A DNA stretch of 64,000 nt. It comes from Phycisphaera sp. Its GTDB lineage: Bacteria > Planctomycetota > Phycisphaerae > Phycisphaerales > Phycisphaeraceae. Position 1 is the first letter of the stretch. Every line of letters begins with the position of its first letter. Below, piece by piece: positions 1 to 64,000 of the stretch. The position numbers and the translations under genes were made by a program. The DNA lies in the NCBI GenBank assembly GCA_016125215.1, contig WGMF01000028.1:124001-188000 (forward strand), in the 5' to 3' direction. The notes under the pieces are model-generated. The model worked only from the letters and a program-made list of their open reading frames with translations, ran no database searches and had not been told where the DNA came from.

Positions 1-21
1 CTGGGCGCTGTCATGCCTCAT
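1..21 (-). CDS. Start of a gene running off the left edge (probably DUF58 protein)
   Basis: An ATG on the minus strand at position 21 opens a frame (Met-Arg-His-Asp-Ser-Ala-Gln) that continues off the window, only 16 bases after the stop of the MoxR gene. In MoxR clusters the next gene normally encodes a DUF58 protein, so that is the expected identity. This rests on gene order only; seven codons cannot identify a family. Confidence 0.3.
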
Positions 22-37
22 GCCTAAACACGATTCC

Positions 38-1060
38 TCACACGCTTCCCACGCCGGCCTCGACGGGCATCGTGTCGACGATGTCGTTGAGGACCATGTC
101 CGGCGTCACGCCCTCGGCCTGGCCCTCGAAGTTGAGCAGGATGCGGTGACGAAGCGCCGGGAGCACGACGCTCTTGATGTCGTCGATCGAGACGTGGGCA
201 CGGCTGTCCATCAGTGCGCGCACCTTGCCCCCGAGTACGAGGGATTGGGCGGCACGGGGTGAGGCGCCGAAACGGATGAACTGCTTGGTCAGCTTGGTGG
301 CGTGTTCGCCCTCGGAGTGGGTCGCCAAGACACAACGGATGGCGTAGTCCTGCACGTGCGGTGCGATGATGACCCGGCGGACGAGCTTCTGGTGTTCGAT
401 GATCGTCTTCTCGTCGAGCACGGCGTCAATAGTCGGCTCGGTCGCCATCGTGGTGCGATTGATGATCTCGTGCAGGTCCTCGCGCGAGCTGTAACCCACC
501 ATGAGCTTGAAGAGGAAGCGGTCGAGCTGCGCTTCGGGCAGCGGGTAGGTGCCCTCCTGCTCGATGGGGTTCTGCGTGGCCATGACGAAGAAAGGTTTGG
601 GCATGTGGTGCGTGACGCCGGCCACGGTGACGCTTTTTTCCTGCATCGCTTCGAGCATGGCGCTCTGGGTCTTGGGCGTGGCACGGTTGACTTCGTCAGC
701 CAGGACCATCTGCGCGAAGATCGGCCCGGGCTGGAATCGGAACTCACGCTTGCCAGTGGCGGGGTCTTCGTTGACGATCGTCGTGCCGGTGATGTCGGCG
801 GGCATCAGGTCGGGCGTGAATTGGATGCGTGCGAACTTGAGCGACAGCGCCTGCGAGAGCGAACGGATGAGCAAGGTCTTGCCCAGGCCGGGGACGCCTT
901 CGAGCAAAACGTGCCCGCCGACGAAGAGCGACGTGAGCACGCCGTCGACGATCTCGTCGTGGCCGACGATGACTTTCTTGACCTGCTCGCGCACGGCCTG
1001 GTAGGCCTGGACGAACCTGGACGCTTGTTCAAGAACCTGCTGGTCATCGGAGAGGGCCAT
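38..1060 (-). CDS. MoxR-family AAA+ ATPase
   Basis: This 340-residue protein is a MoxR-type AAA+ ATPase, a cytoplasmic chaperone-like ATPase that usually works with VWA-domain partners to mature or activate other proteins. Walker A (GVPGLGKT) lies near residues 55-62, Walker B (LADEVNR) near 118, followed by the family-typical ATQNPIEQEGTYPLPEAQLD block and a C-terminal lid domain. The chosen ATG at 1060 has a good AGGAG site just upstream; an in-frame extension of 16 codons lies in repeat DNA and has no ribosome site. It is the third gene of a leftward cluster with a Gln-rich membrane protein and a large VWA protein, and is probably followed by DUF58, which fits a MoxR-VWA system at the inner membrane. 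A nested repeat element separates it from the VWA gene. Confidence 0.93.
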   Translation of the reverse strand: MALSDDQQVLEQASRFVQAYQAVREQVKKVIVGHDEIVDGVLTSLFVGGHVLLEGVPGLGKTLLIRSLSQALSLKFARIQFTPDLMPADITGTTIVNEDPATGKREFRFQPGPIFAQMVLADEVNRATPKTQSAMLEAMQEKSVTVAGVTHHMPKPFFVMATQNPIEQEGTYPLPEAQLDRFLFKLMVGYSSREDLHEIINRTTMATEPTIDAVLDEKTIIEHQKLVRRVIIAPHVQDYAIRCVLATHSEGEHATKLTKQFIRFGASPRAAQSLVLGGKVRALMDSRAHVSIDDIKSVVLPALRHRILLNFEGQAEGVTPDMVLNDIVDTMPVEAGVGSV

Positions 1061-1080
1061 GTGGGGACTCCTGTTGATAG

Positions 1081-1296
1081 TTAACCGCCAAGACGCCAAG
1101 GACGCCAAGAGGGGAGGAAAGATAAGAGAAACCGCAGATTGCGCTGATGACGCAGATCAGATTTTCCAAGCAGGAGAACATGAACTTCAGTATTCATTCT
1201 GTAATCTGTGTCATCTGTGAAATCTGCGGTTTCTGTATCGTACTGTCCATGATCCTTGGCGCACCCTCTTGGCGATCTTGGCGTCTTGGCGGTTAA
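1081..1296. repeat. Nested modular inverted repeat (GCCAAG outer, GCAGAT inner arms)
   Basis: The ends are perfect inverted copies beginning TTAACCGCCAAGACGCCAAG at 1081 and closing at 1296. Inside lies a second inverted pair built on GCAGAT words (about 1130-1153 and 1201-1233). The words repeat every 8-9 bases. The right end overlaps the last base pairs of the VWA gene and supplies its TAA stop. It lies between two co-directional genes and so is probably transcribed. Confidence 0.85.
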
Positions 1297-4200
1297 TGGT
1301 CTTTGTTTTCATCCAATCGTTGCTGTGCGCGTCGTTTGGCGTCAAGGAGGCGGCTGGTGGTGGCGGGTGTATCGGACTGTGGACGCGGGGCGGTGTCACG
1401 GTGGCGGCTGCGCGGGGCGTCGGCGGTGGCGGCGCCGACGGCGGCGGCGAAGTCTTCCGAGGCCTCCGCGCCCTCGGCCGCCTCGAACTTGCGCGTTGTG
1501 ACGGGCTTGGGGGATTGGGAAACGGCAGGCTGACCCGGGATGACATTGGCATCGGGGATAGTGCCGGGGGCATCACGTTGGGCCGCTAACTTCTGGTCCG
1601 TCGCGGCGGCGCGGCGTTTGAGTGCGGTGAGGGTCGCTTCGGACTGGACCTCGCGCGGCTTGAGCCAGGTACGCACCGCCGCGACCTGCGCCAAGGCAAA
1701 GCCCCACATCGCCCCGAGGTCCCACGCGATGCGACGCACCGCCACGTCGAACACCATCAGGGCAATGAGCCACATCAGCAGCGGCCGCCACAGCGGGCGG
1801 ATCGAACGCGAGGCGTTGATGCCGTCGCGGGTGAACAGGGCCTTGGCGTTTTCGAGGTCGGGCGACAAGACACGTCCGCCGGTGATCTGAGCGACCTTCT
1901 TCAAGAGTTCCTGGTTGGCGGTAAATCGGCGAAGCTCTGCCCCGGGCGGTTTGCTTGTGCCGCCGAAGATCGCCTGCGGCTCTGAGTTGTTCTGTGATCG
2001 GTCGATGGCAAAGAGGCTGACCATGTAGTTACCGGTGTCGAACGCGGGGACGGAGGTCTCATACACACCGGGCCCGGTCTGCTTGAGGGTGACGCGTTGC
2101 GTCGAGCCGTCGGGCCGGATGACCGTGCCGACGATGTCGAGGAAGTTCTGAAAACTGCCTGACGAAGTTTTGCCCTGGTCGAGTGACGAGGTCGCGTCGA
2201 GTCTGAGGTTGAGCTGGTTGTTCTGGATGGTGGAGGCCAGGTCGAAAGCGCGTGAGGTGGAGGGCCTTGCGATGGCGCGGACGATGCGAGCCCAGAAGTC
2301 GGCGTAACCGTCCCATGAAAGCCACTGGCTTGCCCAGCGGTTGGTGGCGTCGGAGGTGAAGGCGGCGGTTCGACCGAGTCCGACCTGCCAGTGGGCAAAG
2401 AGGGGTTCGCCCTCTGGTCCAAGCATCGGCGTGAAAACGCGGGGGTCGTTCTTGTGGCCGGTGACGACGAGGCCCTTGAGCGGCGGCGGGCTGTCGAGAC
2501 CAGTGATGATGGGCGAGCCGGTCTGGACGAACTGGGGATTGAAGGGGGTTTCCTTGATGAGGTTCTTGCGGACGGTGCGGGCTTCCTTGATGAAGACCTG
2601 TGGCAGTTGATTAGGGTTGGTGACGGGGTAGTAGGTCCCGCCGGTCATGGTGGCCAGCATGTTGAGCAGTTGCCCATCGTGCCCGTCACCGACGCCGACG
2701 GTCGAGAGGGTGATGCCGGCTTTGGCCATGTCGCCTGCGATCTTGTGGTAGGCGGCGCCGGCGCTCTGGCCGTCGGTGAGCAGGATGACGTGGCGCACAG
2801 CGGCGTCCTGCGTGTTGAGCGGCGCGAGGGCTTTGTAGGCTTCTTCGAGGCCGGGGTAGATGTTGGTCCCGCCGCCGGGCTTGATGGCGCGGATCTGGTT
2901 GGCAATGAGCTTGGGGTTGGTGTTCATCGTCAGCTTGACGACCCACTGCGCATCGGAATCAAACGCGACAACGCCGACCATGTCCTGCGGGAAGAGCGTG
3001 AAGAGCGCCTGGCACGCCGCTTCGTTGGCAATCTCCTGCTGGGTGTATTGCGAACCGCCGACGGGTGAACCCATCGAACCCGAGCGGTCGATCACAAGCA
3101 CGAGCGCACCCGAGGGCAGCACGGACTGGCTGGGCACCTGGCAGGTGACGGGAAGGATCTGGTCGATGGGCGAGTTGGTCCAGCCACCCGCGCCGAAACT
3201 GTCGGGACCACCGACCATCACCATGCCGCCGCCCAGGTCGTTGACGTACTGGGCCAGCAAACGCTGCTGCACGGGCGAGAGCATCTCGGCGGGGACGTTG
3301 TTGAGGATCACCGCGTCATACTTGTTAAGCATGCCGGCGTTGGTCGGGAAGCTGTACGCCGGGAGAACCTGCGTGTCGATGCCGTGCGATTGCAGCGCGT
3401 CGGGCAACACGCGTCCGGGCGCATCACCGACACCGTCGATCACGAGCACCCGGCCCTTGCCGTGCACGAGCGTGAAAGCCTGCGCTCGGTTGTTGACGGC
3501 GATGGTGTCGCGCCCGCCACGCTCTTCATTGGCCACGAACTGGGCCTCGAAGGTGCTCGGCCCCGAAAGATTGGTCGGCAACTGGATCAACTTCACACAA
3601 ACATATCTCCCCCCCCCACCCCCGGAACCCCCGGAAGTTACCCCGGTGTTGTTTGTGCCCCCGGATGTGCCCCCGGAACCCCCGGGAGTTACCCCGGTGT
3701 TGTTTGTATCGTTGGGTGTGCTGTTTGATGCGCTCTCATCAGGTGCCGTATCACTCGTGTTGTCGAGCGACCAATCCTCCTTGCCGATGCCCGCGGCCTC
3801 GGACGGGGCGTTGGGGGAGAGGTCGATGACCTCGCCGTCGCGTTTGAGGTAGAGCAGCCCGGGCGTCGGGTCGGTGGCACGCAGCACCACACGCAGCGCG
3901 ACCGTCTGACCCTCACGCGCTTCGGCTGGGGCGTAGACCGCTTCGACCTGCACTTCATGAGTGACTTTGTATTCGAGTGGCAACACGTCGATGGGGATGC
4001 CCGCGGCCCTGGCCTCGCGTGCCACCGCCAGGACCGAGGCCTCCGACGCGGTGTCGTTGCCGTCGCCCACGAGCACGAGCCGTTTGCCCGAGTCGGCAGG
4101 GAACAGCGCCATGCCCAACCGGATAGCCGAGGCGTAGTCCGTGCCCTCCATCGGGTCCTCCACCGCGCCAGGGTCGGCGTCGTAGGCCAGCGACGGCATC

Positions 4201-4616
4201 GACTTGACCGAGGCCCGCTGGTCGAACTCGACAATGCCGATGCGGTCGTCACGGCGTTTGTCGTCGGTGGCGGTTCGGAGGTATTGGTTGACCCACTGGT
4301 CGACCGTGGGCTGCTGGCCGTTTTGTGCAGGACTTTCCGCGCCGGCTGTGACTTGAGTCGATGGGGGCATCGAGAATTGGCGGACCGAATCGCTCGTGTC
4401 GACGACCGCGACGACGGTGAGGTCTTCGTGCCAGCGCACCGCCTGAATCCCCGCAAGCATCAGGACCACAAGCACGAGCACGAGCAGGCGCACAACGATG
4501 GCGGTCCAGCGACGCACCACGTCTAGCGCAGCTAAGCTGCGCATCCCCAGCCAGACAATCGGCACCGCCAAGAGCAACAGCCAGAGCAGCGCGGGTTGGT
4601 CAAAACGGGTCTGCAT
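1293..4616 (-). CDS. Large membrane protein with two VWA domains and a glutamine-amidotransferase-like domain
   Basis: The 1107-residue protein starts with two membrane segments (about residues 10-25 and 39-57). A first von Willebrand A domain follows, with a DTSDS metal site near residue 73. Then come a Gly/Ser/Asn-rich stretch at about 295-342, a class I glutamine-amidotransferase-like fold (about 385-490, no convincing catalytic Cys), a second VWA domain (DRSGSMGS near 507), beta-rich segments, a membrane segment near 935-960 and a charged tail. Such proteins are membrane-anchored partners of MoxR ATPases. The low-complexity stretch is encoded by two 51-bp tandem units containing the CCCCCGGAAGTT word, so it looks like repeat DNA tolerated in frame. 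The TAA stop lies in the flanking repeat element. The ATG at 4616 has only a weak ribosome site. Confidence 0.85.
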   Translation of the reverse strand: MQTRFDQPALLWLLLLAVPIVWLGMRSLAALDVVRRWTAIVVRLLVLVLVVLMLAGIQAVRWHEDLTVVAVVDTSDSVRQFSMPPSTQVTAGAESPAQNGQQPTVDQWVNQYLRTATDDKRRDDRIGIVEFDQRASVKSMPSLAYDADPGAVEDPMEGTDYASAIRLGMALFPADSGKRLVLVGDGNDTASEASVLAVAREARAAGIPIDVLPLEYKVTHEVQVEAVYAPAEAREGQTVALRVVLRATDPTPGLLYLKRDGEVIDLSPNAPSEAAGIGKEDWSLDNTSDTAPDESASNSTPNDTNNTGVTPGGSGGTSGGTNNTGVTSGGSGGGGGRYVCVKLIQLPTNLSGPSTFEAQFVANEERGGRDTIAVNNRAQAFTLVHGKGRVLVIDGVGDAPGRVLPDALQSHGIDTQVLPAYSFPTNAGMLNKYDAVILNNVPAEMLSPVQQRLLAQYVNDLGGGMVMVGGPDSFGAGGWTNSPIDQILPVTCQVPSQSVLPSGALVLVIDRSGSMGSPVGGSQYTQQEIANEAACQALFTLFPQDMVGVVAFDSDAQWVVKLTMNTNPKLIANQIRAIKPGGGTNIYPGLEEAYKALAPLNTQDAAVRHVILLTDGQSAGAAYHKIAGDMAKAGITLSTVGVGDGHDGQLLNMLATMTGGTYYPVTNPNQLPQVFIKEARTVRKNLIKETPFNPQFVQTGSPIITGLDSPPPLKGLVVTGHKNDPRVFTPMLGPEGEPLFAHWQVGLGRTAAFTSDATNRWASQWLSWDGYADFWARIVRAIARPSTSRAFDLASTIQNNQLNLRLDATSSLDQGKTSSGSFQNFLDIVGTVIRPDGSTQRVTLKQTGPGVYETSVPAFDTGNYMVSLFAIDRSQNNSEPQAIFGGTSKPPGAELRRFTANQELLKKVAQITGGRVLSPDLENAKALFTRDGINASRSIRPLWRPLLMWLIALMVFDVAVRRIAWDLGAMWGFALAQVAAVRTWLKPREVQSEATLTALKRRAAATDQKLAAQRDAPGTIPDANVIPGQPAVSQSPKPVTTRKFEAAEGAEASEDFAAAVGAATADAPRSRHRDTAPRPQSDTPATTSRLLDAKRRAQQRLDENKDH
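3605..3720. repeat. 51-bp tandem repeat inside the VWA gene carrying CCGGAAGTT
   Basis: Two units with a 51-base period, each containing CCCCCGGAACCCCCGG(A/G)AGTT followed by ACCCCGGTGTTGTTTGT, lie in frame in the VWA gene. They encode two 17-residue units of the type TNNTGVTxGGSGG. The period is a multiple of three, so the frame is kept. The exact CCGGAAGTT word is at 3631-3639; the second unit carries one change. Confidence 0.85.
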
Positions 4617-4625
4617 GAGAAGAGA

Positions 4626-4818
4626 TTAACCGCCAGGACGCCGAGTACGCCAAGAGGATGAGAGAAGAACAATCCGCAGATGACGCAGATTACGCAGATT
4701 CATACAAAAGACTCGGAATGTTTTGGTTTGAAAAATCTGCGTCATCTGCGGAATCTGCGGATGATTTTGATCTTATTCTCGGCGGATTTCTTGGCGACCT
4801 TGGCGTCTTGGCGGTTAG
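4626..4818. repeat. Nested modular inverted repeat (GCCAAG outer, GCAGAT inner arms)
   Basis: Outer arms start TTAACCGCCAGGACGCCGAG at 4626 and end CTTGGCGTCTTGGCGGTTAG at 4818. Inner arms are GCAGATGACGCAGATTACGC near 4676-4700 and its inverse near 4738-4763. It has the same architecture as the 1081-1296 element but a different loop. It sits between the Gln-rich gene and the VWA gene of one leftward cluster. Confidence 0.85.
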
Positions 4819-4831
4819 TTCAAGGAAAGGT

Positions 4832-6829
4832 TTAGCGCGGGGCTTTAGGGGCCTTGCTCGGTTCGGCGACCTGGTCGGGCGATTCGGGGAGCTGGTCGAA
4901 GTATTCCTTGATCGCTTTGTGGTAGCGACGGGGGACGCGGTCGTCGCTCACGGCTTGCTCCGCGCTCTGGCGGGCCTCGGTCACCGCCTGGTTGAACTCG
5001 ACCGTCGGTTCGCCCTTGCCGACCTCGCCCTGGGTCATCCACGATGCGATGACACGACCCTCCTTGTTCTGCACGTCGTCACGCTTCTGGTCGACGTTGT
5101 AGCCGGTCATCTGCGACGGCGTGCCCAAAGGGTTGCCGCCCGAGCCGGTGCCCCAGCCCTTGCCGCCCTGCGCGCCGTTGGCCTGTTGACCTTGCTGACC
5201 CTGCTGGCCCTGCTGCTGCTGTTGACCCTGACCCTGGCCCATCGCTTGACCTTGTCCCTGACCTTGGCCCTGACCGGGGTTCTGGCACTGACCCTGTGCC
5301 AACTGCTGCATCGCCTGTTGCACCTGTTGCTGTGACTGCTGCATCTGCTGCATCGACTGCTGCATCTGCGACATCTGCTGCAACTGCTGCTGCATCTGGC
5401 CCGCGGCCTGCTGCATGCCCCCGGAAGATTGATTCTGTTGGCCCTGTTGTCCCTGCTGCTGTTGACCTTGGGCTTGTTGCTGACCTTGTTGCTGTTGACC
5501 TTGTTGGCCCTGTTGACCTTGCTGTTGTTGACCTTGCTGACCTTGTTGTTGTTGACCCTGCTGGCTCATCGACTGCGCCATCTGAGACATCGATTGGGAC
5601 ATGCCACTGGAACAGTTCTGGCACTGGCCGGAGTTCTGCTGGGACTGTTGCTGCTGCTGCATCTGCTGCGCCATCTGTTGGGCCTGCTGCTGGGCCTGTT
5701 GGGGCGGGACACCCTGCTGCTGGAGGTTCTGTTGGATTTGTTGCTGGAGCTGGTTCTGGCTGGTCTGGCCCTGCTGGAACTGTTGCACCTGCTGCGGGGT
5801 CAGGCCCGCCTGCTGCGCAAGCTGCTGCATGTTCTGCGCAGCCTGCTTCTTCATTTCTTCCTGCTTCTTGGCCAGGTCTTCGAGTTGTTTGGCCATGTTC
5901 TCAAGCTGACGCTGGAGGGCTGCCTTTTCGTCCTCCGTCATGTCCTTGGCGTTCTTGGCCAGGTCTTCAAGCTCCTTCATCGCAGCCTGGAAATCGCCTC
6001 GACGCAGCGCGTCGGCAAAACGATCAGCCGGCCCCTTCTCTTTCGGGTCGAGCTGGCTCATCGCGTTCTGGACGGTGCGCAGCGCGTCTTCTTTTTTCTG
6101 GGCCTCTTTGTTCAACTTGTCCTGCACGTCGGAGAGCGTTGCGGCGGCGTCACGACGGAGGTTGGGGTCACGCAGGTCACGGTCGGTCAGGTTGGCCAGT
6201 TTCTTGAGCGCGTCGAGCGCATCGGGGTTGTCCTGACGGGCCTGCTCGACCTGCACCCTCTGCACCGCTTCGACGACTTTGGCCAATCGTTCCTGTTGCT
6301 CCTGCGCGGTGACTTTTTCGACTTCCTTCTCGCGCCTCTGTCGGCCAAGCCCGAGCAAGTCCATCTCGGGCAGCACCGCGGCGCACAACGCCAGGAAACA
6401 AGCCAGGACCGGGACGTAACCCCAGACCTTCGTAAAGCGGATCGGGAAGCCCTGCGCGAGCTTGAGCGTGGCCGCGGTGTTCTGGGCGTCTTCGACAACC
6501 CGCCGGGCAAAGGCGTCGTCACGCACGTTCACCGCGTAGAGCGACGAACTCAACCGGCTCTTGAGGCCCAGGCGTTCATCGATGAGCGAGGCGGTCGCCC
6601 GCGTGCCCGGCCTGCGGACCAGTGCCACCACCGGGGCCACAAGCACCGCCGCCACCGCCAGGCCGACGTAAACATAGAGATTCACCCGCACATCTAACAA
6701 CCTGTCACACAACACCAGCACAAGCGCCGCGCTGACAGCGATGAGCAGCGACCAGCCCAGTGCGTGGAGCGTGTCGTGGGCAAAGAGTCTGGCCCGTGCT
6801 CTGGCAATGGCGTTGTGGACTGATTTCAT
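4832..6829 (-). CDS. Membrane protein with coiled coil and long Gln-rich (prion-like) domain
   Basis: This 665-residue protein has two membrane helices at about 18-60 and a third near 135-155. A charged, Lys/Glu-rich helical region (about 160-325) follows, then roughly 230 residues dominated by Gln, Gly, Met and Ser (about 330-563), and a short conserved-looking C-terminal tail. The overall shape resembles the DUF4175-type proteins that accompany MoxR/VWA genes, but the assignment to that family is by layout. The start at ATG 6829 is preceded by GGGAGC; a longer in-frame start lacks this. It is the first gene of the leftward Gln-rich protein / VWA / MoxR series. The Gln-rich stretch has the composition of prion-like domains; whether it self-assembles cannot be seen from sequence. 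Confidence 0.75.
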   Translation of the reverse strand: MKSVHNAIARARARLFAHDTLHALGWSLLIAVSAALVLVLCDRLLDVRVNLYVYVGLAVAAVLVAPVVALVRRPGTRATASLIDERLGLKSRLSSSLYAVNVRDDAFARRVVEDAQNTAATLKLAQGFPIRFTKVWGYVPVLACFLALCAAVLPEMDLLGLGRQRREKEVEKVTAQEQQERLAKVVEAVQRVQVEQARQDNPDALDALKKLANLTDRDLRDPNLRRDAAATLSDVQDKLNKEAQKKEDALRTVQNAMSQLDPKEKGPADRFADALRRGDFQAAMKELEDLAKNAKDMTEDEKAALQRQLENMAKQLEDLAKKQEEMKKQAAQNMQQLAQQAGLTPQQVQQFQQGQTSQNQLQQQIQQNLQQQGVPPQQAQQQAQQMAQQMQQQQQSQQNSGQCQNCSSGMSQSMSQMAQSMSQQGQQQQGQQGQQQQGQQGQQGQQQQGQQQAQGQQQQGQQGQQNQSSGGMQQAAGQMQQQLQQMSQMQQSMQQMQQSQQQVQQAMQQLAQGQCQNPGQGQGQGQGQAMGQGQGQQQQQGQQGQQGQQANGAQGGKGWGTGSGGNPLGTPSQMTGYNVDQKRDDVQNKEGRVIASWMTQGEVGKGEPTVEFNQAVTEARQSAEQAVSDDRVPRRYHKAIKEYFDQLPESPDQVAEPSKAPKAPR

Positions 6830-7044
6830 GGTGGGCTCCCGGTGGGTAAGGACGCGACTGGACACACAATGATACGACGGTCGGCTACCCCCGGCCAGAT
6901 GTACGCGGTCAATGATTCGCTATTAATCGGACAATGCCCGGCCATAAACCCAGCCCATGACCCGATAAACCCCTATCCCGCCCCCCTTGACAGCCGGGGT
7001 ATGATGGTGGCCGCGTTTCGATCAAGCCCCCGGAGGATTTTTTC

Positions 7045-7536
7045 ATGGCCCAGGCCACCAGCGACGACCGGTCCGACACGCTCCGCGCCCTCCAACGGGC
7101 CGCGGCCGGGGGCGATCCCGATGACACGCAGGTCTTCGAGGCTGTCGAAAGCATGGGCGGCAAGAGCCAGGTCGACTTCATCGAAGCCCAGCACGACGAC
7201 GAACCGGCGCGTGCCCAAGCCAGGCCGACCAGCCGATCGACCGGCAGGCCCGCGTCACGGCCCTCATCACGCACCGCGCCACGCCGTCTGTCGTCACCGG
7301 CTTCGCAATCCAACGCCAACCTCAAAGCCACCTTTGCACCCGTGCTCATCACGTTTGGCTGCCTCATGCTGATCCCCGGTGTGTGGTCGATCCTGCACCT
7401 CTCGGGCATCCTCTCCAGCGCCCGCGGCGACGCCACCCGCATGGCCTACCTCATGCTCATGAGCTGGCCCATCGGTCTTGCCCTCATCGGGGCCGGCGTG
7501 TGGTTCTTCCTCGAAGCGAAAAAACACAAGAAATAA
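7045..7536 (+). CDS. Small membrane protein of unknown function
   Basis: I do not recognise this 163-residue protein. Residues 1-90 are polar and disordered-looking, with alternating Arg/Ser/Pro-rich stretches. Two membrane helices follow at about 92-115 and 132-155, and a Lys-rich end (EAKKHKK) is likely cytoplasmic. The ATG at 7045 has a clear GGAGG site seven bases upstream. It stands alone between the leftward MoxR cluster and the rightward BatA-like gene, separated from the latter by a repeat element, so context gives little. A role in the same membrane system is possible but unsupported. Confidence 0.7.
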   Translation: MAQATSDDRSDTLRALQRAAAGGDPDDTQVFEAVESMGGKSQVDFIEAQHDDEPARAQARPTSRSTGRPASRPSSRTAPRRLSSPASQSNANLKATFAPVLITFGCLMLIPGVWSILHLSGILSSARGDATRMAYLMLMSWPIGLALIGAGVWFFLEAKKHKK

Positions 7537-7568
7537 GCCCGTGTCTTCCGTGGGGCTATCCGAGCCGA

Positions 7569-7783
7569 ACCGCAGATGGCGCAGATGACGCAGATTTCAA
7601 GGCAAAAACTTTTCAACACAGAGGACACCAAGAGCACAGAGAAATCATGAATTGAAACAAAGCTCATAGCCATTTCCTGCCTGTATTCTCTGTGACCTCT
7701 GTGTCCTCTGTGTTTCAATCTTTCTGCATGAGAGTTTTGATTCATCCTCACTGAAATCTGCGTCATCTGCGCAATCTGCGGTT
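7569..7783. repeat. Nested modular inverted repeat (GCAGAT outer, ACAGAG inner arms)
   Basis: The gap 7537-7864 contains an outer pair starting ACCGCAGATGGCGCAGATGA at 7569 and ending in its inverse at 7783. The inner pair carries ACAGAG words (about 7616-7643 and 7690-7716). Here the GCAGAT word, which was the inner module at 1081 and 4626, has become the outer module. Nothing coding is visible in the remaining bases. Confidence 0.85.
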
Positions 7784-7864
7784 GCTCTGACAAATCACCC
7801 GGCTTACTCACGCTGACGATTTACCCAACACGCCACTTACTCATCCGGGATATCATTTCAAGCC

Positions 7865-9829
7865 ATGACCTTTATCGCGCCGATTGCCGGTCTGGTTGCC
7901 GCCGCCATTGCCATCCCGGCCCTGGTCAGCCTGTACTTCCTCAAACTCCGACGCAGGCAGCTCGACGTCGGTTCCACGCTGCTGTGGAAAAAAGCGATCC
8001 AGGACCTGCAGGTCAACGCGCCGTTTCAGAAAATGAAACGCAACCTGCTGCTTCTCCTGCAACTGATCCTGCTGGCGCTCCTGCTGCTCGCGCTGGCAGG
8101 GCCGATGTGGAAGATGCCCTTCAACCCGGGCAAACGCACGATCCTTGTCATCGATCAGTCCGCCTCGATGAACGCCACCGACGAGTCGCCCACCCGGCTC
8201 GACGCTGCCAAAGAACGTGCCCTGGCCATGATCGGCATCACCGACACAGGCAACACCCAGCAGCCCGGCAGCGTCATGGTCGTGAGCTTTGCTCAGCACG
8301 CCACCGTCGTCCAGCCCTTCACCTCCGATGTCTCGCTCCTGCGTTCTGCCATCCGGTCGATCCAGCCGACCGACCAGCCCACCAACCTCGCACAGGCGAT
8401 GAAGCTCGTTGAACCCTTCGCTGTCCGTGGCTCGAGTGGCGACACATCGGGCGACGATCTGTCCGTGTATGTCTTCTCCGACGGACGTGTGGGCGAGGGG
8501 CAGACGCCGACTCTCCGCGCGGGGAGGCTGGTCTTTGAGCAGGTCGGCAAAGCCCGTCCCGAGGGCGGGGCGGACAACGTCGCCTTCATCTCCTGTTCAG
8601 CGCGAAGGGATTACACCAACCCGCAGAGCGTGCAGGTCTTTGCCCAACTGGCCAACTACTCCACCGACGCGGTCAGCGTCAACGTCACCCGCACGCTCGA
8701 CGGCCAACCCATCGGCGTCGACAAGGCCACCCTCCCCCCGCTCGGATCGACCTCACCCGACGAGCCGGGCGTCGTGACGTTGCAATACACCCTCACCCTT
8801 CCTGGGGCCGCGGTCCTCCAACTCGAACACGACCACGCCGACGCTCTGTCATCCGACAACGCGGTGCAGGTCGTCATCGCCCCGCCACAGGAGGTCAGCG
8901 TCCTGCTCGTGTCGCGCGGCAACGCCTTCCTCTCCCGAGCCGTGGCCGCTTCGTTCATCCGGCGTGTCGTCGAACTCACGCCCGAGCAATACGAGGGGTA
9001 CAACCGCGAACAACTCGCCAAGGCTGATTTTGATTTAGTCATCTTCGACAGCTACACGCCCAAGGCCGTGCCCCCGATGGACAGCCTGAGCTTCGGCTGC
9101 ACCCCGCCGCTCGACGGTGTGGTCGCGCTTGCCCCGCCCGCAGGCGACGACCGCGCCCAGTACGTCCTCGACTGGAAACGCGACGATCCCTTGATGAACT
9201 ACGTCGTGCTCGACGACTTCGTCATGGCCTCACGCACACGCCTGCGCCTGCCCATCGAGGGTGCCACGGTGCTCGCCACCGCCGAGGCCGGCCCGGTCAT
9301 CGCGGTCATCGACGGCGGAACACAATCCCCCGGCACGCGCCATGTCGTGACCAGCTTTGCCCTGCTCGAAACCAACTGGCCCATGCAGGTGAGTTTTGCC
9401 GTCTTCATCTCCAACGCGATGCAGACGCTCGGCGTCGGCGCGACAGGCGGCAACGGCATCGACTTCCAACCCGGCGACGTGGCCACCGTCCCCGCGACCG
9501 ACGGCCAAACCCTGACCTACACCGGCCCGACCAGGCTCGAGGGCAAGGGCGAACTGGGCGTCGTCACGCTCCCGATGTTCAACAAGGTCGGCCTCTACCG
9601 CACCACTGACAAAGTCGCCGCCCCTTGGGACGCCCTGGCCGTCAACCTCACCGACCCGACCGAAAGCGACCTGCGCCCCGAACCCCAACTCTCCGTAGGC
9701 ACCGCCCCCGTCAAAGCCCAATCCCGCACACTCATCGCCAGCCGCGAAATCTGGCGCTGGTTCATCTGGAGTGCGCTGGCCATGCTTGTCATCGAGTGGC
9801 TGGTGTATACCCGGCGGATGGGGTTGTAA
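7865..9829 (+). CDS. BatA-type VWA membrane protein
   Basis: The 654-residue protein begins with the BatA-like N-terminal region: a membrane helix at about 5-27, the LKLRRR stop-transfer motif, and a second helix at about 59-78. A VWA domain follows with an intact metal site (DQSASM near residue 98). The middle part (about 250-600) is probably beta-rich and extracytoplasmic, and a final helix (about 630-648) ends in a short basic tail. Proteins of this kind partner MoxR ATPases and are linked to stress tolerance in other bacteria. Although it lies on the opposite strand to the MoxR cluster and 1 kb beyond it, it is likely part of the same system. The start is the ATG at 7865, with no strong ribosome site. 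Confidence 0.85.
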   Translation: MTFIAPIAGLVAAAIAIPALVSLYFLKLRRRQLDVGSTLLWKKAIQDLQVNAPFQKMKRNLLLLLQLILLALLLLALAGPMWKMPFNPGKRTILVIDQSASMNATDESPTRLDAAKERALAMIGITDTGNTQQPGSVMVVSFAQHATVVQPFTSDVSLLRSAIRSIQPTDQPTNLAQAMKLVEPFAVRGSSGDTSGDDLSVYVFSDGRVGEGQTPTLRAGRLVFEQVGKARPEGGADNVAFISCSARRDYTNPQSVQVFAQLANYSTDAVSVNVTRTLDGQPIGVDKATLPPLGSTSPDEPGVVTLQYTLTLPGAAVLQLEHDHADALSSDNAVQVVIAPPQEVSVLLVSRGNAFLSRAVAASFIRRVVELTPEQYEGYNREQLAKADFDLVIFDSYTPKAVPPMDSLSFGCTPPLDGVVALAPPAGDDRAQYVLDWKRDDPLMNYVVLDDFVMASRTRLRLPIEGATVLATAEAGPVIAVIDGGTQSPGTRHVVTSFALLETNWPMQVSFAVFISNAMQTLGVGATGGNGIDFQPGDVATVPATDGQTLTYTGPTRLEGKGELGVVTLPMFNKVGLYRTTDKVAAPWDALAVNLTDPTESDLRPEPQLSVGTAPVKAQSRTLIASREIWRWFIWSALAMLVIEWLVYTRRMGL

Positions 9830-9836
9830 AGTTACA

Positions 9837-9856
9837 CCCCGCATATTCATGCGGGG
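9837..9856. terminator. Hairpin terminator between convergent genes
   Basis: CCCCGCAT and ATGCGGGG flank a four-base loop (ATTC) eight bases after the stop of the BatA-like gene. No T-run follows on either strand, so it is a hairpin-type end signal of moderate strength between convergent genes. The same CCCCGCATG/CATGCGGGG stem, with a T-run, forms the rpsO terminator at 39025. Confidence 0.6.
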
Positions 9857-9945
9857 CTATTCACATCTCAAGAAATATCGTACCCTGTTCTTCCCCGTGC
9901 TCTCCGCGTCCCCCGCGTGAAACTTCTCCCCCGCTTCGCGAGACC

Positions 9946-10413
9946 TTACTGCGCCGGCTTGGCGACGAGTTCGATCTGGAGGTGGTCGACCTTGACGCCC
10001 AGGTCGTGCTCGATCTCCTCTAACACGCGCTTAGGAATGGCGTCGAGGAATTTTTGACCCAGGCCGTGCGGCACGTCGTGGAGCTTGCCGGTGCAGGCGC
10101 AGCGGATGTGGACGTGGTCGCCGAGCGTGGCGTCGTAGCGTGAACCGCTCCCGGAAGTGTTCCCGGTGCTGTCGGGTGTGAGTGGGCCGTTGCCGGAGAG
10201 GCGCTGGGCCAGGCCGGACTTGCACAGGGCTTCGAGCGTGTTGTAGACGGTGGCAAGGCTCATGGACTGGCCTCGGTCGGTGAGCTGTCGGTGGAGCTGG
10301 CCGGCGGTGGGGTGGTCGCAGGTCCGGGCCAGCGCGTGGTAGACCGCTTTGCGCTGGCGCGTGCAGCGAAGCCCGTGACGGGCAAACAACTCGGATAGCT
10401 CGGGCTGGTCCAT
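9946..10413 (-). CDS. Fur-family transcriptional regulator
   Basis: This 155-residue protein has the Fur layout: a winged-helix DNA-binding domain (about 1-85, including RCTRQRKAVYHAL and the recognition-helix segment MSLATVYNTLEAL) and a C-terminal metal-binding dimerisation domain. The usual HxHxxCxxCGK motif appears as HVHIRCACTGK, so the second Cys is shifted to give CxC, and no second CxxC pair is present. The structural zinc site of classical Fur/PerR is therefore degraded or absent. A Gly/Ser/Thr insert (about 98-112) is encoded by a CCCGGAAGTG repeat word. I chose the ATG at 10413 because AGGAAAG lies just upstream; GTG 10467 and ATG 10425 are also in frame. It is convergent with the BatA-like gene and divergent from purM. 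The metal sensed is unknown. Confidence 0.85.
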   Translation of the reverse strand: MDQPELSELFARHGLRCTRQRKAVYHALARTCDHPTAGQLHRQLTDRGQSMSLATVYNTLEALCKSGLAQRLSGNGPLTPDSTGNTSGSGSRYDATLGDHVHIRCACTGKLHDVPHGLGQKFLDAIPKRVLEEIEHDLGVKVDHLQIELVAKPAQ

Positions 10414-10542
10414 CTTTCCTGTCATCGGTTCAAAGGCATCACGGGCTTTCGAGAGGTCACGATCCACAGCCCGGTTAGAAAGTTAAATGATTATAGGCGG
10501 CATCGTCTTGATAACCAACGCCCCGATGTGACCGGGCTTTGA

Positions 10543-10580
10543 GCGTCCATTTGCGTTTATCCGCGTCCATTCGCGGCTAA
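10543..10580. repeat. Single arm of the modular repeat family
   Basis: The minus strand reads TTAGCCGCGAATGGACGCGG followed by ATAAACGCAAATGGACGC, the same word pattern as the arm at 18733 (TAGCCGCAGATGAACGCGG). No inverted partner is present nearby, so this looks like a half element. It lies in the divergent fur/purM promoter region. Confidence 0.6.
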
Positions 10581-10623
10581 TCTCTGTGCTTTCTCCGCGA
10601 TGGCCCGATACACTGTGGCCCTT

Positions 10624-11703
10624 ATGACATCCGCAAGCAACAAACCGATGACGTACGCCGGGGCGGGGGTGGACATCGACGCCGGCGACAGGATGGTCGA
10701 GATGATCCGCCAGCACACGCACCGGACCTACGGGCCGCGCGTGCTGGGGCAGTTCGGCTCGTTCGCGGGGATGTTCCGCCTCGACTTCAACGAGAAGCTC
10801 TTCAAGCGCAACTACAAGGAGCCGGTGCTCGTCGGGTGTACGGACGGCGTGGGCACCAAGGTCAAGCTCGCGGCCGAGCTGAAAATCTACGACACCGTCG
10901 GCATCGACCTCGTGGCGATGAGCGTGAACGACCTGATCGTGCAGGGGGCTGAGCCTCTGTTTTTCCTGGACTACCTCGCGGTGAACAAGCTCGACCCGGA
11001 GCAATGCACAGCGATGGTCAAGGGCGTGAGCGACGGGTGCGTGGACGCGGATTGTGCGCTTCTGGGTGGCGAGACGGCGGAGATGCCGGATGTCTATTCG
11101 CCGGGCGAGTTCGACATGGCGGGCTTTGCGGTGGGCGTGGTGGAGCTTAGGCGTGTGGTCGAGGGCGAGGGGGCGGAGGCGGGCGACGTGATTTTGGGTA
11201 TCGCCTCGAGCGGCATCCACTCGAACGGTTACTCGCTTGTGCGGGCGATCGTGCGTGAGAAGAAGCTCGACCTGCACAGGGTGTATCCGGAACTCGACCC
11301 TGACAGGACGTTAGGCCGGGTGCTCCTCACCCCGACGCGGATCTACGCCAGGCCCATCGTGAGCGTGCTGCGGCATTACTCGGTGAAGAAGCCGATCACC
11401 TCGATGAGCCACATCACGGGCAGCGGTTTGCCGGGGAATATCCCCAGGACGCTCGGCTCGCACCTCGACGCAAAGATCAGCAAAAAGGCGTGGGAAATCC
11501 CGGCTGTATTCAAGTTCCTGCAGGAAAAGGGGAACGTTGCGGACGAGGAGATGTTCAACGTCTTCAACATGGGTATCGGTTACACGCTGACGATTCGCCC
11601 GCACTTTGCCGACTCGGTCCGGGAACAGCTCCGCAAGCACGGACAGGACGTGTGTGTGCTGGGCAAGCTGACTCGCGGGACCGGCCGCGTGGTGATGGGG
11701 TGA
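10624..11703 (+). CDS. purM: Phosphoribosylformylglycinamidine cyclo-ligase
   Basis: PurM closes the imidazole ring of purines, converting FGAM to AIR with ATP in the cytoplasm. The 359-residue protein has the family's normal length and blocks: MTYAGAGVDIDAGD at the N-terminus, the substrate-binding stretch GCTDGVGTKVKLA, the DLIVQGAEPLFFLDY segment, GGETAEMPDVY, and SHITGSGLPGNIPR in the C-terminal domain. The ATG at 10624 places the conserved N-terminus correctly; an ATG eight codons earlier is in frame, and neither has a strong ribosome site. It is divergent from the Fur-family gene and convergent with the OppD-like gene. The other purine gene in the window is purA. Confidence 0.95.
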   Translation: MTSASNKPMTYAGAGVDIDAGDRMVEMIRQHTHRTYGPRVLGQFGSFAGMFRLDFNEKLFKRNYKEPVLVGCTDGVGTKVKLAAELKIYDTVGIDLVAMSVNDLIVQGAEPLFFLDYLAVNKLDPEQCTAMVKGVSDGCVDADCALLGGETAEMPDVYSPGEFDMAGFAVGVVELRRVVEGEGAEAGDVILGIASSGIHSNGYSLVRAIVREKKLDLHRVYPELDPDRTLGRVLLTPTRIYARPIVSVLRHYSVKKPITSMSHITGSGLPGNIPRTLGSHLDAKISKKAWEIPAVFKFLQEKGNVADEEMFNVFNMGIGYTLTIRPHFADSVREQLRKHGQDVCVLGKLTRGTGRVVMG

Positions 11704-11704
11704 G

Positions 11705-11719
11705 ATAACAGATTGTTAT
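11705..11719. repeat. Palindrome ATAACA-GAT-TGTTAT after purM
   Basis: A 15-base palindrome with six-base arms begins two bases after the first base of the purM stop codon and lies in the short gap before the convergent OppD-like gene. It is a variant of the CTAACA-N3-TGTTAG motif found elsewhere in the window. Confidence 0.6.
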
Positions 11720-11725
11720 ATGGTG

Positions 11726-12871
11726 TCACTCATCAGCCGTCACCGGTTCGGGCCGGCGGTAAGCCACGTCGGGCGTGGTGGGTTTGGCGTCGGCGTAGCC
11801 CTCGGCAAAGACACAGGCGGCCCAGTGTCCGGGCTTGACCTCACGCAATGCGGGGATGTCCCGGGTGCAGTCGAGCATGACTCGGTGGTCGGGGTTGGCG
11901 TTGCGGACGGCGATGCGGACGGTCTTATCGGGTGAGGCGTTTTCGGCTTTGTGGCGGGTGAGGTCGCAGCGTGGGTGGAAGGCGCAGCCGGTGGGGAACT
12001 CGCTGGGGTGCGGGACGTTGCCGGGGATCGTGGCCAGACGGTCGCGGTGCGAGCCGAGCACGGGCATCGACCCGAAGAGGCCCTTCGTGTAGGGATGCAT
12101 CGGCCCCCGGAAGATCGTTTCGACGGAGCCGTATTCCACGACGCGGCCGGCGTACATCACAGCCACCACGTCGGCGTTCTGTGCCACGACGCCCAGGTCG
12201 TGCGTGATGAGGATCACCGCCATGTTCCGTTTGTGTTGCAGGCTGCGCAGCAGTTCGAGGATCTGTGCCTGGATCGTCACATCCAGCGCGGTGGTGGGCT
12301 CGTCCGCTAAAAGCAACTCGGGTTCACACGCCAGCGCCATGGCAATCATCACGCGCTGCCGCATCCCGCCCGAGAGACGGTGTGGGTATTCCTTGAGCCT
12401 TGCGGCCGGGTCGGGGATGCCCACGTCCGCCAAAGCTCGCTCGGCGATCATCTGGGCCTGCTTGCGTGTGACTTTCTGGTGGAGCAGGACCGCCTCCATG
12501 ACCTGTTCGCCGACGGTGTAAACCGGGTTGAGGCTCGTCATCGGCTCCTGAAAGATCATCGCGATCTGGTTGCCGCGCACGGAGCGCATCTGTTTGTCAT
12601 TCAGACGCAACAGGTCGACGCCTTCGGGCGATTGTTGGCCCCGCCACGTGATGACGCCCTTCTCATATTTTCCCGGTGGAGTGGGGATGAGCTGCAACAC
12701 CGAGAGCGCGGTGACACTCTTGCCGCAGCCCGATTCGCCGACGACGGCCAGCGTCTGCTTCGGGTAGACGCTCAGACTCACGCCCCGCACCGCGCCGACG
12801 CGGCCACCGGCCGGCGAGGGGAAGCTGACCGCCAGGTCGTTGATCTCCAGCAGAGGGCGTTCGTCGGGCAT
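11726..12871 (-). CDS. OppD/DppD-type ABC transporter ATP-binding protein
   Basis: The 381-residue protein is an ABC ATPase of the oligopeptide/dipeptide importer family. Walker A (GESGCGKS) is near residues 45-52, the Q-loop IFQEPMTSLNPV near 108, the signature LSGGMRQRV near 167, Walker B LLLADEPTTALD near 191 and the switch His in LITHDLGVVA. The C-terminal extension has the OppD-type FPTGCAFHPRC motif, whose Cys residues are typical of the family. It would energise uptake of peptides or similar solutes. No permease, binding protein or second ATPase gene is adjacent: its left neighbour is purM (convergent) and its right neighbour a MATE gene. It must therefore act with components encoded elsewhere. 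The ATG at 12871 has no strong ribosome site. Confidence 0.9.
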   Translation of the reverse strand: MPDERPLLEINDLAVSFPSPAGGRVGAVRGVSLSVYPKQTLAVVGESGCGKSVTALSVLQLIPTPPGKYEKGVITWRGQQSPEGVDLLRLNDKQMRSVRGNQIAMIFQEPMTSLNPVYTVGEQVMEAVLLHQKVTRKQAQMIAERALADVGIPDPAARLKEYPHRLSGGMRQRVMIAMALACEPELLLADEPTTALDVTIQAQILELLRSLQHKRNMAVILITHDLGVVAQNADVVAVMYAGRVVEYGSVETIFRGPMHPYTKGLFGSMPVLGSHRDRLATIPGNVPHPSEFPTGCAFHPRCDLTRHKAENASPDKTVRIAVRNANPDHRVMLDCTRDIPALREVKPGHWAACVFAEGYADAKPTTPDVAYRRPEPVTADE

Positions 12872-12994
12872 GGTGAGAGTATGTTACGCGAGAATGGCAA
12901 TGGGCATCGAGCGATACTTGACTATGAACACCTAACAATAAGACCGTAACCGAAGACAACATTCGCACGGTGAAATGAATGGGAATCGAGACAG

Positions 12995-13087
12995 AAACCG
13001 CAGATGCCGCGGATGACGCAGATTCAATGTGGATTTTCCGGATCATGAATCTGTATCGATCTGTGAAATCTGCGCAATCTGTGGTTT
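12995..13087. repeat. Inverted repeat of GCAGAT words
   Basis: The 281-base gap 12872-13152 contains AAACCGCAGATGCCGCGGAT at 12995 and its degenerate inverse ending at 13087. This is the simplest two-arm member of the modular family, without an inner pair. No gene is visible in the gap. Confidence 0.8.
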
Positions 13088-13152
13088 CTTCCCCGGTCCC
13101 GATTATCCTGTGTTCTCATTTCAAGTCTATTTGATAGGTGTTCTAAATTGTT

Positions 13153-14568
13153 TCACGCGACCGCGTCGATCGGTCCGTGGTCGATCATCTTGATCTTTTC
13201 CCAAGGCCCGAATGCCCACCGTGCCCAGAAGGTCACCCCCAACAGCACGACGTAGACCGTTGCCATCCACCAAGGCCCGAGGCTCTGCCACTGGGGGCGA
13301 TAGATCGCCACCGCAAACGCGCCGCCGATGAAGACCACCCCGCCCAGCAACGCCGACATGACGGCGGGGAACCGCGTGTCCCCCGTGCCACGCAGGGCGC
13401 TGACGTGCGTGATGTTCAACGCATCAAAAACCTGGAACACGGCACAGATCAGGAGAATCTTCACCGACCACGACGCCACCTCCGGGTCCGCGGTGAGCAG
13501 GCCCACCAACCCCCGCCCCGCGAAGACATACGCCAGCGCGATGGTGCCCATGTAGCCACAGCCAAAGAGCACCGCCCAGCGCACCGTCACCCGTGCCAGG
13601 TGTGGCCTGCCCTCCCCCACCGCCTTGCCCACCGCCGACGTCACCGCGATGCCCAGCCCGACGGTCGGCATGAAACTCAATTCAAGAAACTTGAACGCCA
13701 GGTTGTGCGCCGCAAGTTGCACCGTGCCGAAACGCCCGACGATCAGGAGCGTGAAGACGGTGAAGCAACTGATGTCGATGACAAACTGAATGCCCGCGGG
13801 CAAACCAAAAACCAGAATCGCGCGGACTTTCCCCAGCGCAATCCGCCAGGTCGATCGGCTGTGGTAGAGCGCGTGATACCTGGGGAGCAGCATCCAGAGC
13901 ACAAACGCGATGGTCTGAAAGAACGTCGCGGCGGTGGTGGCCCACGAGGCACCGGCGATGCCCATGGCCGGGCACCCGAAGTGGCCGAAGATGAGCATGT
14001 AGTTGAGCAGCGCGTTGAACAGGTTGGCGGCGATGCTGATCCACAAACCCACGGAGGGCTTGTGGACGCCGTTGAAGAAGTTGGCCATCGCCATCGCGGC
14101 GATGGATGGGCCGAGGTTGAGGATGCCGATGCGGACGTAGTCGGCTTCCATCACCTGCACGTTCGGCGCGTGGCCGACCCACGCGAACATCGCCCCGACA
14201 TAGGGGATCGCCGGCAGCGCCAGCGCCCCGAACGCCAGGCTCATATACAAGCCCTGCCACGCATAGGCCGAGCAGTCGGATAATCGGTTTCGACCCAGCG
14301 ATTGCGCGACGAAGGCGTTGACCACGCTCATCGTGCCCATGCCGAAGCTGATGATGGTGAACAGGAGCATCTGCGCGGGCATGATGGCGGCCTGCGCGTC
14401 GGTGCCCAGGAGCGAGACCATGTAGAAGTCGACAAAACTCATCGCCGTGCGCGACGCCATCGAAGCGATGATCGGCCCGGCGAGCAGAAGCAATCGCAGC
14501 GGCACGCCCGAACCGACAGCATCAACCGGTTGATCGAACGGATTGGGGGGTGAGGGTTCAGCGGTCAT
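13153..14568 (-). CDS. MATE-family efflux transporter
   Basis: The 471-residue protein has twelve predicted membrane helices arranged as two six-helix halves, with the family's first-helix region LLLLAGPIIASMASRTAMSFVDFYMVS and the central motif around NLFNALLNYMLIFG and GIAGASWATTAATFF. MATE proteins expel cationic drugs or metabolites using Na+ or H+ gradients across the inner membrane. Length and layout are normal for the NorM/DinF-like group; the substrate cannot be assigned. The ATG at 14568 was chosen because the first helix follows at residue 24. It lies downstream of gltA in the same orientation but is separated from it by a strong terminator. Confidence 0.9.
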   Translation of the reverse strand: MTAEPSPPNPFDQPVDAVGSGVPLRLLLLAGPIIASMASRTAMSFVDFYMVSLLGTDAQAAIMPAQMLLFTIISFGMGTMSVVNAFVAQSLGRNRLSDCSAYAWQGLYMSLAFGALALPAIPYVGAMFAWVGHAPNVQVMEADYVRIGILNLGPSIAAMAMANFFNGVHKPSVGLWISIAANLFNALLNYMLIFGHFGCPAMGIAGASWATTAATFFQTIAFVLWMLLPRYHALYHSRSTWRIALGKVRAILVFGLPAGIQFVIDISCFTVFTLLIVGRFGTVQLAAHNLAFKFLELSFMPTVGLGIAVTSAVGKAVGEGRPHLARVTVRWAVLFGCGYMGTIALAYVFAGRGLVGLLTADPEVASWSVKILLICAVFQVFDALNITHVSALRGTGDTRFPAVMSALLGGVVFIGGAFAVAIYRPQWQSLGPWWMATVYVVLLGVTFWARWAFGPWEKIKMIDHGPIDAVA

Positions 14569-14573
14569 GTCGC

Positions 14574-14608
14574 TTCAAGAAAAGGACAGACCCGCGCGGG
14601 CGGGCCTG
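14574..14608 (-). terminator. Intrinsic terminator of gltA
   Basis: On the minus strand CAGGCCCG and CGGGTCTG pair around a six-base loop and are followed by TCCTTTTCTT. It lies about 50 bases after the gltA stop and immediately before the MATE start codon, so it should separate the two transcripts. Confidence 0.75.
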
Positions 14609-14655
14609 CCTTGTGGTGATTGGGGTTGAGACTGGTCGAGGCGTCAGCAACGGGT

Positions 14656-15978
14656 TCAACGATTGTCCATCGGCACATAATCGCGCAGCGTGTGGCCGGT
14701 GTAGACCTGGCGCGGGCGGAAGATGCGCGAGTTGGCGTCGTCGTGCTGCTCCTTCCAGTGGGCGATCCACCCGGGCATGCGTCCGATTGAGAACATCACC
14801 GTAAACATCTCCACCGGGATGCCCAGCGCCCGCATGATGATGCCGCTGTAGAAGTCGACGTTCGGGTAGAGGTGGCGATCGACAAAATAACTGTCCGACA
14901 GGGCGACCTCCTCGAGCCGCTGCGCCAGTTCGAGCATCGGGTCGTGGGCGACGCCGAGCTTCTTGAGCACCTTGTCGGCCTGGCCCTTGAGGATCTTGGC
15001 GCGGGGGTCGTAGTTTTTGTAGACGCGGTGTCCAAAGCCCATCAGGCGGATGTGCGAGTCCTTGTCCTTGACCTTGGCGATGTAGTCCTTGAGGTCGATC
15101 TTGTTGTCGATGATGTACTTGAGCATCGAGATGACCGCCGCGTTGGCGCCGCCGTGCAGAGGCCCCCACAACGCACAGACGCCCGCGGCGCAGGAGGCGA
15201 AAAGATTCGCACCACTCGACCCGACCATGCGCACCGTGCTCGTCGAGCAGTTCTGCTCGTGGTCGGCGTGGAGGATCAGGATCAGGTCCAGCGCCCGCAC
15301 GATGTCCGGGTCGGGCTCGTAGGGCTGGTTGGGCAGCGAATACATCATGTGCAGGAAGTTGGCGCAGTAAGGCAATTCGGGGCGCGGGTAGACGATCGGG
15401 TGGCCGATCGAGGTCTTGTACGCCGCGGCGGCGATGGTCCGCACCTTGCTCATGAGCCTTGCGGCGGCGGACTTGAAGGTCGCGTCGTCCTCCATCTGCA
15501 TCACGTCGGGGTGGTAACACGACACGGCGTTGATCATGGCCGAGAGGATCGCCATCGGGTGGCCCGAAGCGGGGAAGCCGTCGAACATCTGCCGCAGCCC
15601 CTCGTGGAGCATTTCGTGCTGGATCAGAAGCCCGCGGAACTTGTTGAGCTTTTCCTTCGTCGGCAGCTCGCCGTACATCAGCAGCAGCGCCGTCTCGGTA
15701 AAGGTCGAGTGCTCGGCCAGTTGCTCGATGGGGATGCCACGGTAGCGCAGGATGCCCGCCTCGCCGTCGATGTAGGTGATGGCGCTGGAACACGAGCCGG
15801 TGTTGCCAAAGCCGTCGTCGAGCGTGATGTACCCGGTGGCGGACCGCAGGTGCGAGATGTCGATGGCGTGTTCGTTCTCACTGCCCACGACTACGGGCAG
15901 GTCGATGGCCTTGCCGGCGATGTCCACGTGAATCGGTTTAGGAGAGTTGGTCGAGGGTGAAGCGGTCGAGGTTGACAC
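14656..15978 (-). CDS. gltA: Citrate synthase
   Basis: Citrate synthase condenses acetyl-CoA and oxaloacetate at the entry of the TCA cycle. The 440-residue product shows the catalytic blocks in order: a His-containing NAVSCYHPD region, the GPLHGGANAAV block, GFGHRVYKNYDPRAK, and the C-terminal VDFYSG segment carrying the catalytic Asp. The size and sequence match the bacterial type II (about 430 residues). I chose GTG 15978 because GGAGG lies eight bases upstream and the protein then starts near the family's usual N-terminus; a longer open frame to 16215 has no such site. It is flanked by a strong terminator on its 3' side. Confidence 0.95.
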   Translation of the reverse strand: MSTSTASPSTNSPKPIHVDIAGKAIDLPVVVGSENEHAIDISHLRSATGYITLDDGFGNTGSCSSAITYIDGEAGILRYRGIPIEQLAEHSTFTETALLLMYGELPTKEKLNKFRGLLIQHEMLHEGLRQMFDGFPASGHPMAILSAMINAVSCYHPDVMQMEDDATFKSAAARLMSKVRTIAAAAYKTSIGHPIVYPRPELPYCANFLHMMYSLPNQPYEPDPDIVRALDLILILHADHEQNCSTSTVRMVGSSGANLFASCAAGVCALWGPLHGGANAAVISMLKYIIDNKIDLKDYIAKVKDKDSHIRLMGFGHRVYKNYDPRAKILKGQADKVLKKLGVAHDPMLELAQRLEEVALSDSYFVDRHLYPNVDFYSGIIMRALGIPVEMFTVMFSIGRMPGWIAHWKEQHDDANSRIFRPRQVYTGHTLRDYVPMDNR

Positions 15979-16215
15979 AGCCGGGGCCTCCGGGTGTCGG
16001 CTGATCGAGCGCCGCCGACACGCTGGGAAGTGAGGATGTTTTGCCGCGGAACGGACGCCCCATTGCGGGGGTATCCCGACGGGATTCCGCAGCCCACCGG
16101 GGGCATTGTAGAGCAAAAACGTGGAGCGGTCACGCGCGACGCACGAACCATCATAGAGTGCCCCGGCTTTTGATCGGACAGGCCGGCCCAAGCACCGTTC
16201 AGGGCATCGACACAA

Positions 16216-17022
16216 TCAGTTGCGCCTCGCTCGCCGACCGAACACAACACACGAAAGCAACGTCACAGCCACAGCCGCCGAGGGTTCGGGGATCGGTGCG
16301 GGCGACCCCTCAAGAACACGGAAGTTCGTGAATGTCGCGCTGGCGGTGCCCCCCAACCAGCCCTCACTGCGGAGGAAAAACGAGACGAGCAGGTCGGTGT
16401 CGTTCCAGAGATTTTGCAGGCCGGTGAAGGTGTTGGTGGCCGACGGGCTGGCTGCGCCTTGCGTGGCGGAGGCACCGACGGTGATGTCGCCGGTGGCTGA
16501 GTCGTAAGACACAAAGAACGAACCCTGGGACGTGGCTGCCAGAGGCAGAACCAGTGGGGATTGATTGGCGTCGTTGACACGTGCAGCCCCGCCGAATGAT
16601 CCATAGGGCGAACCGTTCAAAAAAACCACCGCCACGCCGGCGGAGTTCATCCCGTCACGGTCTTCGCCGATGCCAAAGCCCAGCCCCAGCACACCCGTTG
16701 CGCCGGTGGCGGTGAACCCGAAGTCGATCGCGACGCTCAGGTCCGATGAGGGATCGAAGCTGTAGCCCGAGGTCGATGTCGCGGGGGTCTGGCCGTTCAC
16801 GGTTTGATAGCCAATGTCCGTGCCCGATGCGACAGGCGTGTTGCCGGCGTTGAGTGTGGCGCTCGACGGGGAGAGGGTCGAGGTAAAGCCCGCAGCCGGC
16901 GGGTCCTGAACCTCTGTCCAGGTGCTCAGGTCCGTGATCGCGGCTCGTGCGGGCCAAGCCAGGCAGATCACGGCCAGAATCACCGCCAATAGGTTTACGT
17001 TGCTGCGCAGAGTGATTTTCAC
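16216..17022 (-). CDS. PEP-CTERM sorted secreted protein
   Basis: The 268-residue protein has a signal peptide (hydrophobic core LLAVILAVICLAW, cleavage near ARA-AI, about residue 27) and a beta-rich, Gly/Ser/Thr-rich body of the kind seen in surface proteins. It ends with the PEP-CTERM tripartite signal: IPEPSA, a hydrophobic helix AVTLLSCVVFG and a basic end RRARRN. Such tails are cleaved by an exosortase and direct the protein to the cell surface or matrix. The start is GTG 17022, with GGAGA eight bases upstream. It follows atpA in the same direction but is unrelated to it. The function of the body domain is unknown. Confidence 0.85.
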   Translation of the reverse strand: MKITLRSNVNLLAVILAVICLAWPARAAITDLSTWTEVQDPPAAGFTSTLSPSSATLNAGNTPVASGTDIGYQTVNGQTPATSTSGYSFDPSSDLSVAIDFGFTATGATGVLGLGFGIGEDRDGMNSAGVAVVFLNGSPYGSFGGAARVNDANQSPLVLPLAATSQGSFFVSYDSATGDITVGASATQGAASPSATNTFTGLQNLWNDTDLLVSFFLRSEGWLGGTASATFTNFRVLEGSPAPIPEPSAAVAVTLLSCVVFGRRARRN

Positions 17023-17166
17023 GGGGTCTTTCTCCAAGATAGGACACCCAACCGCAGCCACAATCATAAATCATGGCCGACGTAAAGCAAGGGATTTTTA
17101 CGGTTTTTCAGGCCGTGCGTAAACACTCACCGCTTGCACTGGAGCAACTGGGCCTCACTGGCCCGA

Positions 17167-18714
<1,548 letters not shown>

Positions 18715-18732
18715 GGTTTGCTCCAAGGCATT

Positions 18733-18876
18733 TAGCCGCAGATGAACGCGGATGAACGCAGATGCTCATCCAATCAATCACCGTCTTGGCTCATATTGCG
18801 ATCTGTTCTAAAACCTCATGGATGTTACCGGGGTCAATACGAACTTCAGTTCCCTATCTGCGTTCATCTGCGGCTA
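18733..18876. repeat. Modular inverted repeat between atpH and atpA
   Basis: TAGCCGCAGATGAACGCGGA starts at 18733 and its inverse ends TCTGCGGCTA at 18876. The right end contains the TAG stop codon of atpH. The element occupies the whole atpH-atpA gap inside one operon, so it must be transcribed as a long hairpin in the atp mRNA. Confidence 0.85.
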
Positions 18877-19467
18877 GATCTGGGCCGCTTGTTCGCGGGC
18901 CTTGGCGCGGCCCTGGTTGATGAGTTTTTGTTTGATGATCTCCAGTTGCGTGGCGACCGAGCCGTCGTAGATTTCGTCGGCGACGCGGAGTTTCAGGCCG
19001 CCGATGAGCTTTTCGTCCACGTGCGTCCGCAGCAGAATCTTCCTGTTGAGCACGCCGCCGACGCGCTCGGTGATGCGCCGCTGGGATTCGTCGTCGATGG
19101 CCGAGGCGCCATACGCATCCACCTCGACCTCGCCGTGCTCCTGCTCGACAAGCTGGACAAACGCGTCCGCAACACCCGAAAGTTCATCGAAGCGGTCGCG
19201 CTGGACAAGCACTAAAACAAACCGCAGCATCAGGTCGCTGACCTTGCCCTCGAAGATTTTCCGTGCGGAGTCCAGGCGGCCGTGCATCGGGATGATTCGG
19301 CTCGAAAGCAGCTTCACGATGTCGGGCGTGTCGGTGACGAACCGGCGAAGCTCGGAGACCTCCTGTGCCACCGCGTCAAGCTGGCCGGCCGAGGTGGCCA
19401 GATCGAACAACGCCTTGGCGTAGGCGCGCTCCATCCGACTGAACAGGCCGCTTCGTTTTTCGCTCAT
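18874..19467 (-). CDS. atpH: F-type ATP synthase subunit delta
   Basis: This 197-residue protein is the F1 delta subunit that joins the F1 head to the peripheral stalk. It has the N-terminal six-helix segment (ERAYAKALFDLATSAGQLD), the central helices, and a C-terminal region close to the family signature around GGLKLRVADEIYDGSVATQLE. Length is slightly above the usual 175-185. The start ATG 19467 has TGGAG upstream. Its TAG stop is formed by the end of the downstream repeat element. Confidence 0.93.
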   Translation of the reverse strand: MSEKRSGLFSRMERAYAKALFDLATSAGQLDAVAQEVSELRRFVTDTPDIVKLLSSRIIPMHGRLDSARKIFEGKVSDLMLRFVLVLVQRDRFDELSGVADAFVQLVEQEHGEVEVDAYGASAIDDESQRRITERVGGVLNRKILLRTHVDEKLIGGLKLRVADEIYDGSVATQLEIIKQKLINQGRAKAREQAAQI

Positions 19468-19516
19468 GGCTGACTCCAGTTGCCGATCGTCGCTTCAAAC
19501 ATCAATCCATTTTCAC

Positions 19517-19680
19517 CACAGAGGACACAGAGAGCACAGAGCAAGGCAGTGATCCGCAGATGACACAGATAAAGAACATTTCGAATCGTTCTTTGATTTT
19601 GTTTTCATCTTCTTCATCTGCGACATCTGCGGATATCTCTTCTTCCTGGTTTTCTCTGTGATCTCTGTGTCCTCTGTGTT
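19517..19680. repeat. Nested modular inverted repeat (ACAGAG outer, GCAGAT inner) between atpF and atpH
   Basis: Outer arms CACAGAGGACACAGAGAGCA at 19517 and the inverse ending at 19680; inner arms with GCAGATGACACAGAT near 19556 and its inverse near 19612. The nesting order is opposite to the element at 7569. It fills the 237-base atpF-atpH gap within the operon. Confidence 0.85.
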
Positions 19681-19704
19681 TAATTCCTAACATCCTGCCG
19701 GGGT

Positions 19705-20298
19705 TTACCCCTTGAACTCGCCAAGGACTTCCTGGACAAGTTGGCGGTGGTCTTCTTCCTTGACCTCGCGCTTGAGGACTCGCGAGGCGATCTGCGTGCT
19801 GATGACCGCGGCCTGCTGGTAGATCTCATTCAGCGCGGTCTCTTTGGCAAACTTGATCTCGTTGGTCGAGCGCTGTCGCAGGGCGTCGATCTCCTTGCGG
19901 GCGTCCTCTTCAATGCGCGAGGCGGTCTTCTGGGCGTCCTTGCGGGCTTCGTCGATCAGCTCGGCGGCCTTCTGTTGAGCGGCGGCGAGCTGCGCTTCGA
20001 GTTGCTTGAGCTTCTCCGCGGCGTCTCGGTTGGATTTCTCCGCGGCTTCGAGGTCGGCCTTGATCTTGCCCTCACGGTCCTGAAGGCCCTTGAGGATCGG
20101 CCCCCAGGCCAGCCTGTAAAGCACGGCAAAAAGCAGGACGAACACGATCACGGCCGCGACCGACTGCATGATCGTGCCGGCAAAAAGCGAGGGTTCGGCG
20201 GAGTGCTCGCCACCGTGCTCGGCGTCGGCGGCATACGCGGTGGCGGTCGTGGCCAGAGCCACCATCAAGGGGAAGATGCGGGAGCATGTGCGATTCAT
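19705..20298 (-). CDS. atpF: F-type ATP synthase subunit b
   Basis: Subunit b forms the peripheral stalk. The 197-residue protein has a hydrophobic N-terminus (SRIFPLMVALATTATAYAAD) that looks like a cleavable signal peptide, a polar His/Glu stretch, the membrane helix (about 43-63) and a long charged helix (about 75-185) rich in Ala, Lys and Glu that is typical of the dimerising stalk. The start ATG 20298 follows AGGACA. The extra N-terminal leader makes it longer than the usual 155-175 residues. Confidence 0.93.
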   Translation of the reverse strand: MNRTCSRIFPLMVALATTATAYAADAEHGGEHSAEPSLFAGTIMQSVAAVIVFVLLFAVLYRLAWGPILKGLQDREGKIKADLEAAEKSNRDAAEKLKQLEAQLAAAQQKAAELIDEARKDAQKTASRIEEDARKEIDALRQRSTNEIKFAKETALNEIYQQAAVISTQIASRVLKREVKEEDHRQLVQEVLGEFKG

Positions 20299-20412
20299 GG
20301 GTCGTGTCCTTGCGAGCGGTCAAGAGGTCTTCGTGAATGCGTCGGCCTGTGCCGGTGGGTCGTGAGGTTGCTCGGCCCACGGGCACACGGCCGGGCCGTG
20401 TGCTTGAGATTG

Positions 20413-20745
20413 TCAGCGGAGGAACGGGATGAGCAGCGCGAAGAAGGTGAAGCCTTCGATGAGCGCCGCGGAGAGCAGCATGGAGGTGAAGATACGTCCG
20501 CCGGCCTCGGGCTGACGGGCGATGGACTCGACCGCGGACGAACCGATGTTGCCGATGCCTTTTGCGGCACCGATGACGATCAGGCCCGCGCCAAGGCTCA
20601 CGCCGATGGCCAGACCCGCGTCGCCGCCGGGGATCACAAAGAAACCGCCGGTCGCGGTTTCGTGAGCCGCGGCCTCCTGCGCCATGACCGGGCTGACGAT
20701 GCACAGCACCGAGAGCACAGCCCCAAGAACCAGAAACTTCTTCAT
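20413..20745 (-). CDS. atpE: F-type ATP synthase subunit c
   Basis: Subunit c builds the rotating membrane ring. The 110-residue product has an N-terminal signal-peptide-like segment ending MAQ-EA (about residue 23), a first helix GLAIGVSLGAGLIVIGAAKGIG, the polar loop with ARQPEAGG, and a second helix with the ion-binding Glu in AALIEGFTFFALLI. The first helix lacks the Gln used by Na+-binding rings, so a proton-coupled ring is more likely. The start at ATG 20745 has AGGAGTCC upstream. The frame is open for a long way upstream, but only the ATG at 20745 fits. Confidence 0.95.
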   Translation of the reverse strand: MKKFLVLGAVLSVLCIVSPVMAQEAAAHETATGGFFVIPGGDAGLAIGVSLGAGLIVIGAAKGIGNIGSSAVESIARQPEAGGRIFTSMLLSAALIEGFTFFALLIPFLR

Positions 20746-20869
20746 AACAGGACTCCTGACTTTGACACGGTGGGCGTCGTGTCGGTTTGGACCCCGCCCT
20801 CGCGGGTCTTCCGGTCGCCCCACTCGGCCGGCTACGGGGTGGATGGATCTCGTGTAACACCGATCCGCG

Positions 20870-21841
20870 TCAGTGCGAACCGGCGATGTTCGTCTCCTTG
20901 AGCGCCACGTCGTCCATCGCCAGCGCGTCGTGCGGGTGGACGTGGACCCCGTGGTCGTGGGTTTCGTGTTCGTCGTGCTCGTCGTGCTCGTGGACCACAA
21001 GCTGGCCCAGGAACAGGCACGTGAGGAACGTGAAGATATACGCCTGGATAAAAGCGACAAGGACTTCGAGGAGGTTGATCCCCGCGGCCCCGAGGATCGA
21101 GATGATCGCCACCGGCGAACCGCCGCCAACACCTAGCGCCTTGAGCACCGGGCCGACGAACGAAAGCAGCACCGCAATCACGAGGTGCCCGCCGGTCATG
21201 TTGGCAAAGAGCCGGATCGCCAGTGCGAAGGGCTTGATGAGCGTGCCCATGATCTCGACGGGGACCATGATGATCCACATGAACCACGGCGCCCCGCCGG
21301 TGAGGTGCTTGAGGTAGCCCAGGGGGTTTTTGATGAAAGCGGTGGTGTTGTAGAAAAGGAAGGCGACGATGGCCAAAGCGCCCGTGACCCAGATGGACTG
21401 CGTCGCGGTGCCGCCGATGCCGTGACCGTGGTGCCCGATCTCGACGCCGACGAGTTGGCCGATCAGGGCGGTCAGGTCGAGGATTGGGATCAGGCCCATG
21501 AGGTTGCAGACGAGAATGAACCAGAAAAAGGTCCAGAGCACGGGGGTGTATTTGTCGGTCTCTTCACCCAGAACGCCGCGGAAGACCTCTTCACGGAGAT
21601 AGACACAGACGGATTCGACGAGATTGGCCAGCAGGCCCTGCGAGCGGAAGTCGTCGAGTGTGCGGTGCTTGCCGGTCTGGATTTTCCGGGCAGCGGGGAC
21701 GACGAGCAAGAGCGTCACGATCGCGCCGAGCACGAGCATGACGGTGACATTGCTCACGACCCACAGGCCGTTGATGACAACGAGCGGCTTATCCGTGACG
21801 TGCTCGACGGGGCTGGCAGCGAGTGTGAGGATCGGTTGCAT
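20870..21841 (-). CDS. atpB: F-type ATP synthase subunit a
   Basis: Subunit a provides the ion half-channels of F0. The 323-residue protein has at least five membrane helices and the family's key segment KPFALAIRLFANMTGGHLVI with the essential Arg (about residue 222), followed by the final helix pair. It is longer than average because of a His/Asp/Glu-rich C-terminal tail (VVHEHDEHDEHETHDHG) that may bind metal or be simply acidic. The start ATG 21841 overlaps the TGA of atpI by one base (TGATG) and has GGAGG upstream, which decides it over an ATG six codons earlier. Confidence 0.95.
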   Translation of the reverse strand: MQPILTLAASPVEHVTDKPLVVINGLWVVSNVTVMLVLGAIVTLLLVVPAARKIQTGKHRTLDDFRSQGLLANLVESVCVYLREEVFRGVLGEETDKYTPVLWTFFWFILVCNLMGLIPILDLTALIGQLVGVEIGHHGHGIGGTATQSIWVTGALAIVAFLFYNTTAFIKNPLGYLKHLTGGAPWFMWIIMVPVEIMGTLIKPFALAIRLFANMTGGHLVIAVLLSFVGPVLKALGVGGGSPVAIISILGAAGINLLEVLVAFIQAYIFTFLTCLFLGQLVVHEHDEHDEHETHDHGVHVHPHDALAMDDVALKETNIAGSH

Positions 21842-22338
21842 CAAGCCGGGGCCTCCCATGCGGCGGTCGGGCTGGACTGGCCCACCGTCTTGTTGTCAGC
21901 GATCAAAAAATCCTTGGCCCAGAGGTATCGGCCGACCAGCGAGACCTCGACAAACAGCAGCGGGACATACATCACCGCCATGGTCAACGCGATGGGCTGC
22001 ATCGGCAGCTTGGTTGTGTAACGGGCGACGAGGAACGACCCGAGGCAGAGGACCATCCGCAGGCCCATGCCCATGAAGTAGCCCGCGACGGTGGGCATCA
22101 CGCCCATCGGCCCGAGCAGGTAGACCGGCAGCAACGCAAGTAGCGAGGTCAGCACCACGAGCACCGCCACACCGGAGACGAGTGCAGCGACGGCGGGCTG
22201 GCCTTGAGCGGGCGTGTACGTGTTTGAGAGGATACCCCAAGCGATCGCACAGCAGGCCCCGGCCGTGAGCGTGAGCCAGCCGATGGCACGGGCGAGTGCG
22301 AAGGTCGGCTGGGGGGTTGGGGTCGTTGACGGGGTCAT
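21841..22338 (-). CDS. atpI: AtpI-like ATP synthase operon membrane protein
   Basis: A 165-residue protein with four membrane helices (about 15-35, 45-72, 78-100, 115-135) lies between the AtpZ-like and AtpB genes, where atpI normally sits. AtpI helps assemble the c-ring and is poorly conserved, so the call is by position and topology. Its stop overlaps the atpB start by one base, indicating translational coupling. The ATG at 22338 lies eleven bases after the atpZ stop and has no strong ribosome site. Confidence 0.7.
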   Translation of the reverse strand: MTPSTTPTPQPTFALARAIGWLTLTAGACCAIAWGILSNTYTPAQGQPAVAALVSGVAVLVVLTSLLALLPVYLLGPMGVMPTVAGYFMGMGLRMVLCLGSFLVARYTTKLPMQPIALTMAVMYVPLLFVEVSLVGRYLWAKDFLIADNKTVGQSSPTAAWEAPA

Positions 22339-22349
22339 CTAATCAGGTG

Positions 22350-22613
22350 TTAGTCGAAGCTGCGTTTGCCGATGCGGTAGAGTTTGTAGGTCGAACCGAT
22401 GACGCCGATGGCCATGCCGACGATCAACAGCCAGGGCTTGGTATCGAACAGACCGTCGAGCCACCATCCCAGTGCGGTGAGGGCGATCACCGTCAGGCCA
22501 ACTTCCATCCCCGCGCCGGCCAAGGCCCAGGGGTTAAACGGACGGTCCTGCTTGCCCGTGGGCTTCGTGGTCCTGTTATTGCCCGAGGGTTTCCCAGACG
22601 GGTCGGGCGTCAC
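22350..22613 (-). CDS. AtpZ/AtpI-family ATP synthase accessory protein
   Basis: This 87-residue protein has a polar N-terminus rich in Lys, Thr and Asn and then two membrane helices (about 30-52 and 58-77) with the family-like segment GWWLDGLFDTKPWLLIVGMAIG. Proteins of this family sit at the head of many F0F1 operons and may aid assembly or Mg2+/Ca2+ import. The start is GTG 22613 with AGGAGCTCTC directly upstream. It is the first gene of the leftward operon; the AT-richer DNA from 22620 to 22700 probably holds the operon promoter, but no clear -35/-10 pair was seen. Confidence 0.85.
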   Translation of the reverse strand: MTPDPSGKPSGNNRTTKPTGKQDRPFNPWALAGAGMEVGLTVIALTALGWWLDGLFDTKPWLLIVGMAIGVIGSTYKLYRIGKRSFD

Positions 22614-22831
22614 GAGAGCTCCTGTCTTAAGTCATTCTAGAACAGTCGATTAATTTATCGATGCGTGATCGAGGTCTTCCTTTTTCCCGTCCGAAAAAAT
22701 CCCGATTGAACGCGATGGACGCTGCCATTAATAGGAACCTAGACCACCCTCGTCTCGGGGCGGGCAGAGGATAGAGGGCGTTTGCGGATGTGTCAACCGA
22801 GCCGGGGGGGTGATTCAGGCGCATTGCCGAT

Positions 22832-24862
22832 CTATTTATCAAAGCCCTCGATCGCGTGTTGGAGGTCGATCAGGGCCAGCAAGGTCATGGCGCTGGGGCT
22901 TAGGGTCAGGCGGTTGTCCCACAACGCGCTGCGGACGCCGCCGAGGGCCAGTGGGGTGTTGCGGACGTAGAAGCACGAAGGTGCGTCGTAGGTGAGTTGT
23001 GCGAGGAATCGTGCGCCCAGGCCCGCGCCGAGCAGGCAGGTGACACGGTCGTCAAACGGGATGACGCCGGGCTGTTGGAGGAGCGTGGCCCAGAGCCAGA
23101 CGAAGCGTGCGGTGTTCCAGTCGGGCCAGGGCATGGACGAGCCGGCCACGGGCTGGAGGTCGACGCCGCCGACCACGTCGGTTGACCCCTGTTCTGCGGT
23201 GAGCGGCGGGCGGACCTGTTTGGCAAGCAGGGCTTCGGACAGGCTGCGCAGTTCGAGCGATCGCTGGGTGTAGAGCTTGTGCATTGTGTCGCTTGTGCCG
23301 GGGTCGAGGCGTGCGACGGTGAAATGCGCCATGGCGATCCAAGGCAGTTGAGAGACGCGCTGTCCCGGCGCGGTGGAAGCCCAGAGCTTGTCGAGCGATT
23401 CGCCCAGCGTGAACCAGAGCTTTTCGTCCCGGCTGCGTTCGTAGGCCTTGGCCAGGGCCGCCAGGATGATGGCCTGCGTCGGGGAGCCGATGGGTTGGCC
23501 GTGGTCCGTGAACTGGCTTTCGTTGTCACGCAAGGCAAGGAGTCGTGCGGTGAGCGTTTCGACGCGCTGCTGCGGTGCGGCGCCCAGGGGCGATTCGAGG
23601 CTGGCCAAAAGCAACAGCGCATCGGTGGCCGGCTCGGGCTGGGCGTCGAGGGCCAGGCGTCTTTTCTCGAGTGTTTTGGACACCCGAGTGTAGGCGTCGA
23701 TGAACCGCTGGAGGTTGCCTGGTTGTGTCGCATCGGCTTTGAGCTGGTTGATGCGTCGGGCTACAGCGTAGAGCCAGAGCGCGGCGTCGGCGTCCGGCGC
23801 GGTGACGGGGTCGAAGGTGTCCGACGTGGGGTGGAAGGTCCCGACGAGTGAGCCGTCTTCCCGGACGAGCGCCAGCAGGTGGTCGGCGACGTGCCGGATG
23901 AGCCAATCGACGGTGGGCAGGTCGAGCGCCACGGGGGGCAGGAGGACGTTGCCGCGCACGAGCTGGGTTGCGGGCAGGTCCTGGGCGGGTCTAACCCTTT
24001 GTAAGGTATCGAAGCGACCCAGCCAGAGTGAGGGGTCCTGCCAGACGCCCTGGTTGGGGTCCTGCAGCGCGGTCGCGGCGTAGCCCACGTCGTGGAGCAT
24101 GCCCGCCCACTGGCCCATGAGGGATTGGTTCATTGCCAGGGCCGACCCCGGCCAGACCACTGCCCGAAGAAGCGGGGAGCCCTCCTGTTGACGCAGCGCG
24201 ACAAGCCCGTGGGCATACGGTGAGCCCGCCACCATGAGTTGCTTCTCGAGGCCATCGAGTCCCATGCCCGCCGGCGGCCGGGGCAGGGCCTGGAGGTTGT
24301 AAGCCAGTTGCACGTCGACCAGCGTTGACGACGCCAGGCTGCGCACACGGGCTTCGACGCTTTCGAGACTCACCGGTTGGCCTGTGCGCTCAGCCCCGCG
24401 CAATTCCGACTCCCGCGCTGCTGCGTTGAGCTGCTTGAGCGCGGACGCCAGGGCCGACTCGGTCAACGCACCCAGGTCCGTCGGCAATCCCGACATCACG
24501 ATCGGCTCGCTCAGCCAGGCATCGCCGGTGGCCAAAGTCATCCCAAGCCAGCGCAGCGTCACACGGACGCCGACGACCCCGGTGACCTGCTGGGTATGGC
24601 CGTCGACCTCACGCTCCCGCCCCGCCGCGACATCCGACACCGCCGACTCGACACGGTCGAAGCACCATCGCACATGAGAGGCGTCGGGCAAGGGGGCCTT
24701 GAGCTGCGCGGGTTCCTGGGCGTGCAACTCAAAACACAACAGGCCCATGCAGATGACCACAAAAGAGGGGGCCAAGGTGTTGACCCTACGCCACAGCCGA
24801 CCCTGTCCCGTGTTGCCCCGACGCCACATCCCGAACCCCCGGCAGTTGGAGGTTGAATGCAT
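22832..24862 (-). CDS. Secreted protein of unknown function, mainly alpha-helical
   Basis: The 676-residue protein has a signal peptide (hydrophobic core SFVVICMGLLCFELHAQ, cleavage near residue 50 of this start). The mature part is largely helical with repeated motifs of the kind DADAALWLYAVARRINQL and ILAALAKAYERSRDEKLW, reminiscent of alpha/alpha-toroid folds in glycosidases and terpene cyclases, but no catalytic motif is recognised. Two starts are plausible, ATG 24862 and ATG 24829; neither has a clear ribosome site. Further upstream the frame overlaps a convincing small gene on the other strand, so longer versions are unlikely. The neighbours are unrelated (atp operon, a lipoprotein). 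Confidence 0.7.
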   Translation of the reverse strand: MHSTSNCRGFGMWRRGNTGQGRLWRRVNTLAPSFVVICMGLLCFELHAQEPAQLKAPLPDASHVRWCFDRVESAVSDVAAGREREVDGHTQQVTGVVGVRVTLRWLGMTLATGDAWLSEPIVMSGLPTDLGALTESALASALKQLNAAARESELRGAERTGQPVSLESVEARVRSLASSTLVDVQLAYNLQALPRPPAGMGLDGLEKQLMVAGSPYAHGLVALRQQEGSPLLRAVVWPGSALAMNQSLMGQWAGMLHDVGYAATALQDPNQGVWQDPSLWLGRFDTLQRVRPAQDLPATQLVRGNVLLPPVALDLPTVDWLIRHVADHLLALVREDGSLVGTFHPTSDTFDPVTAPDADAALWLYAVARRINQLKADATQPGNLQRFIDAYTRVSKTLEKRRLALDAQPEPATDALLLLASLESPLGAAPQQRVETLTARLLALRDNESQFTDHGQPIGSPTQAIILAALAKAYERSRDEKLWFTLGESLDKLWASTAPGQRVSQLPWIAMAHFTVARLDPGTSDTMHKLYTQRSLELRSLSEALLAKQVRPPLTAEQGSTDVVGGVDLQPVAGSSMPWPDWNTARFVWLWATLLQQPGVIPFDDRVTCLLGAGLGARFLAQLTYDAPSCFYVRNTPLALGGVRSALWDNRLTLSPSAMTLLALIDLQHAIEGFDK

Positions 24863-24966
24863 AACAGACTTCAAGTTATTGACATTAAGTGATTTACACA
24901 TGTTCATCTTGTCGGTCCACCTCTGGCACACCCCTTGAAATAATACCGTCAGAAAGGGGAACCACC

Positions 24967-25068
24967 ATGACCGCAGTGATGACCAGAATGGGCATGACAC
25001 CCCGCCAAGTCGACCGGGCCTGGCGCATCGCGATCCTGACGCTTCTGACCTTCGCAGCCCTGTGCTGA
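24967..25068 (+). CDS. Possible 33-residue single-span membrane peptide
   Basis: ATG 24967 opens 33 codons ending in TGA, with AAGGGGA seven bases upstream. The peptide starts polar and Met-rich, has basic residues around RQVDRAWR, and ends with a hydrophobic helix IAILTLLTFAALC. An intrinsic terminator lies 85 bases after the stop, so the region 24.9-25.2 kb looks like a separate short transcript. It could be a small membrane protein gene or a small RNA with a chance ORF. No homologue is recognised. Confidence 0.45.
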   Translation: MTAVMTRMGMTPRQVDRAWRIAILTLLTFAALC

Positions 25069-25151
25069 ATCACGATCTTCGCAATGACCTGACCAGCCGT
25101 CAATAGCGCAACTTCATTTCATCGGGCCTCGACGCCCATTCCCACCCAAAC

Positions 25152-25195
25152 CCACGTCGCGTCTCCCGGAGGGGAGAGACTCGGCGTGGTTTTTT
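25152..25195 (+). terminator. Intrinsic terminator after the small ORF
   Basis: CCACGTCGCGTCTCCC pairs imperfectly with GGGAGAGACTCGGCGTGG around a four-base loop and is followed by a run of six T. It terminates rightward transcription in the gap where the only rightward candidate is the 33-codon ORF. Confidence 0.85.
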
Positions 25196-25237
25196 AATGT
25201 CTCTCCATCGAGTATCCGCTAAACGTAACCGCCCCTG

Positions 25238-26431
25238 TCACCGCCCCGACACCACGCTCTGGTCTGCCACGATCTGGATCGACTTGGCACTCTCAGCGAA
25301 CGCACCCTTGTTCGGGGCCAGCTCATCCTTCACCGTCACCTTGAGCACGTACTTGCCCGTCGGCAAATTCGCGGGCAACTTAATCAACTGCACCACGAAA
25401 AAATCCCTCCGCCTGTTCCGCGAAACATCCTCAATCTTCACCGGCTTCTCCCGCCAGATCGCCAGACCATCACTCTGGTTGTAAAGCACCACCTCCTGCT
25501 CCAACTCCACCCTGAACCCCCCGGAAGCCCCGCCCCCGGAACCCCCGGAAGTTACCCCTGCGGTGAGTGGAGCGTCGGCACTCGACAGCGTCGTAAACCG
25601 CTCGACCTCGACATACACGATCATCGCGTTCTCACGGCCCGCAATGTAACTCGTACTCTCAAATGGCTCATACACCCCATACCCCCGCACGCTTCGGCAA
25701 AGCTCGACCCGCGCAATGTCGATCGGCTCATCCCCATACGCCTGACGCAGCGCCTGCTCAGCGGTGTCGCGGTCGAGCGTCTGGTCCAACTCGACCAATC
25801 GGGCCAGCTCGTGGGTCAGTTCCATGTAACGATCCACCGCGCGGCGCTGGAGCATGGAGAGGTCCGCGGTCAGACTCGGGTCGAGGCGCTTCTGGCGATC
25901 CACCAGCGATAAGCCCACCGCCGCGATCGCTCGGTGCATCGCACTGGGGTCGTCCCGGATCACCGCGTCACGCAGGCCCGCCATCGCATCCGATCGGTCC
26001 GGGGCTTGCAAAGAAGGGTTCAATGGCGTCGTGTCCACAATTTTTTGCGATGGGACTTCCGCGACCGTCGGCGTGGTGAGCGAAGCCTGCTGCGCCCCGG
26101 CTGGCTGGGCGTTCTGGACCGCGGGGGTCGCGTCGGCAGCGGTCAGGTTTGGCGCACTGTTGGCTGACGCCTGCGACTGGCCGGTGAGCCAGATCACGTC
26201 TTGCCCCGGCGCGGTGCCCGTGTCCTGTTGCCCCGAACGCGCCAGGGCCTCGTTGAGCTGGTCCGCCTGGGCCTGGACCTGCATGGTGACATCATCCGAC
26301 CCGTTTGCCGTTGCATCGTGGCCTGATCCAAACGGATCAAACGACGAGCAGCCGGCTAAGCCGACGCAGATGCCTGCCACAACCATCATGGATAAACCGG
26401 AAGAAACGATAGACCTGTCGCGGTGTGTCAC
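25238..26431 (-). CDS. Lipoprotein of unknown function
   Basis: The 397-residue protein has a lipoprotein signal (hydrophobic MMVVAGICVGLAGC, lipobox LAGC at about residues 25-28). A low-complexity Ala/Gln/Thr linker (about 40-120) is followed by a helical segment (about 125-225) and a beta-rich C-terminal domain (about 235-390) interrupted by a Gly/Ser insert VTSGGSGGGASGG. That insert is encoded by the CCCCCGGAAGTTAC repeat word at 25541-25555, like the insert in the VWA protein. It is probably attached to the inner face of the outer membrane. I do not recognise the family. It is followed by the small-ORF unit and preceded by holA in the same direction. Confidence 0.7.
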   Translation of the reverse strand: MTHRDRSIVSSGLSMMVVAGICVGLAGCSSFDPFGSGHDATANGSDDVTMQVQAQADQLNEALARSGQQDTGTAPGQDVIWLTGQSQASANSAPNLTAADATPAVQNAQPAGAQQASLTTPTVAEVPSQKIVDTTPLNPSLQAPDRSDAMAGLRDAVIRDDPSAMHRAIAAVGLSLVDRQKRLDPSLTADLSMLQRRAVDRYMELTHELARLVELDQTLDRDTAEQALRQAYGDEPIDIARVELCRSVRGYGVYEPFESTSYIAGRENAMIVYVEVERFTTLSSADAPLTAGVTSGGSGGGASGGFRVELEQEVVLYNQSDGLAIWREKPVKIEDVSRNRRRDFFVVQLIKLPANLPTGKYVLKVTVKDELAPNKGAFAESAKSIQIVADQSVVSGR

Positions 26432-26488
26432 GATGCCTCCTGCATCTTCGAGATAGACGGCACATCCATGCGCCGCGGGGTCAAGAAA

Positions 26489-27526
26489 CTAAACCCCAGA
26501 GTGGGTATCGGTCAACCCAGCCACAAAGCATTCGAGATTGCCCATCGCTTTGCCGAACCCCGACTTGGACCGGGCGTCGTAACGGATGATGCGGTCAAAC
26601 AACCTGCCCAACGCCGCGGGTTCGAGCTTGTGCAGGGCGGACATAAAAAGCGTCTGCCGCTGACCCCAGAGCTTGAACTCACCCGCCACCTGCCCCGGTG
26701 AGACCCCCTGTGCCAACATCGCCTTGGCTAACCACATCTTCCGACACAGGTCCGCCACGAAGTAACTCACCAGGATATCCGGCTGACCCGACAGGTCGAC
26801 CAGTTCGTGCAGCTTTGTCATAGCCTGACCGACCCGGCCCGACGCGATCGCTTCCAGCACCGCCTCCTGTACCGACCACGCCTGCTCGTCGCTGCTCTGG
26901 CCGACCACCTCGCGGACCATCGGTTCGTCAATGGCCTCGTCCTCGCCGGTCATCAGCGCCAGCTTGGCCAATTCGCTGTCGATCTCACCGAGGTGTGGCC
27001 CCGTGCGACCGACCAGGGCCGACGCGCCGCGTGGCGTGAGCTTGCGCTTGTGATGCGACTTGCTGCGCTCGACCGCCCATTTCTGGGCCTCGGGGACACC
27101 GGGCGTGTCATACTTGATGACCGCGCCGCAGGCCTCGATGAGCTTGTCGAGCTTGCCCTTGTGCCAGGTGTCGCTGCGCAGCACAAGCGTCGCGTGGTCC
27201 ACGGGGTTGGCGGCGTAACGTTCGAGCACGTCGCGGTGGTTCTTGGCAAACTCATCGGCCGCGTCGACGACCACGATCTTGTGCGACACCATCAAGCCGT
27301 AGCTGCGAAGTTCATCGAAGATGTCCGCGACCGTCGCCCGCTCACCGTCGAACGTAAACGTCTCGACCGCTCCCCCCGACGTTTCCAGCGCTGACCGTAG
27401 CGTCTCGATGGCGATGCGCTTGAGCATCTCCTCCTTGCCGTAGAGCACAAGAATGCGCGTCTGGGCGGTGATGAGGCCCGGGGTGTCCGGTGAAGCCGAT
27501 TTTTTGGAGGGCGTCCGTCGTGCCAT
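26489..27526 (-). CDS. holA: DNA polymerase III subunit delta
   Basis: HolA opens the beta sliding clamp as part of the clamp loader. The 345-residue protein matches the family in length and layout: an N-terminal AAA+ like domain starting at LVLYGKEEMLKRIAIE, the DAADEFAK segment, an Arg/Lys-rich middle, the helical domain with DLSGQPDILVSYFVADLCRKMW, and the C-terminal helices ending SALHKLEPAALGRLFDRI. HolA proteins diverge strongly, but the combination is characteristic. The start is ATG 27526; the open frame begins two codons earlier with a TTG. It lies 22 bases after the aminotransferase gene and is probably co-transcribed with it. Confidence 0.85.
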   Translation of the reverse strand: MARRTPSKKSASPDTPGLITAQTRILVLYGKEEMLKRIAIETLRSALETSGGAVETFTFDGERATVADIFDELRSYGLMVSHKIVVVDAADEFAKNHRDVLERYAANPVDHATLVLRSDTWHKGKLDKLIEACGAVIKYDTPGVPEAQKWAVERSKSHHKRKLTPRGASALVGRTGPHLGEIDSELAKLALMTGEDEAIDEPMVREVVGQSSDEQAWSVQEAVLEAIASGRVGQAMTKLHELVDLSGQPDILVSYFVADLCRKMWLAKAMLAQGVSPGQVAGEFKLWGQRQTLFMSALHKLEPAALGRLFDRIIRYDARSKSGFGKAMGNLECFVAGLTDTHSGV

Positions 27527-27547
27527 CGCCAATCACATTAACAAGTA

Positions 27548-28411
27548 TCAACCACCACACACGGAGGGGCTGAGGACATAATCCACAAATGCGCGGTGGA
27601 GTTTTGAGGTTGTCGGTCCGGTCTGGCCGTCGGCGATCTGTGCCTGCCCCACGTGCGTCACTGCGGCGACGTGCGTGGTCGTGCCCACGAGCATCACCTC
27701 GTCCGCACTCAGTAAAGCTTCGGTGTCGAAAGGCTCCTCACGGACCGTGATCCCCTGCGAACCGGCCAAATCGATCACGATTGCGCGTGTCACCCCGGGA
27801 AGGATGGCCCCGTCTGTGGGGGGGGTCCACAGTTTGCCGTTACGCACAACCATCACGCTCGTGCTCGTGCCCTCGGTGACCCGGTTGGCCCTGTGCAGGA
27901 TCGCCTCGCTCGCCCCGGCCCGCAGCGCGCGGTTCCTGGCTAACACGTTGGGCAGGAGCATCAGGGACTTGATCCAGCAGTGCGCCCAACGTTCGTCGGG
28001 GTGGAGGATCGTGCGCACCTGCCGCGGCGTGGCCGACGGGTCCAGGGGCTTGTCCGGGTAGGCGATCGCCATCACCGTCGGGAGCACGTCCACGGGGAAG
28101 GCGTGATCGCGCGGGGCAGCCCCACGGGTGACGTGCCAGTAAACCTTGGCGTCTAACAGGTTGTTAGCCTTGACCAGTTCGTCGCTCACCCCCGGGAGGT
28201 CGTGGGCCCGCGGGGTGGCGGGCAGCTCGATGGCCCGCATCGAGTTGGCTAACCGTTCGTGGTGCATCTGCATGGCCAGCGGTTTGCCGTGGTAGTAACG
28301 GACCACCTCGTAGACCCCGTCGGCAAATAGCCCGCCGCGGTCTTCGATGGAGAGCGCCGCCTCGACACGCGGGACGAACTGGCCGTTGAGATAGATGACG
28401 GGACTGGGCAT
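27548..28411 (-). CDS. Class IV PLP-dependent aminotransferase (D-amino-acid/branched-chain type)
   Basis: The 287-residue protein belongs to fold-type IV PLP enzymes. The N-terminus VIYLNGQFVPRVEAALSIEDRGGLFADGVYEVVRYYHGKP matches D-amino-acid transaminases best. The PLP lysine lies in CWIKSLMLLPNVLARN, the glutamate in EAILHRANRVTEGTSTSVMVV, and the phosphate-binding stretch in ILPGVTRAIVIDLA. D-alanine aminotransferase, branched-chain aminotransferase and aminodeoxychorismate lyase share these motifs, so the substrate is not certain. The ATG at 28411 is preceded by a CCAGTCACC tandem repeat and not by a ribosome site. One palindromic CTAACA-N3-TGTTAG copy lies in the gene at 28153. Confidence 0.85.
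   Translation of the reverse strand: MPSPVIYLNGQFVPRVEAALSIEDRGGLFADGVYEVVRYYHGKPLAMQMHHERLANSMRAIELPATPRAHDLPGVSDELVKANNLLDAKVYWHVTRGAAPRDHAFPVDVLPTVMAIAYPDKPLDPSATPRQVRTILHPDERWAHCWIKSLMLLPNVLARNRALRAGASEAILHRANRVTEGTSTSVMVVRNGKLWTPPTDGAILPGVTRAIVIDLAGSQGITVREEPFDTEALLSADEVMLVGTTTHVAAVTHVGQAQIADGQTGPTTSKLHRAFVDYVLSPSVCGG
28153..28167. repeat. Palindrome CTAACA-N3-TGTTAG inside the aminotransferase gene
   Basis: A perfect 6+3+6 palindrome lies in coding sequence and uses the TTA leucine codon, which is rare in this GC-rich DNA. Further copies are at 53888 (purA), 41487 (cytochrome, one mismatch) and 6694 (Gln-rich protein, degenerate). Confidence 0.7.
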
Positions 28412-28418
28412 GGGGAGG

Positions 28419-28466
28419 GTGACTGGTGATTGGTGATTGGTGACTGGTGACTGGGTGATATTGGCT
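28419..28466. repeat. GTGACTG-type tandem repeat
   Basis: Seven-base units of the form GGTGACT/GGTGATT recur five times directly upstream of the aminotransferase start. A second array of the same unit lies at 29437-29483. The repeat fills most of the gap to the divergent FabZ-like gene. Confidence 0.8.
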
Positions 28467-28553
28467 GGGGCGGTGACTGGTATTACACTCTATCGGCCTT
28501 CGTGCGTTTTGCATGTGAAGCCTGACCTGTCATCGCTGTTCAGGAGCGTCCGC

Positions 28554-28949
28554 TTGCGGTTTGAACTGATCGATCAAGTCCTCGAGATGACCGACGAGCG
28601 CATCGTCGCGGTCAAGGCGGTCACCACGGCTGAAGAATACCTGGCTGACCACTTCCCCGGTTTTGCGGTCTTACCGGGGGTGATGATGGTCGAGACGCTC
28701 ATTCAGGCAGGCCGTAAACTCCTTGCGCAGCGTTTTGACGCTCACCACCTGGTCGTCACGCAGGCACGCAACATCCGCTTTGGCAACATGGTCCGACCCG
28801 GCCAGTGCCTGCGCGTCGAGGTCACGCTGCGCAGCCACGACGAGACCGGTTACGAACTGGCGGGCGAAGGCACCGTCGACCAGAGCGTCGCGGTGCAGGG
28901 CCGATTCCGTCTCGCGCCTCTCAACGGGGGATCGCACCGCCCCGGTTAG
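28554..28949 (+). CDS. FabZ-like hotdog dehydratase
   Basis: The 131-residue protein has the hotdog-fold layout of 3-hydroxyacyl-ACP dehydratases: ADHFPGFAVLPGVMMVETLIQAG contains the His and Glu at the normal catalytic positions, followed by a core strand with ARNIRFGNMVRPGQCLRVEV. It would dehydrate ACP-bound 3-hydroxyacyl chains in the cytoplasm. The start is TTG 28554, chosen because AGGAG lies seven bases upstream; longer versions enter the upstream tandem repeat. It heads a rightward set with an ACP and a second FabZ-like gene. The sequence PGVMMVET differs from typical FabZ (PGVLIIEA), so substrate range may differ. Confidence 0.85.
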   Translation: MRFELIDQVLEMTDERIVAVKAVTTAEEYLADHFPGFAVLPGVMMVETLIQAGRKLLAQRFDAHHLVVTQARNIRFGNMVRPGQCLRVEVTLRSHDETGYELAGEGTVDQSVAVQGRFRLAPLNGGSHRPG

Positions 28950-29035
28950 CCGACGCCATCCAGCCGCGTTTCCTGTTATCCTTCCCGCAATCCGACTCAA
29001 GGACTCCCCCAACCCCCAACGGAGCGAACCCGCTC

Positions 29036-29425
29036 ATGGCCAAGTTGACCGATGAACAGACCCTCGAAAAAGTCCGTGAAGTGCTCGTTGACGCCCTGGG
29101 CGTGGACGATGATGAAGTCACCCCAGAGGCCACACTGGTGGGCGACCTCGGAGCCGAGTCGATCGACTTTCTCGACATCGCCTTCCGCCTCGAGAAGGCC
29201 TTTGGGATCAAGATCGAAGAAGGCGAGATGATGCCCGCCAACGTCATCAACGATCCGCGCTACGTGGCCGACGGCAAGGTCACCGACGCGGGCCTCGACG
29301 AACTGAAAAAGCGCATGCCCCACGCCAACCTCGACACCTTTGCCCAGACCCGATCCGTCGAAGACTTCCCCAACGTCTTCACCGTCGAAGCGGTGGTGAA
29401 CTTCGTGAAGAACAAGCTGGGGTGA
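29036..29425 (+). CDS. Acyl carrier protein (long form)
   Basis: The 129-residue protein is an acyl carrier protein. The phosphopantetheine serine lies in LGAESIDFLDIAFRLEKAF (about residue 39), with the acidic helix II that contacts partner enzymes. It is longer than a normal ACP (75-90 residues) because of a 45-residue C-terminal region (LKKRMPHANLDTFAQTRSVE and on) after a helix III that carries an insert. The start ATG 29036 has GGAG upstream. It lies between two FabZ-like genes; such split sets occur in fatty-acid or specialised acyl pathways, for example for pigments or membrane lipids. Confidence 0.9.
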   Translation: MAKLTDEQTLEKVREVLVDALGVDDDEVTPEATLVGDLGAESIDFLDIAFRLEKAFGIKIEEGEMMPANVINDPRYVADGKVTDAGLDELKKRMPHANLDTFAQTRSVEDFPNVFTVEAVVNFVKNKLG

Positions 29426-29436
29426 GGGGGGGGTTA

Positions 29437-29483
29437 GTGACTGGTGACTGGTGAGTGGTGAGTGGTGAGTGGTGAGTGGTGAC
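29437..29483. repeat. GTGACTG-type tandem repeat
   Basis: Six and a half seven-base units (GTGACTG/GTGAGTG) follow the acp stop codon. It is the same unit as at 28419-28466. Confidence 0.85.
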
Positions 29484-29510
29484 AAGATGTTAGAGACGAG
29501 ATCAATATTG

Positions 29511-29590
29511 GCTTTCTGAGATCATCAATCATCGATTATCAATCATCAATGGTTTTCATGTCAGACATCAAACATCAGACATCATCCATC
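29511..29590 (+). repeat. Dispersed leader repeat, copy 1
   Basis: A segment with CTGAGATCATCAATCATC, then ATCAATGG, then CAGACATCAAACATCAGACA precedes the start of the second FabZ-like gene. The same series occurs on the minus strand at 58311-58380, again ending at a start codon without a ribosome site. Confidence 0.75.
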
Positions 29591-29597
29591 TCTTCCC

Positions 29598-30107
29598 ATG
29601 CGCTGGCTCTGGCTTGACCGTATCCTCGAACTCGAACGTGCCAAACGCTGCGTCGCGGTGAAGAATGTCTCCATCGCTGAGGAAGTCCTGCACGACCACT
29701 TCCCCGCCACCGACACGCACCCCGCCACGCCCGTGATGCCCAACACCCTCATCATCGAGGGCATGGCCCAGACCGCGGGCATCCTCGTCGGCCACGCCAA
29801 TGACTTTCGTGAGAAAGTCATCCTCGCCAAGATCAACAAAGCCACCTTCACCGACGCCGCCCGCCCGGGCGTCTGCCTCCGTTTTACCGCCCACATCGAA
29901 CGCCTCGACACCGCCGGCGCCTCGACCTCGGGTGTTGTTGAATACTTCGAGCCTTGCACCTGCGAACCCAGACCGCTGGCCACCATCGACCTGATGTTCA
30001 GCCACATCGATCACAACCGGTCCGGCCTGTCGTTCCCGGAGCACAACTTCGTGTTCGGCCCGACCTTCAAAGACCTTCTGCGGCAGAGCGGGTTCGCGCA
30101 GGCATAA
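29598..30107 (+). CDS. fabZ: FabZ-like 3-hydroxyacyl-ACP dehydratase
   Basis: The 169-residue protein is a FabZ-family hotdog protein. The His of HDHFPATD and the Glu in PVMPNTLIIEGMAQTAG are at the catalytic positions, followed by ILAKINKATFTDAARPGVCL. A short insert (TDTHPAT) separates HFP from PVMP. It would dehydrate 3-hydroxyacyl-ACP. The ATG at 29598 is preceded by the dispersed leader repeat and has no Shine-Dalgarno site. It is the third gene of the FabZ-like/ACP/FabZ-like set; which of the two dehydratases serves the main fatty-acid cycle is unclear. Confidence 0.87.
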   Translation: MRWLWLDRILELERAKRCVAVKNVSIAEEVLHDHFPATDTHPATPVMPNTLIIEGMAQTAGILVGHANDFREKVILAKINKATFTDAARPGVCLRFTAHIERLDTAGASTSGVVEYFEPCTCEPRPLATIDLMFSHIDHNRSGLSFPEHNFVFGPTFKDLLRQSGFAQA

Positions 30108-30115
30108 AACCGGGG

Positions 30116-30144
30116 TTTCACGCGGGGGACGCAGAGAGCGCGGG
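30116..30144. repeat. Single arm TTTCACGCGGGGGACGCAG
   Basis: This short word series, with two GACGC/AGCGC units, also occurs inverted at about 9891-9920 after the BatA-like gene. It resembles one arm of the modular repeat family. The remaining bases of the gap 30108-30256 show only the ribosome site of the next gene. Confidence 0.55.
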
Positions 30145-30256
30145 AAGAGAGCCATGGGAGTGTGTCATGCATTTAGCCGCGTGCTTGCGACGCGCGGGCA
30201 ACCGTTGACGCATGGTAAAATCATGGTCGGGCTACACACCCAAAGGAGACGCGGCC

Positions 30257-30880
30257 ATGCCCACGTTCAACCGCACTTTCGTTGCCCTGATTGCCTTGGC
30301 GCTTCTGGCGCTGGTCGGTTGTTCGAGCATCACCGTCGATGCGCCGGTCGGCCAAGCGATCACCGACGAGCAGGCCAAGGATTTCGAGGGCCTGTGGCGT
30401 TCGGGTGAGCCGGCCGTAGCGGTCAAGCACATCGCCGGCGGTCGGTTTGTCGCGGCGACGCTGGACTACGACGAGAAGGCAAGCCGATTCAAGCTCCAAC
30501 AGTTTGATTGCGTCATCACCGACGTGAATGGCCGAACGGTGATCCACCTCGCCGAGCTGAAAGAAAAGTCCCAGGACGATAAGAAAGAAGGCGCAGAGGC
30601 CGGCCAAGTCAAACCGGGGCGTTACAGCCTGGCGTTTGGCACGTTGACGGACGACGGATCGATCCTGCTCTGGCCTACAAACTACGACACTTTCGAGAAG
30701 GCGGTCGAATCGGGCGCGTTGAAGGGCACCGTGGTCAAAGACAACGGCACACGCATCCAACTGACCGATGAGCCCGAGAAAATCGCGGCCTTTATTGCGT
30801 CCAAATCGCCCGCCGAGTTGTACGACCTGGACCGCAAACCGACGGTGCTGGTGCGCATCGACGCCGGTCTGAAGAAGTGA
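30257..30880 (+). CDS. Small lipoprotein of unknown function
   Basis: The 207-residue protein has a lipoprotein signal (FVALIALALLALVGC, lipobox LVGC at about residues 19-22) and a mature domain of about 185 residues with alternating strands and helices and a Lys/Glu-rich segment near 105-115. No family is recognised. The start ATG 30257 has AAGGAG ten bases upstream, which excludes a longer frame. It lies alone between the FabZ-like gene and the STAS gene. Confidence 0.75.
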   Translation: MPTFNRTFVALIALALLALVGCSSITVDAPVGQAITDEQAKDFEGLWRSGEPAVAVKHIAGGRFVAATLDYDEKASRFKLQQFDCVITDVNGRTVIHLAELKEKSQDDKKEGAEAGQVKPGRYSLAFGTLTDDGSILLWPTNYDTFEKAVESGALKGTVVKDNGTRIQLTDEPEKIAAFIASKSPAELYDLDRKPTVLVRIDAGLKK

Positions 30881-30954
30881 ACGTCGCGCACACGGGCGTT
30901 TTGATTGTTTACTCATCCGTTCCCGCCCCGGGGACATTGTGTAGAATCCCCCGC

Positions 30955-31323
30955 ATGAGTGAGCAGGCCCCCTCCAACGAAGCGCCACGTCTGCAGACCG
31001 ACCACACGGACCGGTACACCCACGTCACGTTCCTCAATAACAAAGCCGACGGCATCGCGGTACGGCAGCTCTACGAACTGGCTGCGTCGATGATGGAAAC
31101 ACGCAACCAGCGGATGCTCGTGGACCTCACGGGCCTGCCGATGGCCAGCTCGGGCCTGATGGGCATGCTCGTGACCATCCGCAAGAAGTTCCTGATGACC
31201 GGCGGGCAGCTTCACATCGCTTCGCCCAACCCGATGGTGACCAAGTCGTTCCAGGTCATGCGCCTTGACATCGTGCTGCAGCTCTTCCCCAGCGTGGACG
31301 AGGCGCAGGCGAAGTTCAAGTAA
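30955..31323 (+). CDS. STAS-domain anti-sigma factor antagonist-like protein
   Basis: The 122-residue protein is a single STAS domain of the SpoIIAA/RsbV type. The helix with the regulatory serine appears as MASSGLMGMLVTI (about residues 62-74), matching the DSSGLG region where partner kinases phosphorylate. Such proteins act in partner-switching control of sigma factors or other outputs. No anti-sigma kinase or phosphatase gene is adjacent, so its partner is encoded elsewhere. The ATG at 30955 was chosen since upstream codons show no homology. The last eight bases overlap the end of the convergent aroDE gene. Confidence 0.85.
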   Translation: MSEQAPSNEAPRLQTDHTDRYTHVTFLNNKADGIAVRQLYELAASMMETRNQRMLVDLTGLPMASSGLMGMLVTIRKKFLMTGGQLHIASPNPMVTKSFQVMRLDIVLQLFPSVDEAQAKFK

Positions 31324-32920
31324 GTAGCCGCTTCCGAACGACTTCACGGAAGATGTCCACCGGGGCCTCCCGGCCGGTCCACAACTCGAACTGCAGCGCC
31401 GCCTGTCGCACGAACATCTCGACGCCACTGATGGTGACGCAGCCCGCTTGGCTTGCTTCACGGAGTAGCCGCGTGGTCATCGGGTTGTAGATCGTGTCAA
31501 AGACCACAACGCCCGGCCGAAAGCTGTTCCCTCGCATTTCCGTGGGCATCGGGGTGTCGTCCAAGTTCGGGTGCATGCCGACGGGGGTGCAGTTGATAAA
31601 GACCTGGCAGCACGAGTCGCAGAGTTTTTCCAGCCGGGCCGCAACGACCTTGCCCCCCCCGGAAGTGAAGGCGGATGCCAACTCCTGGGCGCGTTCGAGT
31701 GTGCGGTTGTAGATCACGACTGTCGCGCCGTGGTGGGCAAAGCCGGCCACGATCGCCCTCGCTGCGCCGCCGGCACCGAGCACCGCGACGCGCATCCCTT
31801 TCAAGCCCTCGCGCTGGATGCCCATGCCTTCACATACGGAGTCCAGCGCCGCGGCGTAGTCCGTGTTGCTGGCGTAGAGCGAGCCGTCGTCACGGACGGT
31901 GAGCGTGTTGGCGGTGCCGATGCGCTGTGTGAGTTCTTCGATCTCGCCGCTGCGCTCGGTGACGAAGCGAAGGAGGTTGTCCTTGTGGGGGATGGTGACG
32001 CTCAGGCCCCGAAAGTTCAGGGGCTTGTAATCGAGCCACGAGGCGAGGGTGGCTTTGAAGTGCTCGTACTCGGGCGGGATGGGGAGCTTGAGGTAGACGC
32101 CGTCGTACCCGGTGGCGTCGAAGCCGGCGTTGTGGATGTGGGGCGAGAGCGAGTGCCCGACCGGGTGGCCGACGACGCCAAACACACGGGTTGTGGGTTG
32201 GATTTTGTCCCATCGGTAGAGCCGCTTAAGCTCGGTGACGGTGGGCTGACCGGGCGCGGTAGGTTCGGGAGCGCGGCCGGCGGGCGGGTCGAGCGTGGCA
32301 AAGGTCAGCAGCGCGCCGAACTTTTTGGCAAGCACCCGGCTGGGCAACCCCCACTCGCCCATGCACAGCGCGATCGTCGGCTTGTATTGATGCGAGACGA
32401 CCTCGAAGGCCTCGATGTTGTCCCGCAGCGACCGAGCCTGCCACGCAAGCTTCACCACACGGCAGGCGGGGTCCGCGACCATCGCTTCGATGCGCTGATA
32501 AAGATCGACCGGTCGCTTCTCGAAATCGTGCGACGAAAGGATCAGACCCGTGTCGGTCGGGCGCACCTGCGCGGGGTGGTCGACGACGAGCTTGACCTTC
32601 TGTTTGATGTTGGCAGAGCGGTGGAACGCAGCCAGTTCGACATCCAGGTAGGCCGGCTTGCGCACGCCCATGCAGGCGTGCTCGAAGAGGCTGATGCGCG
32701 TCTGTTCATCGCCGTCGTAAAACCCGCCCTCCCAAGTGGGCCTGCAAGTCAGGATGCAAGGCAGGGGCGAACGCTCGACAAGCTCCACAACACGCTTCGG
32801 GTCGGTGAACGTGTCGATGCGGTACTCGACAAGGTCCGCCCCCTGCTCAGCGGCAAGCGTCGCAAGCGATAGCGCCTGCTCGAGTCGCTGCACCATGATG
32901 GAGACAGCCAGGTGTGTCAC
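31316..32920 (-). CDS. aroDE: Bifunctional 3-dehydroquinate dehydratase / shikimate dehydrogenase
   Basis: This 534-residue fusion carries out the third and fourth steps of the shikimate pathway. Residues 1-225 are a type I dehydroquinase: EYRIDTF, the catalytic His in LSSHDFEKR and the Schiff-base Lys in VVKLAWQA. Residues about 255-534 are shikimate dehydrogenase: VVGHPVGHSLSPHIHN, the catalytic Lys in VTIPHKDNLL, and the NADP-binding GAGGAARAIV. Plants and chlamydiae carry the same fusion. The start is GTG 32920, which gives the usual THLAVSIMVQ beginning. A CCCCCCGGAAGTG repeat word codes for TSGGGK inside the dehydrogenase part. It is divergent from the BamD-like gene. Confidence 0.93.
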   Translation of the reverse strand: MTHLAVSIMVQRLEQALSLATLAAEQGADLVEYRIDTFTDPKRVVELVERSPLPCILTCRPTWEGGFYDGDEQTRISLFEHACMGVRKPAYLDVELAAFHRSANIKQKVKLVVDHPAQVRPTDTGLILSSHDFEKRPVDLYQRIEAMVADPACRVVKLAWQARSLRDNIEAFEVVSHQYKPTIALCMGEWGLPSRVLAKKFGALLTFATLDPPAGRAPEPTAPGQPTVTELKRLYRWDKIQPTTRVFGVVGHPVGHSLSPHIHNAGFDATGYDGVYLKLPIPPEYEHFKATLASWLDYKPLNFRGLSVTIPHKDNLLRFVTERSGEIEELTQRIGTANTLTVRDDGSLYASNTDYAAALDSVCEGMGIQREGLKGMRVAVLGAGGAARAIVAGFAHHGATVVIYNRTLERAQELASAFTSGGGKVVAARLEKLCDSCCQVFINCTPVGMHPNLDDTPMPTEMRGNSFRPGVVVFDTIYNPMTTRLLREASQAGCVTISGVEMFVRQAALQFELWTGREAPVDIFREVVRKRLLT

Positions 32921-33053
32921 GCCGCACAGGATACCCCCGGAAGCCGGGGAAGGCTTGATATCACCTGTCACCGACACGCCCCGGTTTTGCCCGTTGGTAA
33001 ACGCAGGCTTATCATGGCCGTCTGTTCTTCGATCCCCTCTACCGAGGCCAACC

Positions 33054-34181
33054 ATGTTCCAAAGTCCGAATGGAATCGGTCGCAAGCGAAGCGTTCTCAC
33101 GGCCACGCTTGCGCTGGCTGGGGTGATGATTCTGGGCACAGCGGCGCACGCGCAGGAGCGTTACAAGCTCGACGACGGCGCGTGGCAAAAGCAAGCCGGC
33201 CTCGCACCGGATTCGCCCGAGGGCAAGCTCCAGGCGATCCGCAAACTTCTGGCGGAAGACAAGCCCGGCGCAGCCGAGAGCGCCGCGACGGACTGGATCG
33301 ACGCCAACCCCGACCACGTGCTGCTGCCCGAGGCTTACCTCTTGCGTGGCGATGCGCTCGTGGCCCAGCGCGATTACTACAAGGCCTTGTTTGATTACGA
33401 GTACCTCATCCGCACCTTCCCCTCGTCCGAACAGTTCATGACCGCGCTCGAACGGGAATACAACATCGGCACGCTCTTCGTCTCCGGCGTCAAGCGCAAG
33501 CTCTGGGGCCTGCCGATCGTCCCGGCCGAGGGCGAAGGCGAAGAGCTTTTCATCCGCATCCAGGAACGCGCCCCCGGTAGCGCGATCGGCGAACAGGCCA
33601 GCATGGCCCTGGCGGACTACTACTTCAAAGAGTCCGACATGGAAAACGCCGCGACCGCCTACGACCTGTTCCTCCAGAACTACCCCGAGAGCGAACAACG
33701 CGAACGCGCGATGATCCAGCTCATCCGATCCAACCTCGCCACCTTCAAAGGCCCCCGCTTCGACGCGTCCGGTCTGCTCGACGCGCAGGGCCGAATCAAG
33801 ACTTTCGCCAAAGAGTACCCCGCCTCGGCCGAACGCCTGGGCTTCGACGCGATCCTCATCCGCATCGACGAGTCCCTCGCCCTCAAAGGTTACTACAACG
33901 GCCAGTGGTACGAACGTGTGGACAAGAAACTCAGCGCCATCTACACCTACCAGCGCGTCGTGAGCGACCACCCCCAGACCGCCGCGGCCCAGTTGGCCAT
34001 CAAACGGCTCGACAAGCTCGGCGCACCGCCCGTGCCCGGCAAGACGCAGACCTACCGTGTCGAGCAAGGCTCCACGCTCCCCACGCCCAGCGTCCCCAAC
34101 CCCGACGCGGCGGATCAGGCCGTCCCCACGCACGGGACCAACGACGAAGTGCCCGCACCGGGCAACGTGGACACACGGTGA
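33054..34181 (+). CDS. BamD-like TPR outer-membrane assembly protein
   Basis: The 375-residue protein has a signal peptide (LTATLALAGVMILGTAAHAQ) cleaved by signal peptidase I, not a lipobox, and then TPR-type helices. Repeated motifs such as LLPEAYLLRGDALVAQRDYYKALFDY and ASMALADYYFKESDMENAATAYDLFLQNYPES match BamD/YfiO-like proteins. The C-terminal 45 residues are Pro-rich. BamD helps insert outer-membrane beta-barrel proteins; other TPR proteins of this type act in tethering or transport, so the exact role is inferred. The ATG 33054 has GAGG nine bases upstream. It lies seven bases before lptE, so the two are probably an outer-membrane biogenesis operon. Confidence 0.75.
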   Translation: MFQSPNGIGRKRSVLTATLALAGVMILGTAAHAQERYKLDDGAWQKQAGLAPDSPEGKLQAIRKLLAEDKPGAAESAATDWIDANPDHVLLPEAYLLRGDALVAQRDYYKALFDYEYLIRTFPSSEQFMTALEREYNIGTLFVSGVKRKLWGLPIVPAEGEGEELFIRIQERAPGSAIGEQASMALADYYFKESDMENAATAYDLFLQNYPESEQRERAMIQLIRSNLATFKGPRFDASGLLDAQGRIKTFAKEYPASAERLGFDAILIRIDESLALKGYYNGQWYERVDKKLSAIYTYQRVVSDHPQTAAAQLAIKRLDKLGAPPVPGKTQTYRVEQGSTLPTPSVPNPDAADQAVPTHGTNDEVPAPGNVDTR

Positions 34182-34188
34182 TACCCCC

Positions 34189-34755
34189 ATGCTCACGACA
34201 CCCCTTCCCATCCCCAGCCAATCACTCCCCACGCCATCGGTGTGTCGCCGACTTACGCCGGCGCTGCTGTGCCTGGCCACGCTTGTGACTTTGCTTCTGG
34301 CCACCGGCTGCGGCTACCAGCACAAAGAACTCTTCCCCGACCAGTACGCCACCGTTTCCGTCCCCATCTTCGGCAACCGCACGTTCTACCGTGGTGTCGA
34401 GTTCGACCTCTCCGAAGCGCTCATCAAAGAGATCGAGCTGCGCACGCCCTACAAAGCCGTCCCGGGTTCACGCGCTCAAACCGTGCTCGAGGGCAACATC
34501 ACCGGGATCAGCCAGAGGCAACTGAGCCGAACCCGGACCGGTGGGCTGCCCGAAGAGATCGAGGTCACGATCACCGTGGACTTCGTCTGGAAAGACCTGG
34601 GCACGGGCACGGTGATCCGCGAAAGAAGGGGGTTCGAGTCGGTCGGGCGCTACGTCCCCTCCCTGCCGGTGAGCGAACCGTTCCCCGTGGCCCAGCACCA
34701 GGCGGTGCAGCGGCTGGCCACCGATATCGTCTCAACCATGCGGGCAGACTGGTAA
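34189..34755 (+). CDS. lptE: LptE-like lipopolysaccharide-assembly lipoprotein
   Basis: The 188-residue protein has a lipobox (LLLATGC, Cys near residue 41) followed by GYQHKELFPDQYATVSVPIFGNRTFYRGVEFDLSEALIKEIE, the characteristic LptE-family start, with conserved strand-helix-strand pattern to the C-terminus. LptE plugs the LptD barrel that inserts lipopolysaccharide into the outer membrane. The N-terminal extension before the signal helix is Pro/Ser-rich and unusual. It begins seven bases after the BamD-like gene, supporting an outer-membrane operon. Confidence 0.85.
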   Translation: MLTTPLPIPSQSLPTPSVCRRLTPALLCLATLVTLLLATGCGYQHKELFPDQYATVSVPIFGNRTFYRGVEFDLSEALIKEIELRTPYKAVPGSRAQTVLEGNITGISQRQLSRTRTGGLPEEIEVTITVDFVWKDLGTGTVIRERRGFESVGRYVPSLPVSEPFPVAQHQAVQRLATDIVSTMRADW

Positions 34756-34947
34756 ACCCCACCCAACCGGGTACCGCCCCGCTGTTTGCAAGAGCTTTCG
34801 AGTTATCACGCCCACGCCCGGGGGGACTTTTGGCCGATAGAGGTCAGGTCGGGATTTGACCGCTACAATATCCACGACATCGCCGGACTTTAGCCCGGAT
34901 TCCGCACAGCCCGCACGTTGCAGGCGTCGGCTAACGTGAGGACCATC

Positions 34948-37035
34948 ATGCCCCAACAAAACCAGCCCGACCGCCAGAACCACGACGACGACAACCGTCC
35001 ATCGTCCAACTCACCCGACGGCGGGAAGAACAGCCCGTCGCAGGGCGGCGGACCGGGTGGTAAAGGCCCGAACAACAACCTCTCCTCGCGCAGCATCTAC
35101 TTCTGGGTGCTCATCGCGGCGCTGCTCCTGCTCCTGGCTTTCGTCGTCACCTCGACCCAGAACCAGGCACGGATGATCTCCGCGCAGGACTTCGTCACCC
35201 ACGCCAAGGAAAAACACTTCACCGACGACGGCGTCACCGTCTACGATGAACGCTTCGTCGGCACGCTCCGCGATGACGTGCCCGTGGCCGACGAGGGCAA
35301 GCTCACGCAGACCCGCCGGGTTGCCGCCAAGATCGACCCGTCCGTCAAAGAGTATTACATCAAGCAGCTCGACCCGATCGTCAAGCTCAACTACGACCCC
35401 GGCACATCGCTCCTGCTGCCCATCCTGCTCAACTGGGGTCCGCTCATCATCATCGGGCTCTTCCTGTGGTTCGTCGTCTTCCGCTCTTTCCGCGGCGCGG
35501 GCGGCGGCGCGGGGATGCTGGGCAACTTCGGACGCTCCCGCCACAAGATCATGAACAAGGAACACTCCAACGTCATGCTCAGCGACGTCGCGGGCATCGA
35601 CGAAGCGAAAGAGGAAGTCGGCGAGATCATCGAGTTCCTCAAGAACCCCAAGAAGTTCCAGCGCCTCGGCGGGCGTGTGCCGCGCGGCGTATTACTCATC
35701 GGCAACCCCGGCTGCGGCAAGACGCTCCTGGCCAAAGCGGTGGCCGGCGAGGCCGACGTGCCCTTCTTCTCGATCTCCGGCTCGGACTTTGTCGAGATGT
35801 TCGTCGGTGTCGGCGCGTCGCGCGTCCGTGACCTCTTCAAACAAGCCAAAGACTCCTCGCCGTGCATCATCTTCCTCGACGAGATCGACGCGGTGGGCCG
35901 ACGACGCGGATCGGGCTTTTCCTCAGGTGGCCACGACGAACGTGAACAGACGCTCAACGCCATCCTCGTCGAGATGGACGGCTTCGACACCAACGACCAG
36001 GTCATCGTCATGGCGGCCACCAACCGCAACGACGTGCTCGACCCCGCCCTCACCCGCCCAGGACGGTTCGACCGACAGATCCACGTCCCCCTGCCCGACA
36101 TCAAGGGACGCCTCGAAATCCTCAAGGTCCACTCCCGGCGGATCAAGATGTCTCCCCACGTCGACCTCGAACGCCTGGCGCGCGGCACCCCGATGTTCAG
36201 TGGTGCCGACCTGGCGGCCATCATCAACGAGGCCGCCATTGCCGCCACGCTTTTGAACAAAGACTTCGTCGAACAGGAAGACCTCGAAGAGGCGCGCGAC
36301 AAGGTGAAGTTCGGCAAAGCGCGAAAGAGCCAGAAGGTCGAGCAGGACGAGCGCGTCGCCACCGCGTACCACGAGGCCGGCCACGCCGTCGTGCAGAAAC
36401 AGCTCAAACACGCCGACCCGCTGCACAAGGTGACGATTATCCCGCGCGGACAGGCGATGGGTGCGACGTTCAGCCTTCCCGAAAAAGACCGCTACGGCTA
36501 CGGCTATCGATACCTCCACGACACGATGCGCGTGCTCTGTGGCGGACGCATCGCCGAACAGAAAAAGACCGGTGACGTCTCCAGCGGCGCAGCGATGGAC
36601 ATCCGCATGGCCACCGCCTATGCACGCCACATGATCCTCGAGTGGGGCATGAGCGAGAAGCTGGGCTTCGTGAACTACTCCGGTTCAGACACCCGCGAAC
36701 TCTTCATCCCCGAAAAAGATTACTCCGACCACACCGCCAAAGTGATTGACGAAGAGGTCAAGCGGATGATCGACGAGGCCTACCGCGACGCGGTCAAGGT
36801 GATCGAAGAAAACTGGGACAAGATCGTGGCCCTGGCCGAGGCGCTGCTCAAGTACGAGACGCTTTCGTCGGACGACGTGGACCGCCTGATGCGTGGCGAC
36901 CAGCTCAGCAAGCCGACGGTGAGCGACCTGCTCGCCGCCGAGACCGCCAAGCTGGCGCCCAAGCCGCAGGCCAAAGCGAGTGACAAACCCGACACCGCCC
37001 CCGGTGGCCCCGGCGCATTCCCCAGCCCGGCGTGA
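34948..37035 (+). CDS. ftsH: ATP-dependent zinc metalloprotease FtsH
   Basis: FtsH is a membrane-anchored AAA+ protease that degrades misfolded membrane and regulatory proteins. The 695-residue protein has an unusually long Asn/Asp/Gly-rich N-terminus (about 1-48), a membrane helix (about 52-72), a periplasmic domain, a second helix (about 155-178), and the AAA domain with Walker A GNPGCGKT (about 252-259), Walker [12 protein letters not shown] and the second region of homology [23 protein letters not shown]. The protease domain has the zinc motif HEAGH. Walker A normally reads GPPGTGKT; both changes keep the invariant Gly, Lys and Thr. The ATG 34948 has GAGGA upstream. It is followed 27 bases later by hicB. 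Confidence 0.97.
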
Positions 37036-37062
37036 GACTTCATTTGACACGCAGGTGATCTC

Positions 37063-37266
37063 ATGAAAATCAAAGTCGTTATCCATCATGCGGAAGAGGG
37101 CGGCTACTGGGCCGAGGTCCCCGCCCTTCCCGGCTGCGCTACGCAAGGAGAGACCTTCGAGGAGCTGCTGAAAAATATCTACGAAGCCGTTGAAGCCTGC
37201 CTGTCGGTTGATGTCGCCACGACCGAACCCGATGAGAAGCAACAGGTGATGGAAATAGCTGTGTGA
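37063..37266 (+). CDS. hicB: HicB-family antitoxin
   Basis: The 67-residue protein has the HicB ferredoxin-like fold start: [44 protein letters not shown]. The C-terminal DNA-binding domain of some HicB proteins is absent, as in short type members. HicB neutralises the RNase HicA. Its TGA stop overlaps the GTG start of hicA (GTGA), a sign of coupled translation. It follows ftsH by 27 bases and may be read through from it. Confidence 0.88.
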
Positions 37267-37468
37267 AGCAGGTCTCTGGAAACATCTATGCAAAGTCTTG
37301 GGGCAACACGGCTGGTCACTCTTACGAGTCGCTGGCAGCCATCATGTATACGGCAAACAAGGCAGCGTGGTACGTTTGTCCGTCCCCGTGCACGGCAATC
37401 GGCCATTGAAACTTGGGCTGTTACGCCATCTGCTCAAAATCGCCGGCTTGTCCGAATCGGATATCTAA
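37263..37468 (+). pseudogene. hicA: HicA-family toxin, frameshifted
   Basis: GTG 37263 starts VKQVSG, which fits the HicA N-terminus, but the frame then fails near 37280. Reading on in the other frame from CAT 37283 gives HLCKVLGQHGWSLLRVAGSHHVYGKQG and then VRLSVPVHGNRPLKLGLLRHLLKIAGLS, a normal HicA with the catalytic His in GSHH. One A is missing in the GGAAAC stretch at 37278-37283. The toxin is therefore broken by a single-base deletion, or the sequence has an error there. The antitoxin gene is intact, so loss of the toxin would be tolerable. Confidence 0.85.
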
Positions 37469-37502
37469 TTCGTCCGTTTGGGGTTTAACTGCGTCTCCTT
37501 TA

Positions 37503-38408
37503 TCACGGGAAATGCAGTTGCATCACCCACTTCTCCCACCGCGCCTGAAACGCGGCCATGTCTTTCTCGTTGAGCACCTTGACGAGTGTTGCGTAGCCCG
37601 TGGGGTCGTCGGCGTGGTTATCGTGGAACTGTTGATAGAACTCGCGGAGCTTGCCGCGCTGCTGGAGGTAATAACACAGGTAACGGGCCTGGGCGTAGTT
37701 GTTGCCGCGCTTCGCGGTGTAGAACTCATGCGAGGTCGTGACGGTGAGTTCCTTGAACGAGGGCAGGCCGCTGTTCTTGATCGCGTCCTTGAGGCCGGCT
37801 AAACGCCAGTTGGTCAGGCCCACGATCTGGCCGTCGCGCTCGGCGGATTGTTCGTAGAGCGAGCCGAGGCCCTCGTTGAACCACGCGGGACACTCGGGGA
37901 AGTTTGCCTCCATGAACGGGTGAACGATCTCGTGGACCAGCGTGCCCCCTCCTGTGGCGATGTTCATCACCAGCGCACGGTTAGTCGACGAGTAGTAGCC
38001 GTAGGGCGTGTGCGGTTTGGAGCCGAACAACACCTCAGCGTTTTTTTCGTACGACTCTTTGTCCTTGAAGAGCCAGATGTCGAGGATGTGCAGGGGGTCG
38101 CTCTCGAAGTAGGCTTGCTTGAGCTGCGTCGTGGCCCAGCGCACGGTGCTCGCTGCGCGCTGACTGACACGCTCGGGCGATTCGTCGCCGACGACGACGA
38201 AAGGCTTTTCGATGACGATGGTGAAGCCCTCGCCCGGAAGTCTGGCTTTGAGGGCCCGGACGTGCTCCGCAAAATCGGCGTCCGTAAACCGGGCTGGCGA
38301 GTCCCGCGGCGTGTCGTCCGAAGCCACGCAACAGCGACCCCCGCCCCATATCATGCAAAGCCACATAGCGATGATCCGACTCGCCGGGTGGTGAATACTG
38401 TTGAACAT
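37503..38408 (-). CDS. Secreted HExxH (DUF1570-like) putative metallopeptidase
   Basis: The 301-residue protein has an N-terminal hydrophobic segment (about 13-24) followed by CCVASDD, so it is exported. Residues about 70-200 contain the HEIVHPF metal motif (TGGGTLVHEIVHPFMEANF), then CPAWFNEGLGSLYEQ with the downstream Glu. This is the gluzincin-like pattern of the DUF1570 family common in planctomycetes. The C-terminal part is helical with RYLCYYLQQRGKLREFYQQF. It is probably a peptidase, but activity is unproven. The ATG 38408 is preferred; a second ATG sits at the hydrophobic segment. It is divergent from rpsO. Confidence 0.75.
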   Translation of the reverse strand: MFNSIHHPASRIIAMWLCMIWGGGRCCVASDDTPRDSPARFTDADFAEHVRALKARLPGEGFTIVIEKPFVVVGDESPERVSQRAASTVRWATTQLKQAYFESDPLHILDIWLFKDKESYEKNAEVLFGSKPHTPYGYYSSTNRALVMNIATGGGTLVHEIVHPFMEANFPECPAWFNEGLGSLYEQSAERDGQIVGLTNWRLAGLKDAIKNSGLPSFKELTVTTSHEFYTAKRGNNYAQARYLCYYLQQRGKLREFYQQFHDNHADDPTGYATLVKVLNEKDMAAFQARWEKWVMQLHFP

Positions 38409-38676
38409 GTCATGCGTCCGAAAGAGCTTAGGTTCTTTATTATGACGCACTGCCGTGGTATGAGGTTCACGGGCTTGCCGTTTGGCGGGCCAGTGGCCGT
38501 TTGCTGGGGGGTCGGATTTGAGATATCCTTTTTCCTTCGTCGAACCGCGTCCCGGTCTCGGCAACGTAGCCGACTCACTGGGACGACGGGGATCAAGTGC
38601 CCCCCTCCGGAAGTTTTCCCCGGCGTAAATGCCCTCGGGATGACAGGGTGGGGGAACAACCACAGGAGCACCGACC

Positions 38677-38946
38677 ATGTCCATCACAGCCGAACGCAAG
38701 ACCCAGGTCATCGCAGACTTCCGCCGATCCGAACAGGACTCCGGCTCGCCCGAGGTGCAGGTCGCCCTGCTCACCGAGCGCATCAACTCCCTCACCGACC
38801 ACCTGCGCAACCACAAGAAAGACCACGCCTCCCGCCGCGGCCTGCTCATGATGGTCGCCAAACGAAACAGCCTGCTCAAGTACCTGTCGAACACCAACCA
38901 CGACAGCTACACCCAGCTCATCGGCAAGCTCGGCCTGCGCAAGTAA
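38677..38946 (+). CDS. rpsO: 30S ribosomal protein S15
   Basis: The 89-residue protein is a full-length S15: [14 protein letters not shown], the [39 protein letters not shown] block binding 16S rRNA, and the [12 protein letters not shown] end. The ATG at 38677 is preceded by CAGGAGC. S15 autoregulates its own translation in other bacteria; the 268-base upstream region may hold such a structure but none was identified. pnp, often the next gene, lies 8 kb away here. Confidence 0.97.
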
Positions 38947-38949
38947 CCC

Positions 38950-38999
38950 CCGGAAGTTGGCCCCGGAAGTTGGCCCCGGAAGTTAAGAACCCGGAAGTT
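38950..38999. repeat. Four tandem CCGGAAGTT words after rpsO
   Basis: Exact copies start at 38950, 38963, 38976 and 38991; the first three are spaced by 13 bases as CCGGAAGTTGGCC. They lie between the rpsO stop and its terminator, so they are in the 3' untranslated region. Confidence 0.9.
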
Positions 39000-39024
39000 A
39001 AACTCAACTTTTTGAACCTCCCAG

Positions 39025-39055
39025 CCCCGCATGAACATGCGGGGTTTCTTTTTAT
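39025..39055 (+). terminator. Intrinsic terminator of rpsO
   Basis: CCCCGCATG and CATGCGGGG pair as a nine-base stem with a minimal loop, followed by TTTCTTTTT. It lies 80 bases after rpsO and just before the convergent sulfatase stop. Confidence 0.9.
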
Positions 39056-39058
39056 CAT

Positions 39059-40513
39059 TCAGACTGTCGGGTGCGTGTAATCCTCCGCGCGGACCTGCGG
39101 GACGGTCCATGCGGCGTTCTTTTCGGGGTAGAGCGCGCCGACATCCTTGCGCCAATCGACGAGTTTCTTGTGGAGCGAGCGCGTGATCTCGGGTTCGGCC
39201 TTTGATCGCTCGCGCACCTCGCTCGGGTCGTCGGGGAGGTGGTAGAGCTCGATGCGACCGTCTTCGAAATACTCGATGAGCTTCCAGTCGCCGTCGCGGA
39301 TGGACGAGGAAGGCGTGCCGCCCTGGTTGCCGTAGTGGGGGTAGTGCCAGAAAACCGGGCCGCGCGGCGGGGTTTTTTCTTCGCCACGCAATCTCGGCAT
39401 GAAACTCACGCCATCGACGTGCTGTTTGGGGTCGAGCGGCAGGCCCGCGGCTTCGAGGAACGTCGGGTAAAAATCGGGGCTGGTCACCGGCTCTCGGCAG
39501 ACCGACCCCGCTTCGATCACACCCGGCCAGTGGCAGATCAAAGGCTCACGCACGCCGCCCTCTTCGAGCCAACCCTTGCCCTCGGCCAGCGGGAGGTTGC
39601 AGGTCGGTGAGCCCTCGCTTGTGGCCAATCCGCCGTTGTCGGAGGTGAAGACCACGAGCGTGTTGTTTTCGATGGCCTGCTCGTGGAGTGTCTGCACCAG
39701 TCGCCCGACACAGGTGTCCATGATCTCGACCATGGCGGCGTAGACGGGGTTGGACTGGATGACACGGCGCATGACGCGGCGCTGGCCGGTGGGATCGGAG
39801 GGAACGGGTTCGCCGGGGATGATCGCCTCAGCCCTGTCGAGGCCGAGTTTCCTGGCTTTCTCGTGGTACTTCTCGACGAGCGCTTCGGGCGCTTCGATGG
39901 GTGTGTGGACGAGGTAGTGCCAGAAGTTGAGGAAGAAGGGTTTGGACCTGTCACGTTTCTCGATCAGCTCGCGGGCTTTCTGCGTGAGGTACTCATCGAG
40001 ATAAGTGCCCTCGGGGACGGGCGCGTCCTTGAGCGGGGGGAGCTTCCACGGCGCGAAGTAACCGCCCTTGCCCATCGGTGCCCCGTGCTCGCAACCGCCG
40101 ACGTTGACATCGAAGCCGCGCTGCTGGGGCAGTGATCCTTCACCGCCCAGGTGCCACTTGCCGACGTGCCAGGTCTGGTACCCGCCGTCACGCAGGGATG
40201 TGGGTAGCGTGCGTTCGCTCGCGTGCAGGTTGTGCAGGTAAGGCGCCTCGACCATCCGGTACTTCCGGGGGTGGGCCTTGCCGCTGACGTCGATGTAATC
40301 GGTGATGCCGACGCGCGGGGGGTATTTTCCCGTCATCAAGCTGCCGCGCGTCGGGGAGCAGACGGGGCAGGCGGCGTACGCATCGGTGAAGACCATCCCC
40401 CCGGAAGCCAGGCGATCAAGATGGGGCGTTTCATAAAAAGTACTGCCGAAGCAGGACAGGTCCCGCCAGCCCAGGTCGTCTGTGAGGATGAAGAGGATGT
40501 TGGGTTTGGGCAT
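39059..40513 (-). CDS. Sulfatase
   Basis: The 484-residue protein is an alkaline-phosphatase-superfamily sulfatase. The metal ligands Asp-Asp appear in ILFILTDDLGWRDLSCFGS (residues about 5-23), and the nucleophile Cys to be converted to formylglycine lies in PVCSPTRGSLMTGKYPPRVG (about 52-71). The C-terminal part has the SDNGG stretch. The target is likely a sulfated polysaccharide or glycan. No N-terminal signal peptide is visible, since the family's first strand begins at residue 4, so the enzyme appears cytoplasmic or its export signal is missing. No formylglycine-generating enzyme gene lies near. The ATG 40513 has no strong ribosome site. Confidence 0.92.
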   Translation of the reverse strand: MPKPNILFILTDDLGWRDLSCFGSTFYETPHLDRLASGGMVFTDAYAACPVCSPTRGSLMTGKYPPRVGITDYIDVSGKAHPRKYRMVEAPYLHNLHASERTLPTSLRDGGYQTWHVGKWHLGGEGSLPQQRGFDVNVGGCEHGAPMGKGGYFAPWKLPPLKDAPVPEGTYLDEYLTQKARELIEKRDRSKPFFLNFWHYLVHTPIEAPEALVEKYHEKARKLGLDRAEAIIPGEPVPSDPTGQRRVMRRVIQSNPVYAAMVEIMDTCVGRLVQTLHEQAIENNTLVVFTSDNGGLATSEGSPTCNLPLAEGKGWLEEGGVREPLICHWPGVIEAGSVCREPVTSPDFYPTFLEAAGLPLDPKQHVDGVSFMPRLRGEEKTPPRGPVFWHYPHYGNQGGTPSSSIRDGDWKLIEYFEDGRIELYHLPDDPSEVRERSKAEPEITRSLHKKLVDWRKDVGALYPEKNAAWTVPQVRAEDYTHPTV

Positions 40514-40630
40514 GAGAGAATCTTTCTACCGTTGAGAAAATGATCGCATCGAACCGGACAATCTATGTCGGATCGATCATCGGGTCGAGCAGGAGAGATG
40601 ATTGCCGGATTTCATTAAGACAAGAAACTC

Positions 40631-40794
40631 ACCACAGAGAACACAGAGGGCACAGAGAAAATCGGGAAGAAGACTTATTCGCAGATTACGCAGATTCACG
40701 CAGATTCAGATGCCCAGGCGTGGAGATGCTTCCCGCTGCCCTCTGACATCATCCATCATCCATTCCCTTGCCCCCTCTCTGTGTCCTCTGTGGT
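40631..40794. repeat. Modular repeat with ACAGAG outer arms
   Basis: The 305-base gap 40514-40818 holds ACCACAGAGAACACAGAGGG at 40631 and its inverse ending CTCTGTGGT at 40794. Between them are an unpaired GCAGATT series near 40679-40708 and a CATCATCCATCATCC tract near 40747-40762. No gene is visible in the rest. Confidence 0.8.
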
Positions 40795-40818
40795 GAAATC
40801 CCGCTCCTCGCACGCAGA

Positions 40819-43800
40819 TCATGGCGACGCGGGCATGGCCGCCCGGAAGGACTCAGCCGCCTGTTGCCACTCGCCGGTGTGCTGGTGGATCAGGCCCATG
40901 AGGTAGTGGGCGTCTTTCGTTTCGGGGTGTTTGTCAAGAACAGCTTCGACGATTGGCCGGGCGGCGTCCCACCGGTCCAGCGCGATCAACGACCGGGCAC
41001 GCAGGACATCGGCCACCGGCTCGGGCCGAGAGGCCGCGGGCAGCCGATCCAGCGCGTCGATGGCCTGCGCAGGCTGACCCGAATCCACCAGCACGCGCAC
41101 GAGTTCCATCGCAAGCGACGGGTCCTCCGGGTGCAGCGGGATCGCTTCACCGAGCACCTCCAGCGCCTTGGGGTATTGCTTTTGTTCCACGAGTCTGCGG
41201 ACGACACGGAGGTATTGCTCCGCCTCGACGCCGTGGTGCGCACCGACGGTGCCATTGTTTTGTTTACGCATCGCGTCGCGGGGGTCTTCGCTGGTGCGGG
41301 CCAGGTTGAGGTACGCCTCGACGGTGAGCGCAAGAGTACGAGGCGCGCCGCCGAGCCTGGCCACGACCCGTCCGTCGGGTTCGAGCACCACCGCCATCGG
41401 CAGCGCCTTGGGCGTCTGCCCCGTCACATCCGCCGGCGGCTCGGAGACGATGCGCCACGACGCATCGCACACAGCCCGGACCTCATCTAACAACGTGTTA
41501 TCCCCCGCCAGGTCCGCCACCACCACGACCCGCTGGGCGTCCGGGTCGTGGTCCTTGCGATCGAACCAAGATCGCACAGCCTTGAGCGTCTGCACGTCCG
41601 ACTCGGGCCGGCCGCGGACGAGCAGCAGGAGCGTCGGCTTGTCTTCGAAGGGGAGTGTGATCGGTTGGCCGAGTGCGTCCCGGCCTTCCCATTGCATGGA
41701 CCGTTCATCGGGCGGCGGGGGCTGGGCACGGACGCGCTGCGCGGTTTGGCCGGCCTCGCGCTGCTCGTCGATGGGCACGGGTTGGTCACGGTCGTACCCG
41801 AAGGGCACGTGGCACGCCGAGACGCAGCGCCCGCCGGTGTCGGTGCGCGTGAACTCGAGCGGTGCCAGCCAGTCGTTGTAGGGGACCTGAGTTTTCACCA
41901 GCCGATCATTGGGGCCGGCGTGGGCGTCGTGGCAGACGCGGCAGGTTCGGCCGTAGTTCTTGTTGACGTGCAGGGCGTGGAGGTTGAGGCTGCCGTTACG
42001 GAACCCGGTGGGCGACTCCTGGCCCTCGGGGATTTCGCGCTGGTCCGCAAGGTGTTCGTTGTGGCAGGCAAAACACATCGAATACGACTCGTTCTTGAAC
42101 GGGGCGTAGTAGCCGGCGGGGAAGGCACCGACGAGGAGGTTGACCCGGTTTCCGCCGTGCGGGGTGTGGCAGCCGCGGCACTCGCCCTCGGCGATCGGGC
42201 CGTGCTTGTGCAGCGCGTTGTTAGTGACATCCTGTATGGCGGCGATCACGCGGCCGTCTGGCGCGTGGGTGGGCTTGTCGTGGCAGGTGAGGCAGAGCGT
42301 CTCGGAGCGGTCGACAAGGAGCGAGGCGGCGTTCCCGCCGTGCGGCGTGTGGCAGGTGATGCACGAACCGCCCTCGGTTACGGGCGAGTGGGACACCGTG
42401 GCAGAGGCCACCTCCTTTGCGGTCTTTTCGTGGCACTGTTCGCAGAGCCCAGGTACGGTGGCGGTCAGGGCCTTGGGGAAGGCCGAGCCGTGCGCGTCGT
42501 GGCAGCGCTCGCAGCCCTCCTTGAGCGCGTCGTGTGCGAAGGTCGCTTCGCCCAGTTGCCTGCGGAACTCGTCGTGGCAAGTCATGCACAGGTCGGGGCC
42601 GGCCGCGTCGAGGAGCTTGGGGTACATCGAGGCGTGCGGCGGGTGGCAGGCGACGCAATCCCCCTCGCCGACGGGCGTGTGCATGAAGACGCGGGACGCA
42701 AGGATCGGGTCGTGGCAGCGGTTGCACAGCGCCTCGGTCGAGCCTTCACGGGTCATGCTGTGGTCCCGTCCACCGTGCGGGTTGTGGCAGCCCAGGCACT
42801 CGCCGCGCGTGACGGGCGCGTGGACCACGGGCATCGCCTTGACATCGAAGGCGTGGCAATAGGTACACAGGTCCTCGCGCTCCCGGCGGAGCTGGAAGGT
42901 GTGCCTTGCCTCGTCGGTCAACTCGTGGCACACGTCGCACGCCTGCACCGCCAACGGTCCGTGGACGACGGGATAGGACATCACCGCGACGTGGCAGACT
43001 TCCGTGACGCAACTGGGCGTGGCGGTCATCGGGCGATCAACGGTCGTCATCGTGGCCTTGCCGTGACGGACCGGTTCGGAGAGGCGCAAGGGGATGGTGT
43101 CGGTCTCATGCGTGCGGGACGCGAGATCGGCGGTCTGGCGTTTGTTGTGAAGGACGGATTGCCCCAGGTGCAGCACGCGGGGCCCGCTCGCGGTGGTCGG
43201 CTCACCGGGCAGGTCGTTGGGGAAGGTGACGAACCGGTTGAGGGCGTGGCACTGCGCATCGCCGCAGGTCGGCAGCGCGGTGAAGGTCATGTCGCCGTGA
43301 CACTCCGAGCAGGGCAGGTCCCTGTGATTCTTGTCGAGGGATTGGCCTGTCATCGCGTGCTCGAACTTCGGCGGGGTATCGTCGTCGGACTTGTGGTGGC
43401 AGTGGTTGCAGGTCTGCTGGGCGTGGCAGGCGACGCAGGGTTCGTGGCTCTGTTTCCATGCGATGGCGGGCTCGAGCGTGGCGTGACGGTTGGCTTTGTT
43501 CTTGCCGTTGTGACACGAATCGCAGGTGTCGCGCACATGGCACGCGGCGCAGCGGATGCCGAAGGTCTTGACGTGTTCGTCGTGACGGAACGTGACCTTG
43601 CCCCCGGCCGCCGGTACGTAGCGCACGTCATAGCTCTTCACGGTCGGCGGATCGATCGGCGGGTGCATGCGACCGATGATGTCGTCGGGCGTCGGCAGCG
43701 CTTCGGGCTCGTGACCGTGGGCGGGCTTGTGGCAGACCACGCAATCGTTCTCACCCGTCCAGCCCTTGTGGCAGTTCAGGCACTGGCGGTGGTACGCGCC

Positions 43801-44277
43801 CTTGAGCGAGGGCATGTGGATGTCCGACTCGGTGGCGTCGATCTTGTGGCAACTCTTGCACGCGGGGACCGTGTCGGCCTGTGCTTTATCCGGGGGGGCG
43901 GGGTGGTCGGGTGCAGGCGGCGGTGCCGGTCCATCTTCGTGCGCATGGGCGTGCCCGTTGCGGATGGCGATCACGTCGGGCTTTTTGTGGTGACAGGTCT
44001 CGCAACCGTCCCACATCTGGGCCATGTCCGCGTGAAGTTTGTGCGAGAAGGGCACCGGCTGATACCGGTCAGCCAGCTCATCGAGCATCACCGTGTCGGG
44101 CGGGCCGACCGTCTGCGTGAGAGCATCGGCAACCTGCGCGGGAGGCTGCTGCGCCACGGCGATGCGCGGCAAAGCGAACCATGTCATTACGATCCACAAC
44201 ACCGCCCACGTCGCTGGCCCAAGCGTCCGCCACACCCCATCACGACCGCTAAACATGGTCAGGCCCGCATGCATCAT
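40819..44277 (-). CDS. Giant multiheme cytochrome c with thioredoxin-like and TPR domains
   Basis: The 1152-residue protein has a signal peptide (WAVLWIVMTWFALPRIAVAQ). Its cytochrome part (about residues 90-815) carries 22 CxxCH heme motifs plus three unusual ones: CGDAQCH and CVTEVCH (CX4CH) and CVSACH (CX3CH), so up to 25 hemes. Many motifs occur in the paired-heme pattern of NrfB/doubled-CXXCH proteins with HGGN/HGG segments between. From about 865 to 985 lies a thioredoxin-like fold without a CxxC active site, and the last 110 residues form TPR repeats. It should act as a periplasmic electron conduit. The start ATG 44277 overlaps the TGA of the ferredoxin-NrfD gene by one base, so the two are translationally coupled and probably one electron-transfer module. 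Confidence 0.9.
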   Translation of the reverse strand: MMHAGLTMFSGRDGVWRTLGPATWAVLWIVMTWFALPRIAVAQQPPAQVADALTQTVGPPDTVMLDELADRYQPVPFSHKLHADMAQMWDGCETCHHKKPDVIAIRNGHAHAHEDGPAPPPAPDHPAPPDKAQADTVPACKSCHKIDATESDIHMPSLKGAYHRQCLNCHKGWTGENDCVVCHKPAHGHEPEALPTPDDIIGRMHPPIDPPTVKSYDVRYVPAAGGKVTFRHDEHVKTFGIRCAACHVRDTCDSCHNGKNKANRHATLEPAIAWKQSHEPCVACHAQQTCNHCHHKSDDDTPPKFEHAMTGQSLDKNHRDLPCSECHGDMTFTALPTCGDAQCHALNRFVTFPNDLPGEPTTASGPRVLHLGQSVLHNKRQTADLASRTHETDTIPLRLSEPVRHGKATMTTVDRPMTATPSCVTEVCHVAVMSYPVVHGPLAVQACDVCHELTDEARHTFQLRREREDLCTYCHAFDVKAMPVVHAPVTRGECLGCHNPHGGRDHSMTREGSTEALCNRCHDPILASRVFMHTPVGEGDCVACHPPHASMYPKLLDAAGPDLCMTCHDEFRRQLGEATFAHDALKEGCERCHDAHGSAFPKALTATVPGLCEQCHEKTAKEVASATVSHSPVTEGGSCITCHTPHGGNAASLLVDRSETLCLTCHDKPTHAPDGRVIAAIQDVTNNALHKHGPIAEGECRGCHTPHGGNRVNLLVGAFPAGYYAPFKNESYSMCFACHNEHLADQREIPEGQESPTGFRNGSLNLHALHVNKNYGRTCRVCHDAHAGPNDRLVKTQVPYNDWLAPLEFTRTDTGGRCVSACHVPFGYDRDQPVPIDEQREAGQTAQRVRAQPPPPDERSMQWEGRDALGQPITLPFEDKPTLLLLVRGRPESDVQTLKAVRSWFDRKDHDPDAQRVVVVADLAGDNTLLDEVRAVCDASWRIVSEPPADVTGQTPKALPMAVVLEPDGRVVARLGGAPRTLALTVEAYLNLARTSEDPRDAMRKQNNGTVGAHHGVEAEQYLRVVRRLVEQKQYPKALEVLGEAIPLHPEDPSLAMELVRVLVDSGQPAQAIDALDRLPAASRPEPVADVLRARSLIALDRWDAARPIVEAVLDKHPETKDAHYLMGLIHQHTGEWQQAAESFRAAMPASP
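41487..41501. repeat. Palindrome CTAACA-N3-TGTTAT inside the cytochrome gene
   Basis: A near-perfect copy (one mismatch) of the CTAACA-N3-TGTTAG motif; on the coding strand it spells an Asp-Asn-Thr-Leu-Leu-Asp segment with TTG TTA leucine codons. Confidence 0.6.
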
Positions 44278-46658
44278 CACACGTCTTTCACCGCCTGCGA
44301 GTGCGCTGGCTGGACGGTCGTCGGCGAAAGGATCGGCAGAGTGTTCACCATCACCCGGTAAACGAGCATCAGCGCCGCCACCAGACCCGCCGACACCATG
44401 AACTCGACCGCCGACGGGAAATAAGCCTTCTGCGCATACGGCGGGTGGTACGCGATCACGAACACGTCAAGTCGATTGAGCACCACACCCAGGATCACCA
44501 GCAGACACGCCACCGCAAGCTTCATCGGTGACTTACGCACCCCCGCCCCAGGAAGCAAAATCATCACCATCGGCAGCACGACACCGATGGCCAGTTCGAT
44601 CACCCACATCACCCCCAGCATCGACCCGTCGAGCAGGTAGACCCACGTCCCGCGCCACGCCATGTCCCCGATCTTCAACGCAAGGTAGAGCGACAAAAAC
44701 ACCGGCGCGTAGAGCGACAAAGGCCCCAGCACGTCCATCTCCGGCTTACGCCTCACCGACCACGACGCAAAGAGCATCGTGAAGATCACCATCGGGAACC
44801 CCACCATCGCCGCCGAGAGCAGGAACATCAAGGGCGACAAGGGCGACCACCACAACGCGTGGAGCTTGTAAGGCGCGATGACCATCAGGTTGCCCAGCGA
44901 CGACTGGTGGAAGCACGAGAGCGTCACGCCAAGGATCAGCAGCGCCGGCATGACGCGTTCGAGCCACTTGTGCGCGACGCCGGCCCACCGCGCCAGGCGC
45001 GGGAAGCGCTTGTTCTCACCCATGACACGCTCGCAGAGGATGGGCATCAGCTCGGCGTACTGCACATTGAGGTAGATCATCACGCAGATGCCGACCTCGA
45101 AGAGCACCGAGTTGACCTGCCACATGCTCGGGAGCGTGGGGTGCCAGAGGTTGTACCACCGCCCCAGGTCCGCCAGCAGGCCGGGCACGTAGAACGTGTA
45201 ACCCAGTAACGCGGTCACCAGCGCCGAGCGCGCGATGGCGTGGTAGCGCTCACGGTGGAAGATGTGGACCAGCGCCGCGGTGACAAAACCGCCGCCGGCC
45301 AGGGCGATGCCGCTGCCCACGTCCATGGCGATCCACAGGCCCCAGGGGTGCTGCTGGTCAAGGTGCGTCGTCGCTCCGATGCCCACGACGAAGCGATAGA
45401 TCGCCGCCAGCGCCCCCACAGCCACGACGCACGCCAGCGCGATGAACCCCGGTGTCAGGAGCGGCTGCGCTACCGGCGCAGCGTGGGCTTCATGATGGCC
45501 CGCCTGACCGTCGTACGACACTTGATTAGCATCGTGGTGAACGTCACGAAGTCCGTGATCCGTCTCGTGCGCGGTCGCGTCCGCTTCCCACGTCCCGGCG
45601 TCGTGTTCGTCGTCGATCACCACGATCTGGCCCGACGGCGTTAACAACCCGGCACGCGCCTGTACACGTCCGTTGACCGACAAGGGCACGAGCTTGTGCA
45701 GCAAAGGCACGCCCGGTTGATGCGGGTGATTTTTTGACGAATGATCCAACCCGGACACTTGGGCTGCCCGACGCGTCCGGGTGACATACGCCGCCGTCGC
45801 CAGCGTGCCATACAACGCGATCGGCGCGATCCAGTGCTTGAACACGCCGTGCTGGATCGCCTCGGTGAGTTGACCCGGCGGCGCGTCGCCCAGCGTCAGG
45901 AATCCCGCCCGCTCAAACGGCACCGGCGAGAGGTACATCCACGAGGTTCCGCCGACCTCGTGCTCGCCGTAGACGTGGTCGGTGTATTGTTCGGGGTTGT
46001 TGGCGATGCGCTCGTGCGCCAGGGCAAGCAGCTCGTCACGCTTGCCGTAGACCAGCGCCTGCCGGGGGCAGGCCTCGACACACGCGGGAAGCTTGCCTTC
46101 ACGGGTCCGGTCGGTGCAGAATTCGCATTTGCGCACGCGCGGCGTCAGGGCGTCCCGATACTCATACGTCGGCACCTGGAACGGGCACGCCACCATGCAG
46201 TAGCGACAACCGATGCACTTCCACGCGTCGTAAACCACCGCGCCACAGGGCTCCTTGGTCAACGCCCCCACGATGCACGCCGAGACACAGGCCGGCTCGT
46301 TGCAGTGCAGGCAGTTGACCTTGGCGTAGACCGGCGACTCGAGCCCCTCGACCTCAAAGGCGTTGACCACCGTCATCGCGTCGGGGGTCGGGCGACGCTC
46401 CTGCGCAAAGACAGACTGGTCGTCATACGACTCGATCGGCCCGGTCTCGATACCGTTGCTCTCCCGGCAGGCGTATTCGCACAACCGACAACCCACGCAC
46501 ATCGTCAGGTCCACGAGCACGCCCTTGATCTCGCCCCGCCGACGCAGCATCAAGCCATGACCATGGCCCGCCTTAGCCACCGACGGCAGGCCCCCACCCA
46601 GGCCCGCTGCGCCCACGCAGGCGGCCTGTTTGAGAAATTCTCTTCTTGCAATTGGCAC
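44277..46658 (-). CDS. Tat-exported four-cluster ferredoxin fused to NrfD/PsrC membrane subunit
   Basis: The 793-residue protein begins with a twin-Arg signal (RREFLKQAACVGAAGLGGG) and a ferredoxin domain with sixteen Cys in four clusters: CVGCRLCEYAC, CLHCNEPACVSAC, CIGCRYCMVAC and CEFCTDRTREGKLPACVEAC, as in NrfC/DmsB/HybA. A linker with one membrane helix (about 278-296) and a His-rich stretch (about 355-400) leads to an NrfD/PsrC-type domain of about nine helices (about 405-785). NrfC and NrfD are usually separate; here they are fused. The likely job is quinol oxidation and delivery of electrons through the iron-sulfur clusters to the downstream multiheme cytochrome. The start GTG 46658 has GAGGGC upstream. 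Confidence 0.9.
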   Translation of the reverse strand: MPIARREFLKQAACVGAAGLGGGLPSVAKAGHGHGLMLRRRGEIKGVLVDLTMCVGCRLCEYACRESNGIETGPIESYDDQSVFAQERRPTPDAMTVVNAFEVEGLESPVYAKVNCLHCNEPACVSACIVGALTKEPCGAVVYDAWKCIGCRYCMVACPFQVPTYEYRDALTPRVRKCEFCTDRTREGKLPACVEACPRQALVYGKRDELLALAHERIANNPEQYTDHVYGEHEVGGTSWMYLSPVPFERAGFLTLGDAPPGQLTEAIQHGVFKHWIAPIALYGTLATAAYVTRTRRAAQVSGLDHSSKNHPHQPGVPLLHKLVPLSVNGRVQARAGLLTPSGQIVVIDDEHDAGTWEADATAHETDHGLRDVHHDANQVSYDGQAGHHEAHAAPVAQPLLTPGFIALACVVAVGALAAIYRFVVGIGATTHLDQQHPWGLWIAMDVGSGIALAGGGFVTAALVHIFHRERYHAIARSALVTALLGYTFYVPGLLADLGRWYNLWHPTLPSMWQVNSVLFEVGICVMIYLNVQYAELMPILCERVMGENKRFPRLARWAGVAHKWLERVMPALLILGVTLSCFHQSSLGNLMVIAPYKLHALWWSPLSPLMFLLSAAMVGFPMVIFTMLFASWSVRRKPEMDVLGPLSLYAPVFLSLYLALKIGDMAWRGTWVYLLDGSMLGVMWVIELAIGVVLPMVMILLPGAGVRKSPMKLAVACLLVILGVVLNRLDVFVIAYHPPYAQKAYFPSAVEFMVSAGLVAALMLVYRVMVNTLPILSPTTVQPAHSQAVKDV

Positions 46659-46897
46659 GGTAAAGCCCTCAAAAGCCTGTGCCCGGCCCCGTCAGCGGTC
46701 TAGCTGCAATAATAATACCAATTTATCTTATTTTTGTCCCCCCCCGCCGCTTTCCAACGCCACCTCGCCTCGTTAGAATCTACCGGATTCTCGTCCGGCA
46801 CCCGCTTGTCAATGGGTGGCTGGGCCAGATGGCAGTCGGCTCGGTCGGCTTGCGTGCCCTCACACGCGACCCGGCATGAGCCCTCTGTCTTCTGAGC

Positions 46898-46925
46898 CCG
46901 GCAATCAATCGCCGGACTTTTCGAG
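46898..46925 (+). promoter_or_regulatory. Hairpin in the pnp leader
   Basis: CCGGC and GCCGG pair around an eight-base loop and are followed by ACTTTTCG, about 80 bases before pnp. It could be an attenuator or an RNase target, as pnp leaders carry hairpins in other bacteria. The rest of the 46659-47001 gap is AT-rich near 46700-46735 and probably holds divergent promoters, with no clear boxes. Confidence 0.45.
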
Positions 46926-47001
46926 GTGCGCCCTGTCCCAGGCGGGCTCTGTCGCCGTCGTGCGCACCGGACCTATCACCAGAGCAGAGGAAACTTTACA
47001 G

Positions 47002-49302
47002 ATGGCGTATCACAAAGTGTCGTTGGAACTCGGCGGTCGCACGTTGACCATCGAGACCGGTAAATGGGCCAAGCAGGCAGACGGCTCGGTCGTCGTCACC
47101 TATGGCGAAACAATGGTACTCGGCACCGCGGTCCGGGCCGCCCCACGCGAGGGCATCGACTTTTTCCCGCTCACCGTCGACTACCGCGAGAAATTGAATG
47201 CCGCAGGAAAATTTCCGGGCGGCTTCCGCAAACGTGAGGGCGCTCCGAACCAGAAAGAAACCCTGACGATGCGCAACATCGACAGGCCCATTCGGCCGCT
47301 CTTCCCCAAGGGCTACTTCGACGAGGTGCAGGTTCAGTGCTGGGTCCTCTCCGCTGACGGGCAGAACGAACCCGACGTGCTCGCGGGCATCGCCGCCTCC
47401 GCGGCGCTCTCCATCAGTTCCATCCCGTTTGAAGGCCCCGTCGGCAATGTCCGCATCGGGCGCGTTGACGGACAGTTCGTCGTCATGCCCACCGTGGCCC
47501 AGGGCGAATACTCAGACCTTGACCTGTTGCTCTGCGGGCACAAGGACGGCTTGAACATGATCGAGGTCGGCGCGCACGTCCTGCCCGAGAACGTCGTGGG
47601 CGACGCGATCGAGTTCGGCTACGGCTACGTCAAACAGATTGTCAGTCTCATCGAAGACCTCGTCTCTAAGGCCGGCAAGGACAAAGTCGCCGAGCTGACG
47701 CTGCCCGACGACGACATCGTCGCGCTCGTGAAGAGCAAGCTCGCCGAGCCCCTGCGTGCCGCCAAGACCAGCCCCGGCACCAAGCTCGAACGCGCCGAGG
47801 CCGTCAAGAACGCCATCAGCACCTTCCTCGATAACGAGTTCCCCGCCCTGCCGACCGACGCGACGTATCACCAGGTCGTCCAACACAAGGACCGCAAGTC
47901 GCAGGCCAAACTGGCCATCCACGACCTTGAGGAAGTCATCACCCGCGAAGTGATCCGCACCGGCCAGCGCACCGACGGACGCAAGCTCGACGAGCTGCGC
48001 CACCTCGAATGCGAGGTCGGCGTCCTCCCGCGTGCACACGGTTCAGCCGTCTTCACACGCGGTGAGACGCAGGCCCTCGTCACCGTCACGCTCGGCACCA
48101 ACAAAGACGAGCAGATCGTGGACGGCCTGGGCGAGGAATACGCTGAGAAGTTTTACCTGCACTACAACTTCCCACCCTTCTCCGTCGGCGAAGCCAAACG
48201 CATCACCGGCCCCGGTCGGCGCGAGATCGGCCACGGCAAACTCGCGGAAAAAGCCCTCGTCCCCATCCTCCCCGCCGTCGAAGACTTCCCCTACACCGTC
48301 CGCGTAGTCAGTGACATCCTCGAGTCCAACGGCTCGTCGAGCATGGCCAGTGCCTGCGGCGGCACACTCGCGCTGCTCGACGCCGGCGTCCCCATCAAGG
48401 CCCCCGTCGCCGGCATCTCGATCGGCCTCATCAAAGCCGACGAACCCTCGCAGCAGGACATCTACCTCACCGACATCCAGGGCGAGGAAGACCACTTCGG
48501 CGACATGGACTTCAAAGTCACCGGCACCACCGAGGGCATCACCGCCATCCAGCTCGACCTCAAGATCCGTGGCCTGAGCCTCAAGCAAATCCGTGAGACG
48601 CTCACCCACGCCCGCACCGCCCGACTCGTCATCCTCGACAAGATCAAAGAGGCGATCCCCACACACCGCGCGACCATCAGCAAGTACGCCCCGCGCATCC
48701 TCACCATCCACATCCACCCCGAGAAGATCGGCAAGCTCATCGGACCGGGCGGCAAGACCATCCGCGGTCTCGAAGCCGACACTGGCGCCAAGATCGAGGT
48801 CGAAGAGGACGGCACGATCCTCGTCTCCGGCGTGGGCGAGGGCAAGGCCGAGCGCGCCATCGAAGAGATCGAGAAGCTCTGTGCCGAGGTCAAGATGGGC
48901 GCGACCTACACCGGCCGCGTCACCTCGATCAAGGACTTCGGCGCGTTCATCGAAGTCATCCCCGGACAGGACGGCCTGTGCCACATCTCCGAGATCAGCG
49001 ACGGCTACGTCAACCGCGTGGACGACATCGTGAAGCTCGGCGACGAGGTGAAGGTCAAGGTCATCAACATCGACGAACAAGGGCGTGTGAAGCTCTCACG
49101 CAAGGCCGTCATGGCCGAGACCGGCGAGACCGACGCCGGCAAGGTGCCCCAGGGCAATTCCGGGGGCGGTGACGGCAACCGGGGCGGCGGCAACCGAGGT
49201 GGTGGCCGCGGCGGACGCGGCGGTCACGGGGGCGGCGGTGGTGGTGGTCGCCGAGACGACCGCGACCGACACGACGACCGTCAGCCGGTCACAACCGAGT
49301 AA
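47002..49302 (+). CDS. pnp: Polyribonucleotide nucleotidyltransferase
   Basis: PNPase degrades RNA from the 3' end with phosphate. The 766-residue protein has two RNase PH domains (about 1-225 and 325-545) with GGFRKREG, the catalytic DVLAG/SGSSSMASACGGTLALLDAG segments and FGDMDFKVTGT, then a KH domain (about 560-620, LIGPGGKTIRGLE) and an S1 domain (about 630-700). The last 45 residues form a Gly/Arg-rich tail (GGGNRGGGRGGRGGHGGGGG). Such RGG tails can bind RNA and are not part of the usual PNPase. The ATG 47002 matches the family start; AGAGGA lies eleven bases upstream. A terminator follows. Confidence 0.97.
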   Translation: MAYHKVSLELGGRTLTIETGKWAKQADGSVVVTYGETMVLGTAVRAAPREGIDFFPLTVDYREKLNAAGKFPGGFRKREGAPNQKETLTMRNIDRPIRPLFPKGYFDEVQVQCWVLSADGQNEPDVLAGIAASAALSISSIPFEGPVGNVRIGRVDGQFVVMPTVAQGEYSDLDLLLCGHKDGLNMIEVGAHVLPENVVGDAIEFGYGYVKQIVSLIEDLVSKAGKDKVAELTLPDDDIVALVKSKLAEPLRAAKTSPGTKLERAEAVKNAISTFLDNEFPALPTDATYHQVVQHKDRKSQAKLAIHDLEEVITREVIRTGQRTDGRKLDELRHLECEVGVLPRAHGSAVFTRGETQALVTVTLGTNKDEQIVDGLGEEYAEKFYLHYNFPPFSVGEAKRITGPGRREIGHGKLAEKALVPILPAVEDFPYTVRVVSDILESNGSSSMASACGGTLALLDAGVPIKAPVAGISIGLIKADEPSQQDIYLTDIQGEEDHFGDMDFKVTGTTEGITAIQLDLKIRGLSLKQIRETLTHARTARLVILDKIKEAIPTHRATISKYAPRILTIHIHPEKIGKLIGPGGKTIRGLEADTGAKIEVEEDGTILVSGVGEGKAERAIEEIEKLCAEVKMGATYTGRVTSIKDFGAFIEVIPGQDGLCHISEISDGYVNRVDDIVKLGDEVKVKVINIDEQGRVKLSRKAVMAETGETDAGKVPQGNSGGGDGNRGGGNRGGGRGGRGGHGGGGGGGRRDDRDRHDDRQPVTTE

Positions 49303-49331
49303 GCCCGGGTCACATGCATAACACTCACTCA

Positions 49332-49355
49332 ACCCCGCCCCGCGCGGGGTTTTTT
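49332..49355 (+). terminator. Intrinsic terminator of pnp
   Basis: ACCCCGC and GCGGGGT pair, followed by TTTTTT, 30 bases after the pnp stop. Confidence 0.88.
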
Positions 49356-49481
49356 CATTGGGGGACTGTCAGGAAACTTCCGGGGGTCCGGGGGTGTTCA
49401 ATTTTCTACGCTCGTGAAACGGTGACGCTTCACGGGGATAAAGGGATAGTATGGTCCGGTCACCTCACCGAGGTTTCCGTT

Positions 49482-50645
49482 ATGCCCCACACGCCCGTCA
49501 CCGACCAGGACAAGAAGAAAATCTGGGACGCCTACCGTACCCGCAAGCCGGTGCGTGTGCCCATGATCTTGTGGACCAATGCGCGTGTGGTGCACGCGCT
49601 ACCCGAGTGGAACGTGTGGGGGTACTCATTCGAGGACGCCTACCACGACCCGCTGGCGCATGTGCGGATGCAGTTGCAGCATCAACTCTTTGTCCGTCGC
49701 GTGCTCAACCGGTACACGGACGGCCCGACCGAATTGCCAGCCAAGTGGGTGATCGGCCAGGATGTTTACAACGTCTTCGAGGCGGCGAGTCTGGGGGCCA
49801 CCGTGAACTTCCCGGATGGGCAGGTGCCTTGCACCTCCCCGATGTTCGGGGACGACGCGACGAAGCACGACGTGTTCAAGATCGATATCGAACACCCGCT
49901 CGAGTCGGCGTGGGTCAAACAGCGTCTGGCGTTCTGGCATGAGATGGATCGCGTGTGCAAGGGGATGACGTTCGAGGGTAAACCGGTGGAGCTTTCGCCG
50001 TGGGCGCTGATGGGTTCGGACGGGCCTGTGACGGGCGCGTGCAACGTGCGGGGCGGTTCGTTCATGCTCGACCTGCTCGAAGACCCCGAATATGCCGACC
50101 GTCTGCTCACGTTCCTGACCGACGCGGTGATCCACCGCCGAAATGCTTTCAAGCAATACTGGGGCGACCGTGTGGACCGCGCGGTCCGCTGGATGGCGGA
50201 CGATTCCTGCGCGATGCTGAGTGTGCCCATGTACGAAGAGCGTGTCGCCCCGCACCACAAGCGCCTCTACGACGATGGCACCACCAGGCCGGGCGAAGAT
50301 CGCTTCATGCACCTGTGCGGCAACGCGACGCACCTGTTCCCCTCGATCCAGCGCCTGCTCCACGTCACGATCTTCGACACCGGCTTCCCCGTCGACCACG
50401 GCAAAATACGACAAGAACTCGGCCCCGATGTCGAAATCCAGGGCGGCCCAGAGGTGAAGGTCATCATGGAGGGCACGCCGAACGACATCTATGAGCGTGC
50501 CAGATCGATCCTCACCAGCGGCGTCAAAGCGGGTGGACGCTTCCTCCTCCGCGAGGGCAACAACCTCCCCCCACTGGCCCCGCTGGACAACCTCGAAGCG
50601 ATGTACCGCGCGTGCCTGGACCACGGGGGATATCACAACATGTAA
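49482..50645 (+). CDS. Uroporphyrinogen-decarboxylase-family protein
   Basis: The 387-residue protein belongs to the URO-D superfamily (TIM barrel), close in shape to MtaA/CmuA-type methyltransferases and to uncharacterised planctomycete members. Recognisable parts include RVPMILW at the first strand, FMLDLLEDPEYADRLLTFLTDAVI, the HLCGN segment near residue 285 and the GGPEVKVIMEGTPNDIYERARSIL helix at the C-terminus. The uroporphyrinogen-binding FSD motif of HemE is not seen, so it is not likely to be HemE. The substrate is unknown. The ATG 49482 has GAGG eight bases upstream. It stands alone after pnp, with a CCGGAAGTT word between the two genes. Confidence 0.75.
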   Translation: MPHTPVTDQDKKKIWDAYRTRKPVRVPMILWTNARVVHALPEWNVWGYSFEDAYHDPLAHVRMQLQHQLFVRRVLNRYTDGPTELPAKWVIGQDVYNVFEAASLGATVNFPDGQVPCTSPMFGDDATKHDVFKIDIEHPLESAWVKQRLAFWHEMDRVCKGMTFEGKPVELSPWALMGSDGPVTGACNVRGGSFMLDLLEDPEYADRLLTFLTDAVIHRRNAFKQYWGDRVDRAVRWMADDSCAMLSVPMYEERVAPHHKRLYDDGTTRPGEDRFMHLCGNATHLFPSIQRLLHVTIFDTGFPVDHGKIRQELGPDVEIQGGPEVKVIMEGTPNDIYERARSILTSGVKAGGRFLLREGNNLPPLAPLDNLEAMYRACLDHGGYHNM

Positions 50646-50700
50646 GTCCCCATAGGGTGGGCCTGGCCTCACCGCACGCGACACCCAACACGCTTGCCGG

Positions 50701-51537
50701 TTACTCGCCGGGGATGACCTGGACCTGTTTAATACTGAACCAGGAGACCGAGGACGGACAAAGGATTTGGATATAGCGGGCCTTGACTCCGTCTGGGCAG
50801 TGGACGGTCAACACGTCGTGGTCGTGCCGTGTCCCGCTCAAACTCTTGAGCAGTCTGGCGTCGTCGAGGCATTCGGCGATCGGCTTGTCGGAGACGTAGA
50901 CCTCGTGCGTGGCCGGGCCGACGGGAGAGAACTGCAATTCAAAACGGATTTGTGCCAGGTTGTAGACCGCGCCGAGATCGAGTTCGATCCATCCGCCCCA
51001 TGCGCCGCTGCACCACGAGGTGTCGGACCGGCCGTCGATTGCCATCGCGGGGGTTGTCTGGCCGTAAGACCCGCTGGCTCGGACGCCGACGGGCGTGAGG
51101 GGTTGGGTTTCAGGAGTCCTCGTCGGGGTCACGAGATGCACCTGAGCGGACTGCACTACCGACCACGGCACATTGACAACACCCAGCACACCCTCGACGG
51201 GGATGGAGCCTGATCGGATGTGACCGGTGATGCGATCTGCGTTGATGAACTCGACCAAGATCGTTTCGCGGTCGTCCGAAACGGTGAACCCGCGGACGGT
51301 TTTCCACGAGACCGCGATATCGCCGAAGTCGGTCCGGATCGGCAAGGCGTCATGGTCCGCGGTGAACTTACCCTTGAGCAGCGAGCCGTCCGTAAGCTTG
51401 AGCTCGAGTTGAGCGATCATCGGGTCGGCAAGGGTGACATGGCCGGCGGGCACCTCCACCCGATCCCGAGCCGCCGCGGGTGCCGACATCGCGGCGAGGC
51501 AAAGAACCAGACACGGAAAGACACCGTAGTCGCGCAT
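50701..51537 (-). CDS. Secreted discoidin (F5/8 type C) domain protein
   Basis: The 278-residue protein has a signal peptide (LVLCLAAMSAPAAA, cleavage near residue 24). Residues about 35-135 form a strand-rich domain with LKLTDGSLLKGKF. Residues about 145-275 are a discoidin domain: the AIDGRSDTSWCSGAWGGWIELDLGAVYNLAQIRFEL segment is the typical start and the RYIQILCPSSVSW segment the typical end. Such domains bind carbohydrates or other surface ligands. The ATG at 51537 follows AAAGGAGCG. It is convergent with the URO-D-family gene; no enzyme partner is next to it. Confidence 0.8.
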   Translation of the reverse strand: MRDYGVFPCLVLCLAAMSAPAAARDRVEVPAGHVTLADPMIAQLELKLTDGSLLKGKFTADHDALPIRTDFGDIAVSWKTVRGFTVSDDRETILVEFINADRITGHIRSGSIPVEGVLGVVNVPWSVVQSAQVHLVTPTRTPETQPLTPVGVRASGSYGQTTPAMAIDGRSDTSWCSGAWGGWIELDLGAVYNLAQIRFELQFSPVGPATHEVYVSDKPIAECLDDARLLKSLSGTRHDHDVLTVHCPDGVKARYIQILCPSSVSWFSIKQVQVIPGE

Positions 51538-51742
51538 GTTGACGCTCCTTTCGGATAAGTCAGACGCACGGGCGTCGCGGCGGTTCCGTGGGACTTGTTG
51601 GCGGGGATCAACCGGATCGCAATACGATGTACGGACGCGTGGGCGCGGCCCGGGCCGGTGTGCATGTGTAAATCGTATTTCCCCGCGGATTGTGACACAC
51701 TTGGGCTGCACCATCACCACGGCATGCTTATTTTCGGGCGGC

Positions 51743-52219
51743 TTACACGATGCGTAACGGCTTGCTCTTGCTCTTGGGTTCGACGATCGGTTCACCGATG
51801 AGGTCGAGTTTCTTTTCGAGCGTCTTGCTCATCTTGTCGAGCGTGGTCGTGGTGAGGAATTTTTTGATCTGGCCACGGATCGTCTTCCACTGGTCGTGCT
51901 GCGGGCAGGGCTGGTCGTCGTTGCAGTTGGCCATGCCGACCACGCAGCGGTCGAACTGCTCGACGCCGTCGATCACCTGCACGATGTCGTAGAGCGTGAT
52001 CTCGGACGACTTGCGAGCAAGGGCAAAACCCCCGCCGCGGCCCTTGGCCGAGACGAGCAGGCCCTTACGCACGAGGTCCTGGAAAATCTTGGCCACGAAA
52101 TGGCGGGGCAGGTCGGTGCCCTCGCACAGTTCGTCCAATAACAGGTACCCATCCGGCCGCAGCATCGCAAGGCGGGAGATGGCACGGATCGCATACGAGC
52201 AGGCGTTGGAGTAAATCAT
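51743..52219 (-). CDS. Rrf2-family transcriptional regulator, probable iron-sulfur sensor
   Basis: The 158-residue protein has the Rrf2 winged-helix domain (about 1-80: YAIRAISRLAML, LPRHFVAKIFQDLVRKGLLVSAKGRGGGFAL) followed by the cluster-binding loop with three Cys (CVVGMANCNDDQPC, spacing C-x6-C-x5-C near residues 90-105) as in IscR/NsrR. The C-terminal helix is Lys-rich. It probably binds an iron-sulfur cluster and senses oxidative, nitrosative or cluster status. No isc/suf operon or NO-responsive genes are in the window. The ATG 52219 was chosen because the helix starts directly there. Confidence 0.88.
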   Translation of the reverse strand: MIYSNACSYAIRAISRLAMLRPDGYLLLDELCEGTDLPRHFVAKIFQDLVRKGLLVSAKGRGGGFALARKSSEITLYDIVQVIDGVEQFDRCVVGMANCNDDQPCPQHDQWKTIRGQIKKFLTTTTLDKMSKTLEKKLDLIGEPIVEPKSKSKPLRIV

Positions 52220-52383
52220 GCGAGTGTTCCCATATTCGAGAAGGCGTGGACCACACCGCAAACTAACCAAGACGCGGGGGTTGGTCGATACGTAACAGGT
52301 CACTATACCTTAATATCCGCTGACCGGCTTGAAAAGCCCCCCCGGTATTTTTCCTAACCCGTCTCGATCCAGGAGTGCCCGTC

Positions 52384-53490
52384 GTGAACGACCAACCCAA
52401 ACGCATCCAACGCATCGGCGTGCTCACAGGCGGCGGCGACTGCCCCGGACTCAACGCCGTCATCCGCGCTGTCACCAAGACCGCCATATACAAGCACAAT
52501 CTCGAAGTGCTCGGCATCCAGGACGGCTTCCTCGGCCTGGTCCAGAACCGCATGCACCCGCTCACCGAGCACGATGTCTCGGGCATCCTCACGCTCGGCG
52601 GGACCATCCTCGGCACAAGCAACAAGTGCGACCCGGCTCGCTACGTCACCAAGAAGCCCGATGGCACGCTCGAGACCCACGACGTCACCGACCGCTGCCT
52701 CGAACATCTGGCCATCAACCACATCGACGCACTCGTGGTCATCGGCGGCGACGGCACGATGAGTGGCGCCGCCAACTTCGTCCGCCGCGGCGTCAACTGC
52801 ATCGGCGTGCCCAAGACCATCGACAACGACCTGGCCGGCACCGACATCACCTTCGGCTTTGCCACCGCACGCTACGTCGCCACCATGGCGCTCGACCGCA
52901 TCCACACCACCGCCGCCTCTCACCACCGCGCCATGATCGTCGAGGTCATGGGACGCAACGCCGGCTGGATCGCGCTGGAGTCCGGCATCGCCTCCGGGTC
53001 AGACGTGGTGCTCATCCCCGAGATCCCCTTCGATATCCAGAAGGTGGCTGACTATGTCACCGCGCGGTCACGCAAGGGCAGGAGCTGCTCGATCCTCTGC
53101 GTTTCCGAAGGCGCAAGACCTCTCGACGGCAAACAGGTCGTTAATCACGTCGACCCCACCAGCCCCGACCCCATCCGCCTCGGCGGCGTCGGCAAGGTCG
53201 TCGCCGACCAGATCGAACAGATGACCGGCGTCGAGACACGCACCACCGTGCTAGGCCACATCCAGCGCGGCGGCACACCCGTGCCCGAAGACCGCGTCCT
53301 GGCCACCCAATTCGGCCACGCCGCCATCGAGGCCCTCACCTCGGGCAAGCGCAACCGGCTCATCGTCATGCGCGGACGGGGCGTCACCGACATCGACATC
53401 CTCGAAGCCGCGGACAAACAACGCACCATCACACTCGACCACCCCCTGCTCACCGCCGCACGACACGTCGGCACGAGCTTCGGGGATTAA
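52384..53490 (+). CDS. pfkA: 6-phosphofructokinase
   Basis: The 368-residue protein phosphorylates fructose 6-phosphate. Family blocks are GVLTGGGDCPGLNAVIRAV, LTLGGTILGTS, VVIGGDGTMSGAA, PKTIDNDLAGTDITFGF, EVMGRNAGWIALESG and GHIQRGGTPVPEDRVLAT. The GGDGT block has the Gly of ATP-using enzymes, whereas PKTIDND has the Lys of pyrophosphate-type or group III enzymes, so phosphoryl donor is uncertain. The start is GTG 52384 with AGGAG eight bases upstream; an in-frame GTG three codons earlier overlaps that site. It is divergent from the Rrf2 gene. Confidence 0.93.
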   Translation: MNDQPKRIQRIGVLTGGGDCPGLNAVIRAVTKTAIYKHNLEVLGIQDGFLGLVQNRMHPLTEHDVSGILTLGGTILGTSNKCDPARYVTKKPDGTLETHDVTDRCLEHLAINHIDALVVIGGDGTMSGAANFVRRGVNCIGVPKTIDNDLAGTDITFGFATARYVATMALDRIHTTAASHHRAMIVEVMGRNAGWIALESGIASGSDVVLIPEIPFDIQKVADYVTARSRKGRSCSILCVSEGARPLDGKQVVNHVDPTSPDPIRLGGVGKVVADQIEQMTGVETRTTVLGHIQRGGTPVPEDRVLATQFGHAAIEALTSGKRNRLIVMRGRGVTDIDILEAADKQRTITLDHPLLTAARHVGTSFGD

Positions 53491-53545
53491 GCCCAAGCCC
53501 TCACAACCCACACCCCGGCCCCGGCACGAAACACGTCCGATCCCC

Positions 53546-53551
53546 TATAAT
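53546..53551 (+). promoter_or_regulatory. Possible -10 box upstream of purA
   Basis: A perfect TATAAT lies 18 bases before the purA start. No convincing -35 box is at the usual spacing. Confidence 0.35.
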
Positions 53552-53568
53552 GGCTGGTTTGCCCGTAA

Positions 53569-54972
53569 ATGGCGCGAACCAACATGACCACCACCCCCTC
53601 CGTCAACTCCCCCACAAAGCGTGAATCCCCCGTCGCGGGCATCGACCGCCTCACCGCCTCCTCGGGTCACACCGCGATCGTCGGCCTCCAATGGGGCGAC
53701 GAGGGCAAAGGCAAGATCGTCGACCTGCTTGCCCCCCACTTCGACCTGGTCGTCCGCTACAACGGCGGGGCCAACGCGGGGCACAGCGTGCAGGTCGGCA
53801 AGGAACGTTACGCCCTGCACCTGATCCCCTCCGGCATCCTCAGCCGGGAAAAAATCAACGTCCTGGGCAACGGCGTCGTCATCGACCCTAACAAGTTGTT
53901 AGAAGAAATCGACGGCCTGCGCAAGCGGGGCGTCCACGTCGCCGGCGACAACCTGCGCATCAGCGACCGCGCCCACGTCGTGCTGCCCTACCACAAGTCG
54001 CAGGACGCCCTCATGGAAGCCGCTGTCTCCCACGGACGCAGCGACTCGAACAAGATCGGCACCACCGGGCGCGGCATCGGGCCGTGCTACGCCGACAAGG
54101 CCCTGCGCTCCACCGCCGTCCGCATGGGCGACCTGCTCGACCCCCGGAAGTTGGAAGAACGCTTGGCGCATATCGTGCCGATCAAGAACGTCACCCTCGC
54201 GGCGCTGGCCCAATCGTGCGACCAATCCTTCGAGCCTTTCGACCCCCGGAAGTTGGCCGAGGAATTTGCGGAATACGGGAAGAAACTCAAAGAACACGTC
54301 ACCGATGCTTCGCACCTGCTCCACGAATCGATGGCCCATCACAAACGCCTGCTCTTCGAGGGCGCCAACGCGACGCTGCTCGACATCGACCACGGGACCT
54401 ATCCGTATGTCACGTCGAGCAATTGCTCGTCGCTGGGCGTCCACACGGGCACGGGCGTGCCGGGGCACAAGGTCACGAGCATCCTCGGCGTGGTCAAGGC
54501 CTACCAGACCCGTGTCGGTGGCGGGCCGATGCCCACCGAACTGCACGACGAAGTGGGGAACCGCATCCGTGAGCGCGGCCACGAATACGGCACGACCACC
54601 GGACGCCCAAGGCGCTGCGGCCACCTGGACCTCATGGCCCTGAAATACGCGGCCCGGCTAAGCGGTGCCACGGGCATCTGCCTCATGCTTCTGGACGTTC
54701 TAGCCGGTTTCGAGACACTCAAGGTCTGCACCGGGTACCGCCACAACGGGCAGACCCTCGACCACTACCCCGGCGACGCGGATGTCCTGGCGGCGGTTGA
54801 GCCGATCTATCAGGAGGTGCCCGGCTTCGGCGACGAGATCACCGCCTGCAAGAACTTCGCTGACCTGCCGGCTAAAGCAAGGGCTTACATCGAACTGATC
54901 GAACAACACGCCGGTGTGAGCGTAAAGGTCATCAGCGTCGGCCCGGCACGCGACCAGACCATCGTGCGGTGA
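53569..54972 (+). CDS. purA: Adenylosuccinate synthetase
   Basis: PurA makes adenylosuccinate from IMP, aspartate and GTP, the first step to AMP. After a 34-residue N-terminal extension (Thr/Ser/Pro-rich), the 467-residue protein shows GLQWGDEGKGKIVDLLA, the NGGANAGHSVQVG block, IGTTGRGIGPCYADK, LLFEGANATLLDIDHGTYPYVTSSN and GGGPMPTELHDEVGN. Two CCCCCGGAAGTTG words (54144 and 54246) code for DPRKL segments, and the palindrome at 53888 codes for PNKLLEE. ATG 53569 or 53584 may start it; both have weak ribosome sites. The uppS start follows 19 bases after the stop. Confidence 0.95.
   Translation: MARTNMTTTPSVNSPTKRESPVAGIDRLTASSGHTAIVGLQWGDEGKGKIVDLLAPHFDLVVRYNGGANAGHSVQVGKERYALHLIPSGILSREKINVLGNGVVIDPNKLLEEIDGLRKRGVHVAGDNLRISDRAHVVLPYHKSQDALMEAAVSHGRSDSNKIGTTGRGIGPCYADKALRSTAVRMGDLLDPRKLEERLAHIVPIKNVTLAALAQSCDQSFEPFDPRKLAEEFAEYGKKLKEHVTDASHLLHESMAHHKRLLFEGANATLLDIDHGTYPYVTSSNCSSLGVHTGTGVPGHKVTSILGVVKAYQTRVGGGPMPTELHDEVGNRIRERGHEYGTTTGRPRRCGHLDLMALKYAARLSGATGICLMLLDVLAGFETLKVCTGYRHNGQTLDHYPGDADVLAAVEPIYQEVPGFGDEITACKNFADLPAKARAYIELIEQHAGVSVKVISVGPARDQTIVR
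53888..53902. repeat. Palindrome CTAACA-N3-TGTTAG in purA
   Basis: A perfect copy of the 15-base palindrome in coding sequence. Confidence 0.7.
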
Positions 54973-54990
54973 AAACCGACCTCTGTATCT

Positions 54991-55794
54991 ATGTCACAGG
55001 CAACACACACCAACCCGATCGCCGCGCAGCGGGCTAAAGACACCGCTGCGTCTTTTGCAATGCTGGGGTTGCCACGTGAGGTCCTGCCCCGTCATATTGC
55101 CATCATCATGGACGGCAACGGGCGCTGGGCCGAGGCGCGCGGCAAGAAACGGCAGATGGGACATCTCGAAGGCGCCAAGGCCGTCCGCGCGATCGTCACC
55201 GAGTGCGCCCGCCTCGAACTCGACGTGCTCACCCTCTACAGCTTCAGCATCGAGAACTGGCGACGCCCGACCGACGAGATCGAGTTCCTCATGGACCTCT
55301 ACGTCGAGTACCTCCAGGAAGAACGCAGGACGATGATGGACAACAACGTCCGCTTCGCCCAGGTCGGCAGGCGGCTCGGGCTGCCGCAGCGCGTGCTCGA
55401 CGAACTCGACAACACCCTCGAAGCGACCAGACACAACACCGGTCTGACCCTTGCCCTCGCGCTCAACTACGGCTCACGCACCGAGATCACCGACGCCGTG
55501 CGTGCGATTGCCCACAAGGTCAAAACCGGCCAACTCGACCCCGACTCGATCGACGAATCCACGATCAGCGACCACCTCTACACCGCGCCGCTACCCGTGC
55601 GCGACCCGGACCTGCTCATCCGCACCGCCGGCGAGATGCGCGTGAGCAACTACCTCCTGTGGCAGATCTCGTATGCCGAGCTGCACGTCGCCGACGTGTG
55701 CTGGCCCGACTTCACCCCTGAGCACCTGCGCGCCGCGATCCGCGACTTCGCCAAACGCCACCGCAAGTTCGGCGGCGTGCCGGAAAAAAGTTAA
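54991..55794 (+). CDS. uppS: Isoprenyl transferase (undecaprenyl diphosphate synthase)
   Basis: The 267-residue cis-prenyltransferase builds the lipid carrier used in peptidoglycan and glycan synthesis. It has the HIAIIMDGNGRWAEARG block with the catalytic Asp, GHLEGAKAVRAIV, LYSFSIENWRRP, and the RTAGEMRVSNYLLWQISYAELHVADVCWPDF block at the C-terminus. It has a 25-residue N-terminal extension. It lies 19 bases after purA. Its TAA stop is the beginning of a modular repeat element. Confidence 0.95.
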   Translation: MSQATHTNPIAAQRAKDTAASFAMLGLPREVLPRHIAIIMDGNGRWAEARGKKRQMGHLEGAKAVRAIVTECARLELDVLTLYSFSIENWRRPTDEIEFLMDLYVEYLQEERRTMMDNNVRFAQVGRRLGLPQRVLDELDNTLEATRHNTGLTLALALNYGSRTEITDAVRAIAHKVKTGQLDPDSIDESTISDHLYTAPLPVRDPDLLIRTAGEMRVSNYLLWQISYAELHVADVCWPDFTPEHLRAAIRDFAKRHRKFGGVPEKS

Positions 55795-55899
55795 CCACAG
55801 AGATTTAACCGCAGAGTTCGCAGAGGACGCAGAGGACGCAGAGAAGAATAGGAAAAATATTTCTAGGTTTTCTCTGCGCACTCAGCGCTCTCTGCGGCA
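55791..55899. repeat. Modular inverted repeat (GCAGAG words) after uppS
   Basis: The element starts TTAACCACAGAG at 55791, giving the TAA stop of uppS, then continues with ACCGCAGAGTTCGCAGAGGA; degenerate inverse words (CTCTGCG, CTCTCTGCGG) close it at about 55899. It lies in the gap to the convergent DAHP synthase gene. Confidence 0.7.
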
Positions 55900-55910
55900 A
55901 GAAATTGAAC

Positions 55911-56972
55911 TCACTTCGCAAGGCGCTTGGCCGCGTCGTGGAGGAGTTGTTCGGTCTTGGCCCAGCCGATGCAGGGATCGGTGACCGAAACCCCGTATTT
56001 CAACTTCCGGGGGTCGTCCAAAGATTGGTTGCCTTCCTCAAGATTGCTTTCGACCATCATGCCGATGATGGATTTTTCACCGGTGGCGCGCTGGTCGATG
56101 ACGTGGTTCCAGACGATTTCCTGGCGCTCGAACTTCTTGGCGGCGTTGGCGTGGGAGCAGTCGACCATGAGCAGGTCGGGCAGGCCGGCCTTGCGGAGCA
56201 TGGCACAGGCGGAGGCGACGTTTTCAGGGTCGTAGTTGGGCTTGTTGCCCGCGCCGCCCCGGAGGATGAGGTGGCCCGTCGGGTTGCCGGTGGTGCGGAT
56301 GATGCAGGACTTCCCATCGTTGTCGATGCCCAGAAAACTGTGCTGGCCGCGCGCGGACAACATGGCGTGGACCGCGATATCGACCTCACCCGAGGTGGCG
56401 TTCTTGAAGCCGACCGGCATGGACAACCCGCTGGCCATCTGGCGGTGCGTCTGGCTCTCGGTCGTCCGTGCGCCGATGGCGGACCACGCGATCAGGTCGG
56501 CGATGTACTGCGGCGTGATCGGGTCGAGCATCTCGGTCCCGGCGGGCAGGCCCATCGCGTTGATGTCCAGAAGTAGCCTGCGTGCCATACGCAACCCGGT
56601 GGCGATGTCGAGCGAGCCGTCGAGGTGCGGGTCGTTGATCAGGCCCTTCCACCCCACGGTCGTGCGTGGCTTCTCGAAGTAGACGCGCATGACGACGAGG
56701 ATGGTCTTCTCAACCTCTTTGCGGACCTTGGCCAGTCGGCCGGCGTATTCCATCGCGGCCTTGGGGTCGTGGATCGAGCAAGGCCCGACGACGGCAAGCA
56801 GCCTGTCGTCCTGCCCGGTGAGGATGCGTGTCACCTCGTCGCGTCCCTGTTCGACGGTACGTGCCGCTTCGGGCGTCAGGGGCATTTGGGCCACAAGGTC
56901 GGCCGGGCTCATCAACGGGATGGTCTCCGCGACGCGGAGGTCCTGCAACGGTTTGTGTGTGCTCTGGGGCAT
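55911..56972 (-). CDS. aroG: 3-deoxy-7-phosphoheptulonate (DAHP) synthase
   Basis: This 353-residue type I DAHP synthase catalyses the first step of the shikimate pathway from PEP and erythrose 4-phosphate. It shows [40 protein letters not shown], the [29 protein letters not shown] block, and [17 protein letters not shown] with the metal ligands. Class and length fit the AroF/G/H type, which is feedback-regulated by aromatic amino acids; which one cannot be told. One CCCCCGGAAGTTG word (56002) codes for DPRKL near the C-terminus. The ATG 56972 has no strong ribosome site. aroDE and trpD lie elsewhere in the window. Confidence 0.93.
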
Positions 56973-57083
56973 AGCGGGTCAAACACGATAACGGACTGCC
57001 CCCGGAAGGCAAGCTGTGATTACAATAAACACACGGGATGACCGATGACACCCGTAGAACCCGTGATCGGATAAAATACACCC

Positions 57084-57326
57084 ATGAAAGCCACCCCCCC
57101 CCCATCCTGGCTCGATCGCATCACGGTGGACCCCGACAAGTGCGGTGGCCGCCCGTGCATCCGTGGCTACCGCCTGAGGGTCAGCGACATCCTCGACCTG
57201 CTCGCGGCGGGTGCGGAGAACGACGAAATCCTGCGTGACTATCCGTTCCTTGAGCGTGAAGATATCCAGGCGGCGATCGCATACGCGGCCCGTCAAACCG
57301 ACCACCTGGTCCTGCGCGTATCGTGA
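57084..57326 (+). CDS. DUF433-family antitoxin
   Basis: The 80-residue protein has the DUF433 pattern ITVDPDKCGGRPCIRGYRLRVSDILDLLAAGAENDEILRDYPFLEREDIQAAIAYAAR, a small winged-helix domain. DUF433 genes usually stand directly before DUF5615 or PIN-type toxin genes and act as antitoxins. Its TGA overlaps the GTG start of the next gene (GTGA). The ATG 57084 is followed by a Pro-rich stretch; no strong ribosome site is seen. Confidence 0.88.
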   Translation: MKATPPPSWLDRITVDPDKCGGRPCIRGYRLRVSDILDLLAAGAENDEILRDYPFLEREDIQAAIAYAARQTDHLVLRVS

Positions 57327-57652
57327 AGTTCCTTATTGATAATCAGCTGCCTTCCGTACTGGCTCGTCACCTGAAGCAGCAGGGACACGAGGCATTCCAT
57401 GTATTCGATTTTGGATTGGCACAAGCTTCAGATACAGACATCTGGCGAAGATGCCGTGATGAACGCTACGTTCTTGTCAGTAAGGACGAAGACTTTTTGA
57501 ATCTTTCACTGCGCGACGCAGAAGGCCCACAAGTCATCTGGGTGCGACTAACTAACTGTCGCAATTCGGCATTGATTGCGGCGTTCGATCAAGCCATACC
57601 CAAACTGATACAAGCCCTGGAAAACGGTCAACGCATTGTGGAATTGCGTTGA
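57323..57652 (+). CDS. DUF5615 (PIN-like) toxin
   Basis: The 109-residue protein has the DUF5615 pattern: MKFLIDNQLPSVLARHLKQQGHEAFHVFDFGLAQASDTDIW with the acidic residue of a PIN-like fold, YVLVSKDEDFLNLSL with a second acidic pair, and VIWVRLTNCRN. Related proteins are RNases. GTG 57323 overlaps the antitoxin stop. The DNA is visibly less GC-rich than its surroundings, which suggests transfer. All acidic residues expected for activity appear present. Confidence 0.87.
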   Translation: MKFLIDNQLPSVLARHLKQQGHEAFHVFDFGLAQASDTDIWRRCRDERYVLVSKDEDFLNLSLRDAEGPQVIWVRLTNCRNSALIAAFDQAIPKLIQALENGQRIVELR

Positions 57653-57693
57653 TGTTTTGAATCATCCTGACTGCCTCAAAAATAAATTGAGAA

Positions 57694-58311
57694 TCAACGG
57701 TACTGCTCGGGGATGGGTGTGCCGCACTGGGGGCAGTGTTTGTGGCGCTGGGCGATGCTGGGGCGCAGGTCGTGGCTGCACTTGAGGCAGCGGGGGACGG
57801 CGGTGTCGCGGTTGCCCATACCGAACGAACCGAGCATCGGGCGAAAGCCTGCGAAGTAGGCGGCGCTGCCGGCGGCGATGAGGTAGCTCAAGATGGCAAT
57901 GAAGTTGGTCAGGGTGTGGATCGTGGCGGAACGTTCGGTCTGCGGGCCGGGCATGCCGTTGAGCGGGCCGGTGGAGAAGAGGACGCTAAACGATTTTCCG
58001 GTGCCCCAGTGCAGCCAGAGCAGCGTGCCGATCACCGCGGCGCACAACCCCAGCACACCCGCAACGACACGTAACCATGTGTAAGTCCCACGACCGACGT
58101 AGCTCATGGTCAGGCCGACCATGAACCCGGCGATGGCGCCTTCGAAGCCCAGGGCGATCAAGCCGATCGAGCGGAAGGCGTACATCACGCACGCCATGAC
58201 CAGTGCCCCGACCAGTGCGCCGCCTAATCCCGCGAGGACAGCCAGGGCGGGCCTGCCCTGGATGGCGCGGCGGAGAGTGGGGTCGGTGAGGGGGTCTTGG
58301 GTGGGAGGCAT
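57694..58311 (-). CDS. Four-helix membrane protein with C-terminal zinc ribbon
   Basis: I do not recognise this 205-residue family. It has four membrane helices (about 20-42, 47-68, 80-103, 130-155) and a soluble end with a zinc-ribbon pair, CLKCSHDLRP and CPQCGTPIPEQYR, typical of planctomycete proteins. The start ATG 58311 is preceded directly by the dispersed leader repeat and has no ribosome site. It may be co-directional with trpD but is separated by 110 bases. Confidence 0.7.
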   Translation of the reverse strand: MPPTQDPLTDPTLRRAIQGRPALAVLAGLGGALVGALVMACVMYAFRSIGLIALGFEGAIAGFMVGLTMSYVGRGTYTWLRVVAGVLGLCAAVIGTLLWLHWGTGKSFSVLFSTGPLNGMPGPQTERSATIHTLTNFIAILSYLIAAGSAAYFAGFRPMLGSFGMGNRDTAVPRCLKCSHDLRPSIAQRHKHCPQCGTPIPEQYR

Positions 58312-58380
58312 GTCTGATGTCTGATGTTTGATGTCAGAGGAGGGAAAGCCATTGATGAATGATGATTGATGATCTCAGAG
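58311..58380 (-). repeat. Dispersed leader repeat, copy 2
   Basis: On the minus strand this reads CTGAGATCATCAATCATC, ATCAATGG, then GACATCAAACATCAGACATC ending in the start codon of the zinc-ribbon membrane protein. It matches 29511-29590 in order and spacing, apart from a short variable middle. Confidence 0.75.
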
Positions 58381-58421
58381 GGGGGCGGTCTCCGGTCGCG
58401 AGCGACCGGGCTAAATGGGGG

Positions 58422-59459
58422 TCAGGGTTCGTGGGTGATGCGAATGAGCGCGTCGAGGGCTTTGTTACCCAGTGCGTTGTCGAGGGCGTTGGCGGCCATG
58501 TCCAGGCCGTCGAAGAGGTCGATGGCCAGGTCGGCGACGACGAGGGCGGCGGCGGTGTTGAGTTGAACGATATCGCGAGCCGGTCCGGGTTTTCCTTCGA
58601 GGACTTGGCGGATCACCTGCGCGCTTTGTTCGGGAGATTCAACCGACAGCGCGTCGGGGTCGGCGTCGTGGAAGCCCAGTTGGATCGGGTCGACCTCGTA
58701 GGAATGGACCTCGCCGCTGTGCAGGTGGCTGACGTGGGTCTGGCCGACGGTGGAGAGTTCATCGATGCCCCGGCCCTCGCCGAAGCGTCCATGCACGATC
58801 ATGGCCTCTTCGGACCCGAGTTGCCTTAGGGCCTCGGCCAGCGTCTGTGTGAGTTGAGCATTGAAGACGCCGATGAGCTGGCGTTTGGCGTCGGCTGGGT
58901 TGGTAAGTGGGCCGAGCACGTTGAAGAGCGTGCGGAAGCCCAGTTCCTGCCGGATGGGGCCGGCATGTTTCATGGCCGGGTGGTGCGCGGGAGCAAAGCA
59001 GAAACACAGGCCCGCTTGGTCCAAACATTTTGTCAGTACGGTCGGCTCGACGGCGAGTTTCACACCCAGGGCTTCGAGCACCTGCGACGAGCCGGACTTG
59101 CTGGTGATGGACCGGTTGCCGTGCTTGGCCACGGCGACGTTTTTCGGCCTGCCCACTCCGGCGACGACCAGGGCGGTGGCGGTGGAGATGTTGAACGTGT
59201 GCGAACCGTCGCCGCCGGTGCCGCAGGTGTCGAGGATCGTCAGGCCGGGTGGGGTCTGGACGTGCAGCGACTTGTCGCGCATGACGCGCGCCGCCCCGAC
59301 GATCTCATCCGCCGTCGGCCCGCGTGCCTGGATCATGCCCAGGAGCGCACCGACCTGCGAGGGCAACGCCCGCCCGGTCATGATGAGGTCAAACGCCTCG
59401 ACCGCCTGTTGGGGTGAGAGGGGCTGACCCTCCGCGAGCTGTTTGAGCAGGTGTTGCAT
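58422..59459 (-). CDS. trpD: Anthranilate phosphoribosyltransferase
   Basis: TrpD transfers phosphoribose to anthranilate, the second committed step of tryptophan synthesis. The 345-residue protein has LLGMIQARGPTADEI, the pyrophosphate-binding DTCGTGGDGSHTFNIST, AVAKHGNRSITSKSGSSQVLEALG and the Mg site HGRFGEGRGIDELS, with normal length. No other trp gene is adjacent, so it is separate from a trp operon here. It is followed on the same strand by the zinc-ribbon membrane protein. Confidence 0.95.
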   Translation of the reverse strand: MQHLLKQLAEGQPLSPQQAVEAFDLIMTGRALPSQVGALLGMIQARGPTADEIVGAARVMRDKSLHVQTPPGLTILDTCGTGGDGSHTFNISTATALVVAGVGRPKNVAVAKHGNRSITSKSGSSQVLEALGVKLAVEPTVLTKCLDQAGLCFCFAPAHHPAMKHAGPIRQELGFRTLFNVLGPLTNPADAKRQLIGVFNAQLTQTLAEALRQLGSEEAMIVHGRFGEGRGIDELSTVGQTHVSHLHSGEVHSYEVDPIQLGFHDADPDALSVESPEQSAQVIRQVLEGKPGPARDIVQLNTAAALVVADLAIDLFDGLDMAANALDNALGNKALDALIRITHEP

Positions 59460-59493
59460 GGGATGTGTTGAAAACGCAACAGCGAGCCGGGTG

Positions 59494-60240
59494 TCAGAGT
59501 ATCTCGGTCAGGAACCACAGCCCCGCGCCGGCCAGGACCATAAAGAGCGTGATCTGCCCCGCCAGCACCGCCGCCTGCCGGGGCAGCCCGCCGTCTTCGC
59601 TGAGGTCTTCCATCTTGATGGCTTTGTAGGCCACGGAAATGGCCAGGACCATCGGCAGCATCAGGACGAGCCAATAGCGGTCCAGGGGCAGGGGGTTTCG
59701 GAACGGCAGGTAGCTCAGCGCGACGATCGGGACGAACGCCAGGGCGCTGAGCGTGGCCTGTCTCGGTTTAGGTGGAGTCTGCGCAGAACCCTCTTGACGG
59801 CGGACGGTCGGGTCGCGGTAGAGCACGTCGATGATGGCCAGGAGGTTGAGCAGGCCGGCCAGCGAGGTGTAGAGCACACCCTGGTCGTAGACCGAGCCGA
59901 GGCTGGGCTCGAACGGGCCGGGGTTGATCGGGGTGTAAGGCCCGCCCTTGCGGACGTGCTGGTGGTAGAGGTCCACGGGCAGAGAGGGCGCTAAGAGCAT
60001 CTGCCCGAGGAAGCCGGGGATCATGCTGCCTTTGTGGTCGATGACGGAGACGCCGCCGATGAGCAACCCGGAGGCCCAGAGGATGAGGATGGTGGCACAG
60101 ATGATCGATCCGCGTCTGCGTTCGCCCATGAGATAATGTCCCAGTCCGGGGATGAACCAGGCGGCCAGGGCCTCGACGAAATGCCAGTCGCCGACGGGTT
60201 TGGGCGGGTTGCTGGAGGGGGTTTGTGGGCGGGTGCTCAA
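59494..60240 (-). CDS. Membrane protein of unknown function (DUF6677-like)
   Basis: The 248-residue protein has a Pro/Ser-rich N-terminus, the segment ALAAWFIPGLGHYLMGERRRGSII as its first helix, and about five more membrane helices (ending near 100, 140, 183, 208 and 243). The first helix resembles the AWLLPGLGH-type motif of small planctomycete membrane proteins that I associate with the DUF6677 group; this is a weak link. The start TTG 60240 is one option; a longer frame reaches 60354 but gives a His/Arg-rich start without family support. It is 34 bases from trpD and may be co-transcribed with it. Confidence 0.6.
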   Translation of the reverse strand: MSTRPQTPSSNPPKPVGDWHFVEALAAWFIPGLGHYLMGERRRGSIICATILILWASGLLIGGVSVIDHKGSMIPGFLGQMLLAPSLPVDLYHQHVRKGGPYTPINPGPFEPSLGSVYDQGVLYTSLAGLLNLLAIIDVLYRDPTVRRQEGSAQTPPKPRQATLSALAFVPIVALSYLPFRNPLPLDRYWLVLMLPMVLAISVAYKAIKMEDLSEDGGLPRQAAVLAGQITLFMVLAGAGLWFLTEIL

Positions 60241-60291
60241 GGGTCCTGGGTTCCTGCCAAAAAATAAGTGGGGATAAGCCCGGTAAGTGTA

Positions 60292-60319
60292 TTGACAAAC
60301 GAACTTCTGCCGATAGTGT
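60292..60319 (+). promoter_or_regulatory. Possible promoter of the acidic-protein gene
   Basis: A perfect TTGACA at 60292-60297 is followed at 16 bases by TAGTGT, which fits a -10 box poorly. It points towards the acidic-protein gene at 60405. Confidence 0.35.
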
Positions 60320-60404
60320 AACGTCCTGTTCCGGCTGACCAAAGCCCGAGTCAATGGGTTTCTCGGGCGGGTTCAGAAACGCCAACGTTCAGGGAGGTCT
60401 CACC

Positions 60405-60662
60405 ATGACGCTCGAAATCGCAGAAACGAAGTGGTCGCTGTTCGGGTCCGATAGCGCAATCGGCACAACCGTCGCGCACGGTTATGAGATGCTGGCTGAA
60501 GACGAGGGCGAGGTGGAGGATGACGACTTTTTTGACGATGATGATGACGAAGACTTCGACGACGATGACGACGACCTCTTCGAGGACGATGAAGAGGGCG
60601 ACGACGATGACGACGACTTCTTCGACGACGACGACGACGAAGACATCGAAGACGACGTATAA
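60405..60662 (+). CDS. Highly acidic small protein
   Basis: The 85-residue protein has an ordinary N-terminus (MTLEIAETKWSLFGSDSAIG) and a second half that is almost all Asp and Glu with a few Phe/Leu (about residues 32-85). The ATG 60405 has GGGAGG upstream, so it is very probably translated. Similar acidic tails bind metal ions, ribosomal proteins or basic partners. The following gene, 60 bases on, encodes an Arg-rich protein, which suggests a possible charge partner. No family is recognised. Confidence 0.7.
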   Translation: MTLEIAETKWSLFGSDSAIGTTVAHGYEMLAEDEGEVEDDDFFDDDDDEDFDDDDDDLFEDDEEGDDDDDDFFDDDDDEDIEDDV

Positions 60663-60722
60663 ACCGAGCACAGGCCAAGTGTGACCGAGGCTCGGGCGTC
60701 AACAGGATCAGGGGAGACCGCC

Positions 60723-61136
60723 ATGAGCCAGGACATCAGGCAGGACACCAGCCCGGAACCGACCGCGACGTGGACCGGACCGGAACGCAGACGGTCGGAA
60801 AATAACCGCCGGGAGACGGTGGTGGACCGCCGGACCGACGGTCACGTCACCGGGGACGGCACGGGCCTCGAGCGTCGGCGTGGTCCGGGTCGGCGACGCA
60901 CCGATTTCATGAAGGCCGCCGAAGAGGGTCAGATGGACCGCGAACAGTTCCTGTTCGTGATGGCGATCGACGCCTACAAACGGGTCAACCAGAAGCCCTA
61001 CCCGACGTGGACCGAGGTGCTCGAAGTCATCCGCAAGCTCGGCTACCGCAAGACCACCGCGTCCGAGCTCAACCTCGCCAGTGCCGAGGACTGGACCGAG
61101 TCCCCCGACGCCCCGGCGTTCAAGCCCAAGGCTTGA
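60723..61136 (+). CDS. Arg-rich small protein of unknown function
   Basis: The 137-residue protein has repeated basic segments in its first half (GPERRRSENNRRETVVDRR, GLERRRGPGRRRTDF, about residues 18-67). The second half is a helix-rich domain (DREQFLFVMAIDAYKRVNQKPYPTWTEVLEVIRKLGYRKT, about 77-117). The ATG 60723 has GGGGAG upstream. The second half occurs as a small domain in planctomycete proteins, but I cannot name it. Its basic part and the acidic gene directly upstream suggest that they act together. Confidence 0.65.
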   Translation: MSQDIRQDTSPEPTATWTGPERRRSENNRRETVVDRRTDGHVTGDGTGLERRRGPGRRRTDFMKAAEEGQMDREQFLFVMAIDAYKRVNQKPYPTWTEVLEVIRKLGYRKTTASELNLASAEDWTESPDAPAFKPKA

Positions 61137-61149
61137 GGAGAGAGTCCTC

Positions 61150-61315
61150 AACCGCCAAGACGCCAAGAGCGCCAAGCGATCGCAAAGAAGTTTGACAGGA
61201 TCACGGGATCGTCTGGATTCACAGGATCAAACCTCGATCCAGTCGATCCCATGCATCCTGTAATCCCGTCAAATATTCTTCTCGGTTTTCTTGGCGCACT
61301 TGGCGTCTTGGCGGT
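61150..61315. repeat. Nested modular inverted repeat (GCCAAG outer, GGATCA inner)
   Basis: Outer arms AACCGCCAAGACGCCAAG at 61150 and inverse ending at 61315; inner arms GACAGGATCACGGGATCG near 61194 and an inverse GATCCCATGCATCCTGTAATC near 61244. A third inner word (GGATCA) is used here, showing module exchange. It fills the gap before the Nudix gene. Confidence 0.8.
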
Positions 61316-61326
61316 GGATCCTTACA

Positions 61327-61833
61327 GTGTCCCCCGTGACCGAGCTGCCCTACAAGATCGCGGTGCTGTGTTACCTCTTTGATGAGACGGGCCGGGTGCT
61401 GCTGTTGCATAGACGCAAGCCGCCCAACCGGGACCTCTATTCACCTGTAGGGGGCAAGCTCGAAACCGCCATCGGCGAAAGCCCGACCGATTGCGCCTTA
61501 CGCGAAATCCAGGAGGAAGTCAGCTTGTCCCTCACCCACAACGACCTGCACCTGACGGGCATCGTCTCCGAAGAGGGCTACGAGGACCAGACCCACTGGC
61601 TGATGTTTCTCTACGAGGTCACACGCCCCGTCACCGTCACGCGCACCGAATTCGACGAGGGCCGACTCGAGTGGTTCGAGCGCGACGCCCTCGACAAGCT
61701 CCCCCTGCCACGCACCGACCGCGAAGTGATCTGGCCCCTGTTCTGGAAACACCGCGGATCGTTTTTCATGGCCCACCTGCGCTGTCACCACGGGCGACTC
61801 GACTGGTCAGTCCAGCAGTCGCACGGTGAGTGA
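61327..61833 (+). CDS. Nudix hydrolase
   Basis: The 168-residue protein has a Nudix fold with PVGGKLETAIGESPTDCALREIQEEVSL (about residues 44-71). The catalytic REIQEE is complete, but two residues are inserted between GGKLE and GE, and the last Gly of the box is Ser. It would hydrolyse a nucleoside diphosphate derivative; the N-terminal LLLHRRKPPNRDLYSPVGG is typical of 8-oxo-dGTP- or ADP-sugar-type members. Start GTG 61327 or GTG 61336, both without a good ribosome site; the repeat element ends just before. Confidence 0.85.
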   Translation: MSPVTELPYKIAVLCYLFDETGRVLLLHRRKPPNRDLYSPVGGKLETAIGESPTDCALREIQEEVSLSLTHNDLHLTGIVSEEGYEDQTHWLMFLYEVTRPVTVTRTEFDEGRLEWFERDALDKLPLPRTDREVIWPLFWKHRGSFFMAHLRCHHGRLDWSVQQSHGE

Positions 61834-61929
61834 TTGCGATCGGCGTCCCGGCACCCATCGTGGATAAGCCGTGCCACGATTCCGTTGCGACCGATCCACG
61901 CCCTCGAGCAACCGGCATCTTTTTTCTCG

Positions 61930-62030
61930 CTCTCTCTTCAGAGGGAGTGCAGGGGGAGGGTGTGTGCACTGGCGTTGTGCAGAAGAAATCCCCTTCCCCA
62001 TCCACTCCCCTTGAAAGGGGAGGGGCGTTT
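61930..62030. repeat. Degenerate inverted repeat with CTCCCC/GGGGAG words
   Basis: In the 476-base gap 61834-62309, CTCTCTTCAGAGGGAGTGCA near 61931 and CCACTCCCCTTGAAAGGGGA near 62002-62021 are related in inverted sense. Each is itself a small hairpin. The second may act as a terminator of the Nudix gene, though only GTTTATT follows it. From 62090 to 62235 the DNA is strikingly AT-rich and probably carries the promoter of the AraC-family gene. Confidence 0.6.
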
Positions 62031-62309
62031 ATTGAAGCCGGTTGCTCCAGCCGAACCCTCGCGGCCGTGAGGGTAAATCCGCAGGTCAGCGTGATACGCA
62101 ATTTAATTGATACTAATTACGGAATCTTGCTTGCGGTATTCACTCAAACCTATTTTTGATAGAGTCTTAAAAAATAATAGACGATCCGAACTTGACCGTG
62201 ACACTGCTTTTTGATGATGATACGTTAAAATTTCTCCGGTCTGCCATCTCTTTTTACGTGCGGTTCGGGGATATTCGGGTCATGCCTCGAATGACGCATG
62301 GAGTATTGA

Positions 62310-63395
62310 GTGAGCCCCACTGCCGGGCCCATCCTGGCGGGTATGCCGACTATCGGTCGACCCATTGACACAAGCGACTTGCTGCCGACGCTGCGCGAGT
62401 CGGGTTGCACGATTTGTCTGATCGGTATCTTCCATGAGAAGAAACCCCAACCCGACAACCTGCAACACGTCGAGGGCTTGAGCAAGACCGAGTTGAGCCG
62501 GTGCCTGGGTGCCTTACCCCGAAGCGCTCTGTGGCAAAGCGTGATGGCGGAAGGGGTCGCACGGTGCGACCCGTCAGCGTCGCAGTCCCTTGGGATGAAG
62601 GGTTTTGTGCTGGCACTGGCGCTGGGTCGGGGATATCCCGCGGAGTATCGATGGGGCTTGATTCTCACCCGTCCACACGGTCACTTTTCCCAGACACAAT
62701 GCCAACGTCTTGTCGTCAAGCTCAGGCAAGCGCAGAACGCTTTCGAGCAGCCTTCGGACGAAAAGGGCCTTGGGCGTCTGCTCCTGGGGCACGACCACAG
62801 GCTCCTCGCAGCCGACCTTCACTCACAGGATTCCCTGCTGCAGAACGCAGAGGCTCACGAGCGTGTCACCTCGACGGTCATGCCCGTGGTCTACCAGCGC
62901 TGGCCGGCACTTCCAATCGCGCAACCCGTCAACCTCATTGCCAATCTCGACGGGCAACGGACATGGGTCTGCCTCGGAAAACACAACGCGGGCGGCCTGC
63001 CCGATGGGGAGTCCTGGGTCTGTGAAACCAGGCCCCTCCACGACAACGAATTGCCCGCAGTCGGGCTGCTCGACGACCCCCGTATCGTGCAGGCCCTGGC
63101 CTACCTCCACGACAATCTCCAGCACGCGCCGCGGTTGGCGGATATTGCCAAACACACCCACTGCAGCCCGTTCCACTTCCACAGGCTCTTTTCTCAAGCC
63201 GTCGGCTTAAGCCCCAAGCACTACCAGCAGCAACTCCAAATGCTCATCGCACGCTGGCTCCTTCGCAACAGTCACCTGCCGATCAACGAAGTCGCCGCCG
63301 CGTCGGGCTTTGCCAGCCACGGACACTTCACCAGCACCTTCCGCAAACACGTCGGCAAAAGCCCACGAGAGTTCCGTGAATCCAAAAACCCATAA
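62310..63395 (+). CDS. AraC-family transcriptional regulator
   Basis: The 361-residue protein has the AraC/XylS DNA-binding domain at its C-terminus (about residues 255-355: LADIAKHTHCSPFHFHRLFSQAVGLSPKHYQQQLQMLIARWLL and INEVAAASGFASHGHFTSTFRKHVGKSPREF). The N-terminal 240 residues show no recognised sensor domain; segments such as TICLIGIFHEKKPQPDNLQH and SALWQSVMAEGVAR recall GAF/PAS-like regulators. The start GTG 62310 has GGAG six bases upstream; ATG 62343 is a later option. The target genes and signal are unknown. It is preceded by the only long AT-rich region of the window. Confidence 0.88.
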   Translation: MSPTAGPILAGMPTIGRPIDTSDLLPTLRESGCTICLIGIFHEKKPQPDNLQHVEGLSKTELSRCLGALPRSALWQSVMAEGVARCDPSASQSLGMKGFVLALALGRGYPAEYRWGLILTRPHGHFSQTQCQRLVVKLRQAQNAFEQPSDEKGLGRLLLGHDHRLLAADLHSQDSLLQNAEAHERVTSTVMPVVYQRWPALPIAQPVNLIANLDGQRTWVCLGKHNAGGLPDGESWVCETRPLHDNELPAVGLLDDPRIVQALAYLHDNLQHAPRLADIAKHTHCSPFHFHRLFSQAVGLSPKHYQQQLQMLIARWLLRNSHLPINEVAAASGFASHGHFTSTFRKHVGKSPREFRESKNP

Positions 63396-63440
63396 CCGAA
63401 TCACTCACCACTGAGCACAAGGAGCAAACTTGCGAAGACA

Positions 63441-63612
63441 GATCCGCAGATGATGCAGATAAGAAAAATCGAATCGATTTTTGGCAGACCGAGATCAATC
63501 TGTTGTGAAACGTCTTCTCTGATACGCATACACGCGGGGCACGCGGATGAAGCCGGGGACGGATCGGGCTGTGGACGATTCGGATTTGTTTTATCTGCGT
63601 AATCTGCGGATC
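63441..63612. repeat. Modular inverted repeat (GCAGAT arms)
   Basis: GATCCGCAGATGATGCAGAT at 63441 and its inverse ending CTGCGGATC at 63612. The arms are widely spaced and the loop has further degenerate words. It lies between the AraC-family gene and the convergent ferredoxin gene; the last word sits 35 bases from the ferredoxin stop. Confidence 0.75.
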
Positions 63613-63646
63613 AATGTCTTTCTCGGCCGCACGCGCACCCCCACCC

Positions 63647-64000
63647 TCAACCCGCACCCGTCGGCAACACCCGGATCGACGCCGGCTCGGTCGGGCACAC
63701 ACGTTCGCACACACCGCAGCCCGTGCAACCGCCGCGCACCTCGATGTTCCCACGTTCGTCCAGACCGATCGCCCCGTCGCCCAGCGGGCAATCCGTGACA
63801 CACAACATGCAATCCTCGCCCGACGCATCGACACCCCGCAGACACGTGGACAATTCCACACGGGCTGCGCCCATGTGAATGTCCATTTTCGACTCAACCA
63901 ACACCAGCGCCCCCGTCGGGCACACCTTCATGCACGCAAGCTCATCGCAAACCACGCAGGGCGAAACCCTGGCCACAATGGCCGGCAACGGCTGGCCCAT
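63647..64000 (-). CDS. NapG-like ferredoxin (C-terminal part; start outside window)
   Basis: At least 117 residues of a ferredoxin-type protein reach the window edge. It has the [4Fe-4S] motifs CVVCDELACMKVCPTGAL, CMLCVTDCP and CTGCGVCERVCP, in the order of NapG/MauM-type periplasmic ferredoxins that pass electrons from the quinol pool. An ATG lies at 64000, but the family has another cluster and a signal before this point, so the gene continues beyond the edge. The neighbours off the window would decide if it belongs to a nap or nos cluster. Confidence 0.8.
   Translation of the reverse strand: MGQPLPAIVARVSPCVVCDELACMKVCPTGALVLVESKMDIHMGAARVELSTCLRGVDASGEDCMLCVTDCPLGDGAIGLDERGNIEVRGGCTGCGVCERVCPTEPASIRVLPTGAG

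Follow-up and report, generated by a model that had tools for sequence, protein, structure and literature searches.

In Desulfovibrio, the Nhc and Hmc complexes combine a four-cluster Fe–S subunit, an NrfD-type membrane subunit and a c3-type multiheme subunit that are encoded together. NhcABCD, with nine hemes, accepts electrons from type I cytochrome c3 and is called a TpIc3:quinone oxidoreductase (PMC8076601). Geobacter Cbc4 (CbcSTU), proposed for quinol-linked electron export, also joins a cytochrome to an Fe–S and a membrane subunit (PMC11434368) and thereby resembles the operon studied here in its described composition. How electrons cross the ~200 Å of the periplasm is still disputed, with diffusing shuttles set against a fixed wire. 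About 27 hemes are estimated to cross 200 Å, and electron-transfer cytochromes with less than 5 kDa per heme have been termed 'peptide-minimised' (PMC7096707). The PCC3 cytochromes of iron oxidisers (21–27 hemes; defined in PMC5566968) share with the cytochrome described below the idea of a single periplasm-crossing protein and a low number of residues per heme.

A two-gene operon compared with Nhc, Hmc and PCC3

The operon lies within a stretch of 64,000 nucleotides from Phycisphaera sp. (hereafter the window), and both of its genes are on the minus strand. It consists only of an Fe–S/NrfD fusion gene and the cytochrome gene; a sulfatase gene is next and a divergent pnp lies upstream. The upstream partner (44277–46658; 793 aa) overlaps the start of the cytochrome gene by 4 nt. 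Its N-terminus carries a twin-arginine-like RREFLK motif, 16 cysteines in four groups correspond to four [4Fe-4S] clusters, and an NrfD-type membrane subunit follows (PF03916, E 8e-13). The HmcB-like and HmcC-like (or HybA-HybB-like) parts form one fused chain, which reaches 326.2 bits with the HmcB profile (curated cut-off 420), 252.7 bits with HmcC (curated cut-off 550) and 299 bits with HybB. The HmcA family NF045713 matches the cytochrome partially (62.1 bits), below its NCBIfam curated cut-off of 400.

Whereas the Fe–S and NrfD subunits of Nhc and Hmc are separate, they are fused in the planctomycete operon. The cytochrome, unlike NhcA and HmcA, has one recognisable c3 domain at its N-terminus, followed by six other hemes, 15 hemes of MtrA type and a thioredoxin-TPR tail, and its 25 motifs contrast with the nine hemes of the Nhc complex. 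The operon holds no third gene, NhcD included, and HmcD/E/F-type genes are absent beside the cytochrome. Membership in Hmc proper (HmcABCDEF) was rejected, given the scores below all three curated cut-offs and the lack of HmcE and HmcF in the operon. The same applies to PCC3: its cluster encodes a porin, an extracellular cytochrome and, in the membrane, a five-helix protein with HX13H, whereas this operon contains NrfD and Fe–S parts, and no porin gene lies in or adjoining it.

Modules of the cytochrome and their relatives

The cytochrome gene (40819–44280) encodes 1153 aa, with alternative ATG starts at +3 and +6 nt; an earlier reading of the sequence only had placed it at 40819–44277. A predicted Sec-type signal peptide (residues 1–44; 44149–44280), recognised from the sequence and a hydropathy scan, has a hydrophobic stretch at residues 25–43 followed by AVA-QQ. 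CbcS is far smaller than this chain. Heme motifs comprise 22 CxxCH, one CX3CH (residue 819) and two CX4CH (residues 339 and 424), exactly as counted in the sequence-only reading, and all 25 are invariant in the alignment of five orthologues. Residue shuffles gave a mean of 0.16 and a maximum of 3 CxxCH motifs, compared with the 22 observed, and 50 of the 51 cysteines fall within the 25 motifs. Pfam detects paired CXXCH motifs (E 8.5e-61) together with cytochrome c7/cIII and TPR families. A 135-row alignment reveals 25 further conserved histidines (10 in the first heme module, 15 in the second), which are candidate distal ligands. The motif count thus supports a predicted content of about 25 hemes. 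With 3.4 kDa and 31 aa per heme over residues 60–835, below the limit of 5 kDa, the protein falls into the 'peptide-minimised' electron-transfer type (PMC7096707). The calculated mass of the mature apoprotein is 121.3 kDa, which 25 hemes would raise to about 136.7 kDa. The chain is a fusion of three known modules, namely a ten-heme module (N10), a 15-heme module (M15) and a thioredoxin-TPR module without CXXC.

N10 (residues 60–365; 43186–44103) contains nine CxxCH motifs and the CX4CH at residue 339. Its first four hemes belong to a cytochrome c3 domain resembling the last domain of the nine-heme cytochrome and HmcA, with a phmmer match to 1ofw (E 3e-10) and a VIA Z of 7.2 to 1duw over positions 7–136 of the model; the remainder of N10 is modelled poorly (pLDDT about 30–65). 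The 13-heme HmcA relatives were aligned over their first halves only, as their second halves slid onto M15 in a joint alignment. Residues 366–417 (43030–43185) form a poorly conserved linker that marks the fusion joint. This linker is heme-free and outside the model, which weakens the case for an unbroken path from heme 10 to heme 11; such a path is presumed.

M15 (residues 418–835; 41776–43029) holds 15 motifs, beginning with a CX4CH, continuing with 13 CxxCH and ending with the CX3CH; its 15 distal histidines are conserved and standalone paralogues exist. When the whole chain was modelled by AlphaFold2 from five sequences, most of the heme part had a pLDDT below 35; a second model, built with 135 rows, reached about 80–96 in M15. 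In this model, residues 466–717 (42130–42885) superimpose on 6r2q_A of the Mtr complex (VIA Z 10.4, rmsd 3.8, 232 of 265 residues aligned), the sole Foldseek match below 0.001 (E 8.6e-6). The modelled stretch with ten consecutive hemes (residues 472–701) thus corresponds to almost the whole of MtrA. The cytochrome differs from MtrA and DmsE in two additional predicted hemes before this core, the first being the CX4CH site, and three after it, the last being the CX3CH site, as well as in its thioredoxin-TPR tail and in the lack of an adjoining MtrB-type porin gene. Since the decaheme MtrA/DmsE family TIGR03508 scores 135.7 bits (cut-off 192.2) and no such porin neighbours the gene, membership in the MtrA family proper was rejected.

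The wide motifs align with heme positions. The CX4CH at residues 339–345 (43246–43266) is intact in 13 of 13 rows and the CX3CH at residues 819–824 (41809–41826) in 72 of 72, while the site at residues 424–430 (42991–43011) is a heme motif in all 74 rows of the 135-row alignment that cover it, spaced x4 in 73 and x2 in one. Full conservation and the matching number of distal histidines mark them as predicted heme sites. The view that such motifs are rare and often need special heme lyases finds no support, because cytochrome c3, the family of the N-terminal domain, itself has two CX4CH motifs in its ordinary type (PMC10454114), and CX3CH occurs in essentially all ImcH homologues (PMC6295460). 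No lyase gene lies near the cytochrome locus, and a special lyase adjoining the gene was therefore rejected; elsewhere, the genome encodes two sets of ResB/CcsA type as well as additional genes of CcmF/CcmC type.

Homologues in genome contigs were retrieved with an alignment query, whereas a single-sequence pattern scan gave none. Five genomes carry the full fusion, among them the complete genome of ZRK34, and these form one clade in the M15 tree. Seven other MAGs show a split arrangement of HmcBC, N10 and M15-Trx-TPR, in which the gene is broken at the linker by a stop and a new signal peptide, so that the M15 part is separately exported. Stop-codon readthrough was rejected, as the stop is accompanied by this signal peptide. 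The split at the joint and the 58-contig assembly of the window genome could suggest that the fusion is an artefact of gene calling or assembly. However, the same frame is open in five independent assemblies, including a complete chromosome (CP050848, L047), which refutes this reading and leaves it a negligible chance; the linker residues also vary among the five. The homologues keep the C-terminal domains; with the wide motifs at heme positions, the sequence-only reading thus passes both checks that could have refuted it. In the literature searched, no characterised protein has this domain combination, in line with the sequence-only reading. That reading had not noted the upstream HmcB-HmcC-type fusion, that the second heme module is of MtrA type, or the split-gene relatives.

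The thioredoxin-TPR tail

A thioredoxin-like domain of ResA/TlpA-like fold (about residues 860–1010; 41251–41703) is followed by TPR repeats (about residues 1015–1150; 40831–41238). AlphaFold2 and Foldseek bear out the cysteine-poor thioredoxin fold that had been suspected, and the TPR helices are recognised by Pfam (TPR_16/TPR_19), the AlphaFold2 model and Foldseek, with VIA Z of about 16–17 to TPR proteins including MamA. The top Foldseek match of the whole tail is E. coli YbbN (CnoX; 3qou, E 9.6e-7), which likewise has a thioredoxin fold followed by TPRs, and ResA comes next. As TM-scores to 3qou are low (0.29 by target) and the rmsd is high, the two domains are probably arranged otherwise than in YbbN. 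In contrast to YbbN and ResA, tails of this type are exported, are fused to or lie beside cytochromes, and lack CXXC altogether (0 of 25 homologues). Among 74 M15 genes, 46 either include a Trx-TPR or have one directly after them, and in a further 20 the following gene is another M15.

Docking of a partner, as proposed earlier, is a guess, and an assembly-chaperone role is equally open. Instead of docking a partner in electron transfer, the tail may act as a built-in holdase, holding the large apocytochrome in a state fit for the heme lyase, either as a dead ResA with CcmI-type TPRs or in a CnoX-like manner. The match to YbbN and then ResA, the missing CXXC, the regular succession of M15 and Trx-TPR genes and a weak hit to CcmH/CycH TPRs (E 9e-4), which stays under the family cut-off, point in this direction. 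A chaperone would hardly need a one-to-one covalent fusion to its client, however; maturation of many large cytochromes proceeds without one, and YbbN is cytosolic whereas this module is exported. We therefore regard the holdase as a tentative proposal with somewhat less than an even chance. It is compatible with a quinone-linked wire function of the heme part.

A probable quinone-linked wire and its alternatives

Because the upstream gene is an HmcB-HmcC-type fusion, we place the cytochrome in a putative quinone complex. We consider it likely (probability about 0.6) that both proteins form a quinone:cytochrome complex of the Nhc/Hmc kind, with the multiheme subunit as a long periplasmic wire. 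The HmcB-HmcC fusion would sit in the inner membrane and on its periplasmic side, where the NrfD part would exchange electrons with quinone or quinol and the four Fe–S clusters would relay them. The c3-type module would dock on this complex in the manner of HmcA/NhcA, and electrons would pass via the remaining N10 hemes into M15, a lengthened MtrA-like wire. A single chain of about 25 bis-His hemes would measure about 185 Å if straight, a length obtained by applying a published heme-number relation to 25 hemes and not from heme positions in a structure, and could span most of the periplasm. The redox-dead tail would serve as a protein-binding or holdase domain belonging to M15.

From the wire, electrons would flow outwards to a porin-cytochrome system whose genes lie on contig C30 of this genome. 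This cluster contains CbcL-like and NapC/ImcH-like genes, two M15 paralogues, a Trx-TPR gene, a putative porin and a ten-heme lipoprotein; the neighbour of the porin is a ten-heme protein other than the cytochrome described here. Porin homologues occur in five of six genomes with the cytochrome operon; in the sixth, a full-fusion MAG (G025, 87% complete), neither a porin homologue nor M15 paralogues were found, which, like the lack of a porin gene at the operon itself, counts against the proposal. The stronger proposal that one polypeptide hard-wires the quinone pool of the inner membrane to the porin-cytochrome system of the outer membrane, with the NrfD/Fe–S tether inside and the Trx-TPR head at the far end, replacing diffusing shuttle cytochromes, is in our view rather doubtful.

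The same complex could run in reverse, as a quinone reductase fed by periplasmic or extracellular donors. Among named proteins, the N-terminal domain is most closely related to the nine-heme cytochrome, which belongs to the TpIc3:quinone oxidoreductase (PMC8076601), and CbcL-type proteins occur both in organisms that reduce Fe(III) and in those that oxidise Fe(II) (PMC6295460). Against this direction, which appears unlikely, the operon lacks any donor enzyme such as a periplasmic hydrogenase or formate dehydrogenase, and the genome's M15 paralogues adjoin CbcL-like and ImcH-like proteins, which belong to families regarded as quinol oxidases, with CbcL credited also with quinone reduction. A catalytic periplasmic reductase of nitrite, sulfite, DMSO or a similar substrate would fit the frequent service of NrfD-type modules to reductases (PMC8076601) and the matches of DmsE-family HMMs to the cytochrome. 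However, conserved distal histidines are as many as the motifs, leaving no obvious open heme site, the 3.4 kDa per heme lies under the range of catalytic cytochromes (PMC7096707), and the operon lacks a Mo enzyme gene. We thus rejected this reading as very improbable.

In the proposed quinone-linked wire, a quinone-complex cytochrome has been joined to a lengthened MtrA in steps that are visible in living relatives. This fusion allows the fixed-wire idea to be tested on a single protein, and ZRK34, with its complete genome sequence, provides an organism for doing so. The finding also connects extracellular-type cytochromes, of which it defines Trx-TPR as a partner module, with the widespread, little-studied operon of HmcBC and a 13-heme cytochrome that many uncultured phyla carry.

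The cytochrome and its partner gene

The 25-heme cytochrome is encoded on the minus strand (40819-44280) as a 1153-residue open reading frame. It contains 22 CxxCH motifs, one CX3CH (residue 819) and two CX4CH (residues 339 and 424), as the sequence-only reading had counted; shuffling the residues gave a mean of 0.16 CxxCH and a maximum of 3. The only hydrophobic stretch in the sequence and hydropathy scan (residues 25-43), followed by AVA-QQ, is a predicted signal peptide.

The start of the cytochrome overlaps the end of a 793-residue gene on the same strand (44277-46658), in which an RREFLK N-terminus, an Fe-S part and an NrfD-type membrane part follow one another. In it, 16 cysteines form four [4Fe-4S] groups (residues 54-64, 116-128, 148-158 and 178-197), and the top NCBIfam matches are HmcB, HybB, HmcC and HybA, each below its cut-off; we refer to it as the HmcBC fusion. 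The pair stands alone, with a sulfatase gene next and pnp divergent upstream. Across 38677-46816, sulfatase, cytochrome and HmcBC-type genes, all on the minus strand, lie between an rpsO-like frame (38677-38946) and pnp (46816-49302), which are often adjacent genes; it looks as if the block had been inserted there.

Modules and candidate heme sites

The N-terminal module N10 (residues ~60-365) carries ten heme motifs. In sequence, its first four hemes resemble the final domain of both HmcA and nine-heme cytochrome c (1ofw, E 3e-10), and in the predicted model they align with 1duw (VIA; Z 7.2, rmsd 3.0, 91 aligned). A heme-free linker (residues 366-417), variable among aligned orthologues, leads to the fifteen-heme module M15 (residues 418-835; model pLDDT mostly 85-96). 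The single Foldseek match of the M15 model at E < 0.001 was the Mtr complex chain 6r2q_A, whose name in the PDB sequence file, 'Cystathionine beta-synthase', is a label error. Since 232 of 265 residues of this chain align with residues 466-717 (VIA; Z 10.4), and exactly ten motifs (472 to 701) fall there, the modelled M15 reads as MtrA extended by five hemes, 424 and 448 ahead of this stretch and 736, 780 and 819 after it.

The proposed C-terminal domains are present as a thioredoxin fold (residues ~860-1010, AlphaFold2) and TPRs (residues 1015-1150; Pfam, model and structure matches). Foldseek ranked E. coli YbbN first for this Trx-TPR module, with ResA close behind. The fold is indeed Cys-poor: C938 is the sole cysteine of the cytochrome outside the heme motifs, and CXXC occurs in 0 of 25 module homologues.

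All 25 motifs are invariant among the five fused orthologues. The wide motifs align to positions where a heme motif is kept: in the 135-row alignment, CX4CH-339 is kept in 13 of 13 covering rows, position 424 is CX4CH in 73 of 74 and CxxCH in the remaining one, and CX3CH-819 is kept in 72 of 72. Histidines outside motifs conserved in at least 90% of covering rows number ten in N10 (80, 83, 98, 164, 206, 233, 236, 279, 308, 319) and fifteen in M15 (440, 460, 487, 502, 534, 549, 583, 597, 631, 647, 693, 708, 768, 771, 787), omitting 110/112/114 (one covering row) and 293 (inside a motif, 85%). These distal-ligand candidates match the need of 25 bis-His hemes. The view that wide motifs are rare and often need special heme lyases was not upheld: cytochrome c3 has two CX4CH motifs (PMC10454114), and almost every ImcH homologue has a CX3CH (PMC6295460), so that no special lyase has to be assumed. 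On other contigs the genome encodes two sets of ResB/CcsA type, plus additional genes of CcmF/CcmC type, the latter named from family match and gene layout.

Split and fused relatives

In the scan of named genomes, HmcB, HmcC and an N10-like 13-heme cytochrome stand in a row at many loci, in Zixibacteria, Ignavibacteria, Marinimicrobia, Hydrogenedentes, Krumholzibacteria, Planctomycetota and others. This operon (L050-L117) is widespread among uncultured phyla and occurs in two copies on some contigs (L056, L057, L062, L106). A smaller set of loci (L033, L043, L044, L045, L046, L048, L049) has a split form: downstream of the fused Fe-S/NrfD gene come a separate N10 gene with ten hemes and then a gene for M15-Trx-TPR, which carries a signal peptide of its own. 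The contig or locus stops within M15 in L044, L048 and L049, and L043 and L046 are truncated on their upstream side. N10 and M15-Trx-TPR form one chain in five genomes: the window's own, Phycisphaeraceae OFTM355 (L040), ARS64 (L041), ARS65 (L042) and Planctomycetales bacterium ZRK34 (L047, complete chromosome CP050848). In the M15 FastTree tree, full fusions form one clade (0.88) nested in that of all M15-Trx-TPR forms (1.0), consistent with a single origin of the full fusion, the order of split and fusion events being deduced from midpoint rooting. Other N10-M15-like fusions adjoin HmcB/HmcC genes without Trx-TPR (L103:5539-8109, 25 CxxCH; L059:3969-5894, 17+1; L064:6969-8813, 18+1) and possibly arose independently.

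Strong matches occur in 65 of 397 genomes of the organism's class, mostly as stand-alone M15. Among 74 distinct M15 genes, Trx-TPR lies in the same frame in 11 and in the next gene in 35, another M15 is next in 20, neither in 7, and one could not be judged; the loci were retrieved with the fused protein, which perhaps somewhat favours such neighbours.

A proposed route outward

Another contig of the genome (C30:48756-62870; L008, L009, L163) carries a probable extracellular-electron-transfer cluster. It encodes a CbcL-like protein (10 CxxCH plus a b-type membrane part) and a NapC/MtrC-like protein resembling ImcH, both named from domain matches and layout, two M15 genes, a Trx-TPR gene, a 10-heme lipoprotein, NHL-repeat proteins, an open frame of 618 codons that contains 12 heme motifs, and a 669-residue putative outer-membrane barrel (putative porin), named by sequence character and position. 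Similar clusters are present in several relatives. An AhbC/NirJ-like radical SAM protein (L008:5110-6453, minus) and an NtrC-type regulator adjoin the cluster, and homologues of both flank the matching one in a relative (G048, L131). A barrel homologue occurs in five of six genomes with the 25-heme operon, giving most of them, though not all, a putative outer-membrane exit.

At 3.4 kDa and 31 residues per heme, the heme region lies in a range that PMC7096707 classes as peptide-minimised, non-catalytic and linear; scaled from the estimate in the same paper of ~27 hemes to cross 200 Å, 25 hemes would span ~185 Å. A related idea exists for PCC3, periplasmic multiheme cytochromes of iron oxidisers (PMC5566968, PMC10734462). 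Our literature search found no described protein with the 25-heme and Trx-TPR combination, which lends novelty little weight because most subscription journals lay outside its reach.

For the modules, conservation, operon and split-to-fused series that we observe, the reading with the best support is that of an Nhc/Hmc-type quinone:cytochrome complex in which a lengthened MtrA has become part of the multiheme subunit. It shares the HmcB/HmcC-type partner and the first-four-heme domain of N10 with Nhc/Hmc, whereas M15 and Trx-TPR are additions. N10 would bind the HmcBC fusion, Trx-TPR may serve in docking or as a holdase, and electrons would pass through the linker and be directed outward.
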